Source: Vulcanimicrobiota bacterium | GTDB lineage: Bacteria > Vulcanimicrobiota > Vulcanimicrobiia > Eremiobacterales > Eremiobacteraceae | Assembly: GCA_019235715.1 (NCBI GenBank) | Contig: JAFAKE010000097.1 | Location: 1 to 60,660, forward strand | Direction of reading: 5' to 3' | Length of the DNA: 60,660 nucleotides | Part shown: positions 1 through 60,660 of the stretch, piece after piece | Numbering within the stretch: position 1 is the stretch's first letter | How the letters are laid out: every line of letters starts with the position of its first letter | Notes under the pieces: generated by a model | What the model saw: only the letters and a program-made list of their open reading frames with translations | The model's database searches: none | Told to the model about the DNA's origin: nothing | Program-made: the position numbers and the translations under genes

Positions 1-1
1 G

Positions 2-1519
<1,518 letters not shown>

Positions 1520-1523
1520 CGGC

Positions 1524-2285
1524 GTGGCGCGCATCGACGGACGGGCGGACGACCAAGCACGGCCTTTCAACGTCACGCCGAATTACTTGCGCTTCGCCGA
1601 GGGTTCCGCGTTGATCGAGATCGGCAACACGCGGGTGCTATGCGCGGCGACGGTCGAAGACAAAGTGCCGCCGTTTCTCAAAGGCCAAGGGACCGGCTGG
1701 GTCACCGCCGAGTACGCGCTGCTGCCGCGCTCGACGTCGGAGCGCACGCAGCGCGAGTCGGCCAAAGGACGGGTCGGCGGACGCACGCATGAGATCCAGC
1801 GCACGATCGGCCGCAGTCTGCGTTCGGTCATCGATCTGCGCGCGCTGGGCGAACGCGCGATCCTGCTCGACTGCGACGTGCTTGAAGCGGATGGGGGAAC
1901 GCGCACGGCCGCGATCACCGGCGCGTTCATCGCGCTCGTGCTCGCGCTCGCCGGCCTGCGCAAGGAGAACAAGCTGCGCGGGTGGCCGCTGACGGATTGG
2001 CTCGCAGCAACCTCGGTGGGCATCGTCGACGCGCGACCGATGCTCGATTTGTGCTATGACGAGGATTCGCGCGCGCAAGTCGATATGAACGTCGCGATGA
2101 CCGGCGATGGCCGTTTCGTCGAAGTGCAAGGCACCGGAGAGGGCATGCCGTTCGCCCGCGCTGAGCTCGAGCGGCTGCTCGCGCTGGCCGGACGCGGTGT
2201 GGCGGCACTGATCGCCTCTCAGCACGCAGCACTTGCGCCGTTCGACATCCCGGCCTTCGGCAAGCCGGCCAAGGCCGCGTCGTGA
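1524..2285 (+). CDS. rph: Ribonuclease PH
   Basis: Phosphorolytic 3'-5' exoribonuclease that trims tRNA 3' ends. The 253-residue protein has the usual family length. The family pattern is clear throughout: an N-terminal RxDGR motif ([10 protein letters not shown]), [15 protein letters not shown], the arginine-rich [15 protein letters not shown] segment, [19 protein letters not shown] with the phosphate-site residues, and the C-terminal GTGEGMPF motif. GTG start 4 bases after glmS stop. The end overlaps the next gene by GTGA, implying coupled translation in an rph-orf-mlaEFD operon. No disrupted residues seen. Confidence 0.96.
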
Positions 2286-2605
2286 GCGATCTCGATGGCC
2301 TGCTTGCGCTGATCGACGAGTTCCATATCACAGACCGTTCGCTGCGCTCAGCGCGCGAGCGCGTGCGCGTGGAGGGAAGCAGCGCCGCGGTCGAGGCCCT
2401 CCTGCGCGCCGCGGCCAAGTACTTCGGCGACATGGCTGCGGAGTCGGAGCACCACCTCGCACAGCTCGATCGCAGACTCGACGACCTGTATCAGCGGCAG
2501 TACAATCTGCAGGCCGAGCGCAGCGTCGCCGTGCGCCGGCGCGACGGTGCCTTGCGCGTGCTGGACGCGCTGCAGGACGCCTCTTCACGGGAGCAGCCGC
2601 GGTGA
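2282..2605 (+). CDS. Small hypothetical coiled-coil protein
   Basis: A 107-residue charged protein, mostly helical, with heptad-like runs in its second half ([20 protein letters not shown]). No signal peptide or membrane segment, so probably cytosolic. It starts at a GTG overlapping the rph stop (GTGA), and its own stop overlaps the GTG of mlaE in the same way. It is therefore embedded in the operon by translational coupling on both sides. Family not recognised. Position suggests, but does not show, a link to the Mla transporter. That the frame is a gene is supported by the two tight junctions. Confidence 0.7.
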
Positions 2606-3369
2606 TCCAACGCGCGGCGCCTAATCCGTTTAGCCGTTTTTTCGGCTACGCGGGCGGCGTCACGATAATGTTGGGCGATGCATTCCGCTACATGTTCACC
2701 CTGCAAGTGCGCCTGACCGACGTGCTGCGCCAAGCGTATTTCCTCGGTGTCGAATCGTGGCCCATCATCGTGCTCACGTCGCTGTTCACGGGCGCGGTCA
2801 TCTCGCTTGAGACGGCCAAGGCCGCCGTACAGAACGGGTTTACGGAATACGTCGGCAGCAGCGTCGCGTATGGGACCTTCCGCGAACTGGGACCGCTGCT
2901 CACCGGCATCGTGTTCGCCGGCCGCGCGGGCGCTGCGATCGCGGCATCGCTCGGCGCGATGAAGGTGACCGAGCAGATCGAGGCGTTCCAATCGATGGGC
3001 GTGAGCCCCGTCAAAGTGCTGGTCACGCCGCGCGTACTGGCGTGCATCGTCACCGTGCCCATGCTCACCGTGTTCGCCGACATCATCGGCATCTCGGCCG
3101 GTTACTACATGGCGCATTGGGTCGCCGGCATCCCGCAGTACACGTATTTCCATTCCGTGCAGCAGGGCACCGAGCCGAGCGATTTTTACAACGGTTTGAT
3201 CAAGGCCGCGGTCTTCGGCATGGTCGTGTCGATCATCGCCTGCTACGAAGGTTTCCGCACCGAGGGCGGTGCGGACGGCGTCGGACGCTCGACCACGAAT
3301 GCGGTGGTCACCGCGGTCATCTTGATCTTCGCGTTCAACTTCGTGCTCTCGTACGTGCTATTCAGATGA
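2602..3369 (+). CDS. mlaE: MlaE-family lipid ABC transporter permease
   Basis: Inner-membrane permease of an Mla/MCE phospholipid transporter. The frame is open upstream to 2233, but that part only shadows the preceding genes. The GTG at 2602 overlaps the previous stop (GTGA) and gives the family's usual length (255 residues). Family features include the amphipathic N-terminus, a hydrophobic segment with the FTGAVISLETA motif, GTFRELGPLLTGIVFAGR, the EQIEAFQSMGVSPVKVLVTPR cytosolic loop, and C-terminal membrane helices. Partner ATPase MlaF starts 13 bases downstream and MlaD follows. Confidence 0.95.
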   Translation: MIQRAAPNPFSRFFGYAGGVTIMLGDAFRYMFTLQVRLTDVLRQAYFLGVESWPIIVLTSLFTGAVISLETAKAAVQNGFTEYVGSSVAYGTFRELGPLLTGIVFAGRAGAAIAASLGAMKVTEQIEAFQSMGVSPVKVLVTPRVLACIVTVPMLTVFADIIGISAGYYMAHWVAGIPQYTYFHSVQQGTEPSDFYNGLIKAAVFGMVVSIIACYEGFRTEGGADGVGRSTTNAVVTAVILIFAFNFVLSYVLFR

Positions 3370-3382
3370 CGCGGCGGCCGCG

Positions 3383-4177
3383 ATGATCCTGCAAGAAGAA
3401 CGCGCCGGGCCGCCACGCCCGGAAGAAGACGTCGCGATCCGGCTCGACCGCATCGGCTTGCGCTATGAAGAGAAGATCGTGCTTTCCGATTGCTCGGTGG
3501 ACTGCAAGCGCGGGCACGTCACCGGCATCATCGGGTTGTCCGGGGCCGGCAAGTCGACCATCTTGCGCGTGATCAACGGTCTGCGTCATCCCGATGCGGG
3601 TGCGGTGTACATCAACGGCGATGACATCACCGGCTGGGACGAGCACGAGCTCATCGAGATGCGCAAGAAGATGGGCTTCGCCTTTCAATACTCTGCGCTT
3701 TTCGACTCCATGACGATCGCGGAGAACGTCGCGTACCCGTTGTGGGAGCACACGACGATGACCAGGGCACAGATCGACAAGCGCGTGTCCGACACGCTCG
3801 AAGCGTTGGGGTTGTCAGAAGTGGAGGGCAGCCTTCCCGGCGAGCTCTCCGGCGGCATGCAAAAACGGGCGGGGTTCGCGCGCGCCATCGTGAATGACCC
3901 GGAAATCATCCTGTTCGACGAACCGACGTCAGGACTGGATCCAATCATGACGCACATCATCGTGACGACGATCAAGGACATCCAATCGCGCCTGAAGGCG
4001 ACGTCGGTCGTCGTCTCGCACGATCTGCGTTCGATCTACGCGCTGTCCGATACGGTCGCGATGCTGTTCGAGGGCACGATCATCGAATCGGGGACCGTCG
4101 CCGAAATCCGGCGCTCGCCGAATCCCATCGTGCAGCAGTTCTTGCAAGGGAGCGAGCTTGGCCCGATCCCGCTCTAG
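3383..4177 (+). CDS. mlaF: MlaF-family lipid ABC transporter ATPase
   Basis: Cytosolic ATPase that powers the MlaE permease. The 264 residues contain the Walker A motif GLSGAGKST (about residues 51-59), an LSGGMQKR signature, the Walker B/catalytic segment IILFDEPTSGLDP and the switch histidine in VVSHD. LSGGMQKR rather than LSGGQ is typical of MCE-system ATPases. ATG start 13 bases after mlaE. The end overlaps mlaD by 20 bases. No separate MlaB or MlaC gene is in the operon, so this is a minimal MlaEFD set. Confidence 0.96.
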   Translation: MILQEERAGPPRPEEDVAIRLDRIGLRYEEKIVLSDCSVDCKRGHVTGIIGLSGAGKSTILRVINGLRHPDAGAVYINGDDITGWDEHELIEMRKKMGFAFQYSALFDSMTIAENVAYPLWEHTTMTRAQIDKRVSDTLEALGLSEVEGSLPGELSGGMQKRAGFARAIVNDPEIILFDEPTSGLDPIMTHIIVTTIKDIQSRLKATSVVVSHDLRSIYALSDTVAMLFEGTIIESGTVAEIRRSPNPIVQQFLQGSELGPIPL

Positions 4178-5735
4178 CCAGCGCGGCGCCAGCCCGACCT
4201 CGCAACAGGTGCGCGTCGGCATCTTCACGCTGCTCGCGCTCGTGGCGGCATTCGTCGTCTGGCTGTACATCAGCGACATCGGCGCGCGCGCGCGCGGCTA
4301 TCCGATCGCCGTGCACTTCAAAGATGTCGGCGCGCTGCAGGAGGGGGCGTCCGTCGTCATCTCGGGCGTCGCTGTCGGCGACGTCACGAAGATCGACCTG
4401 CTGCCCGATCAGACCGTGCTTGCCGAAGCGGTCATCAGCAAGGGCACGACCGTCTATCGCGAGTCGACGTTCACAGTGGAGAGCACGCTCACCGGGCAAT
4501 CCAGCCTTGCCATCAAGCCGCCGCACGATCTCGCCCACGCGACCGTGCTGGCGCACGGCATTCCGGCCGATCCAAACGACGCGCCGTGGGGCGTCTTGCC
4601 GCCGACGATCACCGATCTCGTCAGCGAAAGCCAAGCGCAGCTCAAGTCGCTTGAGAAAACCGTCGCCATCATCAACGTCGAAATGCCGCGCCTTGCGCGC
4701 CGTTTCGACAGCGTCGCGTCGCATACCGACCACCTCATCACCCGTGCCGATACGAACTTCACCGAATTGTCCGAATCGCTCAAAGTGACGGTCGCAAATC
4801 TCAACCGCGTCGTCGCGCTGAGCGGCAACAACATCATCTCGCTCACCGGGAACTTGAACGGCCTTGTCGCCAACAATTCGGAGCGCGTGCAGCAGCTGGT
4901 CGACGCGCTCTCGGACACGGCAAAGAACCTGAACACGACGATGGCGAATTTCGCGGCGCTCACCGGCGACCCGACGATCCGGCAGAGCCTGGTGCAGACG
5001 GCGGTCAACTTCAAAGACGCGAGCGAAAAGCTCAAGGTGGCCGCGACCGAGCTGCAGTCGTTGACGGGCGATCCCAACGTCCAGGCGCAGCTGCGCGGCA
5101 CCATCTCCAACCTCAACGACGTGACGGCCAAGGCCAACGATCTGCTCGGCAATTTTTCGACCGCCACCGGTCCGCTGCCGACGCCGGTGGCGCCGCTGCC
5201 CGAAGTGACACCGCTGCAAGGCGCAACCCCGGCGCCCGGTGCCGTGCCGCTCGCGACGCCGTTCGGAAGCGTGCCGCCCGCGGCGGCGCCGGCGCCGCAT
5301 GCCTCGCCGCATCAGAACGTGCTTGCGAACTTAAAGCTGGTCGAGCCCGACGTGCGCCTGTATTGGGATAGCAGATTCAACGGCGGCCCCACATCCGATC
5401 TGAACTTCACGTTCCTGCCGCGGGCGCCGGGCAATTTCACGCTCGGTGCCAATTCGCTCGGCCACGATACGACCTACAACGTGCTGCTGAACCGGCGCGT
5501 TGCGCCCGGATTCACGTTGTCGGCGGGCGTGCTGTACTCGAACCTGGGTGTCAAAGCGGTCTATCTGCCGAGTTTCCTCGGCATCGATGCGCGCCTGTAC
5601 AATTCGAACAATCCGACGTTGGATCTGTACGGCGACGTCAAGCTGGCCAAGCAGATCATGCTGTTCTACGGTGAGAAAAACGTCTTTGGGCCGAACACCT
5701 TGACGCCGACGTTCGGCATGCAGGCGAACTTCTAG
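4158..5735 (+). CDS. mlaD: MlaD-like MCE protein with long helical region and C-terminal beta-barrel-like domain
   Basis: Lipid-transport MCE protein of 525 residues, far longer than E. coli MlaD (about 183). Order: N-terminal membrane anchor (about residues 18-40), one MCE domain (about 45-125, with FKDVGALQEGASVVISGV), a long helical segment rich in Asn and Leu (about 150-335), a Pro/Ala linker (about 335-385), and a final stretch of about 137 residues with alternating beta strands ending in phenylalanine (TPTFGMQANF), as in outer-membrane barrels. TTG start with GGGAG five bases upstream. Last gene of the operon, followed by a terminator. The barrel assignment rests on strand pattern and the C-terminal Phe. 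Confidence 0.9.
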   Translation: MARSRSSQRGASPTSQQVRVGIFTLLALVAAFVVWLYISDIGARARGYPIAVHFKDVGALQEGASVVISGVAVGDVTKIDLLPDQTVLAEAVISKGTTVYRESTFTVESTLTGQSSLAIKPPHDLAHATVLAHGIPADPNDAPWGVLPPTITDLVSESQAQLKSLEKTVAIINVEMPRLARRFDSVASHTDHLITRADTNFTELSESLKVTVANLNRVVALSGNNIISLTGNLNGLVANNSERVQQLVDALSDTAKNLNTTMANFAALTGDPTIRQSLVQTAVNFKDASEKLKVAATELQSLTGDPNVQAQLRGTISNLNDVTAKANDLLGNFSTATGPLPTPVAPLPEVTPLQGATPAPGAVPLATPFGSVPPAAAPAPHASPHQNVLANLKLVEPDVRLYWDSRFNGGPTSDLNFTFLPRAPGNFTLGANSLGHDTTYNVLLNRRVAPGFTLSAGVLYSNLGVKAVYLPSFLGIDARLYNSNNPTLDLYGDVKLAKQIMLFYGEKNVFGPNTLTPTFGMQANF

Positions 5736-5755
5736 TCCCTGGCAGGCACTCTATC

Positions 5756-5784
5756 AAAAAAGCGCGCCCGAAGGGCGCGCTTTC
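5756..5784 (+). terminator. Intrinsic terminator after mlaD
   Basis: Perfect stem GCGCGCCC / GGGCGCGC with a GAA loop, flanked by an A-run before and TTT after. It lies 20 bases past the mlaD stop and closes the glmS-rph-mlaEFD unit. The symmetric flanks could also let it work against the opposite strand, where the DUF5069 gene ends. Confidence 0.85.
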
Positions 5785-5823
5785 GCGTTCGCAGCGGCGC
5801 CTTCGCGCCGCACCACGATTCCG

Positions 5824-6258
5824 CTACGCCGCCGTGCGCACAGGCACGTCGCGCCCTTCATCGACGTCGAGCAGTTCGAACCATGTCTTTATATCACCGC
5901 GATGCAGGCGCTGTCGTTCGGAGTGGAAGAAGCGCTCTGCATCGCTGCCAGATGCCGGCCCGTCCTCCGCAAAATCGGCGTTGAAGGAGGCGATTTCGGA
6001 TTGGTTCTTGCCGCGCAGGCGCTCCTGCGCCCAGCCCTCGATCGCGGCGTCATCGCCGAGGCGGGCGACCGCATCCGCGAACGACTTCGGGTCGCTGCCG
6101 AGGAAGCCCAGGACGTGGGTGTCCATGCCGCAGCCGTAGTGATACGGACCGGGCGAACCGGCGTTGTGGGCGCGCGCCTTGTCGGTCGTACGCGCCAGCA
6201 TGACGAGACCGGCCAATTTGGCCTTTGGGCTGCGAGGGAATGTCTTGGTGAGGTCCAT
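5824..6258 (-). CDS. DUF5069 domain protein
   Basis: A 144-residue soluble protein matching the DUF5069 pattern: it opens with MDLTKTFPRSPKAKLAGLV, then ARTTDKARAHNAG and a central Tyr/Gly-rich YHYGCGMD segment. No signal peptide. Function of the family is unknown. Transcribed divergently from an HxlR-type regulator 169 bases away, so that regulator is a reasonable candidate for controlling it. Family call is from remembered sequence pattern. Confidence 0.8.
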   Translation of the reverse strand: MDLTKTFPRSPKAKLAGLVMLARTTDKARAHNAGSPGPYHYGCGMDTHVLGFLGSDPKSFADAVARLGDDAAIEGWAQERLRGKNQSEIASFNADFAEDGPASGSDAERFFHSERQRLHRGDIKTWFELLDVDEGRDVPVRTAA

Positions 6259-6427
6259 CTAGGGTCAAACCTTTCTCGTGGCTTTGCGGGGCCTTTCCGG
6301 CCCGCTGGGGGCATGGCATCGGGCGGCCGAGCGGCCCCCGAGCCACGTTAGTATATGCCCAATATGGATGAAAGGGAAGTAGTGTCCGGATGGTGAAACA
6401 ATAGCCCCGAAGATAGCGAGGGTCACA
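6259..6427. promoter_or_regulatory. Divergent intergenic region between DUF5069 gene and HxlR regulator
   Basis: 169 bases separate two divergently read genes. The stretch around 6350-6410 is clearly more AT-rich than its surroundings (TTAGTATATGCCCAATATGG) and should hold both promoters and probably the HxlR operator. I see a TATACT-like -10 on the minus strand but no convincing -35 pair on either strand, so no exact promoter is called. Confidence 0.35.
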
Positions 6428-6793
6428 ATGACATACGAAACCAAGCTTGCCTGCCCCATACAGCGGACGATGGCGATGATCGCCGACAAATGGAAGGTCG
6501 TCGTCATTTATACGCTCGGGCAACGCACGATGCGCTTCGGCGAGTTGCAGCGCGCGCTCGAGGGCATCACGCCCAAAGTGCTGACGCGGCAGTTGCGCGA
6601 TCTTGAAGGCGATGGGCTCGTGTCGCGTCGCGTTCACGCCGAGATCCCGCCGCGCGTCGAATACTCGTTGACGACGCTGGGCCGCGAGCTGCTGCCCATA
6701 CTCGATGAGTTGCATGCGTGGGCGACGCGGAATTCGGTCGCTCTGATATCGCGCCGCGAAGAGCAGAAGACCGAGCGCACTCCCGCCGCGTGA
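6428..6793 (+). CDS. HxlR-family winged-helix transcriptional regulator
   Basis: A 121-residue DNA-binding protein. Family hallmarks: a Cys near the N-terminus (ACPIQRTMAMI), IADKWKVVVIYTL, the recognition part RFGELQRALEGITPKVLTR, and the wing YSLTTLGRELLP. Preceded by GAGGG at suitable spacing. HxlR proteins often respond to reactive electrophiles or oxidants through the N-terminal Cys. Divergent from the DUF5069 gene, its likely target. The signal is unknown. Confidence 0.9.
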   Translation: MTYETKLACPIQRTMAMIADKWKVVVIYTLGQRTMRFGELQRALEGITPKVLTRQLRDLEGDGLVSRRVHAEIPPRVEYSLTTLGRELLPILDELHAWATRNSVALISRREEQKTERTPAA

Positions 6794-6829
6794 GGACGCC
6801 TAGCACTTCTTCCGGTAGATAAACGCAAA

Positions 6830-6867
6830 CCCGGGCGTCATACTTAACGAAACACTTGACGCCCGGG
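6830..6867. promoter_or_regulatory. 11-bp perfect inverted repeat overlapping the ribosome binding site of the first protease gene
   Basis: Arms CCCGGGCGTCA (6830-6840) and TGACGCCCGGG (6857-6867) with a 16-base AT-rich loop. The right arm contains most of the GGGAG (6865-6869) that is the only Shine-Dalgarno candidate for the ATG at 6882. In RNA the hairpin would bury the site; in DNA it is a good dyad operator. No U-run follows, so it is not a terminator for the HxlR gene. Confidence 0.5.
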
Positions 6868-6881
6868 AGCGACGCCACCTC

Positions 6882-7832
6882 ATGTCCTCAACCCTCGAAC
6901 ACAGCGATTCACTTCTGTCAATCTCCAACGATCTCGCCGACGCGGTCGCGCGCGCCGGCGCTGCGACCGTCGCGGTGCATGCACGCAATCGCATCGGTTC
7001 CAGCGGCATTCAATGGCGCAGCGGCTTGATCGTCACCGCCGACCATGCGGTGCGGCGCGATGACGATATCAGCGTGACGCTGCCCAACGGCACGCACGTG
7101 CCGGCGACCCTTGCCGGGCGCGATTCCGACACCGACATCGCCGTGCTGCGCATCGAAGCCGGCGCGACGCTTGAAGCGCCTCAATTCGCCGACGCAGCGC
7201 AATTGCGTGCCGGCAACCTCGTGCTCGCGGTCGCGCGCGACGCAGAGGACGGCGTACGCGCGGCGAGCGGCGTCATCAGCTCCGCAAGCGGTCCGTGGCG
7301 CACGTGGCGCGGCGGCAATATCGACCGCTTTATCGCGCTGGATCTGTCGCTGTATGCCGGCTTTTCGGGCGGCCCACTCGTCGACGTCAAAGGCCGAGTG
7401 CTGGGCATGAACACGTCAGCGCTTTCGCGCCGGTTCGATCTTGCGATTCCCAATGCGACCGTCGAGCGCGTGATCGAGCAACTGATCAGCGGACGGCGGC
7501 GCGGGCGCGCGTACATCGGCCTCGGCTTGCAGGCGGTGAGGCTCTCCGACGCGCTACGGCGCAGCGCGGGCATCGACGCCGATGCAGGCGCGATCGTCGT
7601 AGCCGTCGAGCCGGGCGGACCGGCCGAAAAAGCGGGCCTCTTCGTCGGCGACATCATCATCGCGCTCGATCGCGTGAAGATCGAAGATACAGACGACATC
7701 TTGGCGCAGCTCGGCGGCGACCGCGTCGGCACACAGGTCACGCTGCGCGTGGTGCGCGGCGGCAAAGCGGTGGAGTCACAGGTCGAGATCGGCGAGCGCC
7801 GCGCGGATGACGACGAAGAAGAAGAGGATTGA
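6882..7832 (+). CDS. Trypsin-like serine protease with PDZ domain (HtrA-like), no signal peptide
   Basis: A 316-residue S1C-type protease. The catalytic triad is intact by motif: His in TADHAV (residue 55), Asp in DTDIAVLR (85) and Ser in GFSGGPL (162). A PDZ domain follows at about 205-305 and the tail is acidic (DDDEEEED). Unlike DegP/DegS-type HtrA proteins, the N-terminus has neither a signal peptide nor a membrane anchor, so the product looks cytosolic. Its stop lies 2 bases before the ATG of a second such protease. The leader carries a hairpin over the ribosome binding site. Substrate unknown. Confidence 0.85.
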   Translation: MSSTLEHSDSLLSISNDLADAVARAGAATVAVHARNRIGSSGIQWRSGLIVTADHAVRRDDDISVTLPNGTHVPATLAGRDSDTDIAVLRIEAGATLEAPQFADAAQLRAGNLVLAVARDAEDGVRAASGVISSASGPWRTWRGGNIDRFIALDLSLYAGFSGGPLVDVKGRVLGMNTSALSRRFDLAIPNATVERVIEQLISGRRRGRAYIGLGLQAVRLSDALRRSAGIDADAGAIVVAVEPGGPAEKAGLFVGDIIIALDRVKIEDTDDILAQLGGDRVGTQVTLRVVRGGKAVESQVEIGERRADDDEEEED

Positions 7833-7834
7833 GG

Positions 7835-8710
7835 ATGAGCGCTGTTGGCATGGCGTTGGCCGGAGCGTCCGATTCCCTGGGCGCCGTGGCGCAGACGCTG
7901 CAAGCAAGCACGGTTCAGGTGCGCTCCGGCCGGGCGGGCGGCGGGTCGGGCATCGTATGGCGCGCGGATGGTCTGATCGTCACGAACGCGCACGTCGTGC
8001 GCGGGCGACGCCTGCGCGTCGATCTGCCCAACGGCGACACGCACGCTGCCGAACTCGTCGCCGCCGATCCGCGGCGCGATGTCGCGGCCTTACGTATAGA
8101 CGCCCGCGACCTCAACGCGGCCGAGATCGGCGATTCGGACCTGGTGCGACCGGGCCAGCTCGCGTTCGCGGTGGGCAATCCGCTTGGACTTGTCGGCGCG
8201 GTCACGGCCGGTATCATCCTATCAGCGGGTTCCGGACCTTCCTCGCGCGCGCGCTGGATCCAGGCCGACGTTCGCATCGCTCCGGGCAACTCCGGGGGCC
8301 CGCTCGCCGATGCAGGCGGCCGCGTCGTGGGCATCAACAGCATGATCTACGGTGGACTTGCGGTCGCCGTCCCCAGCAACGCAGTCGAACGCTTTTTGCG
8401 AGCCGGCCGCTCGAGGCCTCGGCTCGGCGTGACCCTTGAAACCGTGCGCATGCGAGTCGGCGTGCAAACCGAAGTGCCCGCGCTGCTCGTGTTCGAGGTC
8501 GCAGCAGGCAGTGCCGCGGAACGCGCCGGAATGTTGGCCGGCGATGCGATCATCGCCGTCAGCGGAACGCCGCTGCGCGACGAATCGGATCTTGCAGACG
8601 CGCTGATCGACTGCGCCGCGGGCGCCGATCTTCAGTTGACCGTCGCGCGCGGCGGCAGCGTGCGCGACATCAGCGTCGCCTTCACGCACAGTTCAGCGCA
8701 AGCCGCATGA
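7835..8710 (+). CDS. Second trypsin-like PDZ protease (HtrA-like), no signal peptide
   Basis: A 291-residue paralogue of the preceding protease, closer to canonical HtrA: His in TNAHVV (residue 53), Asp in RRDVAALR (82), Ser in GNSGGPL (153), then a C-terminal PDZ domain (about 185-285). ATG 7835 is chosen over the in-frame TTG at 7829 because AGAGG lies upstream at good spacing. No secretion signal is evident. The end overlaps the LuxR-type regulator by ATGA. Three coupled genes imply one function, probably a cytosolic proteolytic or regulatory module. Confidence 0.87.
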   Translation: MSAVGMALAGASDSLGAVAQTLQASTVQVRSGRAGGGSGIVWRADGLIVTNAHVVRGRRLRVDLPNGDTHAAELVAADPRRDVAALRIDARDLNAAEIGDSDLVRPGQLAFAVGNPLGLVGAVTAGIILSAGSGPSSRARWIQADVRIAPGNSGGPLADAGGRVVGINSMIYGGLAVAVPSNAVERFLRAGRSRPRLGVTLETVRMRVGVQTEVPALLVFEVAAGSAAERAGMLAGDAIIAVSGTPLRDESDLADALIDCAAGADLQLTVARGGSVRDISVAFTHSSAQAA

Positions 8711-9321
8711 CGCGCGTTCTGATCGCCGCCACGCGCCGCGTGCTCGACGATCTCCAAGACTTGGGCGACGGCGCAACTCCGATCACGGTCGAGGAAGCGC
8801 AAGACGGTTCGGATCTCGGCGACCAAGTCGAGGCGCGGTCGATCGACGCAGTCGTGCTCGAGGCGGACGGTGATGAATCTCCCGGTGAGATCCTGGACGG
8901 CCTCGATCCACGTTCGGTGCCAGTAGTCGTGCTTGCGCGCCACGCCGACGCCACGTGGGCGAACGCGCTCGTGCGTGCAGGTGTCAGAGCGGTCGTGCCC
9001 AGCGGCGCACGCGATCTCGCGGCCGTCATCGCCGCGGTAGTCGCGGGTTACATCGTCCTACATCCCGAGGTGGCACAGCCGCTCGTGCCAGCCGCAGGCA
9101 TCGACCTGCGCACGCGTGACCGGCAATCGCTGACCACGCGCGAGCTCGAAGTGCTGCGCATGATGGCGCAAGGCCTGGCCAACAAGGCGATCGCCGCGCG
9201 TCTGCACATTTCGGAACACACGGTGAAATTCCACGTCGGGTCGATCTTCGCAAAACTGCATGCCGGCAGCCGGACTGAAGCCGTCACGTTAGGAGCGCGC
9301 CAAGGGCTTGTGATGCTCTAG
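8707..9321 (+). CDS. LuxR/NarL-type response regulator with atypical receiver
   Basis: A 204-residue regulator. The N-terminal half has receiver-like alternation, but where the phospho-acceptor Asp should follow the third strand the sequence is DAVVLEADGDE, with Glu at residue 52. The C-terminal LuxR helix-turn-helix is intact (LTTRELEVLRMMAQGLANKA, then ISEHTVKFHVGSIFAKL). Coupled by ATGA to the upstream protease. A pseudo-receiver would not depend on a kinase, and no histidine kinase gene is nearby. Alternative: Asp54 is the acceptor with a two-residue register shift. Confidence 0.85.
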   Translation: MTRVLIAATRRVLDDLQDLGDGATPITVEEAQDGSDLGDQVEARSIDAVVLEADGDESPGEILDGLDPRSVPVVVLARHADATWANALVRAGVRAVVPSGARDLAAVIAAVVAGYIVLHPEVAQPLVPAAGIDLRTRDRQSLTTRELEVLRMMAQGLANKAIAARLHISEHTVKFHVGSIFAKLHAGSRTEAVTLGARQGLVML

Positions 9322-9340
9322 GCGCAATCCGTGTTGCGCG

Positions 9341-9550
9341 ATGGCCGCCAAGCCCGACAAACAAAAAGATGTCATCAAGCAATTCCGCAAGTACGGCTTC
9401 GCGGTGGGCGCGACCACGCGCACCGGCGCGATTCTGCTGGAGCTCGCCGGGGTCGAGCCGGTGCGTGTGCTGGTGCAGCCGGACGGCAGCGTCGTGCATG
9501 TCTCCGGGGACGTGACGCGCTTTGACTGGGGGAAGTTCGATCGCCGCTGA
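9341..9550 (+). CDS. Small hypothetical protein
   Basis: A 69-residue protein with a basic N-terminus ([20 protein letters not shown]) and a predicted beta-rich remainder. No membrane segment. ATG lies 19 bases after the regulator stop, and the 3' end overlaps the DUF1905-like gene. Not recognised as a named family. It is accepted as a gene because it fills the gap in frame with typical codon use and tight junctions. Confidence 0.55.
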
Positions 9551-9818
9551 ACGGCTGAATAAGCGCTTTCGCGCCACGCTGCAGTACTCCGGCCGCAAGG
9601 GCGCGTGGACCTACGCCGTGATGCCTGGTTCGGCGCGCTTTTTCGGCACTCGCGGCCTCGTCAAGGTCGCAGGAACGATCGACGGCCATCCATTCCGCGG
9701 TTCGTTCATGGCTTTGGGCGACGGCACCCACATGCTGCCTGTCAACGCTGTTGTGCGCAAACACATCGGGAAGGAAGCCGGCGACGCCGTAACGATCGAG
9801 CTGAAGAAGCGGCTTTAA
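9522..9818 (+). CDS. DUF1905 domain protein
   Basis: A protein of up to 98 residues matching DUF1905: [39 protein letters not shown], and a conserved [17 protein letters not shown] ending. A small soluble beta-barrel of unknown function. The only standard start is TTG 9522, which adds residues not typical of the family. The natural N-terminus would be [10 protein letters not shown], pointing to CTG 9555, or ATC 9540, which has GGGGGAAG upstream. Its stop overlaps the convergent beta-propeller gene. Confidence 0.75.
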
Positions 9819-10828
9819 AGGCACACCCCGTACGGGCCGACACCGGTCGAGACCGTCGCGCTGACCGTGTTGCTCGCCGCGTCGATCACCGAAACGTTGC
9901 TGCTGGCGAAGTTGGCGACGTACACGGTTCGCCCGTCCGCCGACGCCGCGACTCCCGCCGGATCGAAGCCGACCGCGATCTGCGCAACGACGGCTTTCTT
10001 GACGGGATCGATCACGGAGACGCCGGCGCCTTGCGTCGCGACATACACATCGCCCGTTTGCGCCGCCACTGCGATGCCGTCGGGACCTTGTCCGACGGAA
10101 ACCGACGCACTCTTGGCCAGCGTCGACGCGTTGAGGAATACGACGGCGTTGTCCACGTAGTCGAGCACGTACAGCGTCGCGTTCGCGGCGTCGACGGCGA
10201 GCTTGCTCGGTCCAAAGCCGAGTTTCGCACTCGTCTGAGTCGCGAGCGTCGCGGTATTGACGCGGACAATGTCGCCGAAGCCGAGATCGCTGACATAGAG
10301 CGTCGAGCCGTCCTTGCTGATCGCCAAGCCTTCGGGAATCGCACCGGCCGAGAACGGCGCGCCGAGCGCATCGGTCGACGGGTCGATAATCTCGATGTGG
10401 CCGGAGCTGTCGGCGACATAGGCCGCCGTTCCATTCGGATTCACGACGACATCGACGGGGCCCGGGCCGACATTGATCGGCGAACCGCTCACGCTTTGGG
10501 TCGCGATGTCGATCACCGACACGGTGTAGCTCGTCGAATTGATGACGAAGACTTTCCCGGCTGCCGCGTCGACGGCACACGCTGTGGGCGCTTTTTGCAC
10601 GGGAATCGTGGCGACGACCGCATTCGCCCCGGCCTTTACGACCGCCACCGAATTCGCGCCGGAGTTCGCCACGTAGAAAACGCCTGCCGGCGACGCGGGC
10701 GCGGTCGGCGTCGGGTTCATCCCACCTGAGGGCAGCGAGCCCGACGAACCGCTAGCGCATCCAACGGCTGCAGAGGCCGCCGGGGCACAAATCAGAAGAA
10801 CAAGAAGAGAAAGCCGTGCGCTTCTCAC
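9815..10828 (-). CDS. YVTN-family beta-propeller lipoprotein of the pqq cluster
   Basis: A 337-residue exported protein. The signal peptide ([22 protein letters not shown]) ends in a lipobox Cys, followed by a Ser/Pro linker and about seven blades with recurring motifs of the [19 protein letters not shown] type. The GTG start at 10828 overlaps the pqqE stop (GTGA), which fixes the start and shows cotranslation; longer in-frame starts lie inside pqqE. Beta-propeller proteins of this kind accompany PQQ-dependent catabolism genes in other bacteria. Likely periplasmic; the ligand is unknown. Confidence 0.88.
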
Positions 10829-11922
10829 ATGCGCCTCGGCTGTGCAGGGAGCGCTTCCGATCGAGCTATCGCCTCGTGGACGAGATGATGGTCGGGCGAG
10901 AGCGAGCACACCGGATCAGTGGCGCCGGCATCGCCTGCGAGCAGAAACGCCTGACAGCGGCAACCGCCGAAGTCGATCTCCTTGCGTTCGCACGAACGGC
11001 AGGGCTCCGGCATCCAGCCAGTGCCGCGATACGCATTGAACGCAGCCGAACGCTCCCAGATGTCGCGCAGCGTCCGCTCGCGGACTGAATCGAAGCGCAA
11101 CGATGCGATCGCGGCGGCCGCCGGACACGGCAGCACGCGACCGTCAGGAACCACCGTCATGAAACGCTGACCCCATCCATGCATGCACGGTTTCGGATAG
11201 GTCTCGTAATAGTCCGCGATCACGTGCGTGATCTCCATGACACCTCGCAGGCGGTGTTGCGCGGCGCGCACGGTCGCCGCCGCCGCCGCGACTTGTTCGC
11301 GGCTCGGCACGAGCGCGTGACGGTTGCGGAACGCCCACCCGTAGAGCTGCGCGTTGGCAAGCTCGAGCCGGCGCACGCCGAGTCTTTCGGCGAGGGCGAT
11401 GAGCTCTGCGACCGCGTCGATGTTCGCGCGGTGAAGAACGCAATTCAGCGTGAGCGCCAGACGGGCGCGCTGCACGCGGGCAAGCGCCGCCAGTTTTCGC
11501 TCGTGCACCTTCGTGCCGGCGATGTCATCGGCGACGCGCTCGTCTGCCGCTTGCACGCTGATCTGCACGTGATCGAGCCCCGCCTCGCTCAGCGCGCCGA
11601 GCAGCTCGTCGTCCAAGAACGTGCCCTGCGTGATCAAGTTCGTGTAGAGCTGGCGCGCGCGCGCCCGGCGCACGAGGCTGACCAAGAGATCGGGCCGCAA
11701 CGTCGGCTCGCCGCCTGACAGGTGGAGCTGCAGCACCCCGAGGTCCGCGGCTTGATCGACGACGCGGGCCCATTCCGATTCGTCGAGCTCGTCGCCGTAC
11801 GCGCGCAGATCGAGCGGGTTATAGCAGTACGGACATTGCAGGTTGCAGCGGTACGTGAGTTCGGCCAGCAACGAAAGCGGCTGGTGGCGGTTCACGGCTT
11901 TGCTTTTGACACGCACAGCCAT
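10825..11922 (-). CDS. pqqE: PqqA peptide cyclase (radical SAM)
   Basis: Radical SAM/SPASM enzyme that joins Glu and Tyr side chains of PqqA with PqqD as chaperone. The 365 residues show the SAM-cluster motif C26-x3-C30-x2-C33 (YRCNLQCPYCYNP), the SAM-binding GGEP (LHLSGGEPTLR), and C-terminal cysteines of the auxiliary clusters (EPCRSCERKEIDFGGCRC). The start overlaps the end of pqqD by 31 bases; the end overlaps the beta-propeller gene by GTGA. Confidence 0.97.
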   Translation of the reverse strand: MAVRVKSKAVNRHQPLSLLAELTYRCNLQCPYCYNPLDLRAYGDELDESEWARVVDQAADLGVLQLHLSGGEPTLRPDLLVSLVRRARARQLYTNLITQGTFLDDELLGALSEAGLDHVQISVQAADERVADDIAGTKVHERKLAALARVQRARLALTLNCVLHRANIDAVAELIALAERLGVRRLELANAQLYGWAFRNRHALVPSREQVAAAAATVRAAQHRLRGVMEITHVIADYYETYPKPCMHGWGQRFMTVVPDGRVLPCPAAAAIASLRFDSVRERTLRDIWERSAAFNAYRGTGWMPEPCRSCERKEIDFGGCRCQAFLLAGDAGATDPVCSLSPDHHLVHEAIARSEALPAQPRRM

Positions 11923-12176
11923 CCGCGGTCGGAAAGGCGGTCGACGAGCTCATCGACATCCGCCCGCAGCTGCACCGCGGGCACATCGTAGCGGCTCGAC
12001 AATTCCTGCGCGATCGCGCTGCACGAGCGCGCGCCGTCGACGAGCCCAAGCGTTGCAGCCGCGGACGCGTTCAGGTTGACGACGCCCTCGGGCACCAGCA
12101 AGACGGTGCGGTCCGGCAAACGGCGCAAACGAACGCCGTCGACGAAGGAAGGGATGGCATCGCGCGAAGAGCTCAC
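11892..12176 (-). CDS. pqqD: PQQ biosynthesis peptide chaperone PqqD
   Basis: A 94-residue winged-helix-like RRE protein that binds PqqA and delivers it to PqqE. The reading frame is open far upstream, but GTG 12176 sits directly after the pqqC stop and gives the normal PqqD length. Family pattern: PSFVDGVRLRRLPDRTVLLV, PEGVVNLNASAAATLGLVDG, and a C-terminal helix ending WLCVSK. Between pqqC and pqqE in the standard order. Confidence 0.92.
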   Translation of the reverse strand: MSSSRDAIPSFVDGVRLRRLPDRTVLLVPEGVVNLNASAAATLGLVDGARSCSAIAQELSSRYDVPAVQLRADVDELVDRLSDRGWLCVSKAKP

Positions 12177-12178
12177 CC

Positions 12179-12910
12179 CTATCCGATCCCATATGCGAGC
12201 TGCGTCGCGTCGAGAATCGCCCACAACACGTCGCATTTGAAATGCAGCGCCTGCACGCACGCGTGTCGCGCAGACTCGTCCGTCGCGGCTTCCAACACCC
12301 AGGGCAGCGCGTATGACGCATCTTGCGCCGCAAGGGTCACGCGATTGCGGAAATAGTCCAAGCCGGCCGGGTCGATCCATGGATAGCGCGCGAGCAGCGC
12401 CTCGATGCGCTTGCCCATCAGCTCGGGCGCGAATAACTCAGTCAGGGACGACGCGACGGCCGGCAGCCACGCCTGCGTGCGCGCGAACGTCACGTACGCA
12501 TCGACCGCGAAGCGCGTCCCCGGCTGCACGTGCGACTCAGAGCGCAGCGCCGCCTCGCTGATGCCGACGGCGCGCGCCAGTGCGAACCACTGCTCGAGTC
12601 CGCCTCCGCCCGCCTCGAGCGTGCCGTCCTGATTGAGGATACGTCTGATCCAGACTCTGCGTTTTTCGCGGTCGGGCAGATTGGACAAGATGGCGGCATC
12701 CTTGACGGGGATGTTCTTTTGATAGTAGTAGCGGTTGGCGACCCAGCCGCGCACCTGCTCGCGGTTTAACCGGCCCTCGTGCATCGCGACATGGAAGGGG
12801 TGCTTGTCATGGTAGCGCTCGGCGCCGACTGCGCGCAGGCGCGCGAGGAAACTATCGTCTACCGCCGGCTGCACTGCCGGCCTCTTTCGAAAGCGAAAAC
12901 GCCAGCCCAT
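12179..12910 (-). CDS. pqqC: Pyrroloquinoline-quinone synthase PqqC
   Basis: Cofactor-free oxidase for the final ring-closing eight-electron oxidation to PQQ. The 243-residue protein has family motifs including RYHDKHPFHVAMHEG, RGWVANRYYYQKNIPVKDA and RILNQDGTLEAGGGGLEQW. These contain the active-site His, Arg, Tyr and Lys residues described for PqqC. The ATG lies 59 bases inside the pqqB end; an in-frame start nearer the pqqB stop cannot be excluded. Confidence 0.96.
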   Translation of the reverse strand: MGWRFRFRKRPAVQPAVDDSFLARLRAVGAERYHDKHPFHVAMHEGRLNREQVRGWVANRYYYQKNIPVKDAAILSNLPDREKRRVWIRRILNQDGTLEAGGGGLEQWFALARAVGISEAALRSESHVQPGTRFAVDAYVTFARTQAWLPAVASSLTELFAPELMGKRIEALLARYPWIDPAGLDYFRNRVTLAAQDASYALPWVLEAATDESARHACVQALHFKCDVLWAILDATQLAYGIG

Positions 12911-13781
12911 CCTCGGCGATGATCCACCCTGCGTCGCGCACCGCTCGCGCCGCGTCAGAGCCTGGGTCGATCACGGGATTGGTGTTGTTGACGTGGGTGT
13001 AATATCGATGTTTGCCGCCAAGGCCGACGGCCGCGGAGAGCGTGCCGCCATCGCCCGAGATGGGAAGATGCCCCATTTGACGCGACGTTCGCGTGCCCAA
13101 CGCCTGCACCGAAAGCTCGTGCTCGGCCCAAAACGTTCCGTCGAGAAACACGGCGTCTGCCAGCGCCAGCTCGCGCCGCAGCGGGTCGGTCATCGCGCCG
13201 ACGCAGGGCGCATAGAGCAAGCGGTGAGCGCCGTCGTTTATCAAAATGCCCGCTGCTGCGCCGGCGACGTCGCGCCCGCCGTCGTATTGCGGTGTGAGTC
13301 CGCCGACGTCGATGCCGCGCACGCGCAAGCCGACCGGCAATCCGCTCGCATCGTTGACATGCACCGGCGAGTCGCCGATGATGTGCCACGAATGCGGGGG
13401 CTTTGCGAATGGGCGAAGCGCGCTGCAGCCGGCGAGCAAGACGTCGCGAACGGTCTCGGTGGAATAGATCGAGAGGCGGTCAGCTTGACGCAACTCCAAA
13501 AGACCAAAAGCGTGATCGATATTCGCGTCGGACAACACGACGGCGGAAATGGGCGAACGGCGCGGCGGCTGCGGCGCGAGCTTTTCGAACGCAAGGATCT
13601 GGTGGCGGATATCCGGCGTGGCGTTGGCGATCAGCCAGCGTTCGCCGTCCGCAGAGACCGCAAGCGAGGCCTGCAAGCGACGCGACTGCGCTTTCGAACG
13701 CGCCGCATTGCAATGCGCGCAGGCGCAGTTCCATTGCGGCAGACCGCCACCGGCTGCCGAACCGAGCACTCGTATGTGCAT
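12852..13781 (-). CDS. pqqB: PQQ biosynthesis protein PqqB (metallo-beta-lactamase fold)
   Basis: A 309-residue metallo-hydrolase-fold protein, proposed from work on other PqqBs to hydroxylate the tyrosine-derived intermediate. It begins MHIRVLGSAAGGGLPQWNC with a CxCxxC site (CACAHC) typical of PqqB, and has the degenerate metal-site motif SDANIDHAFGLLEL. ATG start, 62 bases after pqqA. The 3' end overlaps pqqC. Confidence 0.96.
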   Translation of the reverse strand: MHIRVLGSAAGGGLPQWNCACAHCNAARSKAQSRRLQASLAVSADGERWLIANATPDIRHQILAFEKLAPQPPRRSPISAVVLSDANIDHAFGLLELRQADRLSIYSTETVRDVLLAGCSALRPFAKPPHSWHIIGDSPVHVNDASGLPVGLRVRGIDVGGLTPQYDGGRDVAGAAAGILINDGAHRLLYAPCVGAMTDPLRRELALADAVFLDGTFWAEHELSVQALGTRTSRQMGHLPISGDGGTLSAAVGLGGKHRYYTHVNNTNPVIDPGSDAARAVRDAGWIIAEDGLAFSLSKEAGSAAGGRR

Positions 13782-13843
13782 GGTATCTCGTGGACGCGCA
13801 GCAGCGCCGCGCCGCCCTCACGCCTTTCGCCGGGTTGAAGGTT

Positions 13844-13945
13844 CTAGACGGCTGTCGGCTCGTCGGCCGGCGCGGTGCCGAGGTATGCGGTCACTTCGGC
13901 GCCGAGCGCGACGTGCTCGAAATCGGGTCTCTCCCAGGCTTCCAT
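13844..13945 (-). CDS. pqqA: PQQ precursor peptide PqqA
   Basis: A 33-residue ribosomal precursor of PQQ. The peptide MEAWERPDFEHVALGAEVTA continues into Y and a 12-residue tail. Glu17 and Tyr21 in EVTAY have the invariant E-x3-Y spacing crosslinked by PqqE. The MEAWERPDFE opening also matches the MxWxxPxF pattern of known PqqA peptides. The gene is normally missed because it lies at the end of a longer frame and overlaps the 3' end of the cytochrome c gene by 55 bases. Confidence 0.93.
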   Translation of the reverse strand: MEAWERPDFEHVALGAEVTAYLGTAPADEPTAV

Positions 13946-14514
13946 AACGCAGATGTTCGAGCCGCCGAAGGCGGACCCTTGCGCCCCGCGCTGCCGCTCT
14001 GACTTGGCAGCTTCTTCCAAGCGGCTTGCGCTGCGGCCGGCAGCGAATCCATGTGTTTGAGGAACATCGCCAGCTGCCAGATCTGCTCGTCGTCGAGCGC
14101 GCGCGCGAACGAGGGCATGCCGGTCAGGCGGATACCGTGATCGATCTTCCAATAGGTCTCGCCCTCTGGATCGTCTTCGACGCCATGCTTGCCGAATTGC
14201 GGCGCGTGCTGATACAGGCCGAGCGCGATGTTCGAGCCTTGGCCGTCAGAGGCGCCGTGGCAGACCATGCAGTTATCCGCGTAAAGCTTGATGCCGGCTT
14301 CGAGATTGGCGTCATTCAAAGCAAGCGGGTCGGGCTGTTTCGGAGCATCGCGCGCGACCGTCGCGCGCAGCGACGTGCCGGCGGCCCAGCGTTCCAACGA
14401 GCTCGGTTTCGCATCGGCATTCGCTGGCACGAGCCCGAAGCGCACTGCGAGCAGCGCCACGATCGCTGCCAGCGCAAGCGTCACCAGACCTCCGGCGACC
14501 ATATTTCGGATCAT
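13891..14514 (-). CDS. Membrane-anchored class I cytochrome c
   Basis: A 207-residue protein with an N-terminal signal anchor (about residues 5-30) and a single heme site C82-x2-C85-H86 (NCMVCHG). The likely Met ligand is in LTGMPSFA and the family helix in DDEQIWQLAMFLKHM. Probably faces the periplasm and takes electrons from a PQQ enzyme or passes them to an oxidase. The last 40 or so residues are low-complexity and read through the start of pqqA, an unusual overlap that probably couples the two genes. First gene of the pqq operon in this reading. Confidence 0.88.
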   Translation of the reverse strand: MIRNMVAGGLVTLALAAIVALLAVRFGLVPANADAKPSSLERWAAGTSLRATVARDAPKQPDPLALNDANLEAGIKLYADNCMVCHGASDGQGSNIALGLYQHAPQFGKHGVEDDPEGETYWKIDHGIRLTGMPSFARALDDEQIWQLAMFLKHMDSLPAAAQAAWKKLPSQSGSAGRKGPPSAARTSALWKPGRDPISSTSRSAPK

Positions 14515-14636
14515 TCAATCCCCTCTTCAAACAAACGTGGAATCCCGTCAGGATGGTACCCGCGGGCGCTCAGAAGCGTCCGAGGCGGCGATGAAAAGTC
14601 GATGAGCGAGCGCGCGGCAGAAGAAGACACGACGCG

Positions 14637-15092
14637 TCACGCGCCGGGCTGGCGAGGCGCGGCGGACCGCGAAAAGAGACTTGAGACGGTGCCGGCAGCC
14701 ATGAAGAGGATCGTGAGATAGTAGCCGTACGCAGCCCGGATGGTCAGCACGGCGTGCTCCGAAAGCGCGTCACGCACCGACAATAAGACCGCGAGAAGCG
14801 CGAGCACCGCGGCCGCCGTGAGCCCAGTGATCCAAGGAATGGCTGCCGGCTCGCGCTGCCAGAACGCGATGACGAGCAGCGCGACGATCGCCAGAATCAG
14901 CGCCGCCGCAGCCCAGATATTTGGAGCGATGTGCTGCGCTGGGCCGCTTTGCAGCGAGGACGGAACGTCGTGCCCGATCACAAGATCGATGCCGCGAACG
15001 GAGCTCACCGACTGGCCCTGGCACGATACAGTGAAGAACGGCAGTGCGAAGCAGAAGATCGCGAGCGCCGTGAAGATCAGGGTTCGTACCAT
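14637..15092 (-). CDS. Hypothetical membrane protein
   Basis: A 151-residue protein with four hydrophobic segments: about residues 3-22, 60-80, 88-108 and 122-142. The first could be a signal anchor (MVRTLIFTALAIFCFALPFF), with a Cys just after it (FTVSCQGQ). A hydrophilic loop with SSVRGIDLVIG follows the first segment. Reads in the same direction as xerC upstream (51-base gap) and the cytochrome/pqq genes downstream (122-base gap). Family not recognised. Confidence 0.7.
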   Translation of the reverse strand: MVRTLIFTALAIFCFALPFFTVSCQGQSVSSVRGIDLVIGHDVPSSLQSGPAQHIAPNIWAAAALILAIVALLVIAFWQREPAAIPWITGLTAAAVLALLAVLLSVRDALSEHAVLTIRAAYGYYLTILFMAAGTVSSLFSRSAAPRQPGA

Positions 15093-15143
15093 CGTGCATC
15101 CTTAGTGTTCCCGATTCCGGGCGCGATACTCGTCCTCTATGGT

Positions 15144-16091
15144 CTAGCGGTCTTTTTGACGATCGCGCGGGTGCGCTTCATCGTATGCGCGCCGCTTGTG
15201 CTCCATGGAGACGTTTGTATAGATCTGCGTCGTGGCCACGCTCGCGTGGCCGAGCAGTTCTTGAATCGTGATGAGGTCGACGCCATGCTCGAGAAGATGG
15301 GTTGCGAACGAGTGACGCAGCGTGTGCGGACTGGCTGGAGCCTTCAGACCGCTGAGCGCATGCACTCTCCGGAAGATCTCCCAGACGTGCCGGGAACTCA
15401 GTCCTCGACCGCTATGACCGACGAACAGCGACTCGTCGGGCGTGCGCGGGCGAACGCCGAGGTAGCTGCGGATCGCGTCGGCGGTGGTCCGGTTGATGAC
15501 GACGAGCCGCTGCTTTCGACCCTTGCCCATGACACGGATGGTGCGCGTTTGAAGGTCGACGTCCGAGATCTTGAGCGCCGCGATCTCTGCCCGTCGCATG
15601 CCGCTCGCATAGAGCAGCTCCATGATGGCGCGATCGCGCACCTTAAGCCAGCCGGTTTTCCATCCGGCGCTTGTCCGCAGCAGCCGCGTGACGTCGGGTT
15701 CCTTGAGCACCTTTGGCAGCAGCTTGTCGCGTTTCGGCGGCTCGAGATCGGCGGTGGGGTCATCGGGCCGCTTGTTCTCCCGGCGTAAAAAACGGTAGAA
15801 GGAGCGAAGCGCTGCGATCTTCCGCCGTACCGCCGACCCGGAATAGCCGCGATTCGACATCAGCTCTTGGATGAACCGGATCAGATCCGAACGGTTCGCT
15901 TTGAGCAGCTGCGGCCACGGCTTGCCGTGCGCGGACTGCCCCTTTGGAAGTTTGCCAAGGAACGCCCCGAAGAGCTCGACGTCGCCAGCATACGCGGCCA
16001 CGGACAGCGGACTTCGCCCGCGCCCGTGCATCGCGCCCGCCCATTCGACGATGAGCGGATCCGCCGGAAAAACCGACCGTTGCCGAGGCAT
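15144..16091 (-). CDS. Tyrosine recombinase, XerC/XerD-like
   Basis: Site-specific recombinase of 315 residues: N-terminal SAM-like DNA-binding domain (about 15-115), then a catalytic domain with all key residues visible: Arg in GMRRAEIAAL, Lys in GKGRKQRL, HTLRHSFATH, the second His in ELLGHAS and the nucleophile Tyr in TTQIYTNVS. It resembles chromosome-dimer-resolving Xer proteins rather than phage integrases, and no other mobile-element gene is nearby. ATG 16091 follows a GGGGG stretch at good spacing; GTG 16139 would add 16 basic residues. Whether it is XerC or XerD cannot be told. Confidence 0.9.
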   Translation of the reverse strand: MPRQRSVFPADPLIVEWAGAMHGRGRSPLSVAAYAGDVELFGAFLGKLPKGQSAHGKPWPQLLKANRSDLIRFIQELMSNRGYSGSAVRRKIAALRSFYRFLRRENKRPDDPTADLEPPKRDKLLPKVLKEPDVTRLLRTSAGWKTGWLKVRDRAIMELLYASGMRRAEIAALKISDVDLQTRTIRVMGKGRKQRLVVINRTTADAIRSYLGVRPRTPDESLFVGHSGRGLSSRHVWEIFRRVHALSGLKAPASPHTLRHSFATHLLEHGVDLITIQELLGHASVATTQIYTNVSMEHKRRAYDEAHPRDRQKDR

Positions 16092-16251
16092 ACCGACCCC
16101 CGCAGCCCGCGAACGGGCGCGTTGCGGCCCTTCCGCCACCCCGTACCCGAGTATCCCAGAATCCTAGTTTCATGATACAGGAGAAGCGCACGATATGCAA
16201 GCCGGAATGCACGCCGGGCGCGTCTTCTATCGGGTGATCACAGCAGCGGGT

Positions 16252-17115
16252 CTAGCGCGCCCGATGGGAGCCGTGCGTGCAGGCGTACACGTGGGTGAAT
16301 TCGGCTCCGACGAGGACGGTCTGCGCCGAGTAGTTCGTCCAGAGCAAGAATATCACGAGCGATCCGAATATCCCGAACGTCGAGCCGACGCCCGCGACGC
16401 CAAGGTACCAGCCGAGCACGGCCTGGCCGGCGACGAACAAGAACGCGGTCACTACTGCGCCTATCCAGACGTCCCGCCATTGCACTCGCGTATCCGGAAG
16501 CACCTCGAAGAGCAGTCCGAAGACGCCGGCGATGACGATGAAGGATAGGAAAAAGCTGATCGCGTGCACGATGAGCGGGGCGAGCGGCGATACTGTGGCC
16601 AGCGCTCCTGTCGCGGCGGCCAGCGCTGCGTTGACGAACAGTGAGAGCACTGCGAGGGTCGCCAGCACCAGCACGATAGCGAACGCGATCGCTTGGTTCA
16701 TTAGAACGGTGAGCACCGGATGCTTTGGCGGCTCGGCGTTCCACACGGTGTTGAGCGCTTGCTTGAACGAGCCGACTAAGCCCGCGGTCGCGATGATGAA
16801 CACGACCCAGCCGATGATCTGCGTCGCGATGCTCGCCTGCCGATGCTGAAACGTCGATGTCACAATGTCGCGGATCGCCGTGGCCGTACCGGCACCCGCA
16901 GTCGACTGCAAATAGCCGTAGATCTCATCGAGCACGGGCTGATGGCGCCCGAGAGCAAAGCCGGCGATTTCGACGATGACGATGATGAGCGGCGCGATCG
17001 AGAACACGGTGAAGTAAGCGATAGCGGCTGCGAGCCACGGGCCCTTATGCTGCTCGTAGTCGGCGAACGTGCGTTTCAGGAGTGAGGTCGCTTCCGCGAC
17101 GGGTGTGCGCTCCAT
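16252..17115 (-). CDS. YihY/virulence factor BrkB family membrane protein
   Basis: A 287-residue inner-membrane protein with about six transmembrane segments. Family motifs: the opening GPWLAAAIAYFTVFSIAPL, the central FKQALNTVWN, and VGSTFGIFGSLVIFLLWTNY near the end. The frame extends upstream, but ATG 17115 (MERTPVAEA) gives the usual start. The family was once called RNase BN, a name now rejected; its role is uncertain. It follows two conserved hypotheticals on the same strand. Confidence 0.92.
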   Translation of the reverse strand: MERTPVAEATSLLKRTFADYEQHKGPWLAAAIAYFTVFSIAPLIIVIVEIAGFALGRHQPVLDEIYGYLQSTAGAGTATAIRDIVTSTFQHRQASIATQIIGWVVFIIATAGLVGSFKQALNTVWNAEPPKHPVLTVLMNQAIAFAIVLVLATLAVLSLFVNAALAAATGALATVSPLAPLIVHAISFFLSFIVIAGVFGLLFEVLPDTRVQWRDVWIGAVVTAFLFVAGQAVLGWYLGVAGVGSTFGIFGSLVIFLLWTNYSAQTVLVGAEFTHVYACTHGSHRAR

Positions 17116-17156
17116 GTCTTTGGATATACCCGCGCGCGCGCGAAGACTTTTCGAAT

Positions 17157-17357
17157 CTAATCGAGGTCGCGCTGGTGGTCGGTCTCCCACTCTTTGGTAG
17201 TAGGCAAGCGCTCGAGGTCGTCGGCGCTGAAATGCCGTTCGACGAGCTCGCCTTTGTGATCGAGACGGACGACGATCGAACGCGTCCGGGCTTCGATGAC
17301 TTCGCCCTCGATGCCGAGGTTCTTGATCCAAACCTTATCGCCGTGGCGCAGATTCAT
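17157..17357 (-). CDS. Small SH3/KOW-like domain protein
   Basis: A 66-residue protein beginning MNLRHGDKVWIKNLGIEGEV, which resembles the KOW-like beta-barrel of MutS2-type proteins and other nucleic-acid or ribosome-associated SH3 folds. Its ATG overlaps the stop of the preceding 213-residue gene by 4 bases, so the two are probably translated together. Function unknown; a binding role is inference from the fold-like pattern. Confidence 0.65.
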   Translation of the reverse strand: MNLRHGDKVWIKNLGIEGEVIEARTRSIVVRLDHKGELVERHFSADDLERLPTTKEWETDHQRDLD

Positions 17358-17995
17358 CGCGCGGACTCCCGTGGGGCCCGAGGCTTATCCTTTACACTCG
17401 GATGGACGCGAGGCCGATAACCAGCAGCCAGCACCTTGACGATCGAGCGCGGGGTTATCACGCGTGCAGTGCCGCGGCGCCGGCGCTTGCGGCGCCGCCC
17501 GTATCCGTCCGCAGTCCACGCGTACGCATCGTCACCCCATAGCAGCCACGCAAGGCCGTCTTCTGCGATGAATGTGCCGTCCGGCAAGCGCGCCCAGTCT
17601 GCGACATAGAGCCGTTTCGTCGCTTTCCCCGCGAGCCGATCCAACTCCAAACGATGGTCCATCGCGTCGGCATCGGCCGGCTTCCCAATGCACTTTTCCC
17701 AGAGCGTCTTGAAGCGCACGTAGTCTTCATGGCGGCATTCGGCGCACGGCCGATGTCCGGCGGCTAACGCGGTGGCTTCGTCAAGAAAGAACAGTTCGGT
17801 GTACGAGCGCGGTTTCATGATCGTGCGGTGCCTCCCCCGGAATTCGATCAGGCACGCGATCCACCGCCGGACTTGCGAATAGCGCACGATGTGCCGGTGA
17901 TCGTCGTGCAAGACGCCGCGATTGCCCATCATCAGTCCACGACCGCTGACCGCGACGATCTCGCCAAAGGGTGTTACGCGATTCTGAAGAGGCAT
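17354..17995 (-). CDS. Conserved hypothetical protein with Ada-like cysteine motif
   Basis: A 213-residue soluble protein of a conserved but unnamed type: MPLQNRVTPFGEIVAVSG, MGNRGVLHD, RYTELFFLDEATALAAGHR-like core (here SYTELFFLDE). The segment GHRPCAECRHEDYVRFK recalls the zinc-binding N-terminus of Ada and may bind a metal with further Cys/His. A basic patch (RRRKRRRRG) near residue 170 suggests nucleic-acid contact. A (GAA)6 tract lies 5 bases before the ATG. Function unknown. Confidence 0.75.
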   Translation of the reverse strand: MPLQNRVTPFGEIVAVSGRGLMMGNRGVLHDDHRHIVRYSQVRRWIACLIEFRGRHRTIMKPRSYTELFFLDEATALAAGHRPCAECRHEDYVRFKTLWEKCIGKPADADAMDHRLELDRLAGKATKRLYVADWARLPDGTFIAEDGLAWLLWGDDAYAWTADGYGRRRKRRRRGTARVITPRSIVKVLAAGYRPRVHPSVKDKPRAPRESAR

Positions 17996-18000
17996 TCAGG

Positions 18001-18018
18001 TTCTTCTTCTTCTTCTTC
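18001..18018. repeat. (TTC)6 trinucleotide tract in a divergent promoter region
   Basis: Six perfect TTC units between divergent genes. On the minus strand it reads (GAA)6 followed by CCTGA and the ATG at 17995, so it occupies the ribosome-binding position of the Ada-motif gene. Slippage would change spacing or strength of that purine-rich site, not the reading frame, because a TGA directly precedes the ATG. Confidence 0.8.
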
Positions 18019-18060
18019 AGCTTTCACTTAAGGTTCAGGGACCTCACATAGCATCGGGGC

Positions 18061-18549
18061 ATGCGACTGCGGCCCTCGCACGTTCCTGCTCTTGTCGCCG
18101 GCATGGTAGCTGCGCTAAGTTCGGCCTGCACGCCGGGCGCAGCGACCACGCCGAGCGGCGCGTCGCGCGCGCCCATCTCCGGTGCGGTGGTCGTGCACGT
18201 CAGCCTGCTCAAGTACGGTCCGCTCTCGACTGCGTTCGGGACCGTCGCCGGCTACAGTCCGGATCCGCTCACCGTCCCGGTGGGTTCGATCGTCCAGTTC
18301 GTCAACGACGACAACTTCACGCACACCGCGAGCTCGGTCGGCAGCAGCGGCTTTCCCGCGGGCAATCCGCTGAGCTCGGTGGCGCAAACTCCAAGCGGTG
18401 TCGATCTCGCTTCGCCCGCCTGGTCATCGGGCAACATCGCCGGCGGCTCGCTCTCGCAGGGCTTCACCGCGTCAACGCCCGGCACGTATTATTACGGATG
18501 CTTCTATCACTTCGGCTCGCCGATGCGCGGCGTCATCGTCGTTCAATGA
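18061..18549 (+). CDS. Cupredoxin (plastocyanin-like) lipoprotein
   Basis: A 162-residue exported blue-copper protein. The signal peptide ends in LSSAC (Cys23 as probable lipid site), then a low-complexity linker and a cupredoxin domain (about 65-162). The copper ligands are visible: His88 in FTHTAS and Cys147-x2-His150-x4-Met155 in GCFYHFGSPM, the plastocyanin spacing. It should carry one electron in the periplasm. Its stop overlaps the ATG of a cytochrome-porin gene (ATGA), so the two are strictly coupled. Confidence 0.9.
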   Translation: MRLRPSHVPALVAGMVAALSSACTPGAATTPSGASRAPISGAVVVHVSLLKYGPLSTAFGTVAGYSPDPLTVPVGSIVQFVNDDNFTHTASSVGSSGFPAGNPLSSVAQTPSGVDLASPAWSSGNIAGGSLSQGFTASTPGTYYYGCFYHFGSPMRGVIVVQ

Positions 18550-19715
18550 CTTTCCAATTGCGCTCGCTTTGCGCCGCTGTACTCTTCGCGGTTGTGCTCT
18601 TCGTTGTCTGCGCGCGCCAGGTTCGGGCGACGCCGATCTTCGCGCAGCGCTATGGGTTCAAGTGTTCCGTCTGCCATACGGTCATCCCGGAACTCAATGA
18701 ATTCGGCGAGCACTTCCGCCGAGCGGGTTTCTATCTGCCGGACACGCCCCGCCGTGGATATTTTCCGCTCGTGCTGCGCTTTCAGGAATCCTACGTGAAG
18801 GATCTTCTGCCATCGCAAACGCGCCGGTTCAATGCCCTCGCCATTCTCATCTCGACCGCAAACTTCGGCAAGGATCAATCGTACTCGTATTTCGCGCGCT
18901 ATTTCTTCGGCAGCCAAGGCGCGCCCGGAAGCCTGTACTACGCCTACGTGCAGCACGTGCATGCGAGCACGGGAGCGTTCGAACGCATTGGAGAGTTCAA
19001 CTTGCCGCTCATCCAGAACGCGACTCAGCGGCTCGACACGCTCACTCCGCAGGAAGCATATACGTACACGGTGGGCCACAATGATGCCAATTTCACGACG
19101 CCTCGTTGGGGCGTGAACTTCGGGCAACGCACCGACCGGCTCGATGTCGAAGTGGCCGCATCGTTCGACGAATATCGCGGCGCCGCGTACGGTGTGCCTG
19201 CGCCGCCGTCGGATTTCGCGCAGAGCTTCGCAGGCCCCGAGGTCTTTGCGACCGCGAACGAGCAGATCGCACCGGGGTTACGCGTAGGCGCGCTCGGGCT
19301 TTCTGGGGCGCGACTGTTCCAGTCGCGCTCCAGCGGCGCTTCGTTCACCGATCGCTACGAGCGCGAGGGAGTCGAAGTTCAATGGCAGTGGCGGCGCGTC
19401 GATCTCTACGCGCAACAGCTGTGGGGTCAGGACGACGATTCCGACGGATTTAATCATGTGACGGGGTCGAGCGGCGGCTTTGTCACGCTCAAGTACTATC
19501 CGGTGCCGCACGCCTACGTCGGCGTGCGCTACGACGCCGTCGCCAATCCGTTTGTGACGCGCGACTTCGTCTACTATCTCGCGTTCGCGCCCACCATGCA
19601 CGCGCGCTTCCTCATCGAGCAGTTCCAGCCGGTCGGTCCCGGGTTTGCGAACACGAGTGCGCAGATCCTCATCGCACTGCCCTTTGAAGGCCGCAACGCG
19701 AAGGGCCCAAAATAA
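18546..19715 (+). CDS. Cyc2-like fused cytochrome c-outer membrane porin
   Basis: A 389-residue exported protein. After a signal peptide (about 1-28) comes FAQRYGFKCSVCHTVIPELN with one heme site C40-x2-C43-H44, then FGEHFRRAGFYL. This FAxxxGxxCxxCH...PELxxFGxxFxxxGY layout is that of Cyc2-type cytochromes, in which a small heme domain plugs a porin. The rest (about 75-380) is rich in alternating aromatic strands ending near QILIALPF, consistent with a barrel of about 16 strands. ATG 18546 overlaps the cupredoxin stop. Iron oxidation is not shown; other substrates are possible. Confidence 0.8.
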   Translation: MTFQLRSLCAAVLFAVVLFVVCARQVRATPIFAQRYGFKCSVCHTVIPELNEFGEHFRRAGFYLPDTPRRGYFPLVLRFQESYVKDLLPSQTRRFNALAILISTANFGKDQSYSYFARYFFGSQGAPGSLYYAYVQHVHASTGAFERIGEFNLPLIQNATQRLDTLTPQEAYTYTVGHNDANFTTPRWGVNFGQRTDRLDVEVAASFDEYRGAAYGVPAPPSDFAQSFAGPEVFATANEQIAPGLRVGALGLSGARLFQSRSSGASFTDRYEREGVEVQWQWRRVDLYAQQLWGQDDDSDGFNHVTGSSGGFVTLKYYPVPHAYVGVRYDAVANPFVTRDFVYYLAFAPTMHARFLIEQFQPVGPGFANTSAQILIALPFEGRNAKGPK

Positions 19716-19743
19716 TCCCAGTCACGGCGGGGAGGGGTTGTCA

Positions 19744-21873
19744 ATGCGCACTATGCGCGCATTTGCCGCACTGGCTGGGGTGCTTGCGCTTGTCGCCGCG
19801 AGTCCGGCCTCTGACGCCAATCGCCTGGCCTATCCGCCTGCACCGCGCGGAACCGTCACCGATGACTACTTCGGAACGGCCGTCGCGGATCCGTATCGCT
19901 GGCTCGAAGACGTCGATTCCACGCAGACGGTCGCGTGGGTCACGGCCGAAGGCGGCTTGACTCGGCAGTATCTGGACGCCATTCCGCAGCGCAGCGCGAT
20001 CAAGACCGCCTATGCGAAGCTCATCAACTACGAGCGCTTGAGCGCTCCGTTCCGCGCGGGTTCGCATTGGTTCTGGCAGCGCAACAGCGGCTTGCAGAAC
20101 CAATCCGTGCTTTACATGGCGGATTCTCCCTCGTCCTCAGCGCGCGTGTTTCTCGACCCCAATACGCTATCGGCAGACGGCACGATCGCGCTTGCCGGCA
20201 CGTCGTTCACCACGGACGGCAAGTATATGGCGTACGGCACGCAAGCATCGGGCTCGGATTGGACGACCTGGCACGTGCGCAGCGTCGCGAGTGGGCGCGA
20301 TATCAGCGATGTCATCCAATGGAGCAAGTATTCCGGTGCTACGTGGGTCGGCGACCGCGGATTTTATTACACCGGCTATGACAAGCCCACGGCGTCCAAC
20401 ACGACGCTCGTCGCTCTCGGCGTCGAAAAGCTCTGGTTCCACGTGCTTGGCACGCCACAGTCGGCCGACCGGCTGATCTATGCCTCGAGCGCCCATCCCG
20501 ACGAATTTCTCGGCACTGAGATCACCGAGGACGAGCGCTTCGTCTTCTTCGAGCGCGCGAAGGGTTTTGGCAACAGCCTCGCATGGCGCCGGCCGACCGA
20601 TCCGCCGGCCGCGTTCAAGCCGATCTACGATCTGGACCCGAACGTCTCGTTCGGCATCCTTGGAAACGACAATACGCGCATCTACGTCCTGACCAATAAG
20701 GATGCGCCGCGTTTTCGAATCGCCTGGTTTGATCTCGCCGATCCGGCCCACACGCTGCACGGCCTCGTTCCCCAGACCGCCGACAAACTCGAGAATGCCT
20801 CACTGATCGGCGACAAGTTCTACCTGCAATACTTGCACGACGCGCACGCGCTCGTCGCCGTGGCCGACATGCACGGTCGTTCCGCCGGGTCCGTCGAGCT
20901 GCCGGGGATCGGCAGCGGGGGCTTGCCTACCGCGCGGCGGACCGACCGCACGGCGTTCTATGGCTTCACGTCCTTCACATATCCGACGACGATCTACCAA
21001 TACGATACGCGCTCACAAACGTCGACGATATGGGCCAAGCCGAAGATCGCGTTCGACCCGTCGCACTACACGACCGATTTGATATTCGCGACCTCGAAGG
21101 ACGGAACGAAGGTTCCCGTGTTCGTCACGCATCGCAGCGACATGGTCTACGACGGGTCCACGCCGACGATCTTGTACGGCTATGGCGGGTTCGACATCTC
21201 GCTCGGACCGGTGTTCTCCTCGTCCACGGCCATGTGGCTGCAGATGGGCGGCGCGTATGCGCTCGCGATTCTGCGCGGCGGCGGCGAGTACGGCGAAGCA
21301 TGGCACGACGCGGGGCGCCTTGGCCAAAAGCAGCACGTCTTCGACGACTTCATCGGCGCCGCGCAGATGCTGATCGACAAGAAGGTCACGTCTACGCCAA
21401 GACTGGCCATCAACGGTGGCTCGAACGGCGGGCTGCTCGTCGGCGCCTGCGAAGTCCAGCGCCCCGATCTTTTCGGCGCAGCGATCCCTGAAGTCGGCGT
21501 TTTAGACATGCTGCGCTATCAGAAGTTCACCGTCGGAAAGGCGTGGGTTCCCGAATATGGTGCGAGCGATGCGTCAAAGGAACAGTTCGACTGGTTGTAC
21601 GCCTATTCGCCCGATCACAATGTCAAACAGGGCACGGTGTATCCCCCGACGCTGATCATGACCTCCGACCACGACGATCGCGTCTATCCGGCGCACTCTT
21701 TCAAGTTCGCCGCCCTCCTCCAGTGGGCGCAAGCCGGTCCAGCGCCCATCCTGCTGCGCGTCGAGTCAAAGGCCGGTCACGGCGCCGGCCGGCCGACGGA
21801 CAAGATCATCGACGAGGTCGCCGACCGGTACGCGTTCTTGATCAAGAACCTGAACTTTCTTCCGAACCTGTAA
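19744..21873 (+). CDS. Prolyl oligopeptidase (S9A family), exported
   Basis: A 709-residue serine peptidase cleaving short peptides after proline. An N-terminal signal peptide (about 1-20) precedes the propeller domain starting YPPAPRGTVTDDYFGTAVAD. The C-terminal hydrolase domain has the nucleophile Ser560 in NGGSNGGLL, Asp in SDHDDRVYP and His679 in KAGHGAG. ATG 19744 is preceded by GGGGAGGGG; the frame is open upstream but only within the previous gene. Probably periplasmic. The 3' end overlaps the convergent acyltransferase gene by 32 bases. Confidence 0.95.
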   Translation: MRTMRAFAALAGVLALVAASPASDANRLAYPPAPRGTVTDDYFGTAVADPYRWLEDVDSTQTVAWVTAEGGLTRQYLDAIPQRSAIKTAYAKLINYERLSAPFRAGSHWFWQRNSGLQNQSVLYMADSPSSSARVFLDPNTLSADGTIALAGTSFTTDGKYMAYGTQASGSDWTTWHVRSVASGRDISDVIQWSKYSGATWVGDRGFYYTGYDKPTASNTTLVALGVEKLWFHVLGTPQSADRLIYASSAHPDEFLGTEITEDERFVFFERAKGFGNSLAWRRPTDPPAAFKPIYDLDPNVSFGILGNDNTRIYVLTNKDAPRFRIAWFDLADPAHTLHGLVPQTADKLENASLIGDKFYLQYLHDAHALVAVADMHGRSAGSVELPGIGSGGLPTARRTDRTAFYGFTSFTYPTTIYQYDTRSQTSTIWAKPKIAFDPSHYTTDLIFATSKDGTKVPVFVTHRSDMVYDGSTPTILYGYGGFDISLGPVFSSSTAMWLQMGGAYALAILRGGGEYGEAWHDAGRLGQKQHVFDDFIGAAQMLIDKKVTSTPRLAINGGSNGGLLVGACEVQRPDLFGAAIPEVGVLDMLRYQKFTVGKAWVPEYGASDASKEQFDWLYAYSPDHNVKQGTVYPPTLIMTSDHDDRVYPAHSFKFAALLQWAQAGPAPILLRVESKAGHGAGRPTDKIIDEVADRYAFLIKNLNFLPNL

Positions 21874-23020
21874 ACTGCGCGCCGGCAAGCAACCGCGCGC
21901 CGACGCCCTTGAATCCGAGCGCGAGCAACGGCCGCTCAAACGCGAAGGTGATGATCGCGGCGAGCGCTATGGACAAGAGCGCCGCAACGGCCGTAAACGT
22001 CAATTGCCATCGCACGTCGGCTTGGAATCCCGCCGGCCTCTGCAACAGGCGAACGTGTTCGCCGACGTAGTTCGCGACGAGCTGGTGCCACAAATAAAGA
22101 TTGTAGGAGATCAACGCGAAAAACGCGAGCACTCGATTTCCCAGAGCGATGCGCAACCAGGAAGCACCGAGACAGCCGCCGACCGCGATCGCCACGAACG
22201 AAAGCCCGAGCCATGTCAGGTCTGAATTGGCCCACACCTGCGCCCACGACGCCAGCGAATGTAGCTCGTAGAGCCGGTACAGCAAGCCACCGTACGCCAG
22301 GAATCCGGCGATCGAGAGAGCTGTGAACGCCGCAGTCCAGCGCGCGGACAGGCGCATCTCATGCAACAGGACGAACGCGTACGCTGCGAACATGCCGCAC
22401 GCGAAGAGATCAAAAAAGGAGGGTAGCTGCGTCATGAGCAGCGTGTCCCCAAGGCAGCAGCGAGCCAGTGCCAGCCGGTACGCGTTCGCGACAAGGAGCA
22501 TCGCTCCAAACGAAGCGAGCGGCCAGCGGCAGAATGACCAGCACAGCAGCGGAAAGAGAACGTAGAATTGCACCTCAACGGCGAGGGTCCACCACACGCC
22601 GTTGATCGCCCCATACGTGCTGCCGAACCAGTTGAAGATAAAGGTCAGATGCGCGAGATACTGCCAGGCCAAGCCGGCGCCTGAATACGCTGCTGCGATC
22701 ACGGGCGTCAGCAGCGCGATCTGCAAATAGTATGACGGCACGATCTTGATGAAGCGCCGGTATGCGAAGTGCTGCAGCGTCGGCAGCTCGGCCGCCGCGA
22801 ACGCGTGCCGCGCGTAGGGATAGAACAGCACGAAACCGCTGATGAAAAAGAACAGGTCGACGCCGGTGAACCCCGTCGCACTGATGAACGTCAGCGACAC
22901 ATCGGTCCCAAAGAACCGGACGTGAGGGTTCAGCCACGTCCATTCCCATATGTGGAACCACACGACGATGACGATCGCGATGCCGCGCAACCCGTCGAGC
23001 ACCGCAAGCCTGCCGCCCAT
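21842..23020 (-). CDS. Acyltransferase family 3 (OafA/YrhL-like) membrane protein
   Basis: A 392-residue integral membrane acyltransferase with about ten hydrophobic segments. The opening GGRLAVLDGLRGIAIVIVVW followed by FHIWEW contains the conserved Arg and His of the family. Further family features are FFISGFVLFYPYARH and GVWWTLAVEVQFYVLFPLL. Such enzymes acetylate surface sugars. Divergent from a GT-C-like membrane protein, which suggests shared work on a surface polysaccharide or glycolipid. Confidence 0.92.
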   Translation of the reverse strand: MGGRLAVLDGLRGIAIVIVVWFHIWEWTWLNPHVRFFGTDVSLTFISATGFTGVDLFFFISGFVLFYPYARHAFAAAELPTLQHFAYRRFIKIVPSYYLQIALLTPVIAAAYSGAGLAWQYLAHLTFIFNWFGSTYGAINGVWWTLAVEVQFYVLFPLLCWSFCRWPLASFGAMLLVANAYRLALARCCLGDTLLMTQLPSFFDLFACGMFAAYAFVLLHEMRLSARWTAAFTALSIAGFLAYGGLLYRLYELHSLASWAQVWANSDLTWLGLSFVAIAVGGCLGASWLRIALGNRVLAFFALISYNLYLWHQLVANYVGEHVRLLQRPAGFQADVRWQLTFTAVAALLSIALAAIITFAFERPLLALGFKGVGARLLAGAQFTGSEESSGS

Positions 23021-23095
23021 CTCCTCAAATCATCGGCATTCTCCGTGATTTAGCGGCGCCAGGCAATGCCCACGACGTGCTCGTACGCCCCTCTC

Positions 23096-25279
23096 ATGGA
23101 CAGCCCAAGCGACCCTAAGGAACGCGCACAGCTCTTCCGTCTGGCAAGCACAATTCTGCCCGGCATCCTCCTTGCGGCCGCGCTGATGCATGTCGGCTAT
23201 CTCGCCTCGAGCGCGAACGGTGCGGCGCCTGTCGCGCTCGGGCTCATCGCTTACGCGTTGGCGTTCGTCGCTCTGGTCGGAGCGCTTTTCTCACGACCGC
23301 TGTGGTCGACGCATATCCTTCCGGCCATTTGTCTGGCGGCCTATGTCATGTGGCTCCTCGCCGCTCATCTGACCAGTGTGTCCGTCGTGAACCCTGCGTT
23401 CGAGCAATATCAAAGCGATTCGCTCGCGTTCTCGGCCTACTCGGCGCGCCTCGTGCTCGCCGGTTCGGACCCCTATACCGCGAGCATGGCCCCGGCGGCA
23501 CAGGCGTTTCGCGTTTCGCCTCCGGTGCAGACGCCCACCACCGATGGCGGCAGGATCTCCGTGCAGCCCTATCCCGCTCTCAGCTTTCTCGTCTACGTGC
23601 CTTTCATGTTCGCCCACGTGCAAAGCATGATCTGGGTCAACATCGGGTTCGCGATCGGCGCATTTCTCCTCGTGCTTGTGCTTGCGCCCGCGGCGTTGCG
23701 AATCTATTTCGGACTATTGTTCCTGCTGATTCCCGAGTACCGCGATTTTGCAGCCGGATCCGGAACCGATGTCGTCTGGCTGCCATTCATGATCGGCGTC
23801 GCTGCGACGTGGCAGCGCCGGCCGGTGCTGTGCGCGACGCTGCTCGGACTTGCATGCGCGATCAAGCAGGAGCCTTGGTTCGTCGTACCGTTCGCGCTGC
23901 TGCATTGGTGGCAGATGGAGGATCGCTCGGCGCTGGGCGCGCTGCGCTATGCTGCGATCATGCTCGCCGCATTCGCACTTCCGAACCTCCCGTGGATGCT
24001 GTGGCACCCCGCCGCATGGCTTACCGGCGTGCTCAGCCCCATGATGTCACACGCGATCCCTTCGGGCAGCGGTCTCATACATCTGCAGACGAGTGGTCTG
24101 ATCTCGTTGCCGCTTGCCGCGTACACGCTCATGTGGCTCAGCGCCCTTCTCGTATGCGTGGCGGCCTACGCGCAATGGCCGCGGCGTCTGGCGTGGCTGC
24201 CGTTCATCGCGCCTGCATTTGTGCTCTTCTTCAGCCCGCGTTCGCTTCAGAACTATTTCATCTACTGGCCTATCGTCTTGGCCGTGTATGCCGGCAGCGC
24301 GCTTTTGCAACGAGAAGAGCTTGCGCGACAAACATCGGCGATACGCTTGCGCGAAGCGCTCGGAGCCGTGGCCGCGTTCGCGTTGCTGCTGCTCTGCGTC
24401 GGCGCGTCCGCCGCGGGCGGTCAAGAAGTCCGGATCACGGGCGCCGGCGCGCAACGCGATGCGCGCACCGGTTACATCGACCGCATCAGCGTCAGCGTCA
24501 ACAATCCGCGCGCGCATTCGCTGGCATTGCGCTTCGCCGTTGCCGACGGCAATAACGCGATGGTTTTCTGGCGCTCTGACGCAGCGCCGCTGCCTGCCCA
24601 CGCGGACGCGCAGGTCGTGCTGCGGCCACCATCGTTGTCCGGCGAGCTGCCCGGAACGGCCACCGCCTTTCAGGTCGTAGCCTTTGCGCCCAAGGATGGG
24701 ATCGCAGTCTACACGCCCGTCGTCGAGACGGCTGCCGCACCCGCGCACGGACTGCGGAATGGCTCGCTACTGTCGGCGATCGACTCCTATCAGATGTTAC
24801 CGGTGCGCTCGCCGCTGGGATGGGATGCAGATCCACGCGCGTTTCTCGACGGGGGCCTGAGCGTCGTCGCCGCCGGCCCCTTCGATCGCGCGCTACGTTT
24901 CCATGGCCGCTCGCATGCTGCTGCCACGTCTGCGCTTCGCATCAGCCAGACGTTTGTGCCGGTGACGCGCCGGTACACGTTCTGGCTTCGGCCCGAAATC
25001 GCACGCGGGCACGTGCGCTGCGCGCCGCATCGCTTTGGGATCCTGTTCGCAGACGCGTTCGGACGGGTGACCGCTTATATCGCAGATACAGCGGCGCGCA
25101 GCCGCATTGAGCGACGCAGCACCGGGGCGCTGCGCGTCAGGATGCCCGCGAGCGCCGCATCGTGGAACCGTTACGATATCGCGCTCGCGCGCGACCTCAC
25201 GCCGCCCGTCACGGTGTCCGTCGGAGAATTCGCGCCTACGACGTGCGACGACGATTTCGGCGGCATCGTCGAACGCTGA
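23096..25279 (+). CDS. Large multi-pass membrane protein, probable GT-C-type glycosyltransferase, with C-terminal periplasmic domain
   Basis: About 727 residues. The first 440 hold about ten transmembrane segments with a GT87/mannosyltransferase-like flavour: a loop with SGSDPYTASM-like aromatic/acidic residues (AGSDPYT) after the second helix pair and a conserved ACAIKQEPWF segment. The last 290 residues are extracytoplasmic and beta-rich, recalling lectin or Ig folds (VTRRYTFWLRPEIARG). ATG 23096 is preferred; ATG 23066 adds 10 residues. Donor and acceptor are unknown. Divergent from an O-acyltransferase. Confidence 0.65.
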   Translation: MDSPSDPKERAQLFRLASTILPGILLAAALMHVGYLASSANGAAPVALGLIAYALAFVALVGALFSRPLWSTHILPAICLAAYVMWLLAAHLTSVSVVNPAFEQYQSDSLAFSAYSARLVLAGSDPYTASMAPAAQAFRVSPPVQTPTTDGGRISVQPYPALSFLVYVPFMFAHVQSMIWVNIGFAIGAFLLVLVLAPAALRIYFGLLFLLIPEYRDFAAGSGTDVVWLPFMIGVAATWQRRPVLCATLLGLACAIKQEPWFVVPFALLHWWQMEDRSALGALRYAAIMLAAFALPNLPWMLWHPAAWLTGVLSPMMSHAIPSGSGLIHLQTSGLISLPLAAYTLMWLSALLVCVAAYAQWPRRLAWLPFIAPAFVLFFSPRSLQNYFIYWPIVLAVYAGSALLQREELARQTSAIRLREALGAVAAFALLLLCVGASAAGGQEVRITGAGAQRDARTGYIDRISVSVNNPRAHSLALRFAVADGNNAMVFWRSDAAPLPAHADAQVVLRPPSLSGELPGTATAFQVVAFAPKDGIAVYTPVVETAAAPAHGLRNGSLLSAIDSYQMLPVRSPLGWDADPRAFLDGGLSVVAAGPFDRALRFHGRSHAAATSALRISQTFVPVTRRYTFWLRPEIARGHVRCAPHRFGILFADAFGRVTAYIADTAARSRIERRSTGALRVRMPASAASWNRYDIALARDLTPPVTVSVGEFAPTTCDDDFGGIVER

Positions 25280-25380
25280 CGGGGCCGGCCGCGCGCCTCA
25301 GGAAATACGCCTGCATGCGTTTCGTACTGCATTCCGCATTTTTCGTATCGTGCTGCGCGATCGTCGCCAGTTAGCAACAG

Positions 25381-25412
25381 AAAAGCTTCGAGCGCCCATG
25401 CGGGCGCTCGAG
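25381..25412 (-). terminator. Intrinsic terminator for the modular secreted-protein gene
   Basis: Read on the minus strand: stem CGAGCGCCC / GGGCGCTCG with a 4-base loop, extended by AGCT pairing, followed by AAGCTTTTCTGTT. It lies 32 bases after the stop at 25444. The plus-strand side lacks a T-run. Confidence 0.75.
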
Positions 25413-25443
25413 CTGTTGATGTACCGTCTCGCGGCTGTCGCTT

Positions 25444-26796
25444 CTAGAAGATCGGCGCGATCCGTTCGACCGTGAGGCCGTTTTCGGAAACCGTCACGCG
25501 CGTTCCCACAACCGGCGCCGGCTGATTGTACACAAGCGTGCGCATCGTGCCGTCCGGCATCAGGAACGTCGTGTCGTTATTGTTCACCGCCACGACTTGG
25601 CCTTGGAAGGTCGTGACCGCCGGCTGCAGGCCAACGACCTGATTGCCGTTCTCGTACACGACGACGTTCGCGCCAAGCGGCGGCAGCGCGCCTGGGTCGA
25701 CCAACGTGACGACGTTGCCGTCAGGCGTTGCGAACGCGACCATATCGCCGTTCACGCCGACCACCTGCCCGACGAAGCTGACGGTCGGCGCGTAGTAGCT
25801 CTGCGCGAGCGATTGGTCGGTGAAAAACGCGAGCTGGCCGCCCGGCAGCAGCTGGATGCCGGTCACGCCCAACGGCAACAGAAAGCCGTTCGGCTGGATG
25901 AAGTCGACCGTGTTCTGGTCGAACGCCGCGGATTGCAAGAACGTCACCGGCGTCATCGCGACCGGCTGATCCACGAAGAACACCATCCGATTCGCGACCG
26001 GCTGGCTGATCCGGACGACGTTGAACGTCTGCGTCGTGCCATTGGCCAAACGAAACGTCCAATGTCGCGGATCGGCCTCCGCGGTTCGGAAGAAGCTGCC
26101 CTCATTCTCAAAGCGCTCGGCGCGGTCGCCGTTCGCGAACGCGACGACGCGGCTGCCCACGCCAGGCCGGCTGCTCGAGACGAACGTGCGCGTCGAGCCG
26201 TTCGGCAGGCGCACCGTCACCTTCGAGCCGTTCACCGATGTCACGCGACCGAAAACGCGCTGGCCGGGACTAAACGATTCGACGTGCCGCACCGCCACGA
26301 CGTGCTTCACGAATGGATGCGGCAGAGCTGCCGGATGCATCGGCGGACTCATCCGGGTCGCGCCATGCGCGGTACGCGTCGTGCTGACGGGCCGCGTCAT
26401 GCTGCGCGCGGTGTGCGTCACCGTCGCGGCGTGCGTCGTATTCGCTTTCGCATGTGCCACAGGTGTGCGCACGGTAGCATGTCGCGCAGGACGCGCGACC
26501 GTCGCCGGCTGCGCAGCCCGATGCTGTACCATCGGCTGCGCCCGCACGGTCCGCGCCGGCGCCGCGTGATTGCTCACCATGGGCGCCATATGCGTCCCCG
26601 CGCTGCGCGCAGCGCCGCGGTAGTTCTTGGATGACTGAGACGTTTGCGTCGCGGCATGTGTCGTGCCGCGGGTCTGTTTGCTTTGTTTGGTCGTGGTGCC
26701 GCCCTCCAGATGCGTCGGCGCTGCGAGACAGAGACTGGCGCCCGTCAAGCAGCAAGCCAAGGCAACCGCACTCGCGATCGAATGCGATCGATTCAT
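25444..26796 (-). CDS. Secreted modular protein with repeated small beta-barrel (DUF5666-like) units
   Basis: A 450-residue exported protein. Signal peptide about 1-26, then a Thr/Ala/His-rich low-complexity region (about 30-165), then at least four related units of 55-70 residues. Each has the pattern GxVxxVNGxxVxxxxPxGxxxxF...GxxVxVxxxG (for example FGRVTSVNGSKVTVRLPNGS and FQGQVVAVNNNDTTFLMPDG). These look like OB/SH3-type units of the DUF5666 kind. ATG 26796 is preferred to GTG 26808 by Shine-Dalgarno spacing. Function unknown; cell-surface scaffold or wall protein is a guess. Confidence 0.7.
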   Translation of the reverse strand: MNRSHSIASAVALACCLTGASLCLAAPTHLEGGTTTKQSKQTRGTTHAATQTSQSSKNYRGAARSAGTHMAPMVSNHAAPARTVRAQPMVQHRAAQPATVARPARHATVRTPVAHAKANTTHAATVTHTARSMTRPVSTTRTAHGATRMSPPMHPAALPHPFVKHVVAVRHVESFSPGQRVFGRVTSVNGSKVTVRLPNGSTRTFVSSSRPGVGSRVVAFANGDRAERFENEGSFFRTAEADPRHWTFRLANGTTQTFNVVRISQPVANRMVFFVDQPVAMTPVTFLQSAAFDQNTVDFIQPNGFLLPLGVTGIQLLPGGQLAFFTDQSLAQSYYAPTVSFVGQVVGVNGDMVAFATPDGNVVTLVDPGALPPLGANVVVYENGNQVVGLQPAVTTFQGQVVAVNNNDTTFLMPDGTMRTLVYNQPAPVVGTRVTVSENGLTVERIAPIF

Positions 26797-26824
26797 AGCA
26801 AAGATCACTCCTGGAAGTTTTGCC

Positions 26825-26875
26825 GTGTGAGGAGTTGGTGGTTATTTGACAGCCAAGCAGGCTGATTTCTCACAC
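26825..26875. promoter_or_regulatory. Nested inverted repeats upstream of the modular secreted-protein gene
   Basis: An outer 7-bp repeat GTGTGAG / CTCACAC encloses an inner 5-bp hairpin CAGCC-AAGCA-GGCTG. The block sits about 30 bases upstream of the start at 26796, in an AT-richer gap between divergent genes. It may be an operator or a leader hairpin. Short arms make chance possible. Confidence 0.3.
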
Positions 26876-27015
26876 TTACTTATTCCCAAATCGAGGCGAT
26901 GTCAAGCGGCTCGCGCGCAGCCATGAAGGTGCGACTGTGTGCGCGCCCAAACGTGAGCACGGATGATATACGTTCAAGCAGCGTCTGCTTCTCCAGTGCG
27001 CGCGAGAGCGCACTG

Positions 27016-27474
27016 ATGGTGCGCGCCGAACCGCAATTGCGCACGCTGCTGTGCAAGGCGCTGAGCGGCGGCACGTCCGTGGTGCTGGCGACCGTCAGCG
27101 CGGATGGCGTTCCATCCACTGCGCTGAACAGTTGGATCGTCTCTAAGAACGATGATGTCGCCGCGCTTGCGGTCGACACGCGCAGCAGTGCGTACACGAA
27201 CATCTCCGCCGGCAGAACCGGTGTGGCGTTCGAATTACTTGCGGATGACCTCATTCTCGGCGTCAGAGGCATCGCGTCCATCATCAAGGAGCGGCTTGCG
27301 TCAGTCCCGTTTCCGTGCGCGCTCGTGCATATCGCGATCGATAACGTGCGCGATCACACCGCTGCGGGCGTGCATTTCAAGGGGCCGCGTTACACCTACG
27401 CCGACCACAAAGGCCATCGCAGCGACGCTGAGGCCGCGATCTTCGAGGAGCTGCGCAAGGACGTCGAAGCTTAG
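27016..27474 (+). CDS. Pyridoxamine 5'-phosphate oxidase-like FMN split-barrel protein
   Basis: A 152-residue protein with the split-barrel pattern: LATVSADGVPSTALNSWIVS, then DDVAALAVDTRSSAYTNI as the flavin-binding strand pair. Likely binds FMN or F420 and acts on a small molecule; the substrate is unknown. ATG 27016 begins where family similarity begins; in-frame ATGs at 26899 and 26923 would add a sequence unlike the family. The 3' end overlaps the convergent pilB by 4 bases. Confidence 0.75.
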   Translation: MVRAEPQLRTLLCKALSGGTSVVLATVSADGVPSTALNSWIVSKNDDVAALAVDTRSSAYTNISAGRTGVAFELLADDLILGVRGIASIIKERLASVPFPCALVHIAIDNVRDHTAAGVHFKGPRYTYADHKGHRSDAEAAIFEELRKDVEA

Positions 27475-29651
27475 GCGGTGACGCGCAGGACTTCGCGCAG
27501 CGTCGTCTCGCCGGCGAGCATGCGGCCGAGCGCGTCGTCGCGCAGATCGGTGAAACCGCGCGAAGTCACATAGTCGAGCAGCTGCGTCGAGTCTGCGCCG
27601 CGCGCGATAAGGCGGCGCAGCCCCTCGTCGACGGCGACGATCTCGTGCACGCCCAGGCGGCCGTAGTACCCTGATTCGTGGCACTTCTCGCATCCGCGCC
27701 CGCGGCGCAGCGTCTTCGGCGTCGCGACCGGCACCAGCTCTTGCAGAACCATCTGCTCGTCGAGCGGCACTTCGTAGTCCTCGGCGCATTGATCGCAGAT
27801 GCGACGCATGAGGCGCTGGCCGATGCATCCCAGGATCGATGAACCGATCATCGCCGGATCGACGCCGATGTCCACCAGGCGCGCGATCGCCTGAATCGCG
27901 GTGTTCGTATGCAAGGTCGAGAGCAGCAAGTGGCCCGTCAACGCCGCGCGCACGGCCAGGTCGGCGGTCTCGCGATCGCGGATCTCACCGACATAGATGA
28001 CGTCCGGGTCTTGGCGCAGCAAGGCGCGCAGGACGGACGCAAAGGTGAGCCCGCGCTTCGCGCTGACCTCGACCTGATTGACGCCACCAACGCGGTATTC
28101 GACGGGGTCCTCGATCGTCGTGATGTTGGTCGTGCCGTCGTTGATCTCTTGGAGGCATGCGAACAGCGTCGTGGACTTGCCAGAGCCGGTCGGACCGCAG
28201 CACAGGATCATCCCGTACGGCCGCTTGACCAGCGGCGAGAAGATCTCGTAATTGCGCTCCGAGAAGCCGATCGCGCGCAGCGAGCGGAATACCGGGTTTT
28301 TCTCGAGCAGCCGGATGACGATCTTCTCGCCATACAGCGTCGGCAGTGAAGAGATACGCAAGTCGAATTCTTTGCGCTTGTAGCGCATCGACATGCCGCC
28401 GTCTTGCGGCACGTGCCGCACGGTGATGTCCATGCGCGACATGATCTTGATGCGCGAGACGACTGCAGGATAGATGTTCTTGGGCAGCGTGCGCAGCTCG
28501 CGCAGCACGCCGTCCAGGCGGAAGCGGACGGCGATCTTATCGGCATAGGGCTCGAGGTGGATGTCGCTCGCGCGATCTTCGACCGACGTGCGCAGCAGCG
28601 ATTCGACCAGGGTGACGATGGGCGCCGTATCGGAGATGCGGCGCAGCGTCTCCAAGTCCTCAATGCCGGGCCCCTCGCCGAACGATTCCGTCGAGCCGGG
28701 CATCGACTCGAGCAGCTTGTCGACTGAATGCAGCGATGCGCCATGATAGATGTTGTCGATCGCCGTCGAGATGTCTTCGAGCAGCGCGAAGCGCAGTTCG
28801 ACCGGCCCCTTGACGCGGTTGCGCACCATGTCGATGGTGAGCAGGTCGCTCGGGTCCGCCATCGCGACGACCAGCGCGTCGTCGGTGCGCTCAATGGGAA
28901 CGACCGAATGGTTGACCGCCAAGTTCTCGGGGATGACGTCGACGTCGGTGATCTCAGGGCGGTGCCGGACGAGGTCGATGAATGGCACTTTATAGAGCTC
29001 GCCAAGAAATTCTTCGACGGTACCGCGCTCGACGATCTCGAGCTCGGTCAGCAGCTCGCGGATCGGACGGCCCTGCATGAGCCGCGCGAACAAGATGCGA
29101 TCCGAATCGCTCGGATCGAGTTTCTTCACTTGCTCGATGCGGCGCACGAGGCGCATGTAGTACGCGTAGTAGGCCGGTGAGGTCGGCTCCGAACCAGCCT
29201 TTTGTACTTCTTCATCCGGTCCGGCCGCAGCGTCGACGAAGCCGGTGCTGCCATGCTCGGGCGCGTAGATGGCCTCGAGCAGCGCGAAGCGATCGCTCGC
29301 ATTGATGTCGGTGAACGTCAGGCCGTAGACGAATTCAGCGCCGTCGACCTGATTGCGCCAGGCGACTTCAATAGGCACGCGCAGCGTCTCGCCGCTGCCG
29401 ACGCGGATCTGCGCGGTGCCGCGGTCGCCGACGTCAAGCTCGTTGCGCGAATCAAGACGCAGACCGCCGCCGCTGACGTCGACGGCCTCGCCGATTGCCG
29501 CCTTGCCCGCATCCGTCTTGACGGTGACCGAACAGCGCAGCCGGCGGCGCTTGAAGCGCCGGGTCGCTTTGGGCAGCTCGGGAAGCAATGGGCGAGCGGC
29601 GTCCGCGGCTTCGCGGGCCTGTTTGCCTGCCTGACCCTTCGTGACTGCCAT
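27471..29651 (-). CDS. pilB: Type IV pilus extension ATPase PilB with N-terminal PilZ domain
   Basis: A 726-residue fusion. Residues about 30-130 form a PilZ domain with both c-di-GMP motifs: the arginine cluster RRFKRRRLR (31-39) and DVSGGG (58-63). A GspE/PilB N-domain follows (about 150-310), then the ATPase domain with Walker A GPTGSGKST, Asp and His boxes, and Walker B DPDVIYVGEIRD. The zinc tetracysteine is present (ICDQCAED and CEKCHESG). It powers pilus extension in the cytosol. It lies about 30 kb from the pilin and pilM-Q genes, downstream of mdh. Confidence 0.95.
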   Translation of the reverse strand: MAVTKGQAGKQAREAADAARPLLPELPKATRRFKRRRLRCSVTVKTDAGKAAIGEAVDVSGGGLRLDSRNELDVGDRGTAQIRVGSGETLRVPIEVAWRNQVDGAEFVYGLTFTDINASDRFALLEAIYAPEHGSTGFVDAAAGPDEEVQKAGSEPTSPAYYAYYMRLVRRIEQVKKLDPSDSDRILFARLMQGRPIRELLTELEIVERGTVEEFLGELYKVPFIDLVRHRPEITDVDVIPENLAVNHSVVPIERTDDALVVAMADPSDLLTIDMVRNRVKGPVELRFALLEDISTAIDNIYHGASLHSVDKLLESMPGSTESFGEGPGIEDLETLRRISDTAPIVTLVESLLRTSVEDRASDIHLEPYADKIAVRFRLDGVLRELRTLPKNIYPAVVSRIKIMSRMDITVRHVPQDGGMSMRYKRKEFDLRISSLPTLYGEKIVIRLLEKNPVFRSLRAIGFSERNYEIFSPLVKRPYGMILCCGPTGSGKSTTLFACLQEINDGTTNITTIEDPVEYRVGGVNQVEVSAKRGLTFASVLRALLRQDPDVIYVGEIRDRETADLAVRAALTGHLLLSTLHTNTAIQAIARLVDIGVDPAMIGSSILGCIGQRLMRRICDQCAEDYEVPLDEQMVLQELVPVATPKTLRRGRGCEKCHESGYYGRLGVHEIVAVDEGLRRLIARGADSTQLLDYVTSRGFTDLRDDALGRMLAGETTLREVLRVTA

Positions 29652-29744
29652 TGTCCCCCTAGACCTGCGCGGCTACGGCCGCGAAGTCATCCGAGCCGCA
29701 CGCGCGGCCCTCATATATGATATCGGTCACTTTCGAGGCGCGGA

Positions 29745-30710
<966 letters not shown>

Positions 30711-30776
30711 TTACGGCTCTCTTTCGTTCCATCCTTTGAAGCAGGGCCGCGCGCATACGCCGAAACCTGCAAAGCT

Positions 30777-31928
30777 ATGATCTCGTCTCCACAAGCACCC
30801 GAAGCCGGACTGCGCGGCGCCGTCGTCGGCAACACGAGCCTCTCGTCGATCAACGGTGATGAAGGCAAGCTGATCTATCGCGGCCTTGATATCCACGATC
30901 TGGCCCGCAACTCGACGTTCGAGGAGATCTGCTACCTGTTGTGGTTCGGCGCGTTGCCGAGCAGGACGAACCTCGATGCGTTTCGCGCGAAATTGGCGCA
31001 ACGCCGCGCGCTGCCCAAGCAGCTGCTCACCTTGTTGCGCGACTTGCCGCCCACCGCTGTGCCGATGGATGTGCTGCGCACCGCGGTCTCCGCGCTCGGG
31101 CTTTTCGACGAAAACGTCAACGACACGTCGCGCGCCGCAAGCCTCGACAAGGCGATCGCGCTTACCGCCGTGTTCCCGACGATTCTCGCGGCGTACCGTC
31201 ACCTCAGCCGCGGCGACGAATTGATCGAGCCCCGGTCCGATCTCGACACGGCCGCCAATTTTCTCTATATGTTCTTCGGCAAGGCGCCCGATAAGGATGC
31301 GGCGCGCGTCCTCGATGTCGCGCTGGTGCTGCATGCCGACCACGGCATGAACGCGTCGACCTTCTCAAGCATCGTCACCGCCGCGACGCTCTCTGACATG
31401 TACAGCGCCATCACGTCGGCGGTGGGCACGCTCAAAGGGCCGCTGCACGGCGGTGCGAACGAAGGCGTGATCAAGAACCTGCTCGAGATCGACACCCCGG
31501 AACGCGTCGATGCCTGGGTTGCGGACAAGCTCGGAAAACACGAGAAGATCATGGGCTTCGGCCATGCGGTGTATAAGGCGTACGATCCGCGCGCGACCGA
31601 GCTCAAGGCGATCGCGAAGGAGACCGGTCATCGCGCGGGCAGCACCCGCTGGGTCGACCTCACGGAACGCATGGAGCGCGCGGTGTGGAATGAGAAGCAA
31701 CTGTATCCAAACGTCGACTTGTACAGCGCTTCGGTGTACTACACGTTGGGATTCCCGACCGAGTACTTCACGCCCATCTTCGCGGTAAGCCGCGTCAGCG
31801 GCTGGTGCGCCCACGTCCTCGAGCAGTACGCGGACAACAAGCTCATCCGGCCGCGCGCGAACTACGTCGGACCGCGCGACGTGGAGTATGTGCCCATCGA
31901 GAAGCGCAGCGCCGACATAACGCTGTAG
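30777..31928 (+). CDS. Citrate synthase / 2-methylcitrate synthase
   Basis: A 383-residue type II-like enzyme condensing oxaloacetate with acetyl-CoA (or propionyl-CoA). Motifs: GNTSLSSINGDEGKLIYRG at the N-terminus, LHADHGMNASTFSS and GPLHGGANEGV around the first catalytic His, and MGFGHAVYKAYDPR with the second. ATG 30777 is taken because the longer frame upstream overlaps mdh and is unlike the family. No other prp genes are near and mdh is adjacent, so citrate synthase is favoured. Confidence 0.92.
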   Translation: MISSPQAPEAGLRGAVVGNTSLSSINGDEGKLIYRGLDIHDLARNSTFEEICYLLWFGALPSRTNLDAFRAKLAQRRALPKQLLTLLRDLPPTAVPMDVLRTAVSALGLFDENVNDTSRAASLDKAIALTAVFPTILAAYRHLSRGDELIEPRSDLDTAANFLYMFFGKAPDKDAARVLDVALVLHADHGMNASTFSSIVTAATLSDMYSAITSAVGTLKGPLHGGANEGVIKNLLEIDTPERVDAWVADKLGKHEKIMGFGHAVYKAYDPRATELKAIAKETGHRAGSTRWVDLTERMERAVWNEKQLYPNVDLYSASVYYTLGFPTEYFTPIFAVSRVSGWCAHVLEQYADNKLIRPRANYVGPRDVEYVPIEKRSADITL

Positions 31929-31929
31929 C

Positions 31930-32772
31930 CTAGAGCGTCATTTCCATCGCGTAGGTCGAGGCCGCAGCGGATGCACCGCTGGGGCGCTCGACGCTGAACG
32001 CGACGACGTCGCCCGATCTCATCGGCGCAGGCATGTCCATCACGCTGACGCCGCCGTGCATGAGCATGCCGGCTTTACGCATCGCGCCCTTGCGGCCTAT
32101 CCAGATCTGGTATGCCATGCCGTGCGGCGGCTCCGGCACGGTGGCGAGCAGCAGCGCGTTATGGCCGGGCAGTTCGGGCTGAACCACCGCACAGCGCCAC
32201 ATCTTTCCGCCGGCGTCGGCATGCGGGCGCATGCTCCAATACGTGCCGGCGGCGAGCGCCGCCATGACCGCCTGTCCGACAAGCGCATCGTCGCGCGCGG
32301 CGGCCGCGTCCTGATGCGCCGCTGCGAGTTCGGCCGTGAGCGCTTCGATATTCTTTTGCGCTGCGGCGCGCTGCTGCGTTTGATCCCATGCGATGATGCC
32401 GAGAACGATCGCCGCCGCGGCAGCGATGCCGGCGCCCCATTGCCAGAATGCCGGCCGCGGGCTCAACAGGGTCGTTTGCGGCAGCGCCCTCGTCTCGACA
32501 GCGGCTCCCGCTGCGCTGCGCCGGGCAAGGCTCTCGCCGGCGCGGATATCCGCAGATGCCGCGCTGAGAATGCGGCTCTTAAGGGCGCCTGACGGCTCGA
32601 CGATGTCGCAGGCGAGCGGCAGCGTGCCGGCGAGGCCAAGCATCACGGCGACGTCGTCGCGGCATGCTGCGCATGCTGCGATGTGCGCATCGACCTGCGA
32701 ACGCTCTTCGTCGGACAGCGCACCGAGCGCATACCCCGCTGCAAGGTCTGAGACGTGCATGTCGGCGCTCAT
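31930..32772 (-). CDS. Anti-sigma factor, RskA-like with zinc-binding domain
   Basis: A 280-residue membrane-bound inhibitor of the adjacent ECF sigma factor. The cytosolic N-terminus has the anti-sigma zinc motif H-x3-C-x2-C (AHIAACAACRDD). One transmembrane segment (about 118-138, FWQWGAGIAAAAAIVLGI) leads to a short coiled coil and an extracytoplasmic RskA-type domain (about 190-280, YQIWIGRKGAMRKAGM). ATG 32772 overlaps the sigma stop (ATGA); the longer in-frame ORF upstream only shadows the sigma gene. Confidence 0.93.
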   Translation of the reverse strand: MSADMHVSDLAAGYALGALSDEERSQVDAHIAACAACRDDVAVMLGLAGTLPLACDIVEPSGALKSRILSAASADIRAGESLARRSAAGAAVETRALPQTTLLSPRPAFWQWGAGIAAAAAIVLGIIAWDQTQQRAAAQKNIEALTAELAAAHQDAAAARDDALVGQAVMAALAAGTYWSMRPHADAGGKMWRCAVVQPELPGHNALLLATVPEPPHGMAYQIWIGRKGAMRKAGMLMHGGVSVMDMPAPMRSGDVVAFSVERPSGASAAASTYAMEMTL

Positions 32773-33341
32773 GTGCCCGACAGCCCCAGCTCGGGAGTCT
32801 CCAGCCACGCGCGCAACTTCTGCAGGCCCATGCGCATGCGTCCCTTGACCGTGCCCAACGGAACGCCCATCAGCTCGGCGATTTGGCTTTGCGTGTAGCC
32901 CGAGAAATAGGCGAGCTCCAGGCTCTTCTTCTGCTCCGGCGGCAGTTGATCGAGCGCTTGGCGCACGGCGTCGCTGCGCAGACCCGCCCACACTTGCTGC
33001 CAGACGCCCGGCGCCTCTGACGGTCCGTCGGGAAGCTCTTCCAGCGACAACGTCGTCGAGCTTGCGGCGCTGGCGCGGATGCGATCGATCGCGCGGTGAT
33101 GGACGATGGCCATCAACCAGGTGCGTGGGTTTCCGCGCTCGCGCCGGTATGACTTCGCTTGACGCCACGCCGAAAGGAAGGCGTCTTGAACGACGTCTTC
33201 AGCCGCCCCGCGTTCGCCGACGATGCGGTAAGCCAGCGCATACGCCGGACGAGCGTAGCGATCGTACAGCTCATCGAGCGCACGCAGATCGGACAGCGCC
33301 AGCGCTGCCATCACCTGTTCGTCGGTCACATCCCGCGCCAT
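32769..33341 (-). CDS. ECF-type RNA polymerase sigma factor
   Basis: A 190-residue sigma factor of the SigK-like group: region 2 (LYDRYARPAYALAYRIVGER, then AEDVVQDAFLSAWRQA) and region 4 (QLPPEQKKSLELAYFSGYTQ, then GVPLGTVKGRMRMGLQKLR). Coupled to its anti-sigma by ATGA. The divergent secreted-protein gene has an ECF-like promoter and is the obvious target candidate. Confidence 0.95.
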   Translation of the reverse strand: MARDVTDEQVMAALALSDLRALDELYDRYARPAYALAYRIVGERGAAEDVVQDAFLSAWRQAKSYRRERGNPRTWLMAIVHHRAIDRIRASAASSTTLSLEELPDGPSEAPGVWQQVWAGLRSDAVRQALDQLPPEQKKSLELAYFSGYTQSQIAELMGVPLGTVKGRMRMGLQKLRAWLETPELGLSGT

Positions 33342-33425
33342 GAAAATCCCTGTATCCGCATACGCGTGGGGGCGTCCGTCGGATGAACCGCGCTTCCGTG
33401 GCCCGCGCCGCTCTCCTTGCCGAGG

Positions 33426-33453
33426 GGAACCATCCTGCGCAGCCGTACGTTTC
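33426..33453 (+). promoter_or_regulatory. Candidate ECF promoter for the secreted protein at 33473
   Basis: GGAAC at 33426-33430 and CGT at 33448-33450, 17 bases apart, fit the general ECF pattern (GGAAC, 16-17 bases, CGT). The gene's Shine-Dalgarno GGAGGG (33461-33466) and ATG follow directly. The neighbouring divergent genes are an ECF sigma and its anti-sigma. No equally good match is seen upstream of the sigma gene itself. Confidence 0.5.
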
Positions 33454-33472
33454 GTATTGAGGAGGGACGCCT

Positions 33473-34576
33473 ATGTCTTCGCCTCGCCTTCGTTTACCGT
33501 TCTACGCAGCGGCGCTGGCTGCATGTGCGTCGGCCATCCTGCTGTCGCCCAGCGCGGCGCGCGCGGCCATCACCCAAGCGACGCTGTCCACCGTCAACGC
33601 CAACTATTCGGGCGCGTGTCCGGTGACGCTCACGTTCACGGGAACGATCACCGGCTCAGCAGGTCCCTTCAGCTTTCAATTCATCCGCAACGGCGTAAGC
33701 GGCCCGTTGCAGAACGCGATCATGCCTGCCAGCGGACAGCTCGCGGTCACCGATACGATCGCGGTCGCCGCTAACTCGAGCGGCTATGACCAGATCAACG
33801 TGCCCAACGCGCTCGCGGGCAGGCCGTTGCGCTCGCCGCAAGCGCCGTATATCGTAGCGTGCGCTCAAAGCCCAAGCCCGACGCCTTCGCCGGCGCTTCA
33901 GGCCGTACAGCCCGCACTCCATCCCTGCCCGACGTGCATCATACACAGCTATGTGCTGCACCCCTCGAACGTCGGCACGTGGGGACACCAGAACGGCGGC
34001 GGTACCAACATCTTCTGCCAGCTGCCCCATTATCTGCAGCCTGGTTATCTGCCGCGCCCTTCGGGATCGACGATCGTCGGTTTTTCCGACACGTACGATG
34101 CGAGCAGCTGTGGCCTTGGCGCCGTCCTGACGGATTTCTGGAAAGTCGCATCGCTACTGCAATTCGACTTCAGCGGCCATCGCGTGACGCACGTCTATCA
34201 GGCGCACCTCAAGGCGGACATCGCCGGGACATTCATGCAGCCCAGCGCGCGCAGCGCTGCCGAGTGCGTGAACGCGGTACACCTCTTGAGCACGCCCTGG
34301 CCCACCGGCACCGACCATCAGCTCTTGTCGGGCGGCGCGCCGAGCGGCTCGACCATCAGCACGCAAAGCGCAGCGGTATTCACCTCGTCGACCGGCATCG
34401 ATGCCGACGTCGCGAAGGGCTTTGTGCAAGCGCCGTTCGCGCCGGCCGGCTCTGCTTTGTTGCCGCCGGCGCGGCTCTACGTCGATGACCCCCATGGCGC
34501 GAGCAACAGCGGACGCAGCGACGCGTGCCTGCTGTTCCTGACGAACTGGCGGCTTGAGATCTCAGCGGACAACTGA
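33473..34576 (+). CDS. Secreted hypothetical protein, Cys/His-containing
   Basis: A 367-residue protein with a clear signal peptide (about 1-31, ending SAARA). An Ig-like first domain (about 32-125) has CPVTLTFTGTITGSAGPFSF. A Pro-rich linker leads to a second region with HPCPTCIIHSYVLHPSNV and several further cysteines, so disulfides or metal binding are possible. Strong GGAGGG ribosome site. Family not recognised. The ECF-like promoter suggests envelope-stress or oxidant control. Confidence 0.75.
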   Translation: MSSPRLRLPFYAAALAACASAILLSPSAARAAITQATLSTVNANYSGACPVTLTFTGTITGSAGPFSFQFIRNGVSGPLQNAIMPASGQLAVTDTIAVAANSSGYDQINVPNALAGRPLRSPQAPYIVACAQSPSPTPSPALQAVQPALHPCPTCIIHSYVLHPSNVGTWGHQNGGGTNIFCQLPHYLQPGYLPRPSGSTIVGFSDTYDASSCGLGAVLTDFWKVASLLQFDFSGHRVTHVYQAHLKADIAGTFMQPSARSAAECVNAVHLLSTPWPTGTDHQLLSGGAPSGSTISTQSAAVFTSSTGIDADVAKGFVQAPFAPAGSALLPPARLYVDDPHGASNSGRSDACLLFLTNWRLEISADN

Positions 34577-34586
34577 GGGATTACAA

Positions 34587-34659
34587 CTGGGGCGGAAGGA
34601 CTCGAACCTTCGAATGCCAGCTCCAAAGGCTGGTGCCTTACCAACTTGGCGACGCCCCA
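34587..34659 (-). tRNA. tRNA-Gln (anticodon TTG)
   Basis: On the minus strand a 73-nt cloverleaf: acceptor stem TGGGGCG / CGCCCCA, D-arm GCCAAGTTGGTAAGGC, anticodon stem CCAGC / GCTGG with loop CTTTGGA giving anticodon TTG, and a T-arm with GGTTCGAGTCC. U at position 1 is typical of tRNA-Gln. The 3' CCA is not encoded. Confidence 0.96.
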
Positions 34660-34721
34660 TCGCGTTGCCGCGTCGACCGGATTCGCCTCGCCCCGCCCGC
34701 GGTCATGCCCTGACATCACAA

Positions 34722-34759
34722 CAAACGCAAAGCGCCCGGGCGCTGATGTGCCCGGGCGC
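34722..34759 (-). terminator. Intrinsic terminator after the copper-amine-oxidase-N protein gene
   Basis: On the minus strand: perfect 10-bp stem GCGCCCGGGC / GCCCGGGCGC with an 8-base loop, followed by TTTGCGTTTGTTGT. It starts 16 bases after the stop at 34775 and separates that gene from tRNA-Gln. Confidence 0.8.
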
Positions 34760-34774
34760 CCGCGTTATGCAGGG

Positions 34775-35842
34775 CTATGTATTGAGGTTCAACGTCGCGG
34801 TCGCGCCGGCATTCGTGTTGGGATCGATCGAGGTGATGTTCACAACGACTTGGCCGCCGCCGGAGCCGTTGAGATTGACCGACTGCGCGAAATTGCCGTA
34901 GCCGTCTGCTTGCGTGTTGACCGTATACGAGCCGGTCACCGCGCGCAGCACGCCGCCGATGATGTTCGTCGACGACGTCACCGCGATGCGGACCGAGGCG
35001 TTGGGCAACGTGCGTCCACGCACGGTGAAGTTCTGTCCGACTGTCGCGCCGTTGGACGGCTGCAGATTGTTGAGGAAGTTGCTGCTCGAACTTGAGCCGC
35101 CGCTCCCGGTCGCGAACGACCAGCTGCGGTCGAACGAGGAGCCGTCCGCGCCGCGGCCGGCGACCTCGACCGTATGGTTTTGCTGGGCAAGGTCGTACGC
35201 CGGGGTGAACATGAAGTCGTTGCGCGACACGTAGGCATTGCTCGACACGTCACGGCCGTCAAAGACGATGTGCACGCTGTTCGGATCGACCGGCGCCGTG
35301 AACGACGCAGACACGGCCGGACGCGCGCTCGACACTGTGCGGTTCGAGCCCGGACGCAGATGCGTCAGCCCGACGCCTTGCGACGAATAGTTCGAATTCG
35401 ATCCGGCGTTGCCCATCGTGATGGCGACGGATCGCGAATTGTCGTCGTAGTTGACGTTCGCGCCCAATGACTCGGAGATGAACCGCAAGGGCACGAGCGT
35501 GCGGGCGCCGACGAGGAACGGCGCCACGTCGAGGGTCTCCTGCTGTCCATTGACGGTTGCGATATTCGAACCGATGCGAAGCTCGATATTGCGCCCGTTC
35601 CCCGTCGCATTGATGGTGCCGTTATCGTAGACGACGGTCGCGCCTAAGCGCTCGAACACGCCGCGCAGCGGCACGAACACGCGGCCCGAGCGTTCGATCG
35701 GCGGCTGGTCGAACTGCACCTGCTGGCCGTTGACCGATATGCTGACCACGTCGGAACGGACTCGCGCCGGCGCGACGACGAGCAACAGCGCTGCCCCCGC
35801 TGCGGCCGCGACCGCCCAGAAACGGAAAGTGTTTGGAATCAT
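34775..35842 (-). CDS. Secreted protein with copper amine oxidase N-terminal-like domain
   Basis: A 355-residue exported protein. Signal peptide about 1-30. A copper-amine-oxidase-N1 repeat (about 35-145) has the family motifs RVFVPLRGVFERLGATVVYD and RTLVPLRFISESLGANVNYD. A central domain (about 165-250) and a C-terminal Ig/carboxypeptidase-regulatory-like domain (about 262-355) follow. Despite the name, the domain is not an oxidase and is generally thought to bind cell-wall material. AGGGG precedes the ATG. Confidence 0.88.
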   Translation of the reverse strand: MIPNTFRFWAVAAAAGAALLLVVAPARVRSDVVSISVNGQQVQFDQPPIERSGRVFVPLRGVFERLGATVVYDNGTINATGNGRNIELRIGSNIATVNGQQETLDVAPFLVGARTLVPLRFISESLGANVNYDDNSRSVAITMGNAGSNSNYSSQGVGLTHLRPGSNRTVSSARPAVSASFTAPVDPNSVHIVFDGRDVSSNAYVSRNDFMFTPAYDLAQQNHTVEVAGRGADGSSFDRSWSFATGSGGSSSSSNFLNNLQPSNGATVGQNFTVRGRTLPNASVRIAVTSSTNIIGGVLRAVTGSYTVNTQADGYGNFAQSVNLNGSGGGQVVVNITSIDPNTNAGATATLNLNT

Positions 35843-35927
35843 TTCGTGAGTTGCCCCTTTCGGCGAGAAGTTCGCTCATAGATATGTACCCGTTTTTTGG
35901 AGCGCCGACAGGGGCGGAGTTTGACTC

Positions 35928-35958
35928 AAAAACAAAGCGGCCAGTCGCTTGGCCGCTT
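35928..35958 (-). terminator. Intrinsic terminator after the NlpC/P60 gene
   Basis: On the minus strand: stem AAGCGGCC / GGCCGCTT, 8-base loop, followed by TGTTTTTG. It begins 38 bases after the stop at 35997. Confidence 0.8.
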
Positions 35959-35996
35959 CTCACGCTTTGGGACGGGCGTTCGCTAGGCGGTTCGGG

Positions 35997-36845
35997 TCAC
36001 TGCACGAAGCGGCGCGCGCCGATGTACCGGCTGGCATAATAATCCATGTTGAGCGTGTCGATCGTGACGCCCTTACCGACGGATGCGTGGATGAACTTGC
36101 CGCCGCCGATGTAGATACCGACGTGCGATGCGCCGCTCGTGTACGTCTCGAAGAACACGAGGTCGCCCGGCATGAGCCAATGCGTGCCGATGTGATGACC
36201 CGCGGCGAACTGCTCGTCCGCCATGCGCGGAAGCTCGATCCCGTTCTTGGCGAATACCGCTTGCACGAAGCCGGAACAGTCGACGCCCGCGAACGTCGTT
36301 CCGCCCCACATATAGGGAACGCCGATGTAGCGCATCGCAGTCTGTGTGATGCGGCTATCGAGCACGAGCATGCGCTGCGCGAGGTCGAATGATTCGCCGC
36401 CCGGTAACGAGGGAGGCACGCTGCCGACGTGAGTCGCCGCCCATACCGCTCGCTCTGCGGCGGCGCGCGCCCCCGAGAGAACGGGTTCGTCGCCCGCGTT
36501 CACGCCGGCAATGGCGGCGGCGACCTGAGGATGCGGACGATGTTTTGGATGCGCCGCAATGCTTCGATGAGCCGCCGGACGCGCCGAGTGATGGATCGTG
36601 ACCGGCACGACTACCCGTTGGCCGATCTGCAAGACCGTCAAGTCGGTGAAATGATTGCGCGTTTCGATGCTCTTCACCGAGACGCCGAACCGGCCCGCGA
36701 TGCCCGACAGCGTGTCGCCGGCCACGACCGTGTGCGTGATCGAGTCGGCGGCCGCTGGGGCCGCGGCCAACACGCAAAACAAGACGAACGGAATAGCAAA
36801 GCGCTGGCGCAAGGCTTCCTCTCGAGACGATCTTCGGTTGAGCAT
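35997..36845 (-). CDS. LysM plus NlpC/P60 peptidoglycan endopeptidase
   Basis: A 282-residue exported cell-wall hydrolase. Signal peptide about 12-33. The LysM domain (about 37-82, HTVVAGDTLSGIAGRFGVSV) binds glycan. After a His/Pro/Ala linker the NlpC/P60 domain (about 165-282) shows the nucleophile Cys in GVDCSGFVQAVF, His in GASHVGIYIGGG, and a third polar residue in FIHAS. It cleaves stem peptides in the periplasm. No convincing ribosome site for the ATG, so the start is less certain than the product. Confidence 0.93.
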   Translation of the reverse strand: MLNRRSSREEALRQRFAIPFVLFCVLAAAPAAADSITHTVVAGDTLSGIAGRFGVSVKSIETRNHFTDLTVLQIGQRVVVPVTIHHSARPAAHRSIAAHPKHRPHPQVAAAIAGVNAGDEPVLSGARAAAERAVWAATHVGSVPPSLPGGESFDLAQRMLVLDSRITQTAMRYIGVPYMWGGTTFAGVDCSGFVQAVFAKNGIELPRMADEQFAAGHHIGTHWLMPGDLVFFETYTSGASHVGIYIGGGKFIHASVGKGVTIDTLNMDYYASRYIGARRFVQ

Positions 36846-36972
36846 GCCGCTGCGATGAGCGGCGGAGAGAGTGTCTAAACGAGTGCACAGCGCCGCGTCA
36901 TATCGCGTCGCGCTTGGCTACGCCCAAGCCCTTCGCTCCGCCACGCGGGCACCCTTCCTGCAGGATAGTGAC

Positions 36973-38316
36973 CTACGTCTCAGTCCGGGACGTCGCCGCC
37001 TCTACCACATCGGCCACCGTGCGCGCGAGCGAACGGATTTGCGACTCATCCGGACCTTCCACCATGATGCGAATGAGCGGCTCCGTTCCTGAAGGGCGCA
37101 CGAATACACGTCCCTGACCGTCAAGTGCAGCCGCCGCATCTTCGATCGCGCGCCGCACTGCAGCATCGTCGTGCACCCGCTGTTTATCCTTGACGCGCAC
37201 GTTGAGCAAAACTTGCGGATATACGCGCATCACTTGTGCGAGCGCGTGCAGCGACCCGGTCCGCGTGCACATGCTCAGCAGCTTCACGGCGGTCGCGATC
37301 CCATCGCCGGTGCTGTTGGACTGCAGATCGATGATATGACCCGATTGCTCGCCGCCGATGCGGAAACCGCCGCGCACCATCGCCTCCAAGACGTAGCGGT
37401 CGCCGACAGCAGTGCGTTCGAGGACGACGCCGCTCTGATCAAGGGCCCGCTCGAGGCCGATATTGCTCATGACCGTTGCGACGACGGTCTTTTTCGGCAG
37501 CTGGCCGTTGGCCGATAGCTCGCGTGCCCAGATCGCGAGCACGTGATCGCCGGTCACGACGTCGCCATTCTCATCGACGAAGAGCGCCCTGTCGGCGTCG
37601 CCGTCGAACGCGACCCCAATGCTTCCGGGCGCGCGCGCAATGGCCGAACGCAGCGGTTCCAGGTGCGTGGCGCCGCAGTCGACGTTGATACGCCGGCCAT
37701 CAGGCTTGCAATGCAATGCGGTCACGTCCGCCCCCAACGCCGCGAAAACGCGCGGCGCGATCGCATACGCCGCTCCGAACGCAGCGTCCACGATAAGCCT
37801 GAGGCCCTTCAGAGACGATCCGAGCCCGACGCAGTGCTGTTCGTAGGCGCGCACGACGCGCCGCCTGTCCAGAATCTCGCCGACGTCGGCGCCTTGCGGC
37901 CTGGGCAAATCGCCATGCCGACCAACCGCTGCGGCGATCTCGTCCTCGATCGCGTCGGGCAACTTGGAGCCGTCGGAGGCGAAGAACTTGAAGCCGTTGT
38001 CTTCGATCGGGTTGTGCGATGCCGAGATCACGACACCGGCGGCGGCGCGCAGATGCTGCGTCAAGAAGGCGACGCCGGGAGTCGGAACGATGCCGACTTT
38101 CCAAACGTCCAGGCCGACCGATGCAAGCCCCGCGCACAGGGCTGCTTCCAACATCGGCCCCGACATGCGCGTGTCGCGCCCCACGAGCACGGGCCGCCGC
38201 GCGCCGTGCGCCGCGAGCACGTGGCCGCCCGCACGGCCGAGCGCCAGCGCGAGCTCTGGCGTCAAGAATTCATTCGCGACCCCACGTACGCCATCGGTGC
38301 CGAAAAGTGCGTTCAT
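36973..38316 (-). CDS. glmM: Phosphoglucosamine mutase
   Basis: Converts glucosamine-6-phosphate to glucosamine-1-phosphate, the step after GlmS. The 447 residues have the usual length. Start MNALFGTDGVRGVANEFLTP; active-site phosphoserine in GVVISASHNPIEDNG; metal loop GVAFDGDADRAL; sugar-binding GGEQSGHII; phosphate-binding RPSGTEPLIRIMVEG. The frame extends upstream, but ATG 38316 overlaps the previous stop (ATGA) and matches the family start. Confidence 0.97.
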   Translation of the reverse strand: MNALFGTDGVRGVANEFLTPELALALGRAGGHVLAAHGARRPVLVGRDTRMSGPMLEAALCAGLASVGLDVWKVGIVPTPGVAFLTQHLRAAAGVVISASHNPIEDNGFKFFASDGSKLPDAIEDEIAAAVGRHGDLPRPQGADVGEILDRRRVVRAYEQHCVGLGSSLKGLRLIVDAAFGAAYAIAPRVFAALGADVTALHCKPDGRRINVDCGATHLEPLRSAIARAPGSIGVAFDGDADRALFVDENGDVVTGDHVLAIWARELSANGQLPKKTVVATVMSNIGLERALDQSGVVLERTAVGDRYVLEAMVRGGFRIGGEQSGHIIDLQSNSTGDGIATAVKLLSMCTRTGSLHALAQVMRVYPQVLLNVRVKDKQRVHDDAAVRRAIEDAAAALDGQGRVFVRPSGTEPLIRIMVEGPDESQIRSLARTVADVVEAATSRTET

Positions 38317-39128
38317 GCGGGCGCGCGCCCGATGTGCGTCTCGATGACCTGCTTGCCGGAGGCGTCGAGCGGCATTCGCGCCGCGAGAATCTGCAGCAGA
38401 CCATCGAGAGGAAAAAATGACAACGCCACCGCCCGGCCCACCGCACCGCCGTAGCGCGCCGCCTCGATGTCGAGAAGCGTCAGCGCGCGGTGCAGCGGTG
38501 ACTTCGACGGGTCGCTGCACTCCAACAGCAAGAACGGCTCGCCAGAACTCGCCGATACACCTGGATATACCCCGACGTGCAACAATCCGCCGCGCTCATT
38601 GCCGACGGCATCGCACAAACGCGCGAGGGCGTCCGGCGGCACTCCGCGGAGTTGGACCTTCAACAATTGCGTAGGCGTACCGAATTCGACGAGGGCCCAA
38701 CGATCGGTCTTCATATCCGCCGGCACGAACGCATCAGGCCGGCGCACGGCAAAACCATCGACGCCAAGGGAAAGCGCGCGCCGCGAAACCCATTGAGAGG
38801 CGGGCACGTCGCGCGGCGCGATGCAGGCGCGCGCACCAAGTCTTTTCGCCAAAGCACCCGCCACCGGCTCATCGACGGTACTGGGCTCGGCATCCTGCAC
38901 GTCGAAGACGATCGACACAGCTTGCCGGACATCTGCGAGCGCACCGGCGACGCCAAGGATCGCAGCGCCAGGTTCACCGATACCGGCGGCGTTCCAAACG
39001 GCGCTATCCAGATCCGCGTCGAAGTGCACGGGCAACCTACGACCGGGAAGCGCGTCGTGCACTTTGTCGCAGACGCTAGCCGAGGGTGCGGGCGAGCAAA
39101 GCACTCGCAAAGATGTCGAGTCAGCCAC
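38313..39128 (-). CDS. Formiminotransferase-like protein (divergent)
   Basis: A 271-residue soluble protein. The C-terminal part resembles the formiminotransferase domain: KSPLHRALTLLDIEAARYGG, then FFPLDGLLQIL, comparable with the TPLHRVFE...EAxRYG...LIPxxAL pattern. The N-terminal half (SLRVLCSPAPSASVCDKVHD) could be the matching first subdomain but lacks the usual NFSEGR motif. Activity is therefore doubtful. GTG start with GGGGA upstream; coupled by ATGA to glmM. Folate-linked metabolism would be unexpected in this envelope operon. Confidence 0.45.
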   Translation of the reverse strand: MADSTSLRVLCSPAPSASVCDKVHDALPGRRLPVHFDADLDSAVWNAAGIGEPGAAILGVAGALADVRQAVSIVFDVQDAEPSTVDEPVAGALAKRLGARACIAPRDVPASQWVSRRALSLGVDGFAVRRPDAFVPADMKTDRWALVEFGTPTQLLKVQLRGVPPDALARLCDAVGNERGGLLHVGVYPGVSASSGEPFLLLECSDPSKSPLHRALTLLDIEAARYGGAVGRAVALSFFPLDGLLQILAARMPLDASGKQVIETHIGRAPA

Positions 39129-39169
39129 GCACGTCTATTCCCCGAGCCTAAAGTAGGGTCCCGCGCTCC

Positions 39170-40621
39170 TTAGCGGCGCTTCGCCGAGTACAGCTGGACC
39201 AACACGCGGTCACCCGGCGACGAATGCCGTTGGATCATCGTGTACAACAACGGTCGCGTTGCACGCAGGTGTGCCGCGACGACGCGATCGGGATCCCATG
39301 CATCGACGAGATTCTCCACGTACCATACGCGGGCGGTCGCGTGTGCGTCGATCCACGCAAGTGCGTCCTGTGGCGGCGACGAGCGGCTGATCCTATAGAT
39401 GTCGTGCCCGTTCACGTCCGGTGAAGCCGCCAGCACCAAGCTCGGCCCCCATTGATCGAAGACGAGGGCGTCGGAACGCAGGGAGCGTTGATGCAGCGCG
39501 ATCTCGACCGCATACCAATCCGTGGTCTGATAGTAAGGGTCGAACAGCGCGTTTGCCAACGCCACGGCGCTTGTCGCAAGCACGGCGACCAGTATCGCGG
39601 CCGCGACAAGCCGCGCGCGCGTGGCTGCGATCGCGGCGAGGCATGCGCTCAAAGCAAGCGCAAATGCGGGTAACGCAGGCGCCAGATAGCGGTGGACGAC
39701 GAGATCTTTGTGCAACACCGCCGAGAGCGCGATCTGGAGCCCGGCCGGGATGAACAAATACGGTAAGGCGGTTGTGCGTTGCAGCCAGCAGCCCGCCGTC
39801 ACGACCGCCAAAACGAGAATCGTCACGAAAACGTATACCGCGGGCGTTCTCCATCCATCGGGCGGAGTCGACAGCAGCACATCGGTAGCGACTCGCCATC
39901 CGTCGATCGAGGCGTTTGGGAATGCGCCGCCGGGAAACTGGACGCGCACGGCCCACCACCACGGCGTCGTAGCCGCCGCCGATGCGAGCGCCCAGACGAA
40001 TGCCGGACGCGCCGTGCTCCATTTCGCAAGCCCGTAACACGCCTGCGCGGCGACGACGAACGCCCCCAGGTAAAGGACGTATGGAAGCGCGAGCGCGAGC
40101 ACACCGTACGCGAGCCACACCCATCGGCGTTGCGTGCCGTGCGACGCCTCAGCGACCACTAAGAGACACCACGATGAGATCGTCAGCGCCGTCGCCATCG
40201 CGTACATCCGGAAGAGCCGCGCTTCGGCGACGAGCAGCGGCTCTGTTGCCACGAGCAGCGCGGCGACCAGCGCCGGGATCGCGCCGAACCAGCGGCGAGC
40301 GAGTGCCCATGTGGCGAAAATGGTGACGAGCTGGAGCGCAGCGACGACGTAGCGATAGTCCGTTTCGGTCAAGTGCAACGCGGCGTCAAGAAAATGGAAC
40401 AGCAGATAGAACAGCGGCGGATGAAAATTGTCGTACACGGTGATATGGATGAGCTGCGGGATGGGAGCGATCGACTCGAAGTAATAGAACGCCTCGTCCG
40501 GCGTCGGGCTCTTGTCCGCAAGCCTCCAGAACACCAACGCCGCGCCGACCAGCAGCGCTCCCGCAAGCCAGATCCACTCGTAACGAGCGGGCGCGCTCGT
40601 TGTGTCTGTCGCGGTGGTCAA
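39170..40621 (-). CDS. GT-C membrane glycosyltransferase (ArnT/PMT-like), copy 2
   Basis: A 483-residue multi-pass protein of the dolichyl/undecaprenyl-phosphate-sugar transferase type. The first loop has the catalytic acidic motif and family context KSPTPDEAFYYFESIA, then FHPPLFYLLFHFLDA. About ten more membrane segments and a C-terminal periplasmic part (VWYVENLVDAWDPDRV) follow. The TTG start at 40621 overlaps the stop of its paralogue (TTGA); the longer frame upstream has no family similarity. Substrate unknown. Confidence 0.85.
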   Translation of the reverse strand: MTTATDTTSAPARYEWIWLAGALLVGAALVFWRLADKSPTPDEAFYYFESIAPIPQLIHITVYDNFHPPLFYLLFHFLDAALHLTETDYRYVVAALQLVTIFATWALARRWFGAIPALVAALLVATEPLLVAEARLFRMYAMATALTISSWCLLVVAEASHGTQRRWVWLAYGVLALALPYVLYLGAFVVAAQACYGLAKWSTARPAFVWALASAAATTPWWWAVRVQFPGGAFPNASIDGWRVATDVLLSTPPDGWRTPAVYVFVTILVLAVVTAGCWLQRTTALPYLFIPAGLQIALSAVLHKDLVVHRYLAPALPAFALALSACLAAIAATRARLVAAAILVAVLATSAVALANALFDPYYQTTDWYAVEIALHQRSLRSDALVFDQWGPSLVLAASPDVNGHDIYRISRSSPPQDALAWIDAHATARVWYVENLVDAWDPDRVVAAHLRATRPLLYTMIQRHSSPGDRVLVQLYSAKRR

Positions 40622-42081
40622 TGCGCGCGGCTCACGGGCCCGTAGAGCTGCACCAGCGCCCAATCCGATAGCGACGCGTGCTTTTGCAGCAGCGTATAGA
40701 GCAGCGGTCGCGTCGCATTGAGATGCTGTTGGATGAGACGGCCGGGGTCCGAAAAATCGGCCTGATTTTCGATGTACCACACCCTGCGTTCAGGCCGGGC
40801 GTCGAGCCACGGGAACGCCGCCTGCGCGGGAACCGGATAACTCGCGAGATACACGTCGTGACCGCGGACATCGGGCGAACGCTCGACGATCAGGTATGGC
40901 TCCATCTGATTGAAGACAAGTGTGTCGTCCGCTCTCGCTTTCGCATGAATGGCGATCTCTACCGCATACCAGTCGGTGTGCTGATAATAGGGATCGAGCA
41001 AGAAGTTCGACAGGGCGATCAAGTTGGCGCTCAGCACGAGGAGGACTAATGCTGCGCCGACGAGCCGCGCGCGCGAAAGCCACAGCGTGTGGGCGACGAG
41101 CGCGATGCCCATACCGAAGGCCGGCAGCGACAGCACGAGATAACGGTAGACGAACAGGTCGCGGTGCAAGAGCGCCGTGACCGCGCATTGCACGAGCAGC
41201 GGCACGAACAAATATGGAAACGGCGTACGCCGCCCAAGCCAAACAGAAACCGCCACGATTGCGATGGCGAACGCCGACATGCATATCTCAAACGCCGGTG
41301 ATATCCACTGGACCGGCGCCGACATCAATAACACGGCTGTCGCGATCGGGCGCCAGTCGACGACCGCGCCGGGAAACGCCCCGTGCGGAAGCTGGATCTT
41401 CAGGGCCCACGACCAGGGAATCAGTGCAAGAGCTGCGATGATGTCGCACAGCACTGCGGGGATGAACGATCCTCGTTTGATAAGCGCATACAGCGCTTGC
41501 GCCGCCACGAACAGCGCTCCGAGATACAGCGTGTAAGGAATGATGACGACGATCGCGCCGTACGCTGCCCACAACCAGCGACGTCTTGAACCGGTGCTGT
41601 CGTGCGCCGCCATCATCAGCCACCATGACGCCATGCATAGAGCTGTCGCGACGACGTACATGCGGAACAGGCGGTCCTCGCTGACGAGCATAGGCTGGGT
41701 CGCGACGACGAACGCGGAAAGCGCGGCGACTGGCGGGGCGAACCACCGCCGCGCGAGTGCCCACGTCGCGATGATGGTGATCAAACCGAAAGGCGCGGTG
41801 AAGTAGCGGTACGCTTGTGCCGGGAGATGCAGCCAGCTATCGATATAATGGAAGACGAGATAGAACAGCGGCGGGTGAAAGTTCCCGTACACGGTGATGT
41901 GGATGAGGGCGGGGAGCGGCGCGATCGACTCGCGATAATAGAACGCTTCGTCAGGGATGAGGCTCGTATCGCCAAGCCTCCAGAAGATCAAAAACCCGCC
42001 GAGCGCAAGCGCGCCGGCCAACCAGAGCAGCTCTACGCGGGTTGTCGCAGAGCTTGGGCTTGTGGGACCAGCGCCGTTCAT
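40618..42081 (-). CDS. GT-C membrane glycosyltransferase (ArnT/PMT-like), copy 1
   Basis: A 487-residue paralogue of the next gene: same loop DTSLIPDEAFYYRESIA, then FHPPLFYLVFHYIDS, and the same end (VWYIENQADFSDPGRLIQQH). About eleven membrane segments. It probably moves a sugar from a lipid carrier to a periplasmic acceptor. The ATG at 42081 is divergent from rpsT; the long frame upstream crosses rpsT antisense and is rejected. First gene of a likely four-gene unit ending in glmM. Confidence 0.87.
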   Translation of the reverse strand: MNGAGPTSPSSATTRVELLWLAGALALGGFLIFWRLGDTSLIPDEAFYYRESIAPLPALIHITVYGNFHPPLFYLVFHYIDSWLHLPAQAYRYFTAPFGLITIIATWALARRWFAPPVAALSAFVVATQPMLVSEDRLFRMYVVATALCMASWWLMMAAHDSTGSRRRWLWAAYGAIVVIIPYTLYLGALFVAAQALYALIKRGSFIPAVLCDIIAALALIPWSWALKIQLPHGAFPGAVVDWRPIATAVLLMSAPVQWISPAFEICMSAFAIAIVAVSVWLGRRTPFPYLFVPLLVQCAVTALLHRDLFVYRYLVLSLPAFGMGIALVAHTLWLSRARLVGAALVLLVLSANLIALSNFLLDPYYQHTDWYAVEIAIHAKARADDTLVFNQMEPYLIVERSPDVRGHDVYLASYPVPAQAAFPWLDARPERRVWYIENQADFSDPGRLIQQHLNATRPLLYTLLQKHASLSDWALVQLYGPVSRAH

Positions 42082-42089
42082 GCTATCAT
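42060..42089 (+). promoter_or_regulatory. Candidate sigma-70-type promoter for rpsT
   Basis: TTGTGG (42060-42065), 18 bases, TATCAT (42084-42089), located 38 bases before the rpsT start and overlapping the first codons of the divergent glycosyltransferase gene. Only matches to consensus support it. Confidence 0.4.
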
Positions 42090-42127
42090 TTATCGGCTCT
42101 TGCTCATCCACAGGAGAGAATAATTTC

Positions 42128-42373
42128 GTGCCCAACATCAAGTCTGCGAAAAAGTGGGCGCGCGCGTCGCAAAAGCGTCGCGAGCGCAACCTCTCGACGA
42201 AAAGCGGGTTGAAGACGGCCTTCAAGAAGGCCTCTGATGCGCCGACTTCCGACAACGTCAGGTCCGCCGCATCCGCGTACGACAAAGCTGCGGCGCGCGG
42301 CATCATCCACAAGAACAAGGCCAACCGCAAGAAGTCACGCCTGGCCAAACGCGCAGCGGCGGCAAAACGCTGA
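42128..42373 (+). CDS. rpsT: 30S ribosomal protein S20
   Basis: An 81-residue, very basic primary 16S rRNA-binding protein. Begins MPNIKSAKKWARASQKRRER (GTG start), then TKSGLKTAFKKASDAP, and ends RKKSRLAKRAAAAKR, as in S20. AGGAGA sits 10 bases upstream of the GTG. Its TGA overlaps the proposed CTG start of the following outer-membrane protein gene. Confidence 0.96.
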   Translation: MPNIKSAKKWARASQKRRERNLSTKSGLKTAFKKASDAPTSDNVRSAASAYDKAAARGIIHKNKANRKKSRLAKRAAAAKR

Positions 42374-43131
42374 CTCTGCGCGCCGCCGGTTGGGCGTGCG
42401 CGCTGTGCGCCGCACTCGTACCCGTGCTCGCGAACGCCGCTCCACCGGGAGCGCAGACGGTTCCGGGCGGCAACGTCACGCCGCCGCCCGCCTCGCCGAC
42501 GCCGTCGGTCAACACGCCGTTCGCGACACCGCAACCAACCGGAACTCCCGGACCGATCGGCAACGGCTTTGTCGTGCTCGGCTACGACGGCGCTTCGGCG
42601 GCCGGCGGCATCATACCGATGCAAATACCGACGACGCCGCCGCAATCGTTTCCGGCTTCGAACTCCAGCGGCTTTTACGGCGAGCTGACCGGTCGCCTTT
42701 CTGCGACGTATGCGGCGTCGCTGCGTTTCCACGATTATGTCGTGCACGGCGGCGACGTGCCGGTCGTCAATCTCAGCGAAGGCAACGTGGTCTACATGCC
42801 TAGGGGCGGCGTGTTCGCCTTCGGTCTCGGGTACGCGTCGTGGCAGCGCTCGAGCAGCAACGCGTCCGCGAATTCAGCCGGGCTCGGCATCGCGCTGATG
42901 CCGGATCTGCGTCACGCGATCGCTCCCTACGCGAGCTTCTTCTACTATCCTTCGGGGCGCACGGCCGGCGTGAGCGCGGCGATCTCCGCGGCGCAGGCCG
43001 GCATCGCCGTGCGTCCTCTCAAAGCCGGGCTACTGCTCCAACTCGGCTACGACTATGTCGGCTATCCGAACCAAAGCATGTCGCCCTCCTCACTGAGCGG
43101 CCTGCAGGCCGGACTGGGAGTTTCCTTCTAG
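42370..43131 (+). CDS. Outer-membrane beta-barrel-like protein, probable CTG start
   Basis: About 253 residues from CTG 42370. Only a GTG at 42424 is a standard start, but codons 42370-42423 encode a good signal peptide in frame (LTLRAAGWACALCAALVPVL, cleavage after ANA), so translation probably begins at the CTG overlapping the rpsT stop (CTGA). A Pro/Thr-rich segment precedes a region of alternating aromatic strands ending GLQAGLGVSF with a C-terminal Phe, the outer-membrane barrel signal. Family unknown. Convergent with priA, overlapping by 4 bases. Confidence 0.7.
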   Translation: MTLRAAGWACALCAALVPVLANAAPPGAQTVPGGNVTPPPASPTPSVNTPFATPQPTGTPGPIGNGFVVLGYDGASAAGGIIPMQIPTTPPQSFPASNSSGFYGELTGRLSATYAASLRFHDYVVHGGDVPVVNLSEGNVVYMPRGGVFAFGLGYASWQRSSSNASANSAGLGIALMPDLRHAIAPYASFFYYPSGRTAGVSAAISAAQAGIAVRPLKAGLLLQLGYDYVGYPNQSMSPSSLSGLQAGLGVSF

Positions 43132-45518
43132 CGCGGATCGACGACCGTGGTGACGCGCGTTTCGCGCGAGCGGTGCAGCGATTGTGCGAGCGTGCACGCA
43201 TCGAGCAGCGCATCCAATGTCGCCGATTTCAGCGCGATCCGTGCACGGTGCTCGCCGCGCGCCTTTGGCAACGGATCGGGAGCCGGCCCGAGCACTTCTA
43301 CGCCTGCGCTGTCGCGTCGCAGGACCTGCGCGATCTTGTCCGCTTCCGTCGCGGTCGCACGAAGATCGGTGCCGGAGACGCCGATGTACGCGAGGCGTCC
43401 AAAAGGCGGGTAGCGCAGCTCGCGGCGCAAGGCGAGCTCCTTGCGGGCAAAAGATTCATAATCGTGCGCTGCCGCCATGCGCACGGCGTAATGCGCCGGC
43501 GTATACGTCTGCACGATCACGCGGCTGCCCGGCATCGCCCGGCCCGCGCGGCCAGCGACCTGCGTGAGCAGCGCGAAGGTGCGCTCGGCCGCGCGAAAGT
43601 CGGGCCGGTTCAGATCGAGATCCGCCGACACGACCCCGACCAGCGTGACAGTCGGAAAATCCAGACCTTTGGCGATCATCTGGGTGCCGACCAAGACGTT
43701 GGCGGCTCCGCCGAACTGATCCAGCAACCGCGCGTGAGCGCCTCGCGTACCCGTCGTGTCGGAATCCATCCGGACGATGCGCGCGCCGGGCAATGCGAAC
43801 TGGATCTCCTCTTCGACCCGCTGCGTTCCGGAGCCATACGGCAACAGGTCCGGTGCGCCGCACTTAGGACAGGTGGCCGGTGCGCGAAACGCATCGCCGC
43901 AAACGTGGCAGCGCAGTGCGTGGTCGGCGGTGTGCAGGACGAGGGACACAGCGCAGCGCTTGCAGCGGGGAGCAAAACCGCACGCGCGGCACAGGAGCAA
44001 ACCCGCATAGCCGCGGCGGTTCACGAATAAGAGCACTTTCTCACCGCGCGCGATCGTCTGTTCCATCGCAGCGAGCAGTGCGGGTCCGATCGCGCTCCCG
44101 GCGCTTCGCGCACCCTGTCCGGTCATGTCCTCGATTTCGACGGGCGGCAATGGCGCCGCCGTCGCGCGCGTGCGCATCGGCACGTACGCGATCGTGCCGC
44201 AGCCCGCTTCCCAGTAGCTTTCGAGGCTTGGCGTCGCGCTGCCGAGCACGACGAGTCCACCGCCGGCCATGCGCTCGCGCGCAACCGCCGCCGCATCATA
44301 GCGCGGCGCGACGTCCTGTTTGTACGATGGCTCGTGTTCCTCATCGACGACGATGAGCGAAAGATCGGGCAGCGGCGCGAATACCGCAGAGCGTGCGCCC
44401 ACGACGATGTCGATGCGGCCGGCGCCGGCATCTTCCCAGACACGCGCACGCTCGCCGCCCGAAAGGCCGCTATGCAACACGCCGACATGCGATCCGAAGA
44501 GCGCTTGGAAACGGCCCGCGGTCTGAGGCGTCAATGCGATCTCGGGCACGAGCACGATCGCGCGTCCACCGCGGCTGCGCACGCGGTCGACGAGGCGTGA
44601 ATATACAAAGGTCTTCCCCGAGCCGGTGACGCCGTGCAGCAAGGCGACGCCTCCGCCGTCTTTTGCCAATGCGTCCAACCGCTCGATCGCAGCGCGCTGC
44701 TCCGCGGTGGCTACGAACGCGGGCGCTTTCTCCGACGCTGATGCGGCCTCGAGCCCGCGCTCCTCCGACTGGACCCGCACGACGCCCGCGCGTTGCGCAC
44801 GCCTCACGGCGTCGCCGGAAGCACCGGCTCGTCGCTTGGCGTCGGCTATCAACAGCTGGCCGCCGTTCTCCGCGAGCACCGCAGCGAGCCTTGCCTGCAC
44901 CTTTCCCTTTGCCGCAGCCGCATCGAGCAGAAAGACACGTTGCATCTGCGCGCGCGCTTTCGCAGCGCGCGCGGCGCGCCGCGCGCTGCGCTCGACGACG
45001 CCTTGCCGCACGAGCGCTGCGAGCCGCACGCTCAGCTGGGCGCCCGGCATACGCATGCGCGCCCGGGCACAGGCTCGAGAGGCCGCAATGACGGTGAACG
45101 CACGCGCGCCAAACGCGCGGTGCAGCATCGTCGCGAGGCGATCGGCTGCAGGCGGTGACTTCACGAATGAAAACGTCGCGCGCTCGCCGCCGGCGAGTAT
45201 GCGTGGCGCGACGGCGGCAAGGGCCTCGCGGAACGTACAGGCATAGCGCCGGCGCAACCACGCCGCGAGCCGCACGGCGACCGGCCCAAAGCTCTGAGCT
45301 GCATCTTCCACGGCGACGATCGATTTGAGCTGTCCATCGCCGCCCTCAATCGCCTTCGGCGGGCTGATGACCCACCCCGAGACCGTGCGCCCGCCAAACG
45401 GAACCCGCACACGAGCCCCGAGCGGCGGCTCGTCAGACGTGGTGCGATAGGTGTACGCGCGATCGACTTGACTTGAGGGAACGTCGACGACGACGTCGAC
45501 GCAGATGACATCGCTCAC
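43128..45518 (-). CDS. priA: Primosomal protein N' (replication restart helicase PriA)
   Basis: A 796-residue 3'-5' DNA helicase that reloads the replisome at stalled forks. N-terminal DNA-binding domain about 1-110 (VDVPSSQVDRAYTYRT). Helicase motifs: Walker A GVTGSGKT, DEEH box DEEHEPSYKQ, GSATPSLES. Zinc-binding cysteines lie in CRACGFAPRCKRC and CHVCGDAFRAPATCPKCGAP. GTG 45518 overlaps the aroB stop (GTGA); an upstream extension in frame lies inside aroB. Last gene of the pil-aro run. Confidence 0.95.
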   Translation of the reverse strand: MSDVICVDVVVDVPSSQVDRAYTYRTTSDEPPLGARVRVPFGGRTVSGWVISPPKAIEGGDGQLKSIVAVEDAAQSFGPVAVRLAAWLRRRYACTFREALAAVAPRILAGGERATFSFVKSPPAADRLATMLHRAFGARAFTVIAASRACARARMRMPGAQLSVRLAALVRQGVVERSARRAARAAKARAQMQRVFLLDAAAAKGKVQARLAAVLAENGGQLLIADAKRRAGASGDAVRRAQRAGVVRVQSEERGLEAASASEKAPAFVATAEQRAAIERLDALAKDGGGVALLHGVTGSGKTFVYSRLVDRVRSRGGRAIVLVPEIALTPQTAGRFQALFGSHVGVLHSGLSGGERARVWEDAGAGRIDIVVGARSAVFAPLPDLSLIVVDEEHEPSYKQDVAPRYDAAAVARERMAGGGLVVLGSATPSLESYWEAGCGTIAYVPMRTRATAAPLPPVEIEDMTGQGARSAGSAIGPALLAAMEQTIARGEKVLLFVNRRGYAGLLLCRACGFAPRCKRCAVSLVLHTADHALRCHVCGDAFRAPATCPKCGAPDLLPYGSGTQRVEEEIQFALPGARIVRMDSDTTGTRGAHARLLDQFGGAANVLVGTQMIAKGLDFPTVTLVGVVSADLDLNRPDFRAAERTFALLTQVAGRAGRAMPGSRVIVQTYTPAHYAVRMAAAHDYESFARKELALRRELRYPPFGRLAYIGVSGTDLRATATEADKIAQVLRRDSAGVEVLGPAPDPLPKARGEHRARIALKSATLDALLDACTLAQSLHRSRETRVTTVVDPR

Positions 45519-46615
45519 TTCATGAACTCTTCGCTTTGCGGCGGCGCTGCGCATTGTTTGATGACCGTGCGCAAGACCGATGGCTCGACGGCCACGCCGA
45601 TCCTGACCGACCCAAGCCGTTCCGGTAGGACGAATCGTATTGTGCCGTCGTCTCGCTTCTTGTCGAGCGCGAGCGCTTTCTCGACCGCGACGACGCGTCG
45701 CGCGCCGCTCCATGATAGCGGAAGTCCGCTGCGCGCAAGGGCGCGCAGGACGCGCGCATGTTCCTGCGCCGAGTACATGCCGGCGCCGAGGGCGAGCAGT
45801 CCGGCAGCGCGCAGCCCGACGCTGACGGCGGCGCCATGGCTGAGACGTCCGGCTGCGACGTGCTCGAGCGCATGGCCGACCGTGTGGCCGAGATTGAGCG
45901 CGGCACGCGGCCCACGATCGTACGGATCCGACGCGACGAGGTTCACCTTCACCGCGGCCGCCCGAACGATGAGTTGCGCCCACGATTCTTGGGTGCCGCG
46001 CGCCGCGTCAAAGGACTCGACGGCGTCGAGCAGCGCAGGATCGCCGACGATCGCGGCTTTGACGATTTCCGCCAGACCGGTCGCCCGTTGCACCAGCGGC
46101 AGCGTTCCTAACGCCTTCAGGTCCGCTAAGACGGCGCGCGGCGGCCAGAACGCCCCCGCGAGGTTCTTGCCGGCGGCCAAATCGATCGCGGTCTTTCCGC
46201 CGATCGCCGCATCGGCCATCCCCAGCACCGTCGTCGCTACCGCGGCCCACGGCAGACCCCGCATGTAGGTGGCCGCGGCAAAGCCGGCTACATCGGTGAT
46301 CGTGCCGCCGCCCAGCGCCACGACCAGGGTGCTGCGGTCGGCGCGCAGCGCGGCGAACAGCTGCCACAACGTATCTAATGATGCAACAGACTTGCAGCGC
46401 TCGCCGCCACGCAACAGGCGCACGCCGATCACCCGGGCACCGGCCCGCGTGAGCGCGAGCGCGCATGCGCGGGCGCGCGGCCCGAGCCGCCGGTCTGCGA
46501 TGAACAGCGCCCGAGGCGCAGACCGTCCTCGCACGATCAGCCGCGGCAGTGACGCCGCCGCGTCCTCGCAGAAAACAACGGGATAGTCGAGACCATCGAG
46601 GACGACGTCGCTCAC
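45515..46615 (-). CDS. aroB: 3-dehydroquinate synthase
   Basis: Second shikimate-pathway enzyme, NAD- and Zn-dependent, 366 residues. Motifs: ALGGGTITDVAGFAAATYMR, the TTVLGMADAAIGGKTAID segment, KNLAGAFWPP, and metal ligands in GLAEIVKAAIVGD and LNLGHTVGHALEH. GTG 46615 overlaps the aroK stop (GTGA) and is preferred to an ATG 27 bases upstream. The stop overlaps priA in the same manner. Confidence 0.96.
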   Translation of the reverse strand: MSDVVLDGLDYPVVFCEDAAASLPRLIVRGRSAPRALFIADRRLGPRARACALALTRAGARVIGVRLLRGGERCKSVASLDTLWQLFAALRADRSTLVVALGGGTITDVAGFAAATYMRGLPWAAVATTVLGMADAAIGGKTAIDLAAGKNLAGAFWPPRAVLADLKALGTLPLVQRATGLAEIVKAAIVGDPALLDAVESFDAARGTQESWAQLIVRAAAVKVNLVASDPYDRGPRAALNLGHTVGHALEHVAAGRLSHGAAVSVGLRAAGLLALGAGMYSAQEHARVLRALARSGLPLSWSGARRVVAVEKALALDKKRDDGTIRFVLPERLGSVRIGVAVEPSVLRTVIKQCAAPPQSEEFMK

Positions 46616-47124
46616 GTGGCCCTTTCCCGACTCCGGTACCACCGTGCGATGGCGCCGGCGATCCTTCCGGCTGACGACCCGTCCACGCCGATGCTAAAAT
46701 CGTTGTCCGCGTACGTGTCTGCGCGCTCGGCCATAAGTTCGCGGACGCGTTCGAGGGTCGGCACCTCACCAAGAACCGGACGGTGCGTCCTGTGAGCGAC
46801 GCGTTGGTACGCATGCTCGGGCGAGATCGACAGGTGCACGACGTACGCGTTTTTGCGCAGGAGCGCGCGGTTAGCCGGATCGAGGACCGCGCCGCCGCCG
46901 ACGGCGATCACCTGGCCCGCGTTTCCGAGCAGATGTGCCAGCGACTCATGCTCCCAACGACGGAACTGCGCCTCGCCCTCACGCGCGAAAATTTCGGGGA
47001 TAGGACCGTGCGCACGCGCGATCTCCGCATCGAGGTCGACAAAGCGCAGATCGAGCATGCGCGCGAGCCGACGGCCGACCGTGCTCTTCCCGGCACCCAT
47101 GAAGCCGGTGAGCGCGACGTTCAT
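46612..47124 (-). CDS. aroK: Shikimate kinase
   Basis: Phosphorylates shikimate with ATP. The 170-residue protein starts MNVALTGFMGAGKSTVGRRL (P-loop GFMGAGKST), with the substrate-binding segment RFVDLDAEIAR, EAQFRRWE, AVGGGAVLDPANR and the lid THRPVLGEVPTLERV. ATG 47124 gives the family length; the longer frame reads through the preceding gene's end. Lies in the order aroK-aroB-priA. Confidence 0.96.
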   Translation of the reverse strand: MNVALTGFMGAGKSTVGRRLARMLDLRFVDLDAEIARAHGPIPEIFAREGEAQFRRWEHESLAHLLGNAGQVIAVGGGAVLDPANRALLRKNAYVVHLSISPEHAYQRVAHRTHRPVLGEVPTLERVRELMAERADTYADNDFSIGVDGSSAGRIAGAIARWYRSRERAT

Positions 47125-47132
47125 CGCAACAG

Positions 47133-47714
47133 CTACGGTTTTTGGATCCGGATCGGGAACGTGGCGCCGTAGAACTTCGCGATGATGCGATAGTCGCCGG
47201 CCGGAGCCTCGAGCGTACCGGTCGGATGAAAGTCCCACAGCGATGTGAACACCTTCGTCTCGCCCGGCGCGAACATCAAGGTCGACGGCTTATGCGCGAT
47301 GTTATGGAAGTACGAAGAACGCCACACTTCAAGCGGAAACACGAAAAGGCCGCCCAGAAACGAGCCGACACGGCGCACGATGAATTCGTACTGCATCGAC
47401 GTCGGAAAATCCAGGGTGTCGGGAAGCGCCGATGCATTGGTGATGGCGAGCCGCAGCTCGACGGGTCCGTCGGTGGGCAACGTCGCTATCGGCCGCTGCG
47501 TCGCCGGGTCGAGGACCTCGAAGTCGTAGGTGAAGCCCTGCGGCAAAGCGGGCGGGGTCTTGCGGAAAAGGGAGATGACCTCCGGCGGAACCACCGGTTC
47601 GCCGACCGCTTCGCGCGTGATGGCGGCAAGCGCGAGCACGAAGAGCATCGCGACCAGAATAACGGTCACGGTAAACTGCAGCGTCGAGAACGGCTTCTTG
47701 CGCTTGGCGTACAC
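47133..47714 (-). CDS. Membrane-anchored BsuPI-like domain protein
   Basis: A 193-residue protein with one N-terminal membrane segment (about 12-34) and an extracytoplasmic beta-sandwich. The pattern GPVELRLAITNASALPDTLD, FPTSMQYEFIVRR, KVFTSLWDF and APAGDYRIIAKF recalls the BsuPI family (named for an intracellular proteinase inhibitor in Bacillus, but widespread in exported proteins). It ends 8 bases before aroK. A pilus-related or envelope role is only suggested by neighbours. Confidence 0.65.
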   Translation of the reverse strand: MYAKRKKPFSTLQFTVTVILVAMLFVLALAAITREAVGEPVVPPEVISLFRKTPPALPQGFTYDFEVLDPATQRPIATLPTDGPVELRLAITNASALPDTLDFPTSMQYEFIVRRVGSFLGGLFVFPLEVWRSSYFHNIAHKPSTLMFAPGETKVFTSLWDFHPTGTLEAPAGDYRIIAKFYGATFPIRIQKP

Positions 47715-47768
47715 TAAGGAACGGGTTTCTGCCGCCCGTCCGTCGAGTCCCGCAACGAGGGCACGGAT

Positions 47769-48569
47769 CTAGCCGGCTTTTGAACGCGGACGGGCTTCGT
47801 GGAGCTCGTCCATCAACAGCACCGCGATTTGCTCCGCCAGATCGGGGTCAAGCACGCGCAAACCCTGCCATGCATCGTCATCATGAGGGTCCATCTCTAA
47901 GATTCGCGTGTAGAGGCTTGCCAGCTGCTTTTTCACGTCGTCGCGGCCCGGTGCCAGGGTCAGCATCTCGCGGCACACCGCCACTTCCGATGAAAGCTTT
48001 TCGGCGGCCCGGTGCATGACTGCGAGGCGCTCCAGCACGGGAAGCAAGCCCTCGTCGCCGATGTTGCGCAGCAACGCAGCATGCTGGTTGGCGGCTTCGA
48101 CGGAGTCAGGCATAAGCTCGGCGATGCGCCCTGCGGCGCGCGCCGCCTCAGTGATCTCGCCTTCGGCGATGCTGCGGTCGATCGCCCGGCGCAACCGCTC
48201 GATCGCCAGATTCGTTTTGCCGACCACCACGTAGAGCTGAGCGAGCGCCTGAAGCGATTGCGAATCGGGGGTGCCGCTCTTGAGAAGCTCTTCGTATTCG
48301 CCGATCGCGTCGCCGGTTCGCCGCTCGCGCGCGAGTAGGCCCGCCAGCAGGCGGCGCAGCTCGCGCTGCTGGTGCAGGCTCGCGTCATTGTGTTGCCCGC
48401 CCGCAGACAGCGCGTCGCTCAGCATCGCGATCGCATCGTCTGCATCGCCCTCCGCCTGGTACGCGTGCGCCGCTTCCGCATACAGCTGTGCCGCCTCGGT
48501 AAGCCCCTTGCGGCGGTGGCGGTCTTGTGCTTTCTTGCGCAGATCTGCAGCGCCGCTGCGTCGTCTCAT
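47769..48569 (-). CDS. TPR-repeat protein
   Basis: A 266-residue cytosolic protein built of about five tetratricopeptide repeats (for example GLTEAAQLYAEAAHAYQAEG and SQSLQALAQLYVVVGKTNLA). No signal peptide or membrane segment. Its ATG overlaps the stop of the large TPR/coiled-coil gene (ATGA). It probably serves as a protein-interaction partner of that product; the target is unknown. Confidence 0.8.
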   Translation of the reverse strand: MRRRSGAADLRKKAQDRHRRKGLTEAAQLYAEAAHAYQAEGDADDAIAMLSDALSAGGQHNDASLHQQRELRRLLAGLLARERRTGDAIGEYEELLKSGTPDSQSLQALAQLYVVVGKTNLAIERLRRAIDRSIAEGEITEAARAAGRIAELMPDSVEAANQHAALLRNIGDEGLLPVLERLAVMHRAAEKLSSEVAVCREMLTLAPGRDDVKKQLASLYTRILEMDPHDDDAWQGLRVLDPDLAEQIAVLLMDELHEARPRSKAG

Positions 48570-51283
48570 TGATTGCCCTGACTGTCCGCGACGCGCGTCG
48601 GAAGGCGCTTGACCTTTTGGCGTTCTGCGGAGCTCAGATTTGTTTTGACCACGCGCACGCGCTCGCCGATGTCGCGGTACGTGAGGTCGCGCGCATAGAG
48701 CTCCTCAAACGAGGAGAGCGCGAGCGCCAGCGACTCCTGCGTGCCTTTCGCCTCGTACAGCTCGCCCAGGTTGTACAGCGCCTCTAAGTAGAGAGGTTCC
48801 GCGTACCCCGGAGTCTCGATCGCCTTTGCGAAGCGCTTTGCCGCCGCGCCGTCGAGCCCTTGACGCCGCAGGCACGCGCCGATCGCGATCAGGCAGGGCA
48901 CAACCATCTCGGGTTCGTGCTGAATCGCCTGCAGCGCGACGAGCGCCTCTTCGATGCGTCCAAGCTCGCGATAGGCAAGGCCTAAGCGGTATTTCGCGGC
49001 GATGCCGCCGGACGCCGCATCTTTTTCCAGACGCTCGATGAACTGGTCGATGAAATCCGCGTTGTTCGCGTCGCTGCGCACCATCGACGTCAGCATCTCG
49101 GCGCCCTCGACCACATTGCCGCGGCGCGCCTTGACGAGCGCGAGTTCGTAGCGTGTTGCCGCATGTTCGGGCCGTAGCTCTGCGGCTTGGGCGAGTAGGC
49201 GCTCGGCGCTCTCCAAGTCGCCGCCGTGCTCGGCAAGCAGCGCGCCTGCCTGATATGCAGCGGCTGCGTCCTGTGGATCGGCCTCAAGCGCCTGCCGGTA
49301 TGATTCAGCCGCCTTCTCGTACTCACCGGCGGCGAGTTGCGCGGCCGCCACCGCGTGCGCGCTTTGCGGCGGCTCCTGACTGGGCGGCATGGGCGTCGTC
49401 GGGCCACCGGGCTTGGGCGGTTCGATCTGCGCGATGCTGGCCGCTGCAGCCGAAAGCTGCTGCACGCGTGCATCAAGTTCTTCGGCCTCCGCCCGCGCTT
49501 TGTCGCGCGCGGCAGCAGCCTCGGCCGCATCGGTCGTCGCTTGCTCTATCTGCGCGCGCAGATCGGCGAGCGCTTGTTGGGCGCTGCCGATCTCGTCTTG
49601 CAACTTCGAGCGCCTGTCCTCAAGCGCTATGAGCTCGGCGCTGATCGTTTGGGCTTGCGCCGCCTGCGCCTGCGCATCGCCCGCGGCCGAACGCATGGCT
49701 TCGAGCTCGTCGGTCAGCCTCTTGGCGTCCTGCATCTTCGCCGTCAGCGCCGAAACCTCGGCCGCGGTCTGGTCGCGCAACAGCGAAACTTCGCGCAATG
49801 CTGCCTCTTGGGCGAGTTTTTGCGCGCCTAATTCTTCTGCCTCGGCCTTCAGAGATCGCAGCGCAGCCTCGAGTGCAGCGCGCTCGGCGGCAAGCGCGAC
49901 CATCTGCTGCTTGTCGTCACCCGATTGGGCCGCCGCTTCTGCGCCGGCAGCCTGAGCCTGGACGAGTTTTGCCTGCGCTGACTCGAGTTGCACGTCGAGA
50001 TCGGACTTGCGCATCGTGGCAGTCTCAAGAAGCGTCCGTTGCTCCGCGAGCGCTTTCTGCAGTTCGCTTCGCGTCTGCAGCAATAGCTGGAGATCTTGTT
50101 GAGCCGCCTGGCGTTGCGCTTCGATCGCCGACAACATCTGGCGAGCGCGATCGACGTCTGCCGGGGACCCCGACGGCGCCGATTCGGCCGCGGCCGGTTG
50201 TTTGGCGGCCTCCGGTTTGCTTGGTTGTGCCGCTTCGGCGCGCGGCGGACTCTGTTTGGCGGCGACCTGCGCGACAAGCGGCGGCGTCACGGGCTTTGCC
50301 GGCACCGGCTGCGGGGCTTGCGCCTGCGCCCGCGCAGAAACAGCGGCCTCGTCGGGCCGTTTGTCGGCGTTGGCGCTCGGTTTGCTCGTGGCCGATGCCG
50401 CGACCCGTTCGAGCGGTTTTTGCACCGCCGCCGGTACCGCTGGTCTCGCGTGCTTCGCGCCCTCCGGCGTGTGGCGCTGCGCAGCGGCCGGCGGTCCTAA
50501 CGGAGGCGCGATCGGTTCTGCGGGGCCGACCTCATCCGCGCCGTGGCCCTGTTCGTCAAGCTCGTCGAGCAGAATGCGCGCTTTTTGGTTCTGTGCGTCG
50601 ATCGCGAGAACCATCGTCGCGATCTGGCGCGCGCTGCTCCAATGCTGGCATTCGCGCGCGAGCTGCGCGGCTTGGATGTAAAAGCCGATCGCGTCGGCCA
50701 TCAGCTCTTTGCTCTGATACAGCTGGCCGATGCGCACCGTCGCTTGTACGTGATCTTTGTCGCGGTCGAGCACTTTTTTGAAGGCCAGCATCGCTTGGTC
50801 GAACTGGCCATTTTGCTGGTAGATGCAGCCGGCGGCGAATAAAGCCTGAAGGTGCTTGAGATTGGACTTGCGCAGCACGTCGATGAATTTGGCGAGCCCG
50901 TCTTGGAGGCGGCCGTCCTCGACGTCGGCTTGGCCGAGCATGTAGATGACGTCGAGATTGTGCACGTCCAGCCCATGCGCTGCCTGAAATGCTTGACGGG
51001 CCTTTTGATATTCCTTGCGCTGCCCGAGGTATGCGTTGCCGGCGACGATATAGGCGTTGATCGCTGTTTCAGTATCGCCGTTTTGCGCGAGCAGCTTGGC
51101 CGCGTCGATGAGCGCCTCGGCTGGCGCGCCGGCAAGACCGGCCACCGTGCGCAGACAGATGAGCGCACCCGGCGCGTCGTCGTTTTTGATCTTCTCGCGT
51201 GCTTCGTCCAGGAACGCGGCGGCGCTCGCCGCGGCGTTCGCGCCCGCGTCGGCTGCGCTCACATGCTCACCTGGATCTGCCAC
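48566..51283 (-). CDS. Large TPR and coiled-coil protein
   Basis: About 905 residues in four parts: N-terminal TPR array (about 15-235), Pro/Ala-rich disordered linker (about 240-370), a long coiled coil (about 375-620, rich in Ala, Glu, Gln), and a second TPR array (about 640-880, AVAAAQLAAGEYEKAAESYR). No signal peptide. GTG 51283 has GAGAAGG upstream; TTG 51310 nearer the aroC stop is an alternative. Coupled to a second TPR gene. Its place between aroC and aroK in a pilus operon suggests a scaffold for pilus assembly or polar placement, but nothing shows this directly. Confidence 0.8.
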   Translation of the reverse strand: MADPGEHVSAADAGANAAASAAAFLDEAREKIKNDDAPGALICLRTVAGLAGAPAEALIDAAKLLAQNGDTETAINAYIVAGNAYLGQRKEYQKARQAFQAAHGLDVHNLDVIYMLGQADVEDGRLQDGLAKFIDVLRKSNLKHLQALFAAGCIYQQNGQFDQAMLAFKKVLDRDKDHVQATVRIGQLYQSKELMADAIGFYIQAAQLARECQHWSSARQIATMVLAIDAQNQKARILLDELDEQGHGADEVGPAEPIAPPLGPPAAAQRHTPEGAKHARPAVPAAVQKPLERVAASATSKPSANADKRPDEAAVSARAQAQAPQPVPAKPVTPPLVAQVAAKQSPPRAEAAQPSKPEAAKQPAAAESAPSGSPADVDRARQMLSAIEAQRQAAQQDLQLLLQTRSELQKALAEQRTLLETATMRKSDLDVQLESAQAKLVQAQAAGAEAAAQSGDDKQQMVALAAERAALEAALRSLKAEAEELGAQKLAQEAALREVSLLRDQTAAEVSALTAKMQDAKRLTDELEAMRSAAGDAQAQAAQAQTISAELIALEDRRSKLQDEIGSAQQALADLRAQIEQATTDAAEAAAARDKARAEAEELDARVQQLSAAAASIAQIEPPKPGGPTTPMPPSQEPPQSAHAVAAAQLAAGEYEKAAESYRQALEADPQDAAAAYQAGALLAEHGGDLESAERLLAQAAELRPEHAATRYELALVKARRGNVVEGAEMLTSMVRSDANNADFIDQFIERLEKDAASGGIAAKYRLGLAYRELGRIEEALVALQAIQHEPEMVVPCLIAIGACLRRQGLDGAAAKRFAKAIETPGYAEPLYLEALYNLGELYEAKGTQESLALALSSFEELYARDLTYRDIGERVRVVKTNLSSAERQKVKRLPTRVADSQGNQ

Positions 51284-51302
51284 GATGCACGCCTTCTCTA
51301 CT

Positions 51303-52472
51303 TCAGTCAAGCGAGCTCGTCGGCTTCTTCTCACCGAACACGCGCGCCGCTCCCAGTTGCGACGCTTCGAAATGTTCCCGTACTTCTGCGACGGAATCGC
51401 CTCCGTATTTCTCGGAGAACGCCTCCGCAAGCGCGAGGCACACCATCGCCTCGCCGATCACCGATGCAGCCGGCACCGCGCAGACATCGCTGCGCACGAC
51501 CGCGGCGGGCGCCGCAGCGCCTGTCGCGAGATCAACCGATGCCAGCGGCCGCATCAATGTGGCGATCGGCTTGACCTTGACGCGGACCACGATATCCGCG
51601 CCATTGCTCATCCCGCCTTCGATGCCGCCGGCGCGGTTGCTGCCGCGCACCACCTCGTCGTCCTGACGCTCGAATGTGTCGTGCGAGCGGCTTCCGACCA
51701 GGTCGGCCGCGATGCTGCCGAACTCAACCGCCTTGGCGGTTTGGATGCTCATCAGCGCCGCTGCGATCCGCGCATCCAGCCGCTCCGACGGCTGGCGGTT
51801 GCTGCCGATGCCGACGGGCATGTGCAGCGCGCGGACCTCGAAGACACCGCCGAGCGTATCGCCTTCGCTTTTCGCGGCATCGATACGCGCGACCATGCGC
51901 GCAGACGCTTCCGCGTCGGGGCAGCGCACGGGTGACCTCTCTATACTCTCTTTATCGGGCTCCTCCGCTTCCGTGCGCGCGCTCACGTCGCCGATCTGTT
52001 GGACGAATCCAAGAACTGTGACGCCGAACACAGCTAGATACTGGCGCGCAAGGGCTCCAAGCGCGACTCTCATCGCCGTCTCGCGTGCGCTCGCGCGCTC
52101 GAGCACGTTGCGCAGATCGCGGTGGCGATACTTGAGAGCGCCGGCGTAATCCGCGTGGCCCGGGCGCGGCCGCGTGATCGGCGGCCCGGCGCCGGCCAGC
52201 GGATCCATCAGCGCGCGGACGTTCTCGTAGTCCCTGTTGCGGATGAGCAGCGCGATGGGCGACCCCAACGTCACACCCCCGCGCAATCCGGCGACGAATT
52301 CGACTTCGTCGGCCTCGATCTTCATGCGCCCGCCCCGGCCATGGCCGAGTTGGCGGCGCGCCACTTCCTGTCCGAGCGCAGTCGCATCGACGCGCAACCC
52401 GGCGGGCGCTCCATCGAGAATGCCGATCAACGCGGGTCCGTGTGACTCTCCCGCCGTCAGATAGCGAATCAT
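51303..52472 (-). CDS. aroC: Chorismate synthase
   Basis: FMN-dependent last step of the shikimate pathway, 389 residues. Motifs: MIRYLTAGESHGPALIGILD, GHGRGGRMKIEADEVEF, RPGHADYAGALKYRHRDLRN, RASARETAMRVALGAL, and SNGADIVVRVKVKPIATL. Starts 49 bases after pilQ on the same strand, linking the pilus and aromatic amino-acid genes. Start and end are ordinary. Confidence 0.97.
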   Translation of the reverse strand: MIRYLTAGESHGPALIGILDGAPAGLRVDATALGQEVARRQLGHGRGGRMKIEADEVEFVAGLRGGVTLGSPIALLIRNRDYENVRALMDPLAGAGPPITRPRPGHADYAGALKYRHRDLRNVLERASARETAMRVALGALARQYLAVFGVTVLGFVQQIGDVSARTEAEEPDKESIERSPVRCPDAEASARMVARIDAAKSEGDTLGGVFEVRALHMPVGIGSNRQPSERLDARIAAALMSIQTAKAVEFGSIAADLVGSRSHDTFERQDDEVVRGSNRAGGIEGGMSNGADIVVRVKVKPIATLMRPLASVDLATGAAAPAAVVRSDVCAVPAASVIGEAMVCLALAEAFSEKYGGDSVAEVREHFEASQLGAARVFGEKKPTSSLD

Positions 52473-52521
52473 GCTGCCGGCAAAAGATACGGGAGCGGCC
52501 GCAGCCGCCCCCGCGCGTCCG

Positions 52522-54456
52522 TCAGTGCTCCGGCACTATGTGCGGAGTGATGAGGAAGACGATCTCGCTGTGGATCTTCGTCGCCTCGACGTTCTTGAAG
52601 AGCGCGCCGACGACCGGGATATCTCCGAGCAGCGGCACCTTGTTGATCGTCTTGGTCGTGTCGTCTTGGACAAGACCGCCCATGACGATCGTGTCGCCGT
52701 CCTTCACGCGCAAGATCGAGTCGATCTTGCGGTTGTCCAGCAATGGATACTGGCCGGCGATGATGCTCTGGATGTTCGAGCGCTCGACGTGCAGCGTCGT
52801 CGTGACGTAGCCGTCTGTGTTCACGACCGGGGTCACCTGCAGGATCACGCCGATGTCGATGTAGTTGACCTGGAACTGGCCTGCCTGCGAGGAATAGTAC
52901 ACGATCGGATACGTCTGGCCGACGAGGATCTTTGCCTGCTGATTGTCGAGCGCTTCCACTCGCGGATTTGCAAGCAGCGATGCTTGGTTATGCGTCAGCA
53001 GATAGTTGATCGTCGCTTGGATGAACAGCGCGTTGCGCGTGAACGGCTGGAATGGGATCGGATTGCCGCTCTGCACCGGCGGTACCTGGGTCTGGAACGC
53101 TCCGCACGTCAGACAGTTCTCGAACAATCCGAGCGCGCTCGATCCCGTCCAGCTGATGCCGACGTTCTGGGTGTCGTTGTTCTTGGTGACGTCGAGCACT
53201 TTGACTTCGAACACGACCTGCGGCGCCGGTATGTCCTCGAGCGCCATGAAGTTGCGAGCGCTTTGGATGACCTCCGGCGCACCGGTGACCAGCAGCGTGT
53301 CCGTGCGCGGGTCGATCGAAAACGCACCCGCCGGCAATACTGTGCTCAGCTGTTTGGCGAGGTCGGCCGGCGTCGCATACCGTATCGGAAACGCCACCGT
53401 CTGCGCGGCGACGCCTGCCGAACCGAACTGCTTGGCCAGCTCATCCGGGGTGCCCACGACGTAGATGTTGCCGACTTGCCGGTACTCAAGTCCGTTCGTG
53501 CGCACGATGAGATCGAGCGCCTCGCGCAAGGGCACGTCGTGCAGGCTGATCGTGGTCGTTCCTTTGACGTTCTGCGTGGCGACGATGTTCTGGCCGCTCT
53601 CCTGGGCGAGCAGCTTGATGACGTCGAGCAGATCGCCGTTCTTGATGTCAAGGTTGACGGTGCCCGCGGGATGCGATGCGATGCCGGCATTCGCCGACGG
53701 CGCGGCTGGGAACGAAGGACCCGCCATCGACGGCGCCACGGCCGATGTGGAGCGCGTATGCGTGCCCGGCACTTTGCAGTAGTACTTGCCGCCCGGCAGC
53801 CACGGATTGGGCGTCGCGGCGGACACGACTTCCGGCGCCGGATGAACGACCGGTTTTGCGGCCGCGACCACCTGCGGCTTCGGCGCGGGCGCTGCCGCCG
53901 TGTGCTGTGGAGTTTGCTGTGAAGGCTGCGACTGCGATGCGCCCTCTGCGATCTCTTGAGTCTGGCGCTGCCCTGCCGCGCGCGCGGCTGCTGCCGCCGC
54001 ATCGGGATCGAGCGCATGTCCTTGCTGCGCCGTGTTCAGCGCGAGCGTCAACGCCTTATCTCCATCGCTGTGGTTGAGATCATATTTGGCCGGACCTGTG
54101 GATTCGACCACAAGGCGCATGACGGCCGGCGACTCCGAGAGCTGCCCGACGCGGACCTGGCGGATCGGGCCATCCGAAAACGCGATGACTTTCGTGCGGC
54201 CGTCGTATGATGCCGGCGTCACGTCCACGACAAGGTCTTGGACGCCGCTTGCGGAGTCGACCGAGTACTTGTGGACTTGCGTCGACACCGGCGCGCTGGC
54301 GATGACCGTGACCTTAAATGCCCCGTCCACCGATCCATAGTGGACATCGGTGACCGCATTAGTCGCCGCTGCGATCGGCGCAGCGAAGGCCAGCCAGCAC
54401 GTCGCCAGCAGCCCTCCCGTCAACCAGGTCGCGATCGACCGATAGTGCCCTTGCAT
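52522..54456 (-). CDS. pilQ: Type IV pilus secretin PilQ
   Basis: Outer-membrane channel for the pilus, 644 residues. Signal peptide about 1-30. One AMIN domain (about 35-140), a Gln/Ala-rich linker, an STN-type domain (about 265-330, LDIKNGDLLDVIKLLAQESG), an N1/KH-type domain, then the secretin domain (about 430-640) with LLANPRVEALDNQQAKILVG and the closing VGALFKNVEATKIHSEIVFL. Follows pilP by 3 bases. Confidence 0.96.
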   Translation of the reverse strand: MQGHYRSIATWLTGGLLATCWLAFAAPIAAATNAVTDVHYGSVDGAFKVTVIASAPVSTQVHKYSVDSASGVQDLVVDVTPASYDGRTKVIAFSDGPIRQVRVGQLSESPAVMRLVVESTGPAKYDLNHSDGDKALTLALNTAQQGHALDPDAAAAAARAAGQRQTQEIAEGASQSQPSQQTPQHTAAAPAPKPQVVAAAKPVVHPAPEVVSAATPNPWLPGGKYYCKVPGTHTRSTSAVAPSMAGPSFPAAPSANAGIASHPAGTVNLDIKNGDLLDVIKLLAQESGQNIVATQNVKGTTTISLHDVPLREALDLIVRTNGLEYRQVGNIYVVGTPDELAKQFGSAGVAAQTVAFPIRYATPADLAKQLSTVLPAGAFSIDPRTDTLLVTGAPEVIQSARNFMALEDIPAPQVVFEVKVLDVTKNNDTQNVGISWTGSSALGLFENCLTCGAFQTQVPPVQSGNPIPFQPFTRNALFIQATINYLLTHNQASLLANPRVEALDNQQAKILVGQTYPIVYYSSQAGQFQVNYIDIGVILQVTPVVNTDGYVTTTLHVERSNIQSIIAGQYPLLDNRKIDSILRVKDGDTIVMGGLVQDDTTKTINKVPLLGDIPVVGALFKNVEATKIHSEIVFLITPHIVPEH

Positions 54457-54459
54457 GGT

Positions 54460-54969
54460 TTAACCCCCTAGCGAGAAGTTGCGCACGCCTTCAGCGGATG
54501 AAAGCGTGACGAATCCGGGCCCGATGGCCACGACGCGGAATTTGCCGGCTATCGAATCGCCCTGGCGGGCGACGTACGACTTGCCGTCCGCTTCGATGAT
54601 CGCAGAATAGCCGTTGGCTTGAACGATGCCGCTGACACGAACGCCATCCCAGACCGACGCGCCTTTGGAACCATTCGGAGCGCCTTCGAATCCTGGAAGC
54701 GTTGGGATGCGCGGGAACCGGTTGGTCGCGACGCGCTGCGGAACCACACGTGCCGTGTTGCTCACGAGCACGGCGAACGGGTCCGAGCGCCCGGCGTTCG
54801 GATTGGACTTGGCGACGACGATCGGCACGGGCGTCGACACCGCAGGCGGCGGACCGACATCCGTGTGCACGCTGACTTTTACCGGCCCTTGCGCCGGCGG
54901 CGGCGGCGTGCCGCATGACGCAAGCAGCGCGGCCGCAAGAGATATCGCGAGCGGATGATAGTGTCTCAT
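54460..54969 (-). CDS. pilP: PilP-like pilus assembly lipoprotein
   Basis: A 169-residue lipoprotein: signal peptide with lipobox LLASC (Cys about residue 19), a Pro-rich flexible region, then a small beta domain (about 105-169, VRVSGIVQANGYSAIIEADG) typical of the PilP HR fold that links PilN/PilO to the secretin. Its ATG overlaps the pilO stop. Low sequence conservation of the family means the call rests partly on gene order. Confidence 0.85.
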   Translation of the reverse strand: MRHYHPLAISLAAALLASCGTPPPPAQGPVKVSVHTDVGPPPAVSTPVPIVVAKSNPNAGRSDPFAVLVSNTARVVPQRVATNRFPRIPTLPGFEGAPNGSKGASVWDGVRVSGIVQANGYSAIIEADGKSYVARQGDSIAGKFRVVAIGPGFVTLSSAEGVRNFSLGG

Positions 54970-55829
54970 CGTTTCCCTCCCGGTTTCGGCGTCGGTGTCG
55001 GGAGGATCAGCGGGCCGCTTGGCGCCGCGTTGGAACTGAGCTCGTACGCGATCAGCGGCAATGAGATTTTGAGATGCGGGCTTTCACCCACGTCGCTGTT
55101 GCCGTTGACGCCGATCGTCATGTCGCCCACGCCGATCAGCTTTTGGAATTTCGCCAGGTCGCGCAAGAACCGTTCGAGGTTCTCATAGCGACCGTCGAAT
55201 TCCATGTTGACCGGCACCTGTGAAAACGATTGATTGAGGTATGCGAGCGCGGCCGCGCGCTCCGGGCTGAGCGAGGCTTGGGGCGCCGGCGTGGGGCCGG
55301 TCGCACCGGGTGCCGGTGTCACGCCGGGTCGCGGCGATGCCTCAGCCGTTTCGCCGGTCGTCGTCGGATTTTGCACGCCGACGCCGCGCGCGACTTGGTT
55401 GAACGGCTGCGCGAGCGGGCCCGGCAGATTCGGCGGATGCGCTGGTCCTGGCGAAGGCGCGCCGCTCGGCGCCGGCGACGGGCTCGGCGTGGCCTGCGGC
55501 GTCACGCTGGTGACGATCAGTCCGTCGCGGCCTGCGAGATCCTCGACCTGCTTGAGGAACGATGGTATGTAGAGGCGCGGATCCGCCGTCACTTCAACGC
55601 CCTTCAGCCGCTTGCGCACCTGGTCCGTAAAGGCGAGATACAGCGGCTTTTGATCGGCCACGCGCTTCAGGTTGTCGTACTGCGCCTGCATGTCGGCGAT
55701 CTGTGCACGCGTGACCGACTCCTGTTGCTTCTTGGGCTGCACGACGAAGAAAAACCCGAGCAGCGCGATGATGAAGAAAAGGCCGCCGATGATCAGGATA
55801 CGGTTGAGAGTCGAAAGCTGCAGATTCAT
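54966..55829 (-). CDS. pilO: Type IV pilus inner-membrane protein PilO
   Basis: A 287-residue bitopic protein: short cytosolic N-terminus, one transmembrane helix (about 9-29, ILIIGGLFFIIALLGFFFVV), a coiled coil (about 30-65), and a periplasmic ferredoxin-like region. A Pro/Ala/Thr-rich insertion of about 75 residues (about 110-185) is longer than in Pseudomonas PilO. Pairs with PilN to form the alignment complex. Overlaps pilN by ATGA. Confidence 0.9.
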   Translation of the reverse strand: MNLQLSTLNRILIIGGLFFIIALLGFFFVVQPKKQQESVTRAQIADMQAQYDNLKRVADQKPLYLAFTDQVRKRLKGVEVTADPRLYIPSFLKQVEDLAGRDGLIVTSVTPQATPSPSPAPSGAPSPGPAHPPNLPGPLAQPFNQVARGVGVQNPTTTGETAEASPRPGVTPAPGATGPTPAPQASLSPERAAALAYLNQSFSQVPVNMEFDGRYENLERFLRDLAKFQKLIGVGDMTIGVNGNSDVGESPHLKISLPLIAYELSSNAAPSGPLILPTPTPKPGGKR

Positions 55830-56401
55830 TGGCCGACCACCGCCGGGCTGAGCTGCCCGCTCATGGTGAAGCCGATGCCGCCTGGTTTCGCTTGGCCTTT
55901 ATCGACCTGCTGCGTCGCGCTGTTCAGCGTCGCATTGCCGAAGAGCCGCGAGCTGTCCAGATTCAACATCATGTCGGCGACGTCGCGGTAGGTCGAGGTC
56001 TTGCCTTGGATCGACACGGAGCCGCCGGCAGTGCTGTGATTGATCGTGAGTTGGATGAACCACAGGCCGCGCGGGTCCTGATAGCGCAGGTCCGTCAGGA
56101 TCTCGGCCAGCTGCAGCGGGCTCTCTTTGATGCGCTCGAGCAGCTCGGCTTTTTGCTGCAGCTGCGCCGCCTGATCGCGCAGGTCGTCGACTTCCTTCAC
56201 GGCCTGCTGCTCGACGATCACGCGCTGCGAAATATCGGCGTACTGGTTATTCAGATCGCTGATCACGCGGTTCTCGTAGATCGAGAAGCCGAGGATCGCC
56301 AGCAGCTCGACCGCGATCAGCGTCAATCCGATCGCCAGCGTGCGGTCGAATATGACGACGGTCGGGCGCTGTGATGACGGGAGAAGGTTGATGTTCAACA
56401 T
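55826..56401 (-). CDS. pilN: Type IV pilus assembly protein PilN
   Basis: A 191-residue bitopic protein starting MLNINLLPSSQRPTV, the conserved INLLP motif that binds PilM. One transmembrane helix (about 25-45), a coiled coil (about 48-90) and a periplasmic domain (about 95-185) follow. Lies 35 bases after pilM and overlaps pilO. Confidence 0.93.
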   Translation of the reverse strand: MLNINLLPSSQRPTVVIFDRTLAIGLTLIAVELLAILGFSIYENRVISDLNNQYADISQRVIVEQQAVKEVDDLRDQAAQLQQKAELLERIKESPLQLAEILTDLRYQDPRGLWFIQLTINHSTAGGSVSIQGKTSTYRDVADMMLNLDSSRLFGNATLNSATQQVDKGQAKPGGIGFTMSGQLSPAVVGQ

Positions 56402-56435
56402 GGGCGCTCACCTTGTGACACGACGGTCTCTTTTC

Positions 56436-57548
56436 TCATGCGGCACGCCCTGCTTCCGCGACATCTCGCCGCGCCAGCCCCGCCGCGACGATGAGCGCCG
56501 GCGCCATGTCGCGCAGGTACTCCGCAGGGAAGTCGACCGCGTTGTACGCGACTCGCTCCAGCGGATCTGCGACGACGACCGGCAGTCCGAGCTCTTGGCT
56601 CAAGAATGAATCGATGTTCGCCAACCGCGCCGACCCGCCGCCGAGGATCACCGATTCAATGATCTCTCCGCGGAACCGGGTCCGGAAGTAATCAAGCGAC
56701 TTGTGGATCTCCGACACGAGCTCCGTGAGCGGTGGCGTGATGATGTTGAACAGACGCGTGACCGTCGGTGCGACCGGTTCGGTCGAGCCTTGCGTGATGA
56801 TCGCGGCTTTCTCGCGCTTCATCTTCTCGGCTTCGTCCGGCGAGATGTTCATGCCGCTGGCGATGGCTTTGGTCATCGCGTCGCCGCCGATCGGCACGTA
56901 ACGCGTGAACGGCACGAAACCGCCCTTGGTGACGTTGATGCTCGTCGACGAGGCTCCGATGTTGATGATCGCGATGTTCTGTTCGAACGCCGGATCTTCT
57001 GGCGCCAACATGCCACGCACCATCGCGAACGGCTCGATCTCGACGACGCTGGCTTGCAAGCCCGCGGCTTGCAACGATGACAATTGCGAAAGCACGAGCT
57101 CTTTTTGCGCGGCCACGATGAGAACGTCCATGTTCTGGCCGTCTTCAGAACGCCCGAGGATCTTCGCGTCGATCTGCGCTTCCTCGACCGAGTATGGCAA
57201 GAAGCGCTCCGCTTCGTATTTCGTCGATTCGAGAAGTTCGCGCTCGCTCATGACCGGCATCGTCACTTGTCGCACGACGACGGTCGGGCCGGTCACCGAC
57301 GTGACGACGCGACGCGCAGTGAATGCACCGTCCGTGATCAATTGGCGCAGCGTGTCGCCGACAGCCGGCGGATCGACGACGATGCCGTCTTTGATCGCAC
57401 TGATCGGCGTTGGTAAACGATACACATGCTCGAGCATCGGACCGCGTGCGCCTTGGCTTACTTGCACCGCTTTGATCTCGGCTGAACCGAAATCGATTCC
57501 GATGTGATGACTCGCGCCGCGGGAGAACAACCGACTGAGGAACGACAT
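56436..57548 (-). CDS. pilM: Type IV pilus assembly protein PilM
   Basis: Cytosolic actin-like ATPase (FtsA fold) that binds the PilN tail, 370 residues. HHIGIDFGSAEIKAVQVSQG holds the phosphate-1 motif, and SLDYFRTRFRGEIIESVILG then GGGSARLANID the adenosine motif. ATG 57548 (MSFLSRLFSRGA) has AGGA upstream; an upstream in-frame start would add 13 residues. First gene of pilMNOPQ. Confidence 0.95.
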   Translation of the reverse strand: MSFLSRLFSRGASHHIGIDFGSAEIKAVQVSQGARGPMLEHVYRLPTPISAIKDGIVVDPPAVGDTLRQLITDGAFTARRVVTSVTGPTVVVRQVTMPVMSERELLESTKYEAERFLPYSVEEAQIDAKILGRSEDGQNMDVLIVAAQKELVLSQLSSLQAAGLQASVVEIEPFAMVRGMLAPEDPAFEQNIAIINIGASSTSINVTKGGFVPFTRYVPIGGDAMTKAIASGMNISPDEAEKMKREKAAIITQGSTEPVAPTVTRLFNIITPPLTELVSEIHKSLDYFRTRFRGEIIESVILGGGSARLANIDSFLSQELGLPVVVADPLERVAYNAVDFPAEYLRDMAPALIVAAGLARRDVAEAGRAA

Positions 57549-57684
57549 GGCCGTCCTATCCAATCCCACGAGATTCCGAAGCGACAACGTGCAAGGCCCA
57601 TCCGGGAAAAAGGCCTCACGTCTTCATCATCGGCGAGCCCGGGACGCGGGTTTAGAACATTCATTCGCCCTTGGCCTGCCCCGC

Positions 57685-57712
57685 AAAGCAAGACGTCCCC
57701 TGTGCGGGGACG
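57685..57712 (-). terminator. Probable terminator after the Crp-like regulator gene
   Basis: On the minus strand: 7-bp perfect stem CGTCCCC / GGGGACG with a 5-base loop, then TCTTGCTTTG. It lies 37 bases after the stop at 57749, in the 200-base gap before pilM. The T-run is interrupted. The same gap should hold the pilM promoter, for which I see no clear match. Confidence 0.55.
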
Positions 57713-57748
57713 CCATCGCAGCCAGCTCTTTTTGCGCCTATCCGCAGG

Positions 57749-58471
57749 TCAACTCACGATCGTCTTGAGTTTGGCCATGTCCGTTATGACGATATTGGCC
57801 GTGCGCATATCGATGAGCTTCTCATCCCAATAGCGGTTCAGCATGCGGTTGACGGTTTCGCGCGTCGTTCCGATCATGTTCGCCATCTCTTGATTGGTCA
57901 AACGCAGCGTGAGCCGCGTGCCGTTCTCGACGGGCTCGCCGAAGTTCTTGGAGAGATGGATGAGCAGGGATGCCAGCCGCGTGCGGATGTCCTGGTAGGC
58001 GGCGGCCTGGATGGCCTGGTTCGTCTCTCGCAGGCGCGAGGAGAGCGCGAGCACGAGGCTGAGGCTCATCGCCGGGCTTTTTGCGAGCAGATCGAGGAAG
58101 TCTTTGCGCGGCAAGATCGCGACGTCGACGTCGCGCAGCGACTTGATCGTCGCCGAACGCGGTGACCCGTCAAGCACGCCCATCTCGCCGAAGAAGTCGC
58201 CCTCGCGCAAGATCGTGAGGATGGTCTCCTTGCCGTCGTTGCTCACGCGCGTCACCGCGACGTTGCCGTTCACGACGATGAAGAGTGCGTCGCCGGGGTC
58301 GCCCTCATAGACGAGAACCGCGTGCTTTGGATAATGACGCGAGATCATCAATCCGGCTACTGCCGCACGATCGTCCTCGGAAAATTCAGCGAAGAGCGGC
58401 ACCTTCTTGAGGAGCGCTGCATCTAGAGGTTTGTCTGTGGTTCGTTGCACGTATCCTACCGCCTCACCCAA
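57749..58471 (-). CDS. Crp/Fnr-family transcriptional regulator
   Basis: A 240-residue regulator: cyclic-nucleotide-binding fold (about 25-140) with the phosphate-binding-cassette-like stretch EGDFFGEMGVLDGSPRSATI, dimerisation helix (about 140-165), and C-terminal HTH (LTNQEMANMIGTTRETVNRM). FGEMGVLDGSPRSA is close to the cAMP-binding FGELALLxxxPRSA, so a nucleotide ligand is likely. No iron-sulfur cysteine set. Between pilD and pilM, so a pilus regulator by position. Confidence 0.93.
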   Translation of the reverse strand: MGEAVGYVQRTTDKPLDAALLKKVPLFAEFSEDDRAAVAGLMISRHYPKHAVLVYEGDPGDALFIVVNGNVAVTRVSNDGKETILTILREGDFFGEMGVLDGSPRSATIKSLRDVDVAILPRKDFLDLLAKSPAMSLSLVLALSSRLRETNQAIQAAAYQDIRTRLASLLIHLSKNFGEPVENGTRLTLRLTNQEMANMIGTTRETVNRMLNRYWDEKLIDMRTANIVITDMAKLKTIVS

Positions 58472-58501
58472 GGATATCGGCAGGAGTGCCTTCGGCTTGA
58501 G

Positions 58502-59266
58502 TCAGCCGTTGAAAAGTGCGCGGTACGCGTCGTAGGGCGCGGCCAACACCAGCGGTGCGAACGTCGCGAGCAAAGCCGCGATCACGAGGAATGGCCCGAA
58601 GGGCAGCGCGTCCCGACGGCCTCTGCTGCGCGTTGCGAGCACCGGAACGATAAGCAGCGCGCCGATGATGAACGACGCGGCGGTCGTCCACAGCGCCAAC
58701 GGATAGCCGATGAAGAGGCCGATCATCGCCGCGAGCTTGACGTCGCCGAGGCCCATGCCCGCTCCGCGCGTCAGCAGGTAGATCGCGCCGAGGATCGCTC
58801 CCGCACATGCCGCGCCCTCGAGCGCGTCGACGATACGGTGCATCGCGAGCGCGAGCGCGACTCCCAACACCGCGCCTGTGATCGTCGTCACATCCAACAC
58901 GAGCAGATGCTCGAGGTCGATGAACGCGATCGTCACGAGGACCATGCCGAGAATGCACGCCGCGGCGAATGCGAAGGTCCAGTTGAACTCAGCGGCCGCC
59001 ACGACGAAAACCGCTGCAGTGAGCGCCTCGACCAGCGGATAGCGCGCCGAAATCTGCCGGCCGCAGTACCGGCAGCGTGCGCCCAACGCCAGCCAACTGA
59101 AAAGCGGAATGTTGTCAAGCGCGGCAAGCGGATGACCGCATGCAGGACAATGCGAACCCGGAAACGCGAGCGATTCGCCGCGCGGCAGCCGGTAGATGAC
59201 GACGTTGAGAAACGAGCCGAAGACCAGGCCGAATGCACCGGCTACGATCGGAAAGAGCAGGTTCAG
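58502..59266 (-). CDS. pilD: Prepilin peptidase / N-methyltransferase, probable CTG start
   Basis: A 254-residue membrane enzyme that cleaves prepilin leaders and methylates the new N-terminus. The only standard start (TTG 59086) would delete the first helix and the first CxxC. Upstream codons in frame encode the expected N-terminus (NLLFPIVAGAFGLVFGSFLN, VVIYRLPRGESLAFPGSHCP), and CTG 59266 has AGGGA seven bases before it. The two CxxC pairs (CPAC, CRYC) and both catalytic aspartates (FIDLEHLL and GMGLGDVKLAAMIG) are present. Pilin genes lie directly upstream. Confidence 0.88.
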   Translation of the reverse strand: MNLLFPIVAGAFGLVFGSFLNVVIYRLPRGESLAFPGSHCPACGHPLAALDNIPLFSWLALGARCRYCGRQISARYPLVEALTAAVFVVAAAEFNWTFAFAAACILGMVLVTIAFIDLEHLLVLDVTTITGAVLGVALALAMHRIVDALEGAACAGAILGAIYLLTRGAGMGLGDVKLAAMIGLFIGYPLALWTTAASFIIGALLIVPVLATRSRGRRDALPFGPFLVIAALLATFAPLVLAAPYDAYRALFNG

Positions 59267-59298
59267 CGTGTCATCCCTCGCGCGTCAAACGAGCGTTG

Positions 59299-59760
59299 CT
59301 ACGGCTGGCTTGTGAGGCCTGCGCCCGAGCAGTACACGACGCTCGTATCGCCGAGGGTGCCGTTCGCGATCTGCACGGTCTTATCGTGCTGGCCACCGTC
59401 GGTGACGTCGTATGAGTTCGCCGCGGTCGAGTTGCAAAAGGCGGCAGCGGGATTCGTGAGGTGGTATTGCGCGCCGCTCACCGGATCGGTCGGCGTGGTG
59501 TTCATATACGGATTCGCGCCGAAAAGCGCCGGCGTCACAACGCCGCTCGCCGGATAGATCCCACCCGTATCGACGGCGTATTCCTCTAAAGAAGTCGCGA
59601 TCTGTTTTTCGTTGCCTTCGCATGCGGTGGTTTGGCTCTCAGCGCGCGCATGCAAGAAGTTCGGGATGAGGATCGCGGCCAACACGGCGATGATCGCGAT
59701 GACGATCATCAGCTCGATCAATGTGAACCCTCGAAGGCTCTTACGACTCCTCACACACAT
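59299..59760 (-). CDS. Type IVa major-pilin-like protein 1
   Basis: A 153-residue prepilin. Leader MCVRSRKSLRG ends at Gly before FTLIELMIVIAIIAVLAAIL, with Glu5 of the mature protein present. The globular domain has three cysteines, including ACEGNEKQIATSLEEYAVD and VVYCSGAG near the C-terminus, which may form a disulfide. ATG 59760 has AAGGG upstream; the longer frame is rejected. About two-thirds of the domain matches pilin 2. Last pilin before pilD. Confidence 0.93.
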   Translation of the reverse strand: MCVRSRKSLRGFTLIELMIVIAIIAVLAAILIPNFLHARAESQTTACEGNEKQIATSLEEYAVDTGGIYPASGVVTPALFGANPYMNTTPTDPVSGAQYHLTNPAAAFCNSTAANSYDVTDGGQHDKTVQIANGTLGDTSVVYCSGAGLTSQP

Positions 59761-59794
59761 TGCTATGCCCTTTGCTCTGTCCCGCCAGACTGCG

Positions 59795-59823
59795 AAACAG
59801 GCCGGAGAACGCACTCCGGCCTG
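59795..59823 (-). terminator. Hairpin between pilin 2 and pilin 1
   Basis: On the minus strand: perfect 10-bp stem CAGGCCGGAG / CTCCGGCCTG with a 6-base loop, followed by TTTCGC. It lies 25 bases after the pilin 2 stop. The short U-run suggests partial termination or 3'-end protection, letting pilin 2 be made in excess of the genes downstream. Confidence 0.65.
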
Positions 59824-59848
59824 CTGAGTTCGCGTGGTGTGACCGAGC

Positions 59849-60307
59849 TTACGGCTGGCTGCTGATGCCTGCGCCGGAGCAGTACACGACGCTCGTGTTG
59901 CCCAGCACGCCGTTGGCGATTTGCACCGTCTTATCGTGGTTGCCGTTGTCAGTGATGTCGTATGAGTTCGCCGCCGTCGCATTGCAGAACGCCGCAGCCG
60001 GGTTCACGAAATTATACGTCGCGGCAGGGGTTACGGGATCGGCCGGTGCGTTGCTCATGTACGGGTTATTCGCACCGCCGAACAGCGCGGCGTTGACCGG
60101 GTTCGATGCCGGATACGTGCCCGCGTGGTCGACCGCGTACTCCTCGAGGGCCGTCGCGATCTGCTTCTCGTTGCCTTCACACGCGGAGGTCTGCGACTCG
60201 GCGCGCGCGTGCAGGAAGTTCGGAATGAGGATCGCCGCCAAGATCGCGATGATCGCGATGACGATCATCAGCTCGATCAGCGTGAAACCCTTTTGCAGTC
60301 TCTTCAC
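59849..60307 (-). CDS. Type IVa major-pilin-like protein 2
   Basis: A 152-residue prepilin. GTG 60307 gives leader MKRLQKG before FTLIELMIVIAIIAILAAIL, with AGAGGAA eight bases upstream; the ATG at 60325 lacks a good site. The globular domain parallels pilin 1, with TSACEGNEKQIATALEEYAV and VVYCSGAGISSQP. The last 96 bases are identical to those of pilin 3 at the window edge. Strong ribosome site and following hairpin suggest this may be a highly expressed subunit. Confidence 0.93.
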   Translation of the reverse strand: MKRLQKGFTLIELMIVIAIIAILAAILIPNFLHARAESQTSACEGNEKQIATALEEYAVDHAGTYPASNPVNAALFGGANNPYMSNAPADPVTPAATYNFVNPAAAFCNATAANSYDITDNGNHDKTVQIANGVLGNTSVVYCSGAGISSQP

Positions 60308-60502
60308 AGGAATTATTCCTCTCATGATGTCACTAGCTGGAGTCCCGTTAGACCGCCGCTTCCACAGACGGCCGCGCGCCGCGAAGGCCCATCTTCGCGT
60401 CGTGCGTCGCGCGCCGGGTTTTATGCTTTCGTAGCACTTAATGCCCACGGGTATTAGGGTCTAGACGGTGCCACGTCGCACACACCCTGAGACTTCCCTG
60501 GG

Positions 60503-60540
60503 AAAAGCCAGGGGACGCCCGGCCCCGGGCGCCCCGCTTT
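60503..60540 (-). terminator. Terminator after pilin 3
   Basis: On the minus strand: AAAGC, then a GC stem GGGGCGCCCG / CGGGCGTCCCC with one bulge and a GGCC-type loop, then GGCTTTTCCC. It lies 23 bases after the stop of the partial pilin gene and before the pilin 2 leader. Confidence 0.7.
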
Positions 60541-60563
60541 GTTATGGACCCCGGGGCGTGGGA

Positions 60564-60660
60564 CTACGGCTGGCTGCTGATGCCTGCGCCGGAGCAGTAC
60601 ACGACGCTCGTGTTGCCCAGCACGCCGTTGGCGATTTGCACCGTCTTATCGTGGTTGCCG
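60564..60660 (-). CDS. Type IVa major-pilin-like protein 3, partial (5' part outside window)
   Basis: Only the last 31 codons and the TAG stop are inside the window. The visible peptide ends NTSVVYCSGAGISSQP and is identical to the end of pilin 2. The N-terminus and leader cannot be seen. Its own terminator follows. It shows that the array contains at least three tandem pilin genes. Confidence 0.85.
   Translation of the reverse strand, partial: GNHDKTVQIANGVLGNTSVVYCSGAGISSQP
60565..60660. repeat. 96-bp direct repeat shared by pilin 2 and pilin 3
   Basis: Bases 60565-60660 are identical to 59850-59945 and the repeat runs off the window. Pilin 1 at the same place differs at many positions, so this copy pair is recent or kept alike by gene conversion. 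Confidence 0.95.

Follow-up and report, generated by a model that had tools for sequence, protein, structure and literature searches.

By what route do lipids traverse the periplasm of diderm bacteria that lack MlaA and MlaC, and does the barrel of MlaD conduct them or only act as an anchor? The question is raised by a long mlaD gene in the window analysed here (the whole stretch of DNA, 60,660 nucleotides). A long MlaD with a C-terminal barrel has been described from Veillonella parvula (Grasekamp et al., 2023; PMC10665443). That work inferred barrels for 103 sequences, found them to be widespread among diderm Terrabacteria and proposed MlaEFD to be ancestral; the ten-strand barrel of Veillonella was assigned to the outer membrane by fractionation and described as too narrow for a phospholipid (PMC10665443). 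A sequence-only reading of the present locus had referred to this design as known and proposed as ancestral, which matches Grasekamp et al. (PMC10665443), and had suggested the same architecture for the protein encoded here. The relevant features, with their coordinates in the window, are as follows.

2282..2605, + strand: small conserved gene, 107 aa, coiled-coil-like as judged by eye (open reading frame, conservation)
2602..3369, + strand: mlaE, permease, starting at GTG 2602 (PF02405, 259.4 bits; start assigned by reading)
3383..4177, + strand: mlaF, ABC ATPase, overlapping the start of mlaD by 20 bases
4158..5735, + strand: mlaD, long form, 525 aa (open reading frame, PF02470, homologues)
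4206..4277, + strand: N-terminal membrane helix of MlaD, residues ~17-40 (hydrophobic segment, judged by eye)
4293..4523, + strand: MCE domain, residues 46-122 (PF02470)
4602..5156, + strand: long amphipathic helical region, residues ~149-333 (100-degree periodicity; helix in a low-confidence model)
5157..5330, + strand: Pro/Ala-rich linker, residues 334-391 (sequence composition)
5331..5732, + strand: C-terminal ten-strand domain, residues 392-525, a putative outer-membrane barrel (alignment, coevolution, distribution)
5709..5732, + strand: beta-signal-like last strand, residues 518-525 (TFGMQANF; motif from PMC10945584)

The mlaD reading frame (4158-5735, stop included) begins with TTG and encodes 525 residues. 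Pfam family MlaD (PF02470) matches residues 46-122 with 46.2 bits at a cut-off of 25.1, while the scores with the E. coli-type MlaD family TIGR04430 (46.1 bits, cut-off 135) and the Mce paralogue family TIGR00996 (60.4 bits, cut-off 140.5) stay below their thresholds. In a family profile of 127 aligned relatives and 181 positions, the helical region has its periodicity peak at 100 degrees per residue, with a power of 368 (shuffled controls: 95% point 188, maximum 315). Fifteen prolines fall within residues 334-392, and the remaining 134 residues (392-525) show an alternating pattern and end in Phe. The MCE domain, the approximately 185 helical residues (~149-333), the Pro-rich linker and the alternating C-terminal strands ending in Phe had all been read from the letters and are borne out, the last at 134 residues, where about 137 had been given.

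PF02470 matches a single protein in the 2.5 Mb genome to which the window belongs, namely the MlaD described here, and the idea of a second MlaD was dropped. Because a homologue is held by 60 of 61 related genomes (this one and 60 relatives, from genus to class), the observation is not due to chance. The sole locus returned by a peptide-pattern scan, from a Candidatus Eremiobacterota assembly, shows 74% identity over residues 4-525.

The genes are arranged in the order glmS - rph - small gene - mlaE - mlaF - mlaD, with mlaF and mlaE directly upstream of mlaD. The start of mlaE is most likely GTG 2602, within a longer reading frame listed from 2233. The small gene at 2282-2605 shares a four-base overlap (GTGA) both with the stop of rph and with the start of mlaE. 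This position between rph and mlaE recurs in 30 of 34 loci and in 15 of 16 further regions (one of these from a genome already counted), all exceptions being contig ends; a profile search found it in 110 of the 117 genomes of the class. Searches of 29 members of the small family in Pfam and NCBIfam returned stray matches only (1 or 2 members, E 0.0008 or worse), and its profile had no match in the PDB at E 0.1. In four regions (L199-L202) mlaD is located about 2-6 kb away from mlaF while glmS, rph, the small gene, mlaE and mlaF stay together, so that the partner of the small gene could be mlaE or rph. The small protein may be a fourth Mla subunit or a passenger; that it has a role with Mla appears rather doubtful. 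No STAS (MlaB) match was found by Pfam among the six open reading frames of the cluster (glmS, rph, small gene, mlaE, mlaF, mlaD). The earlier statement that the operon holds only mlaE, mlaF and mlaD is thus right for the recognised mla genes, but it overlooked the conserved small gene.

The absence of mlaA and mlaC from the operon, also noted before, extends to whole genomes: the profiles of MlaA and MlaC each matched 0 of 61, both being positive in the controls E. coli and Caulobacter, and the idea that either protein is encoded elsewhere in the genome was dropped for this reason. Other envelope genes are widespread, with LpxC matched in 60 and TamB in all 61 of the same genomes, and a BamA (Omp85 family) match is present in the organism's own genome. 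No match to the LptD profile was obtained there, but the control of this search was positive in just 2 of 14 genomes, so that little follows from the negative. On a contig outside the window, the LpxC, BamA and TamB matches of this genome are no more than about 9 kb apart, in what looks like an outer-membrane gene cluster. The phylum has been described as diderm from its LPS and BamA genes (PMC6664022), and the cultured member Vulcanimicrobium alpinus as having an outer membrane covered with LPS (PMC9758169).

The distribution of the C-terminal domain was determined with a domain-only profile, searched against all six reading frames of 149 genomes from the phylum. Of these, 135 gave a match, which in a few cases was incomplete because the contig ended there. 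Among the 14 remaining genomes, G063 and G144 carry the domain nonetheless, which brings the total to 137 of 149, and the domain has invariant positions; G002 and G142 are truncated by the end of a contig, and the three genomes of family f6 (G066-G068) possess a long MlaD without the domain. The other seven had no MCE match, and in one of them, G003, the contig ends inside mlaF and the operon is lost. In 127 of the 134 loci a single open frame covers the domain together with an MCE domain, and the other seven are cut or broken: in L005 the MCE half stands alone before the contig end, in five loci the contig starts at the barrel half, and in G087 the MCE half is found just upstream of the barrel in a different open frame. 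Occurrence of the domain in non-MCE proteins was dropped as a possibility, there being no instance among the 134 loci. Comparison of the profile of the class with that of the other classes gave a probability of 99.5% (E 2.5e-22, 127 columns), by which the two sets of C-terminal domains are judged homologous.

Two variants were seen in this survey. The barrel-less long MlaD proteins of family f6 (L183, L184 and L185, from G068, G066 and G067, respectively) end in a single strand-like tail, YLTVQFSVVKIF or YLTVQLNVIKLF, recalling the barrels with a single strand per chain that are mentioned in PMC10665443. Genome G074 encodes two barrel-bearing MlaD proteins (L122, L123), and about 3.5 kb of sequence upstream of the L122 gene contain no mlaE or mlaF match.

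AlphaFold models of the full protein (mean pLDDT 36.5) and of the C-terminal domain (31.3), each calculated from a two-sequence alignment with one homologue (L032), were discarded at these values. The barrel profile of the class found no match in the PDB up to E 10. Four matches, all weak (E 1.1-1.4), came from the corresponding profile of the other classes; three were to the outer-membrane protein FapF over 29 positions, and none was used. Pfam yielded one stray match (E 0.092) in one of 57 barrel sequences. A tblastn search of plasmids with the window protein returned nothing at E 0.001, and with two relatives from other classes at E 1 gave weak matches only, all outside the barrel region.

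The aligned C-terminal domains resolve into ten strand-like blocks, and their two-residue alternation lies on average 2.1 SD above that of shuffled sequences, with the helical measure 0.8 below. The C-termini were compared with the consensus of the outer-membrane beta-signal taken from PMC10945584. An aromatic residue terminates 78 of 107 proteins of the class (shuffle mean 11.0, maximum 21) and 24 of 24 from the other classes (mean 2.8, maximum 11). An end of the form G-x-x-h-x-h is found in 82/107 (mean 2.8, maximum 9) and 23/24 (mean 0.6, maximum 3), respectively. The strict signal, which includes a polar residue, is present in 42 of the 107 class proteins (mean 1.0, maximum 5), and in the set of 57 proteins it matched 23 times, with 0.5 expected by shuffling; among the other classes it occurs in just 2 of 24, which equals the shuffle maximum (mean 0.2, maximum 2).

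The order in which the strands pair was examined by coevolution in 133 homologues (effective number 64 to 111, depending on the threshold), and also in the 109 of the class alone, using mean-field and mutual-information versions. Strand limits had been set by eye ahead of the first scoring and were kept unchanged; each pair of strands was scored by its best antiparallel register, with at least five residue pairs per register in the first run and at least six in the final run. Of 5000 random rings, between 0 and 2 equalled the ring order 1-2-...-10-1, whichever of the 13 settings was used. The first and last strands are coupled: the pair 1-10 ranks first of 36 in eight settings and between 1 and 4 of 36 across all 13. 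When mock strands were placed at eight offsets along the helical region of these proteins, the mock closure ranked 13-34 of 36. The ring score of this control nevertheless reached p values down to 0.008, because neighbours in sequence score high; the evidence from the hairpins is therefore soft, whereas that for the closure is clean. No signal was seen for hairpin 6-7, and several settings gave a weak one for hairpin 1-2. The couplings support a closed antiparallel sheet of ten strands, and together with the alternation and the C-terminal signal they support the assignment of the C-terminus as a putative barrel.

A linker was scored where, more than 120 residues past the MCE domain, two prolines fell within a stretch of 14. 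By this rule it is present in 100 of 102 class proteins, with a median length of 42.5 residues, and in 57 aligned proteins the region spans 12-99 residues. In the other classes of the phylum (L100-L123), the proteins share the homologous C-terminal domain, the MCE domain and a helical part of similar length, whereas the linker was flagged in 2 of 25 proteins, clearly in L105 (18 Pro) and doubtfully in L122 (5 Pro), and the profile search for the small gene was negative in all 32 genomes; linker and small gene are both typical of the class studied here. On the sequences compared, the Pro-rich linker is lineage-specific and marks one class. Compensation for a shorter tube was considered and rejected, the median distance being 198 residues from the end of the MCE domain to the linker in the class and 208 from the same point to the barrel in the other classes. 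With a linker length varying between 12 and 99 residues, a sealed conduit from tube to barrel is hard to reconcile, which favours the view that the barrel would be an anchor on a leash.

As a whole, we consider it probable that the locus encodes a Veillonella-like Mla system of three components, operating without the MlaC chaperone. MlaE and MlaF would make up the ABC unit in the inner membrane, and MlaD, presumably as a hexamer, would sit on this unit, its MCE ring and helical tube reaching towards the outer membrane. Each chain would end in a small barrel of ten strands, which BamA would insert into the outer membrane and which would be held on a Pro-rich leash of variable length; there it would most likely anchor and centre the mouth of the tube. 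We infer that MlaD would bridge the two membranes with phospholipid as its cargo, and that the path of the lipid would be the tube and not the barrels, these serving as anchor rather than conduit.

Alternatively, the C-terminal domains might themselves be the lipid path, trimers or one ring of them forming a pore by which the helical tube would be extended across the outer membrane. A fusion of several barrels into a trimeric, TolC-like form has been proposed by Grasekamp et al. (PMC10665443), and the coupling of strands 1 and 10 could equally be between chains. The joint in the class is a Pro-rich stretch of 12-99 residues, though, which is difficult to fit with a sealed path, and we regard such a pore as unlikely. 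In a related arrangement, strand 1 of one chain would pair with strand 10 of another and six sheets, on their flexible Pro-rich leashes, would zip into one composite outer-membrane barrel with a lipid pore opening above the tube. Coevolution yields the same signal for pairing within one chain and between chains and so accommodates the composite barrel, to which we attach scarcely any weight.

The domain could also be a soluble periplasmic beta domain that touches the outer membrane or the peptidoglycan without inserting. The structure models were unusable (pLDDT 31.3 and 36.5) and no recognised outer-membrane family emerged from the PDB and Pfam searches, as would suit this view, but the closed ten-strand order seen by coevolution and the aromatic, beta-signal-like C-termini oppose it, as does the Veillonella domain, which has the same position and strand number and fractionates with the outer membrane (PMC10665443). 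This makes a soluble domain very unlikely. A last possibility is that the barrel was inherited but no longer has a function, the work being done by the tube by itself. This would accord with the three f6 genomes whose long MlaD lacks the domain and with the report that most long MlaD proteins are barrel-less (PMC10665443); retention of the domain with invariant positions in 137 of 149 genomes, however, points to selection, and we hold the remnant to be highly improbable.

The preferred reading, a three-component system with a tethered barrel, can be compared with known ones. With MlaD of Veillonella the protein shares the membrane helix, the MCE domain, the long helical region and a C-terminal domain of ten strands, and with the Veillonella system the presence of mlaE and mlaF beside mlaD and the lack of MlaA and MlaC (PMC10665443). 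The Veillonella-like architecture that had been suggested from the sequence therefore stands in its domain order and, by coevolution, in its ten-strand closure, the operon statement attached to it being incomplete by the small gene. The protein is longer (525 residues, 419 in Veillonella), as is its helical region (~185 residues here, ~150 there), and it has a Pro-rich linker before the putative barrel, while the words 'linker' and 'proline' are absent from the main text of PMC10665443. glmS, rph and the small gene are located upstream here, whereas in Veillonella tolC and tamB lie downstream (PMC10665443). The short MlaD of E. coli shares the MCE domain and the MlaE and MlaF partners, but with 183 residues it has neither the long helix nor the barrel (PMC10665443). 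MCE domains of mycobacterial Mce1 (8fed), E. coli YebT/LetB and, weakly (E 0.0085), PqiB were reached in the PDB by the family profile; for Mce1, a barrel of six strands, one contributed by each chain, is cited in PMC10665443. The best match of this profile was chain I of PDB entry 13hr, a 312-residue 'Mce/MlaD domain-containing protein' (E 5.1e-15), and covers the MCE domain and the helices.

Neither Eremiobacterota nor WPS-2 is named in the main text of PMC10665443. A literature search, from which subscription papers were mostly beyond reach, found no paper on MlaD with a 'proline-rich linker', and for Eremiobacterota with MlaD it returned only a false hit, an author's name. The design itself has already been published, and the protein described here is a further example of it with a lineage-specific linker. 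The combination of MlaE, MlaF and long MlaD is now documented across a phylum with a cultured member (PMC9758169), in which one protein may link both membranes if the predicted barrel inserts. The phylum offers a natural comparison, the same tube and C-terminal domain occurring with and without a flexible linker. The strongly length-variable leash points to an anchor, and through the linker the choice between conducting and anchoring becomes approachable.

Follow-up and report, generated by a model that had tools for sequence, protein, structure and literature searches.

Cyc2 is widely used as a genomic marker for iron oxidisers. This fused cytochrome-porin iron oxidase of Acidithiobacillus and Mariprofundus combines a CXXCH plug and a PXL motif with a predicted 16-strand barrel (PMC8406198), and a sequence upstream of its heme site, AXPXFAR[Q/K][T/Y], has been described as unique to Cyc2 (Keffer et al., 2021; PMC8406198). 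The rus operon of Acidithiobacillus has the order cyc2-cyc1-cup-coxBACD-rus, and in MtrAB, PioAB and MtoAB a multihaem cytochrome has as its partner a distinct and larger barrel, with about 26 strands (PMC10654088). A Cyc2-like gene recognised by BLAST has also been reported from Eremiobacterota, the phylum considered here, in Cabin Branch MAG 15 from acid mine drainage; the available text of that report gives only the presence of the gene and does not describe pairing with a cupredoxin (PMC8357290). We found here, in a window of 60,660 nucleotides (the whole stretch of DNA that was analysed) from a Vulcanimicrobiota bacterium, overlapping genes for a cupredoxin, P1, and a putative heme-plugged barrel, P2 (Table 1). 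The observation of the P1-P2 pair is confirmed as real, conserved and informative, and the two proteins probably constitute a two-protein outer-membrane electron conduit of Eremiobacterota that runs from heme to copper.

Table 1. Positions of the P1-P2 features in the window, and of related heme-barrel loci elsewhere.
Feature	Position	Strand	Basis and proposed role
P1, type-1 cupredoxin lipoprotein, 162 aa	18061..18549	+	ORF, PF00127, AlphaFold, Foldseek; proposed periplasmic electron acceptor
P1 lipobox cysteine C23	18127..18129	+	C23-T24 invariant (44 orthologues); proposed lipidation site
P1 copper ligand H88	18322..18324	+	Invariant (44 orthologues)
P1 copper ligand loop C147-x2-H150-x4-M155	18499..18525	+	C147, H150 and M155 invariant columns (44 orthologues)
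ATGA overlap of P1 stop (TGA) and P2 start (ATG)	18546..18549	+	Sequence; proposed translational coupling
P2, predicted heme-plugged outer-membrane barrel, Cyc2-like, 389 aa	18546..19715	+	ORF, AlphaFold, Foldseek matches to porins
P2 N-terminal plug with P48-E-L50	18627..18707	+	Invariant residues (46 orthologues); homologous to Cyc2-like plug
P2 single heme c site C40-S-V-C43-H44	18663-18677	+	CXXCH in plug
P2 predicted 16-stranded barrel, residues 75-376	18768..19673	+	AlphaFold secondary structure
P2 barrel loop G-x-D-x-[DN]-x-D-G, residues 294-301	19425..19448	+	Conserved (46 orthologues)
Second heme barrel of the window's own genome, with a coupled CuA-type cupredoxin; COX1 and COX2 ahead of it	L094 4126-8092 (G000:C61)	-	
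Subfamily B barrels with a YceI-like gene	L095, L098, L130, L131, L135, L137, L138, L140, L142, L146		

P1 has the features of a type-1 cupredoxin. It matches Pfam PF00127 (E 1e-4, above the gathering cut-off), Foldseek matched its AlphaFold model (pLDDT 88.5) to amicyanin and plastocyanin at probability 1.00, and the His, Cys, His and Met ligands are all present in the predicted cupredoxin fold. The initial annotation had named a blue-copper domain with complete ligands, and H88, C147, H150 and M155 bear this out, as does the fold insofar as it is modelled. It had also called the protein a lipoprotein, which agrees with the conservation of the lipobox cysteine in orthologues; a lipobox-like cysteine is found in 49/49 loci with an intact P1 gene. 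The fold and the plastocyanin-like C-x2-H-x4-M loop are those of plastocyanin/amicyanin-type cupredoxins, from which P1 differs in being a probable lipoprotein and in having a gene that overlaps one for a heme-plugged barrel. The ligand loop of rusticyanin is C-x4-H-x4-M. P1 has C147-x2-H150-x4-M155 instead, and the parallel with rusticyanin in the initial annotation is not supported by this loop.

The heme c site of P2, a protein whose sequence includes ATPIFAQRYGFKCSVCH, lies within the N-terminal segment ATPIFAQRYGFKCSVCHTVIPEL. It is the only CXXCH of the protein and follows a predicted helix at residues 2-21, the signal peptide being judged by eye. The N-terminal heme plug already recognised at the outset (CSVCH, residues 40-44) is conserved in 46 orthologues; the residues without exception in that alignment are A28, P30, F32, A33, R35, Y36, C40, C43 and H44, followed by P48, L50, N51, F53 and G54. 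A sixth heme ligand is not obvious, as neither a Met nor another His is invariant among the same 46 sequences. An AlphaFold model based on this alignment contains 16 long strands (pLDDT 81.6, pTM 0.80); it was built without heme and is of low confidence in the plug region (residues 23-50). Porins are the best matches to the model in the PDB by Foldseek (OmpF, OmpC, AlgE, DcaP and OmpM1; E ~1e-6 to 1e-7, probability 1.00, TM ~0.5), so that the barrel-like remainder of the initial annotation, which had been made to hinge on prediction of a barrel, is indeed predicted as one. Sequence searches of the PDB returned only noise for P2, as they did for one Cyc2-like reference, and neither Pfam nor NCBIfam holds a model that covers it. 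Within the barrel, the loop at residues 294-301 (G294, D296 and D300 invariant and G301 nearly so in the 46 orthologues) may possibly bind a metal.

The pairing of the two genes is conserved well beyond the window. Scanning 84,980 genomes with an alignment of the family yielded 50 confirmed loci, whereas a single-sequence scan of genome contigs gave no confirmed relatives. Nearly all of these loci are titled Candidatus Eremiobacterota or Eremiobacteria, and one is labelled Proteobacteria. Some relative of P2 occurs in 60 of 61 genomes of the class, and a close orthologue (E <=1.5e-60) in 35. A cupredoxin gene lies directly upstream of the close orthologue in all 35 genomes and of P2 in 49 of the 50 confirmed loci, the contig of the remaining locus (L046) starting inside the cupredoxin gene; this conserved adjacency excludes a chance pairing. 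The ATGA by which the cupredoxin stop had been said to overlap the porin start is present at 18546, with both reading frames placed as first described. As regards how often the coupled pair occurs, which the initial annotation had proposed to survey, an overlapping or abutting P2 start is available in most orthologous loci, start codons being inferred: part of the window's family has it as ATGA or GTGA, and other loci often as a TTG inside the end of P1. G002, a neighbouring genome from the same genus (97% complete), has no P2 orthologue, and the distribution of the pair is therefore patchy. Cupredoxin copies also occur alone, as in genome G059, where a P1-like gene lacks an adjoining P2; the reverse, P2 without a cupredoxin, was not seen among close P2 orthologues.

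The Eremiobacterota class holds several subfamilies of heme barrels, and their neighbours bear on how the pair is to be read. In the FAQAYG subfamily, 21 of 26 sampled members have directly upstream a small cupredoxin gene with a CuA-type loop (C-x3-C-x3-H-x2-M), which overlaps the barrel gene by four bases at three loci (L105, L106 and L128). COX1 and COX2 lie near several FAQAYG loci, including the one in the window's own genome. For barrels of other subfamilies, a multicopper oxidase comes next in 7/52 sampled cases. A rule by which every heme barrel has a copper partner was considered, but subfamily B argues against it, ten of its barrels being followed by a YceI-like gene and not by one for a copper protein; roughly one in four sampled paralogues lacks all the partners tested. 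Most Eremiobacterota heme barrels nevertheless have a copper redox protein encoded next to them, which may be a CuA-type or type-1 cupredoxin or a multicopper oxidase, with the YceI-like subgroup as the main exception, and this linkage is our main reason for reading P1-P2 as a route of electron transfer from heme to copper.

We infer the location of such a conduit, its loading with heme and copper, the direction of flow, the donor and the final acceptor as follows. P2 would sit in the outer membrane as a barrel, with one heme c held by the N-terminal plug. An electron would be given to this heme by a small reductant entering the pore, or by a reduced surface outside, and Fe(II) is by analogy one possible donor. 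The heme would then pass the electron on the periplasmic side to the lipid-anchored P1, made together with P2 by way of the overlapping genes, and from P1 it would reach a CuA-type oxidase or a periplasmic carrier. The conduit-like arrangement that the initial annotation had seen in the two genes (heme plug, barrel and coupled lipoprotein cupredoxin) is kept across the class. We favour the conduit because the adjacency of the pair is conserved together with the copper ligands, lipobox, heme site and barrel, and because cupredoxin and porin-like barrel folds are predicted for the two products. It is favoured too by the homology of the plug to Cyc2-like proteins encoded near c-type cytochromes (and in one case near a HiPIP), by the coupling of paralogous barrels to CuA-type cupredoxins or multicopper oxidases, and by the window's own genome, which has two COX1 genes, one of them with a SCO1 gene close by, and encodes a cytochrome c assembly protein. 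Several points count against it: P2 lacks a Pfam or NCBIfam model, its plug is modelled with low confidence and its sixth heme ligand is not evident; in the window's family the pair is bare, with no adjoining cytochrome or oxidase; the SCO1/SenC and extra cupredoxin genes of fuller clusters could mean copper handling; and the YceI-like neighbours of ten subfamily B barrels, together with the paralogues that have no tested partner, fall outside the pattern.

The relationship of P2 to Cyc2 is close in anatomy and distant in sequence. Our references for this comparison were five uncharacterised proteobacterial Cyc2-like proteins from plasmids, all encoded near a c-type cytochrome gene and one also near a HiPIP. 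A profile of the five matches P2 with E 2.6e-14, chiefly over the plug, and hhalign aligns P2 with the Cyc2-like profile (97.9%, E 4.6e-13) over the plug and first strand only. We regard the homology of the plug to these proteobacterial proteins, as judged from sequence, as real. P2 also has several of the features by which Cyc2 is defined, namely PXL just after the heme site (P48-E49-L50), a single N-terminal CXXCH behind a by-eye signal peptide, and a length of at least 365 aa (389 in P2) with a fused barrel predicted to have 16 strands. The strict signature is the exception: P2 reads ATPIFAQRY and its orthologues A[VIT]P[IL]FA[QE]RY, so that the pipeline of Keffer et al. would have excluded the family. 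In trees P2 forms a single clade (100/100). It groups with the other heme barrels of Eremiobacterota, and a branch of about 2.4-2.5 changes per site lies between it and the five uncharacterised references. P2 thus seems to have the anatomy of a Cyc2-type heme barrel while falling outside Cyc2 on one defining motif, and its first description as a Cyc2-like cytochrome-porin stands for the homologous plug, the heme site and the predicted barrel but not for the strict signature or for placement among the references, P2 being a clade of its own. It further differs from Cyc2 in a barrel sequence that is not recognisably similar and in a partner that is a directly coupled lipoprotein cupredoxin. As in the rus operon, a heme barrel and a cupredoxin are encoded together, and the paralogous pair of the same genome even adjoins CuA oxidase genes; the window's pair, in contrast, lacks a Cyc1-like cytochrome, a rusticyanin-type loop and an adjoining oxidase. 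With MtrAB, PioAB and MtoAB the pair would share a path for electrons through an outer-membrane barrel, but P2 has one heme site fused to a predicted 16-strand barrel, and no separate large barrel accompanies its single CXXCH.

These comparisons bear directly on whether P2 is a true Cyc2-type oxidase that oxidises dissolved Fe(II) in its pore, with P1 acting as rusticyanin. We consider this somewhat unlikely, although, as a narrower form of the conduit reading, its probability overlaps with that of the conduit. The homologous plug with CXXCH and PXL, the length above 365 aa, the predicted 16-strand barrel and the cupredoxin partner all fit such an enzyme, as does the earlier Cyc2-like gene in one acid-mine-drainage Eremiobacterota MAG, as given in the available part of that report (PMC8357290). 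It fits less well with the failed signature, the separate clade, the confinement of similarity to the plug, and a copper loop unlike that of rusticyanin. Many hosts, moreover, come from palsa and other non-mine metagenomes, and RuBisCO was not found in the window's own genome, which leaves a RuBisCO-based iron autotroph unsupported.

Loci outside the window's family usually hold the pair in a recurring conserved cluster made up of a divergent receptor-like gene (CarboxypepD_reg), a TPR protein, often an extra cupredoxin, SCO1/SenC, P1, P2, a response regulator and a histidine kinase. Among 67 loci, in which some genomes are counted twice because two overlapping collections were used, the cupredoxin is present in 66, the regulator in 46, SCO1 and the TPR gene in 45 each, the kinase in 41 and the receptor in 28. 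SCO1/SenC is sometimes joined to a cupredoxin, and single-ORF proteins that combine a cupredoxin profile match with a SCO1 domain lie at L067 6468-7556 (+) and L076 6420-7493 (+). The window's family has the pair alone. We considered and rejected a larger operon around it, as its neighbours (recombinase, membrane protein and peptidase) are unlike the fuller clusters.

The fuller clusters could be taken to indicate a copper module, in which the barrel would be a pore for copper or a copper chelate, the heme would change the oxidation state of copper, and the cupredoxins and SCO1 would handle the metal under two-component control. It is the SCO1 and regulator genes of these clusters that keep such a module in play, along with the extra cupredoxins, the receptor-like gene and the proteins in which cupredoxin and SCO1 are fused; we nonetheless judge it unlikely. 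The cluster is missing in the window's own family, which has the pair by itself; no copper pore is known to include a covalent heme plug; the paralogues are linked to multicopper oxidases and to CuA oxidase genes; and CuA sites, too, usually receive their copper from SCO1.

Elsewhere in the window, at 10825-14514 (-), lie genes for PQQ biosynthesis (a pqqE-like radical SAM/SPASM protein, a pqqC-like TENA/PQQC protein and a pqqB-like protein of the beta-lactamase fold). A cytochrome c (CBB3-type) gene lies immediately upstream of them, and a quinoprotein dehydrogenase system is to be expected in this host. Nothing in the sequence fixes the direction of flow, and these genes make periplasmic electron sources likely, but an outward conduit or redox balance, in which electrons from periplasmic dehydrogenases would leave by way of P1 and the heme barrel for an acceptor outside, is very unlikely, as the CuA-oxidase linkage of the paralogous pair points inward, to O2, and one heme paired with a copper protein of presumably high potential would make a poor way out.

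P1-P2 varies the theme of Cyc2-like heme barrels by a copper partner of its own, and on the conduit reading wiring of the same kind recurs across the phylum. The constancy of the copper partner suggests a general arrangement in which a copper protein would take electrons from a single-heme barrel, and which exists in several paralogous versions. The pair is also present in a genome (G014) tentatively identified as that of Vulcanimicrobium alpinus WC8-2, which thus appears to carry it. According to the available text of its description, WC8-2 is the first cultured member of the phylum; it did not grow lithoautotrophically with sulfide, thiosulfate or H2, the only inorganic donors named there as tried, and the authors could not identify the electron donor for its phototrophy (PMC9758169). 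With the pair apparently present in V. alpinus, the question can be taken to a living culture. It is a distinctly doubtful extension of these results that Eremiobacterota have their own class of single-heme conduits wired to copper proteins and not to periplasmic cytochromes, and that P1-P2 supplies the donor path for aerobic phototrophy in V. alpinus.

The P2 group is widespread in an almost uncultured soil phylum, and a search with the strict Cyc2 signature would miss it, while a loose Cyc2 search might wrongly call P2 an iron oxidase. At L042 5839-7341 (+), on a plasmid of Caballeronia sp. SBC1, the annotated start of a Cyc2-like gene falls after the CXXCH, and the annotated protein therefore lacks its heme plug.
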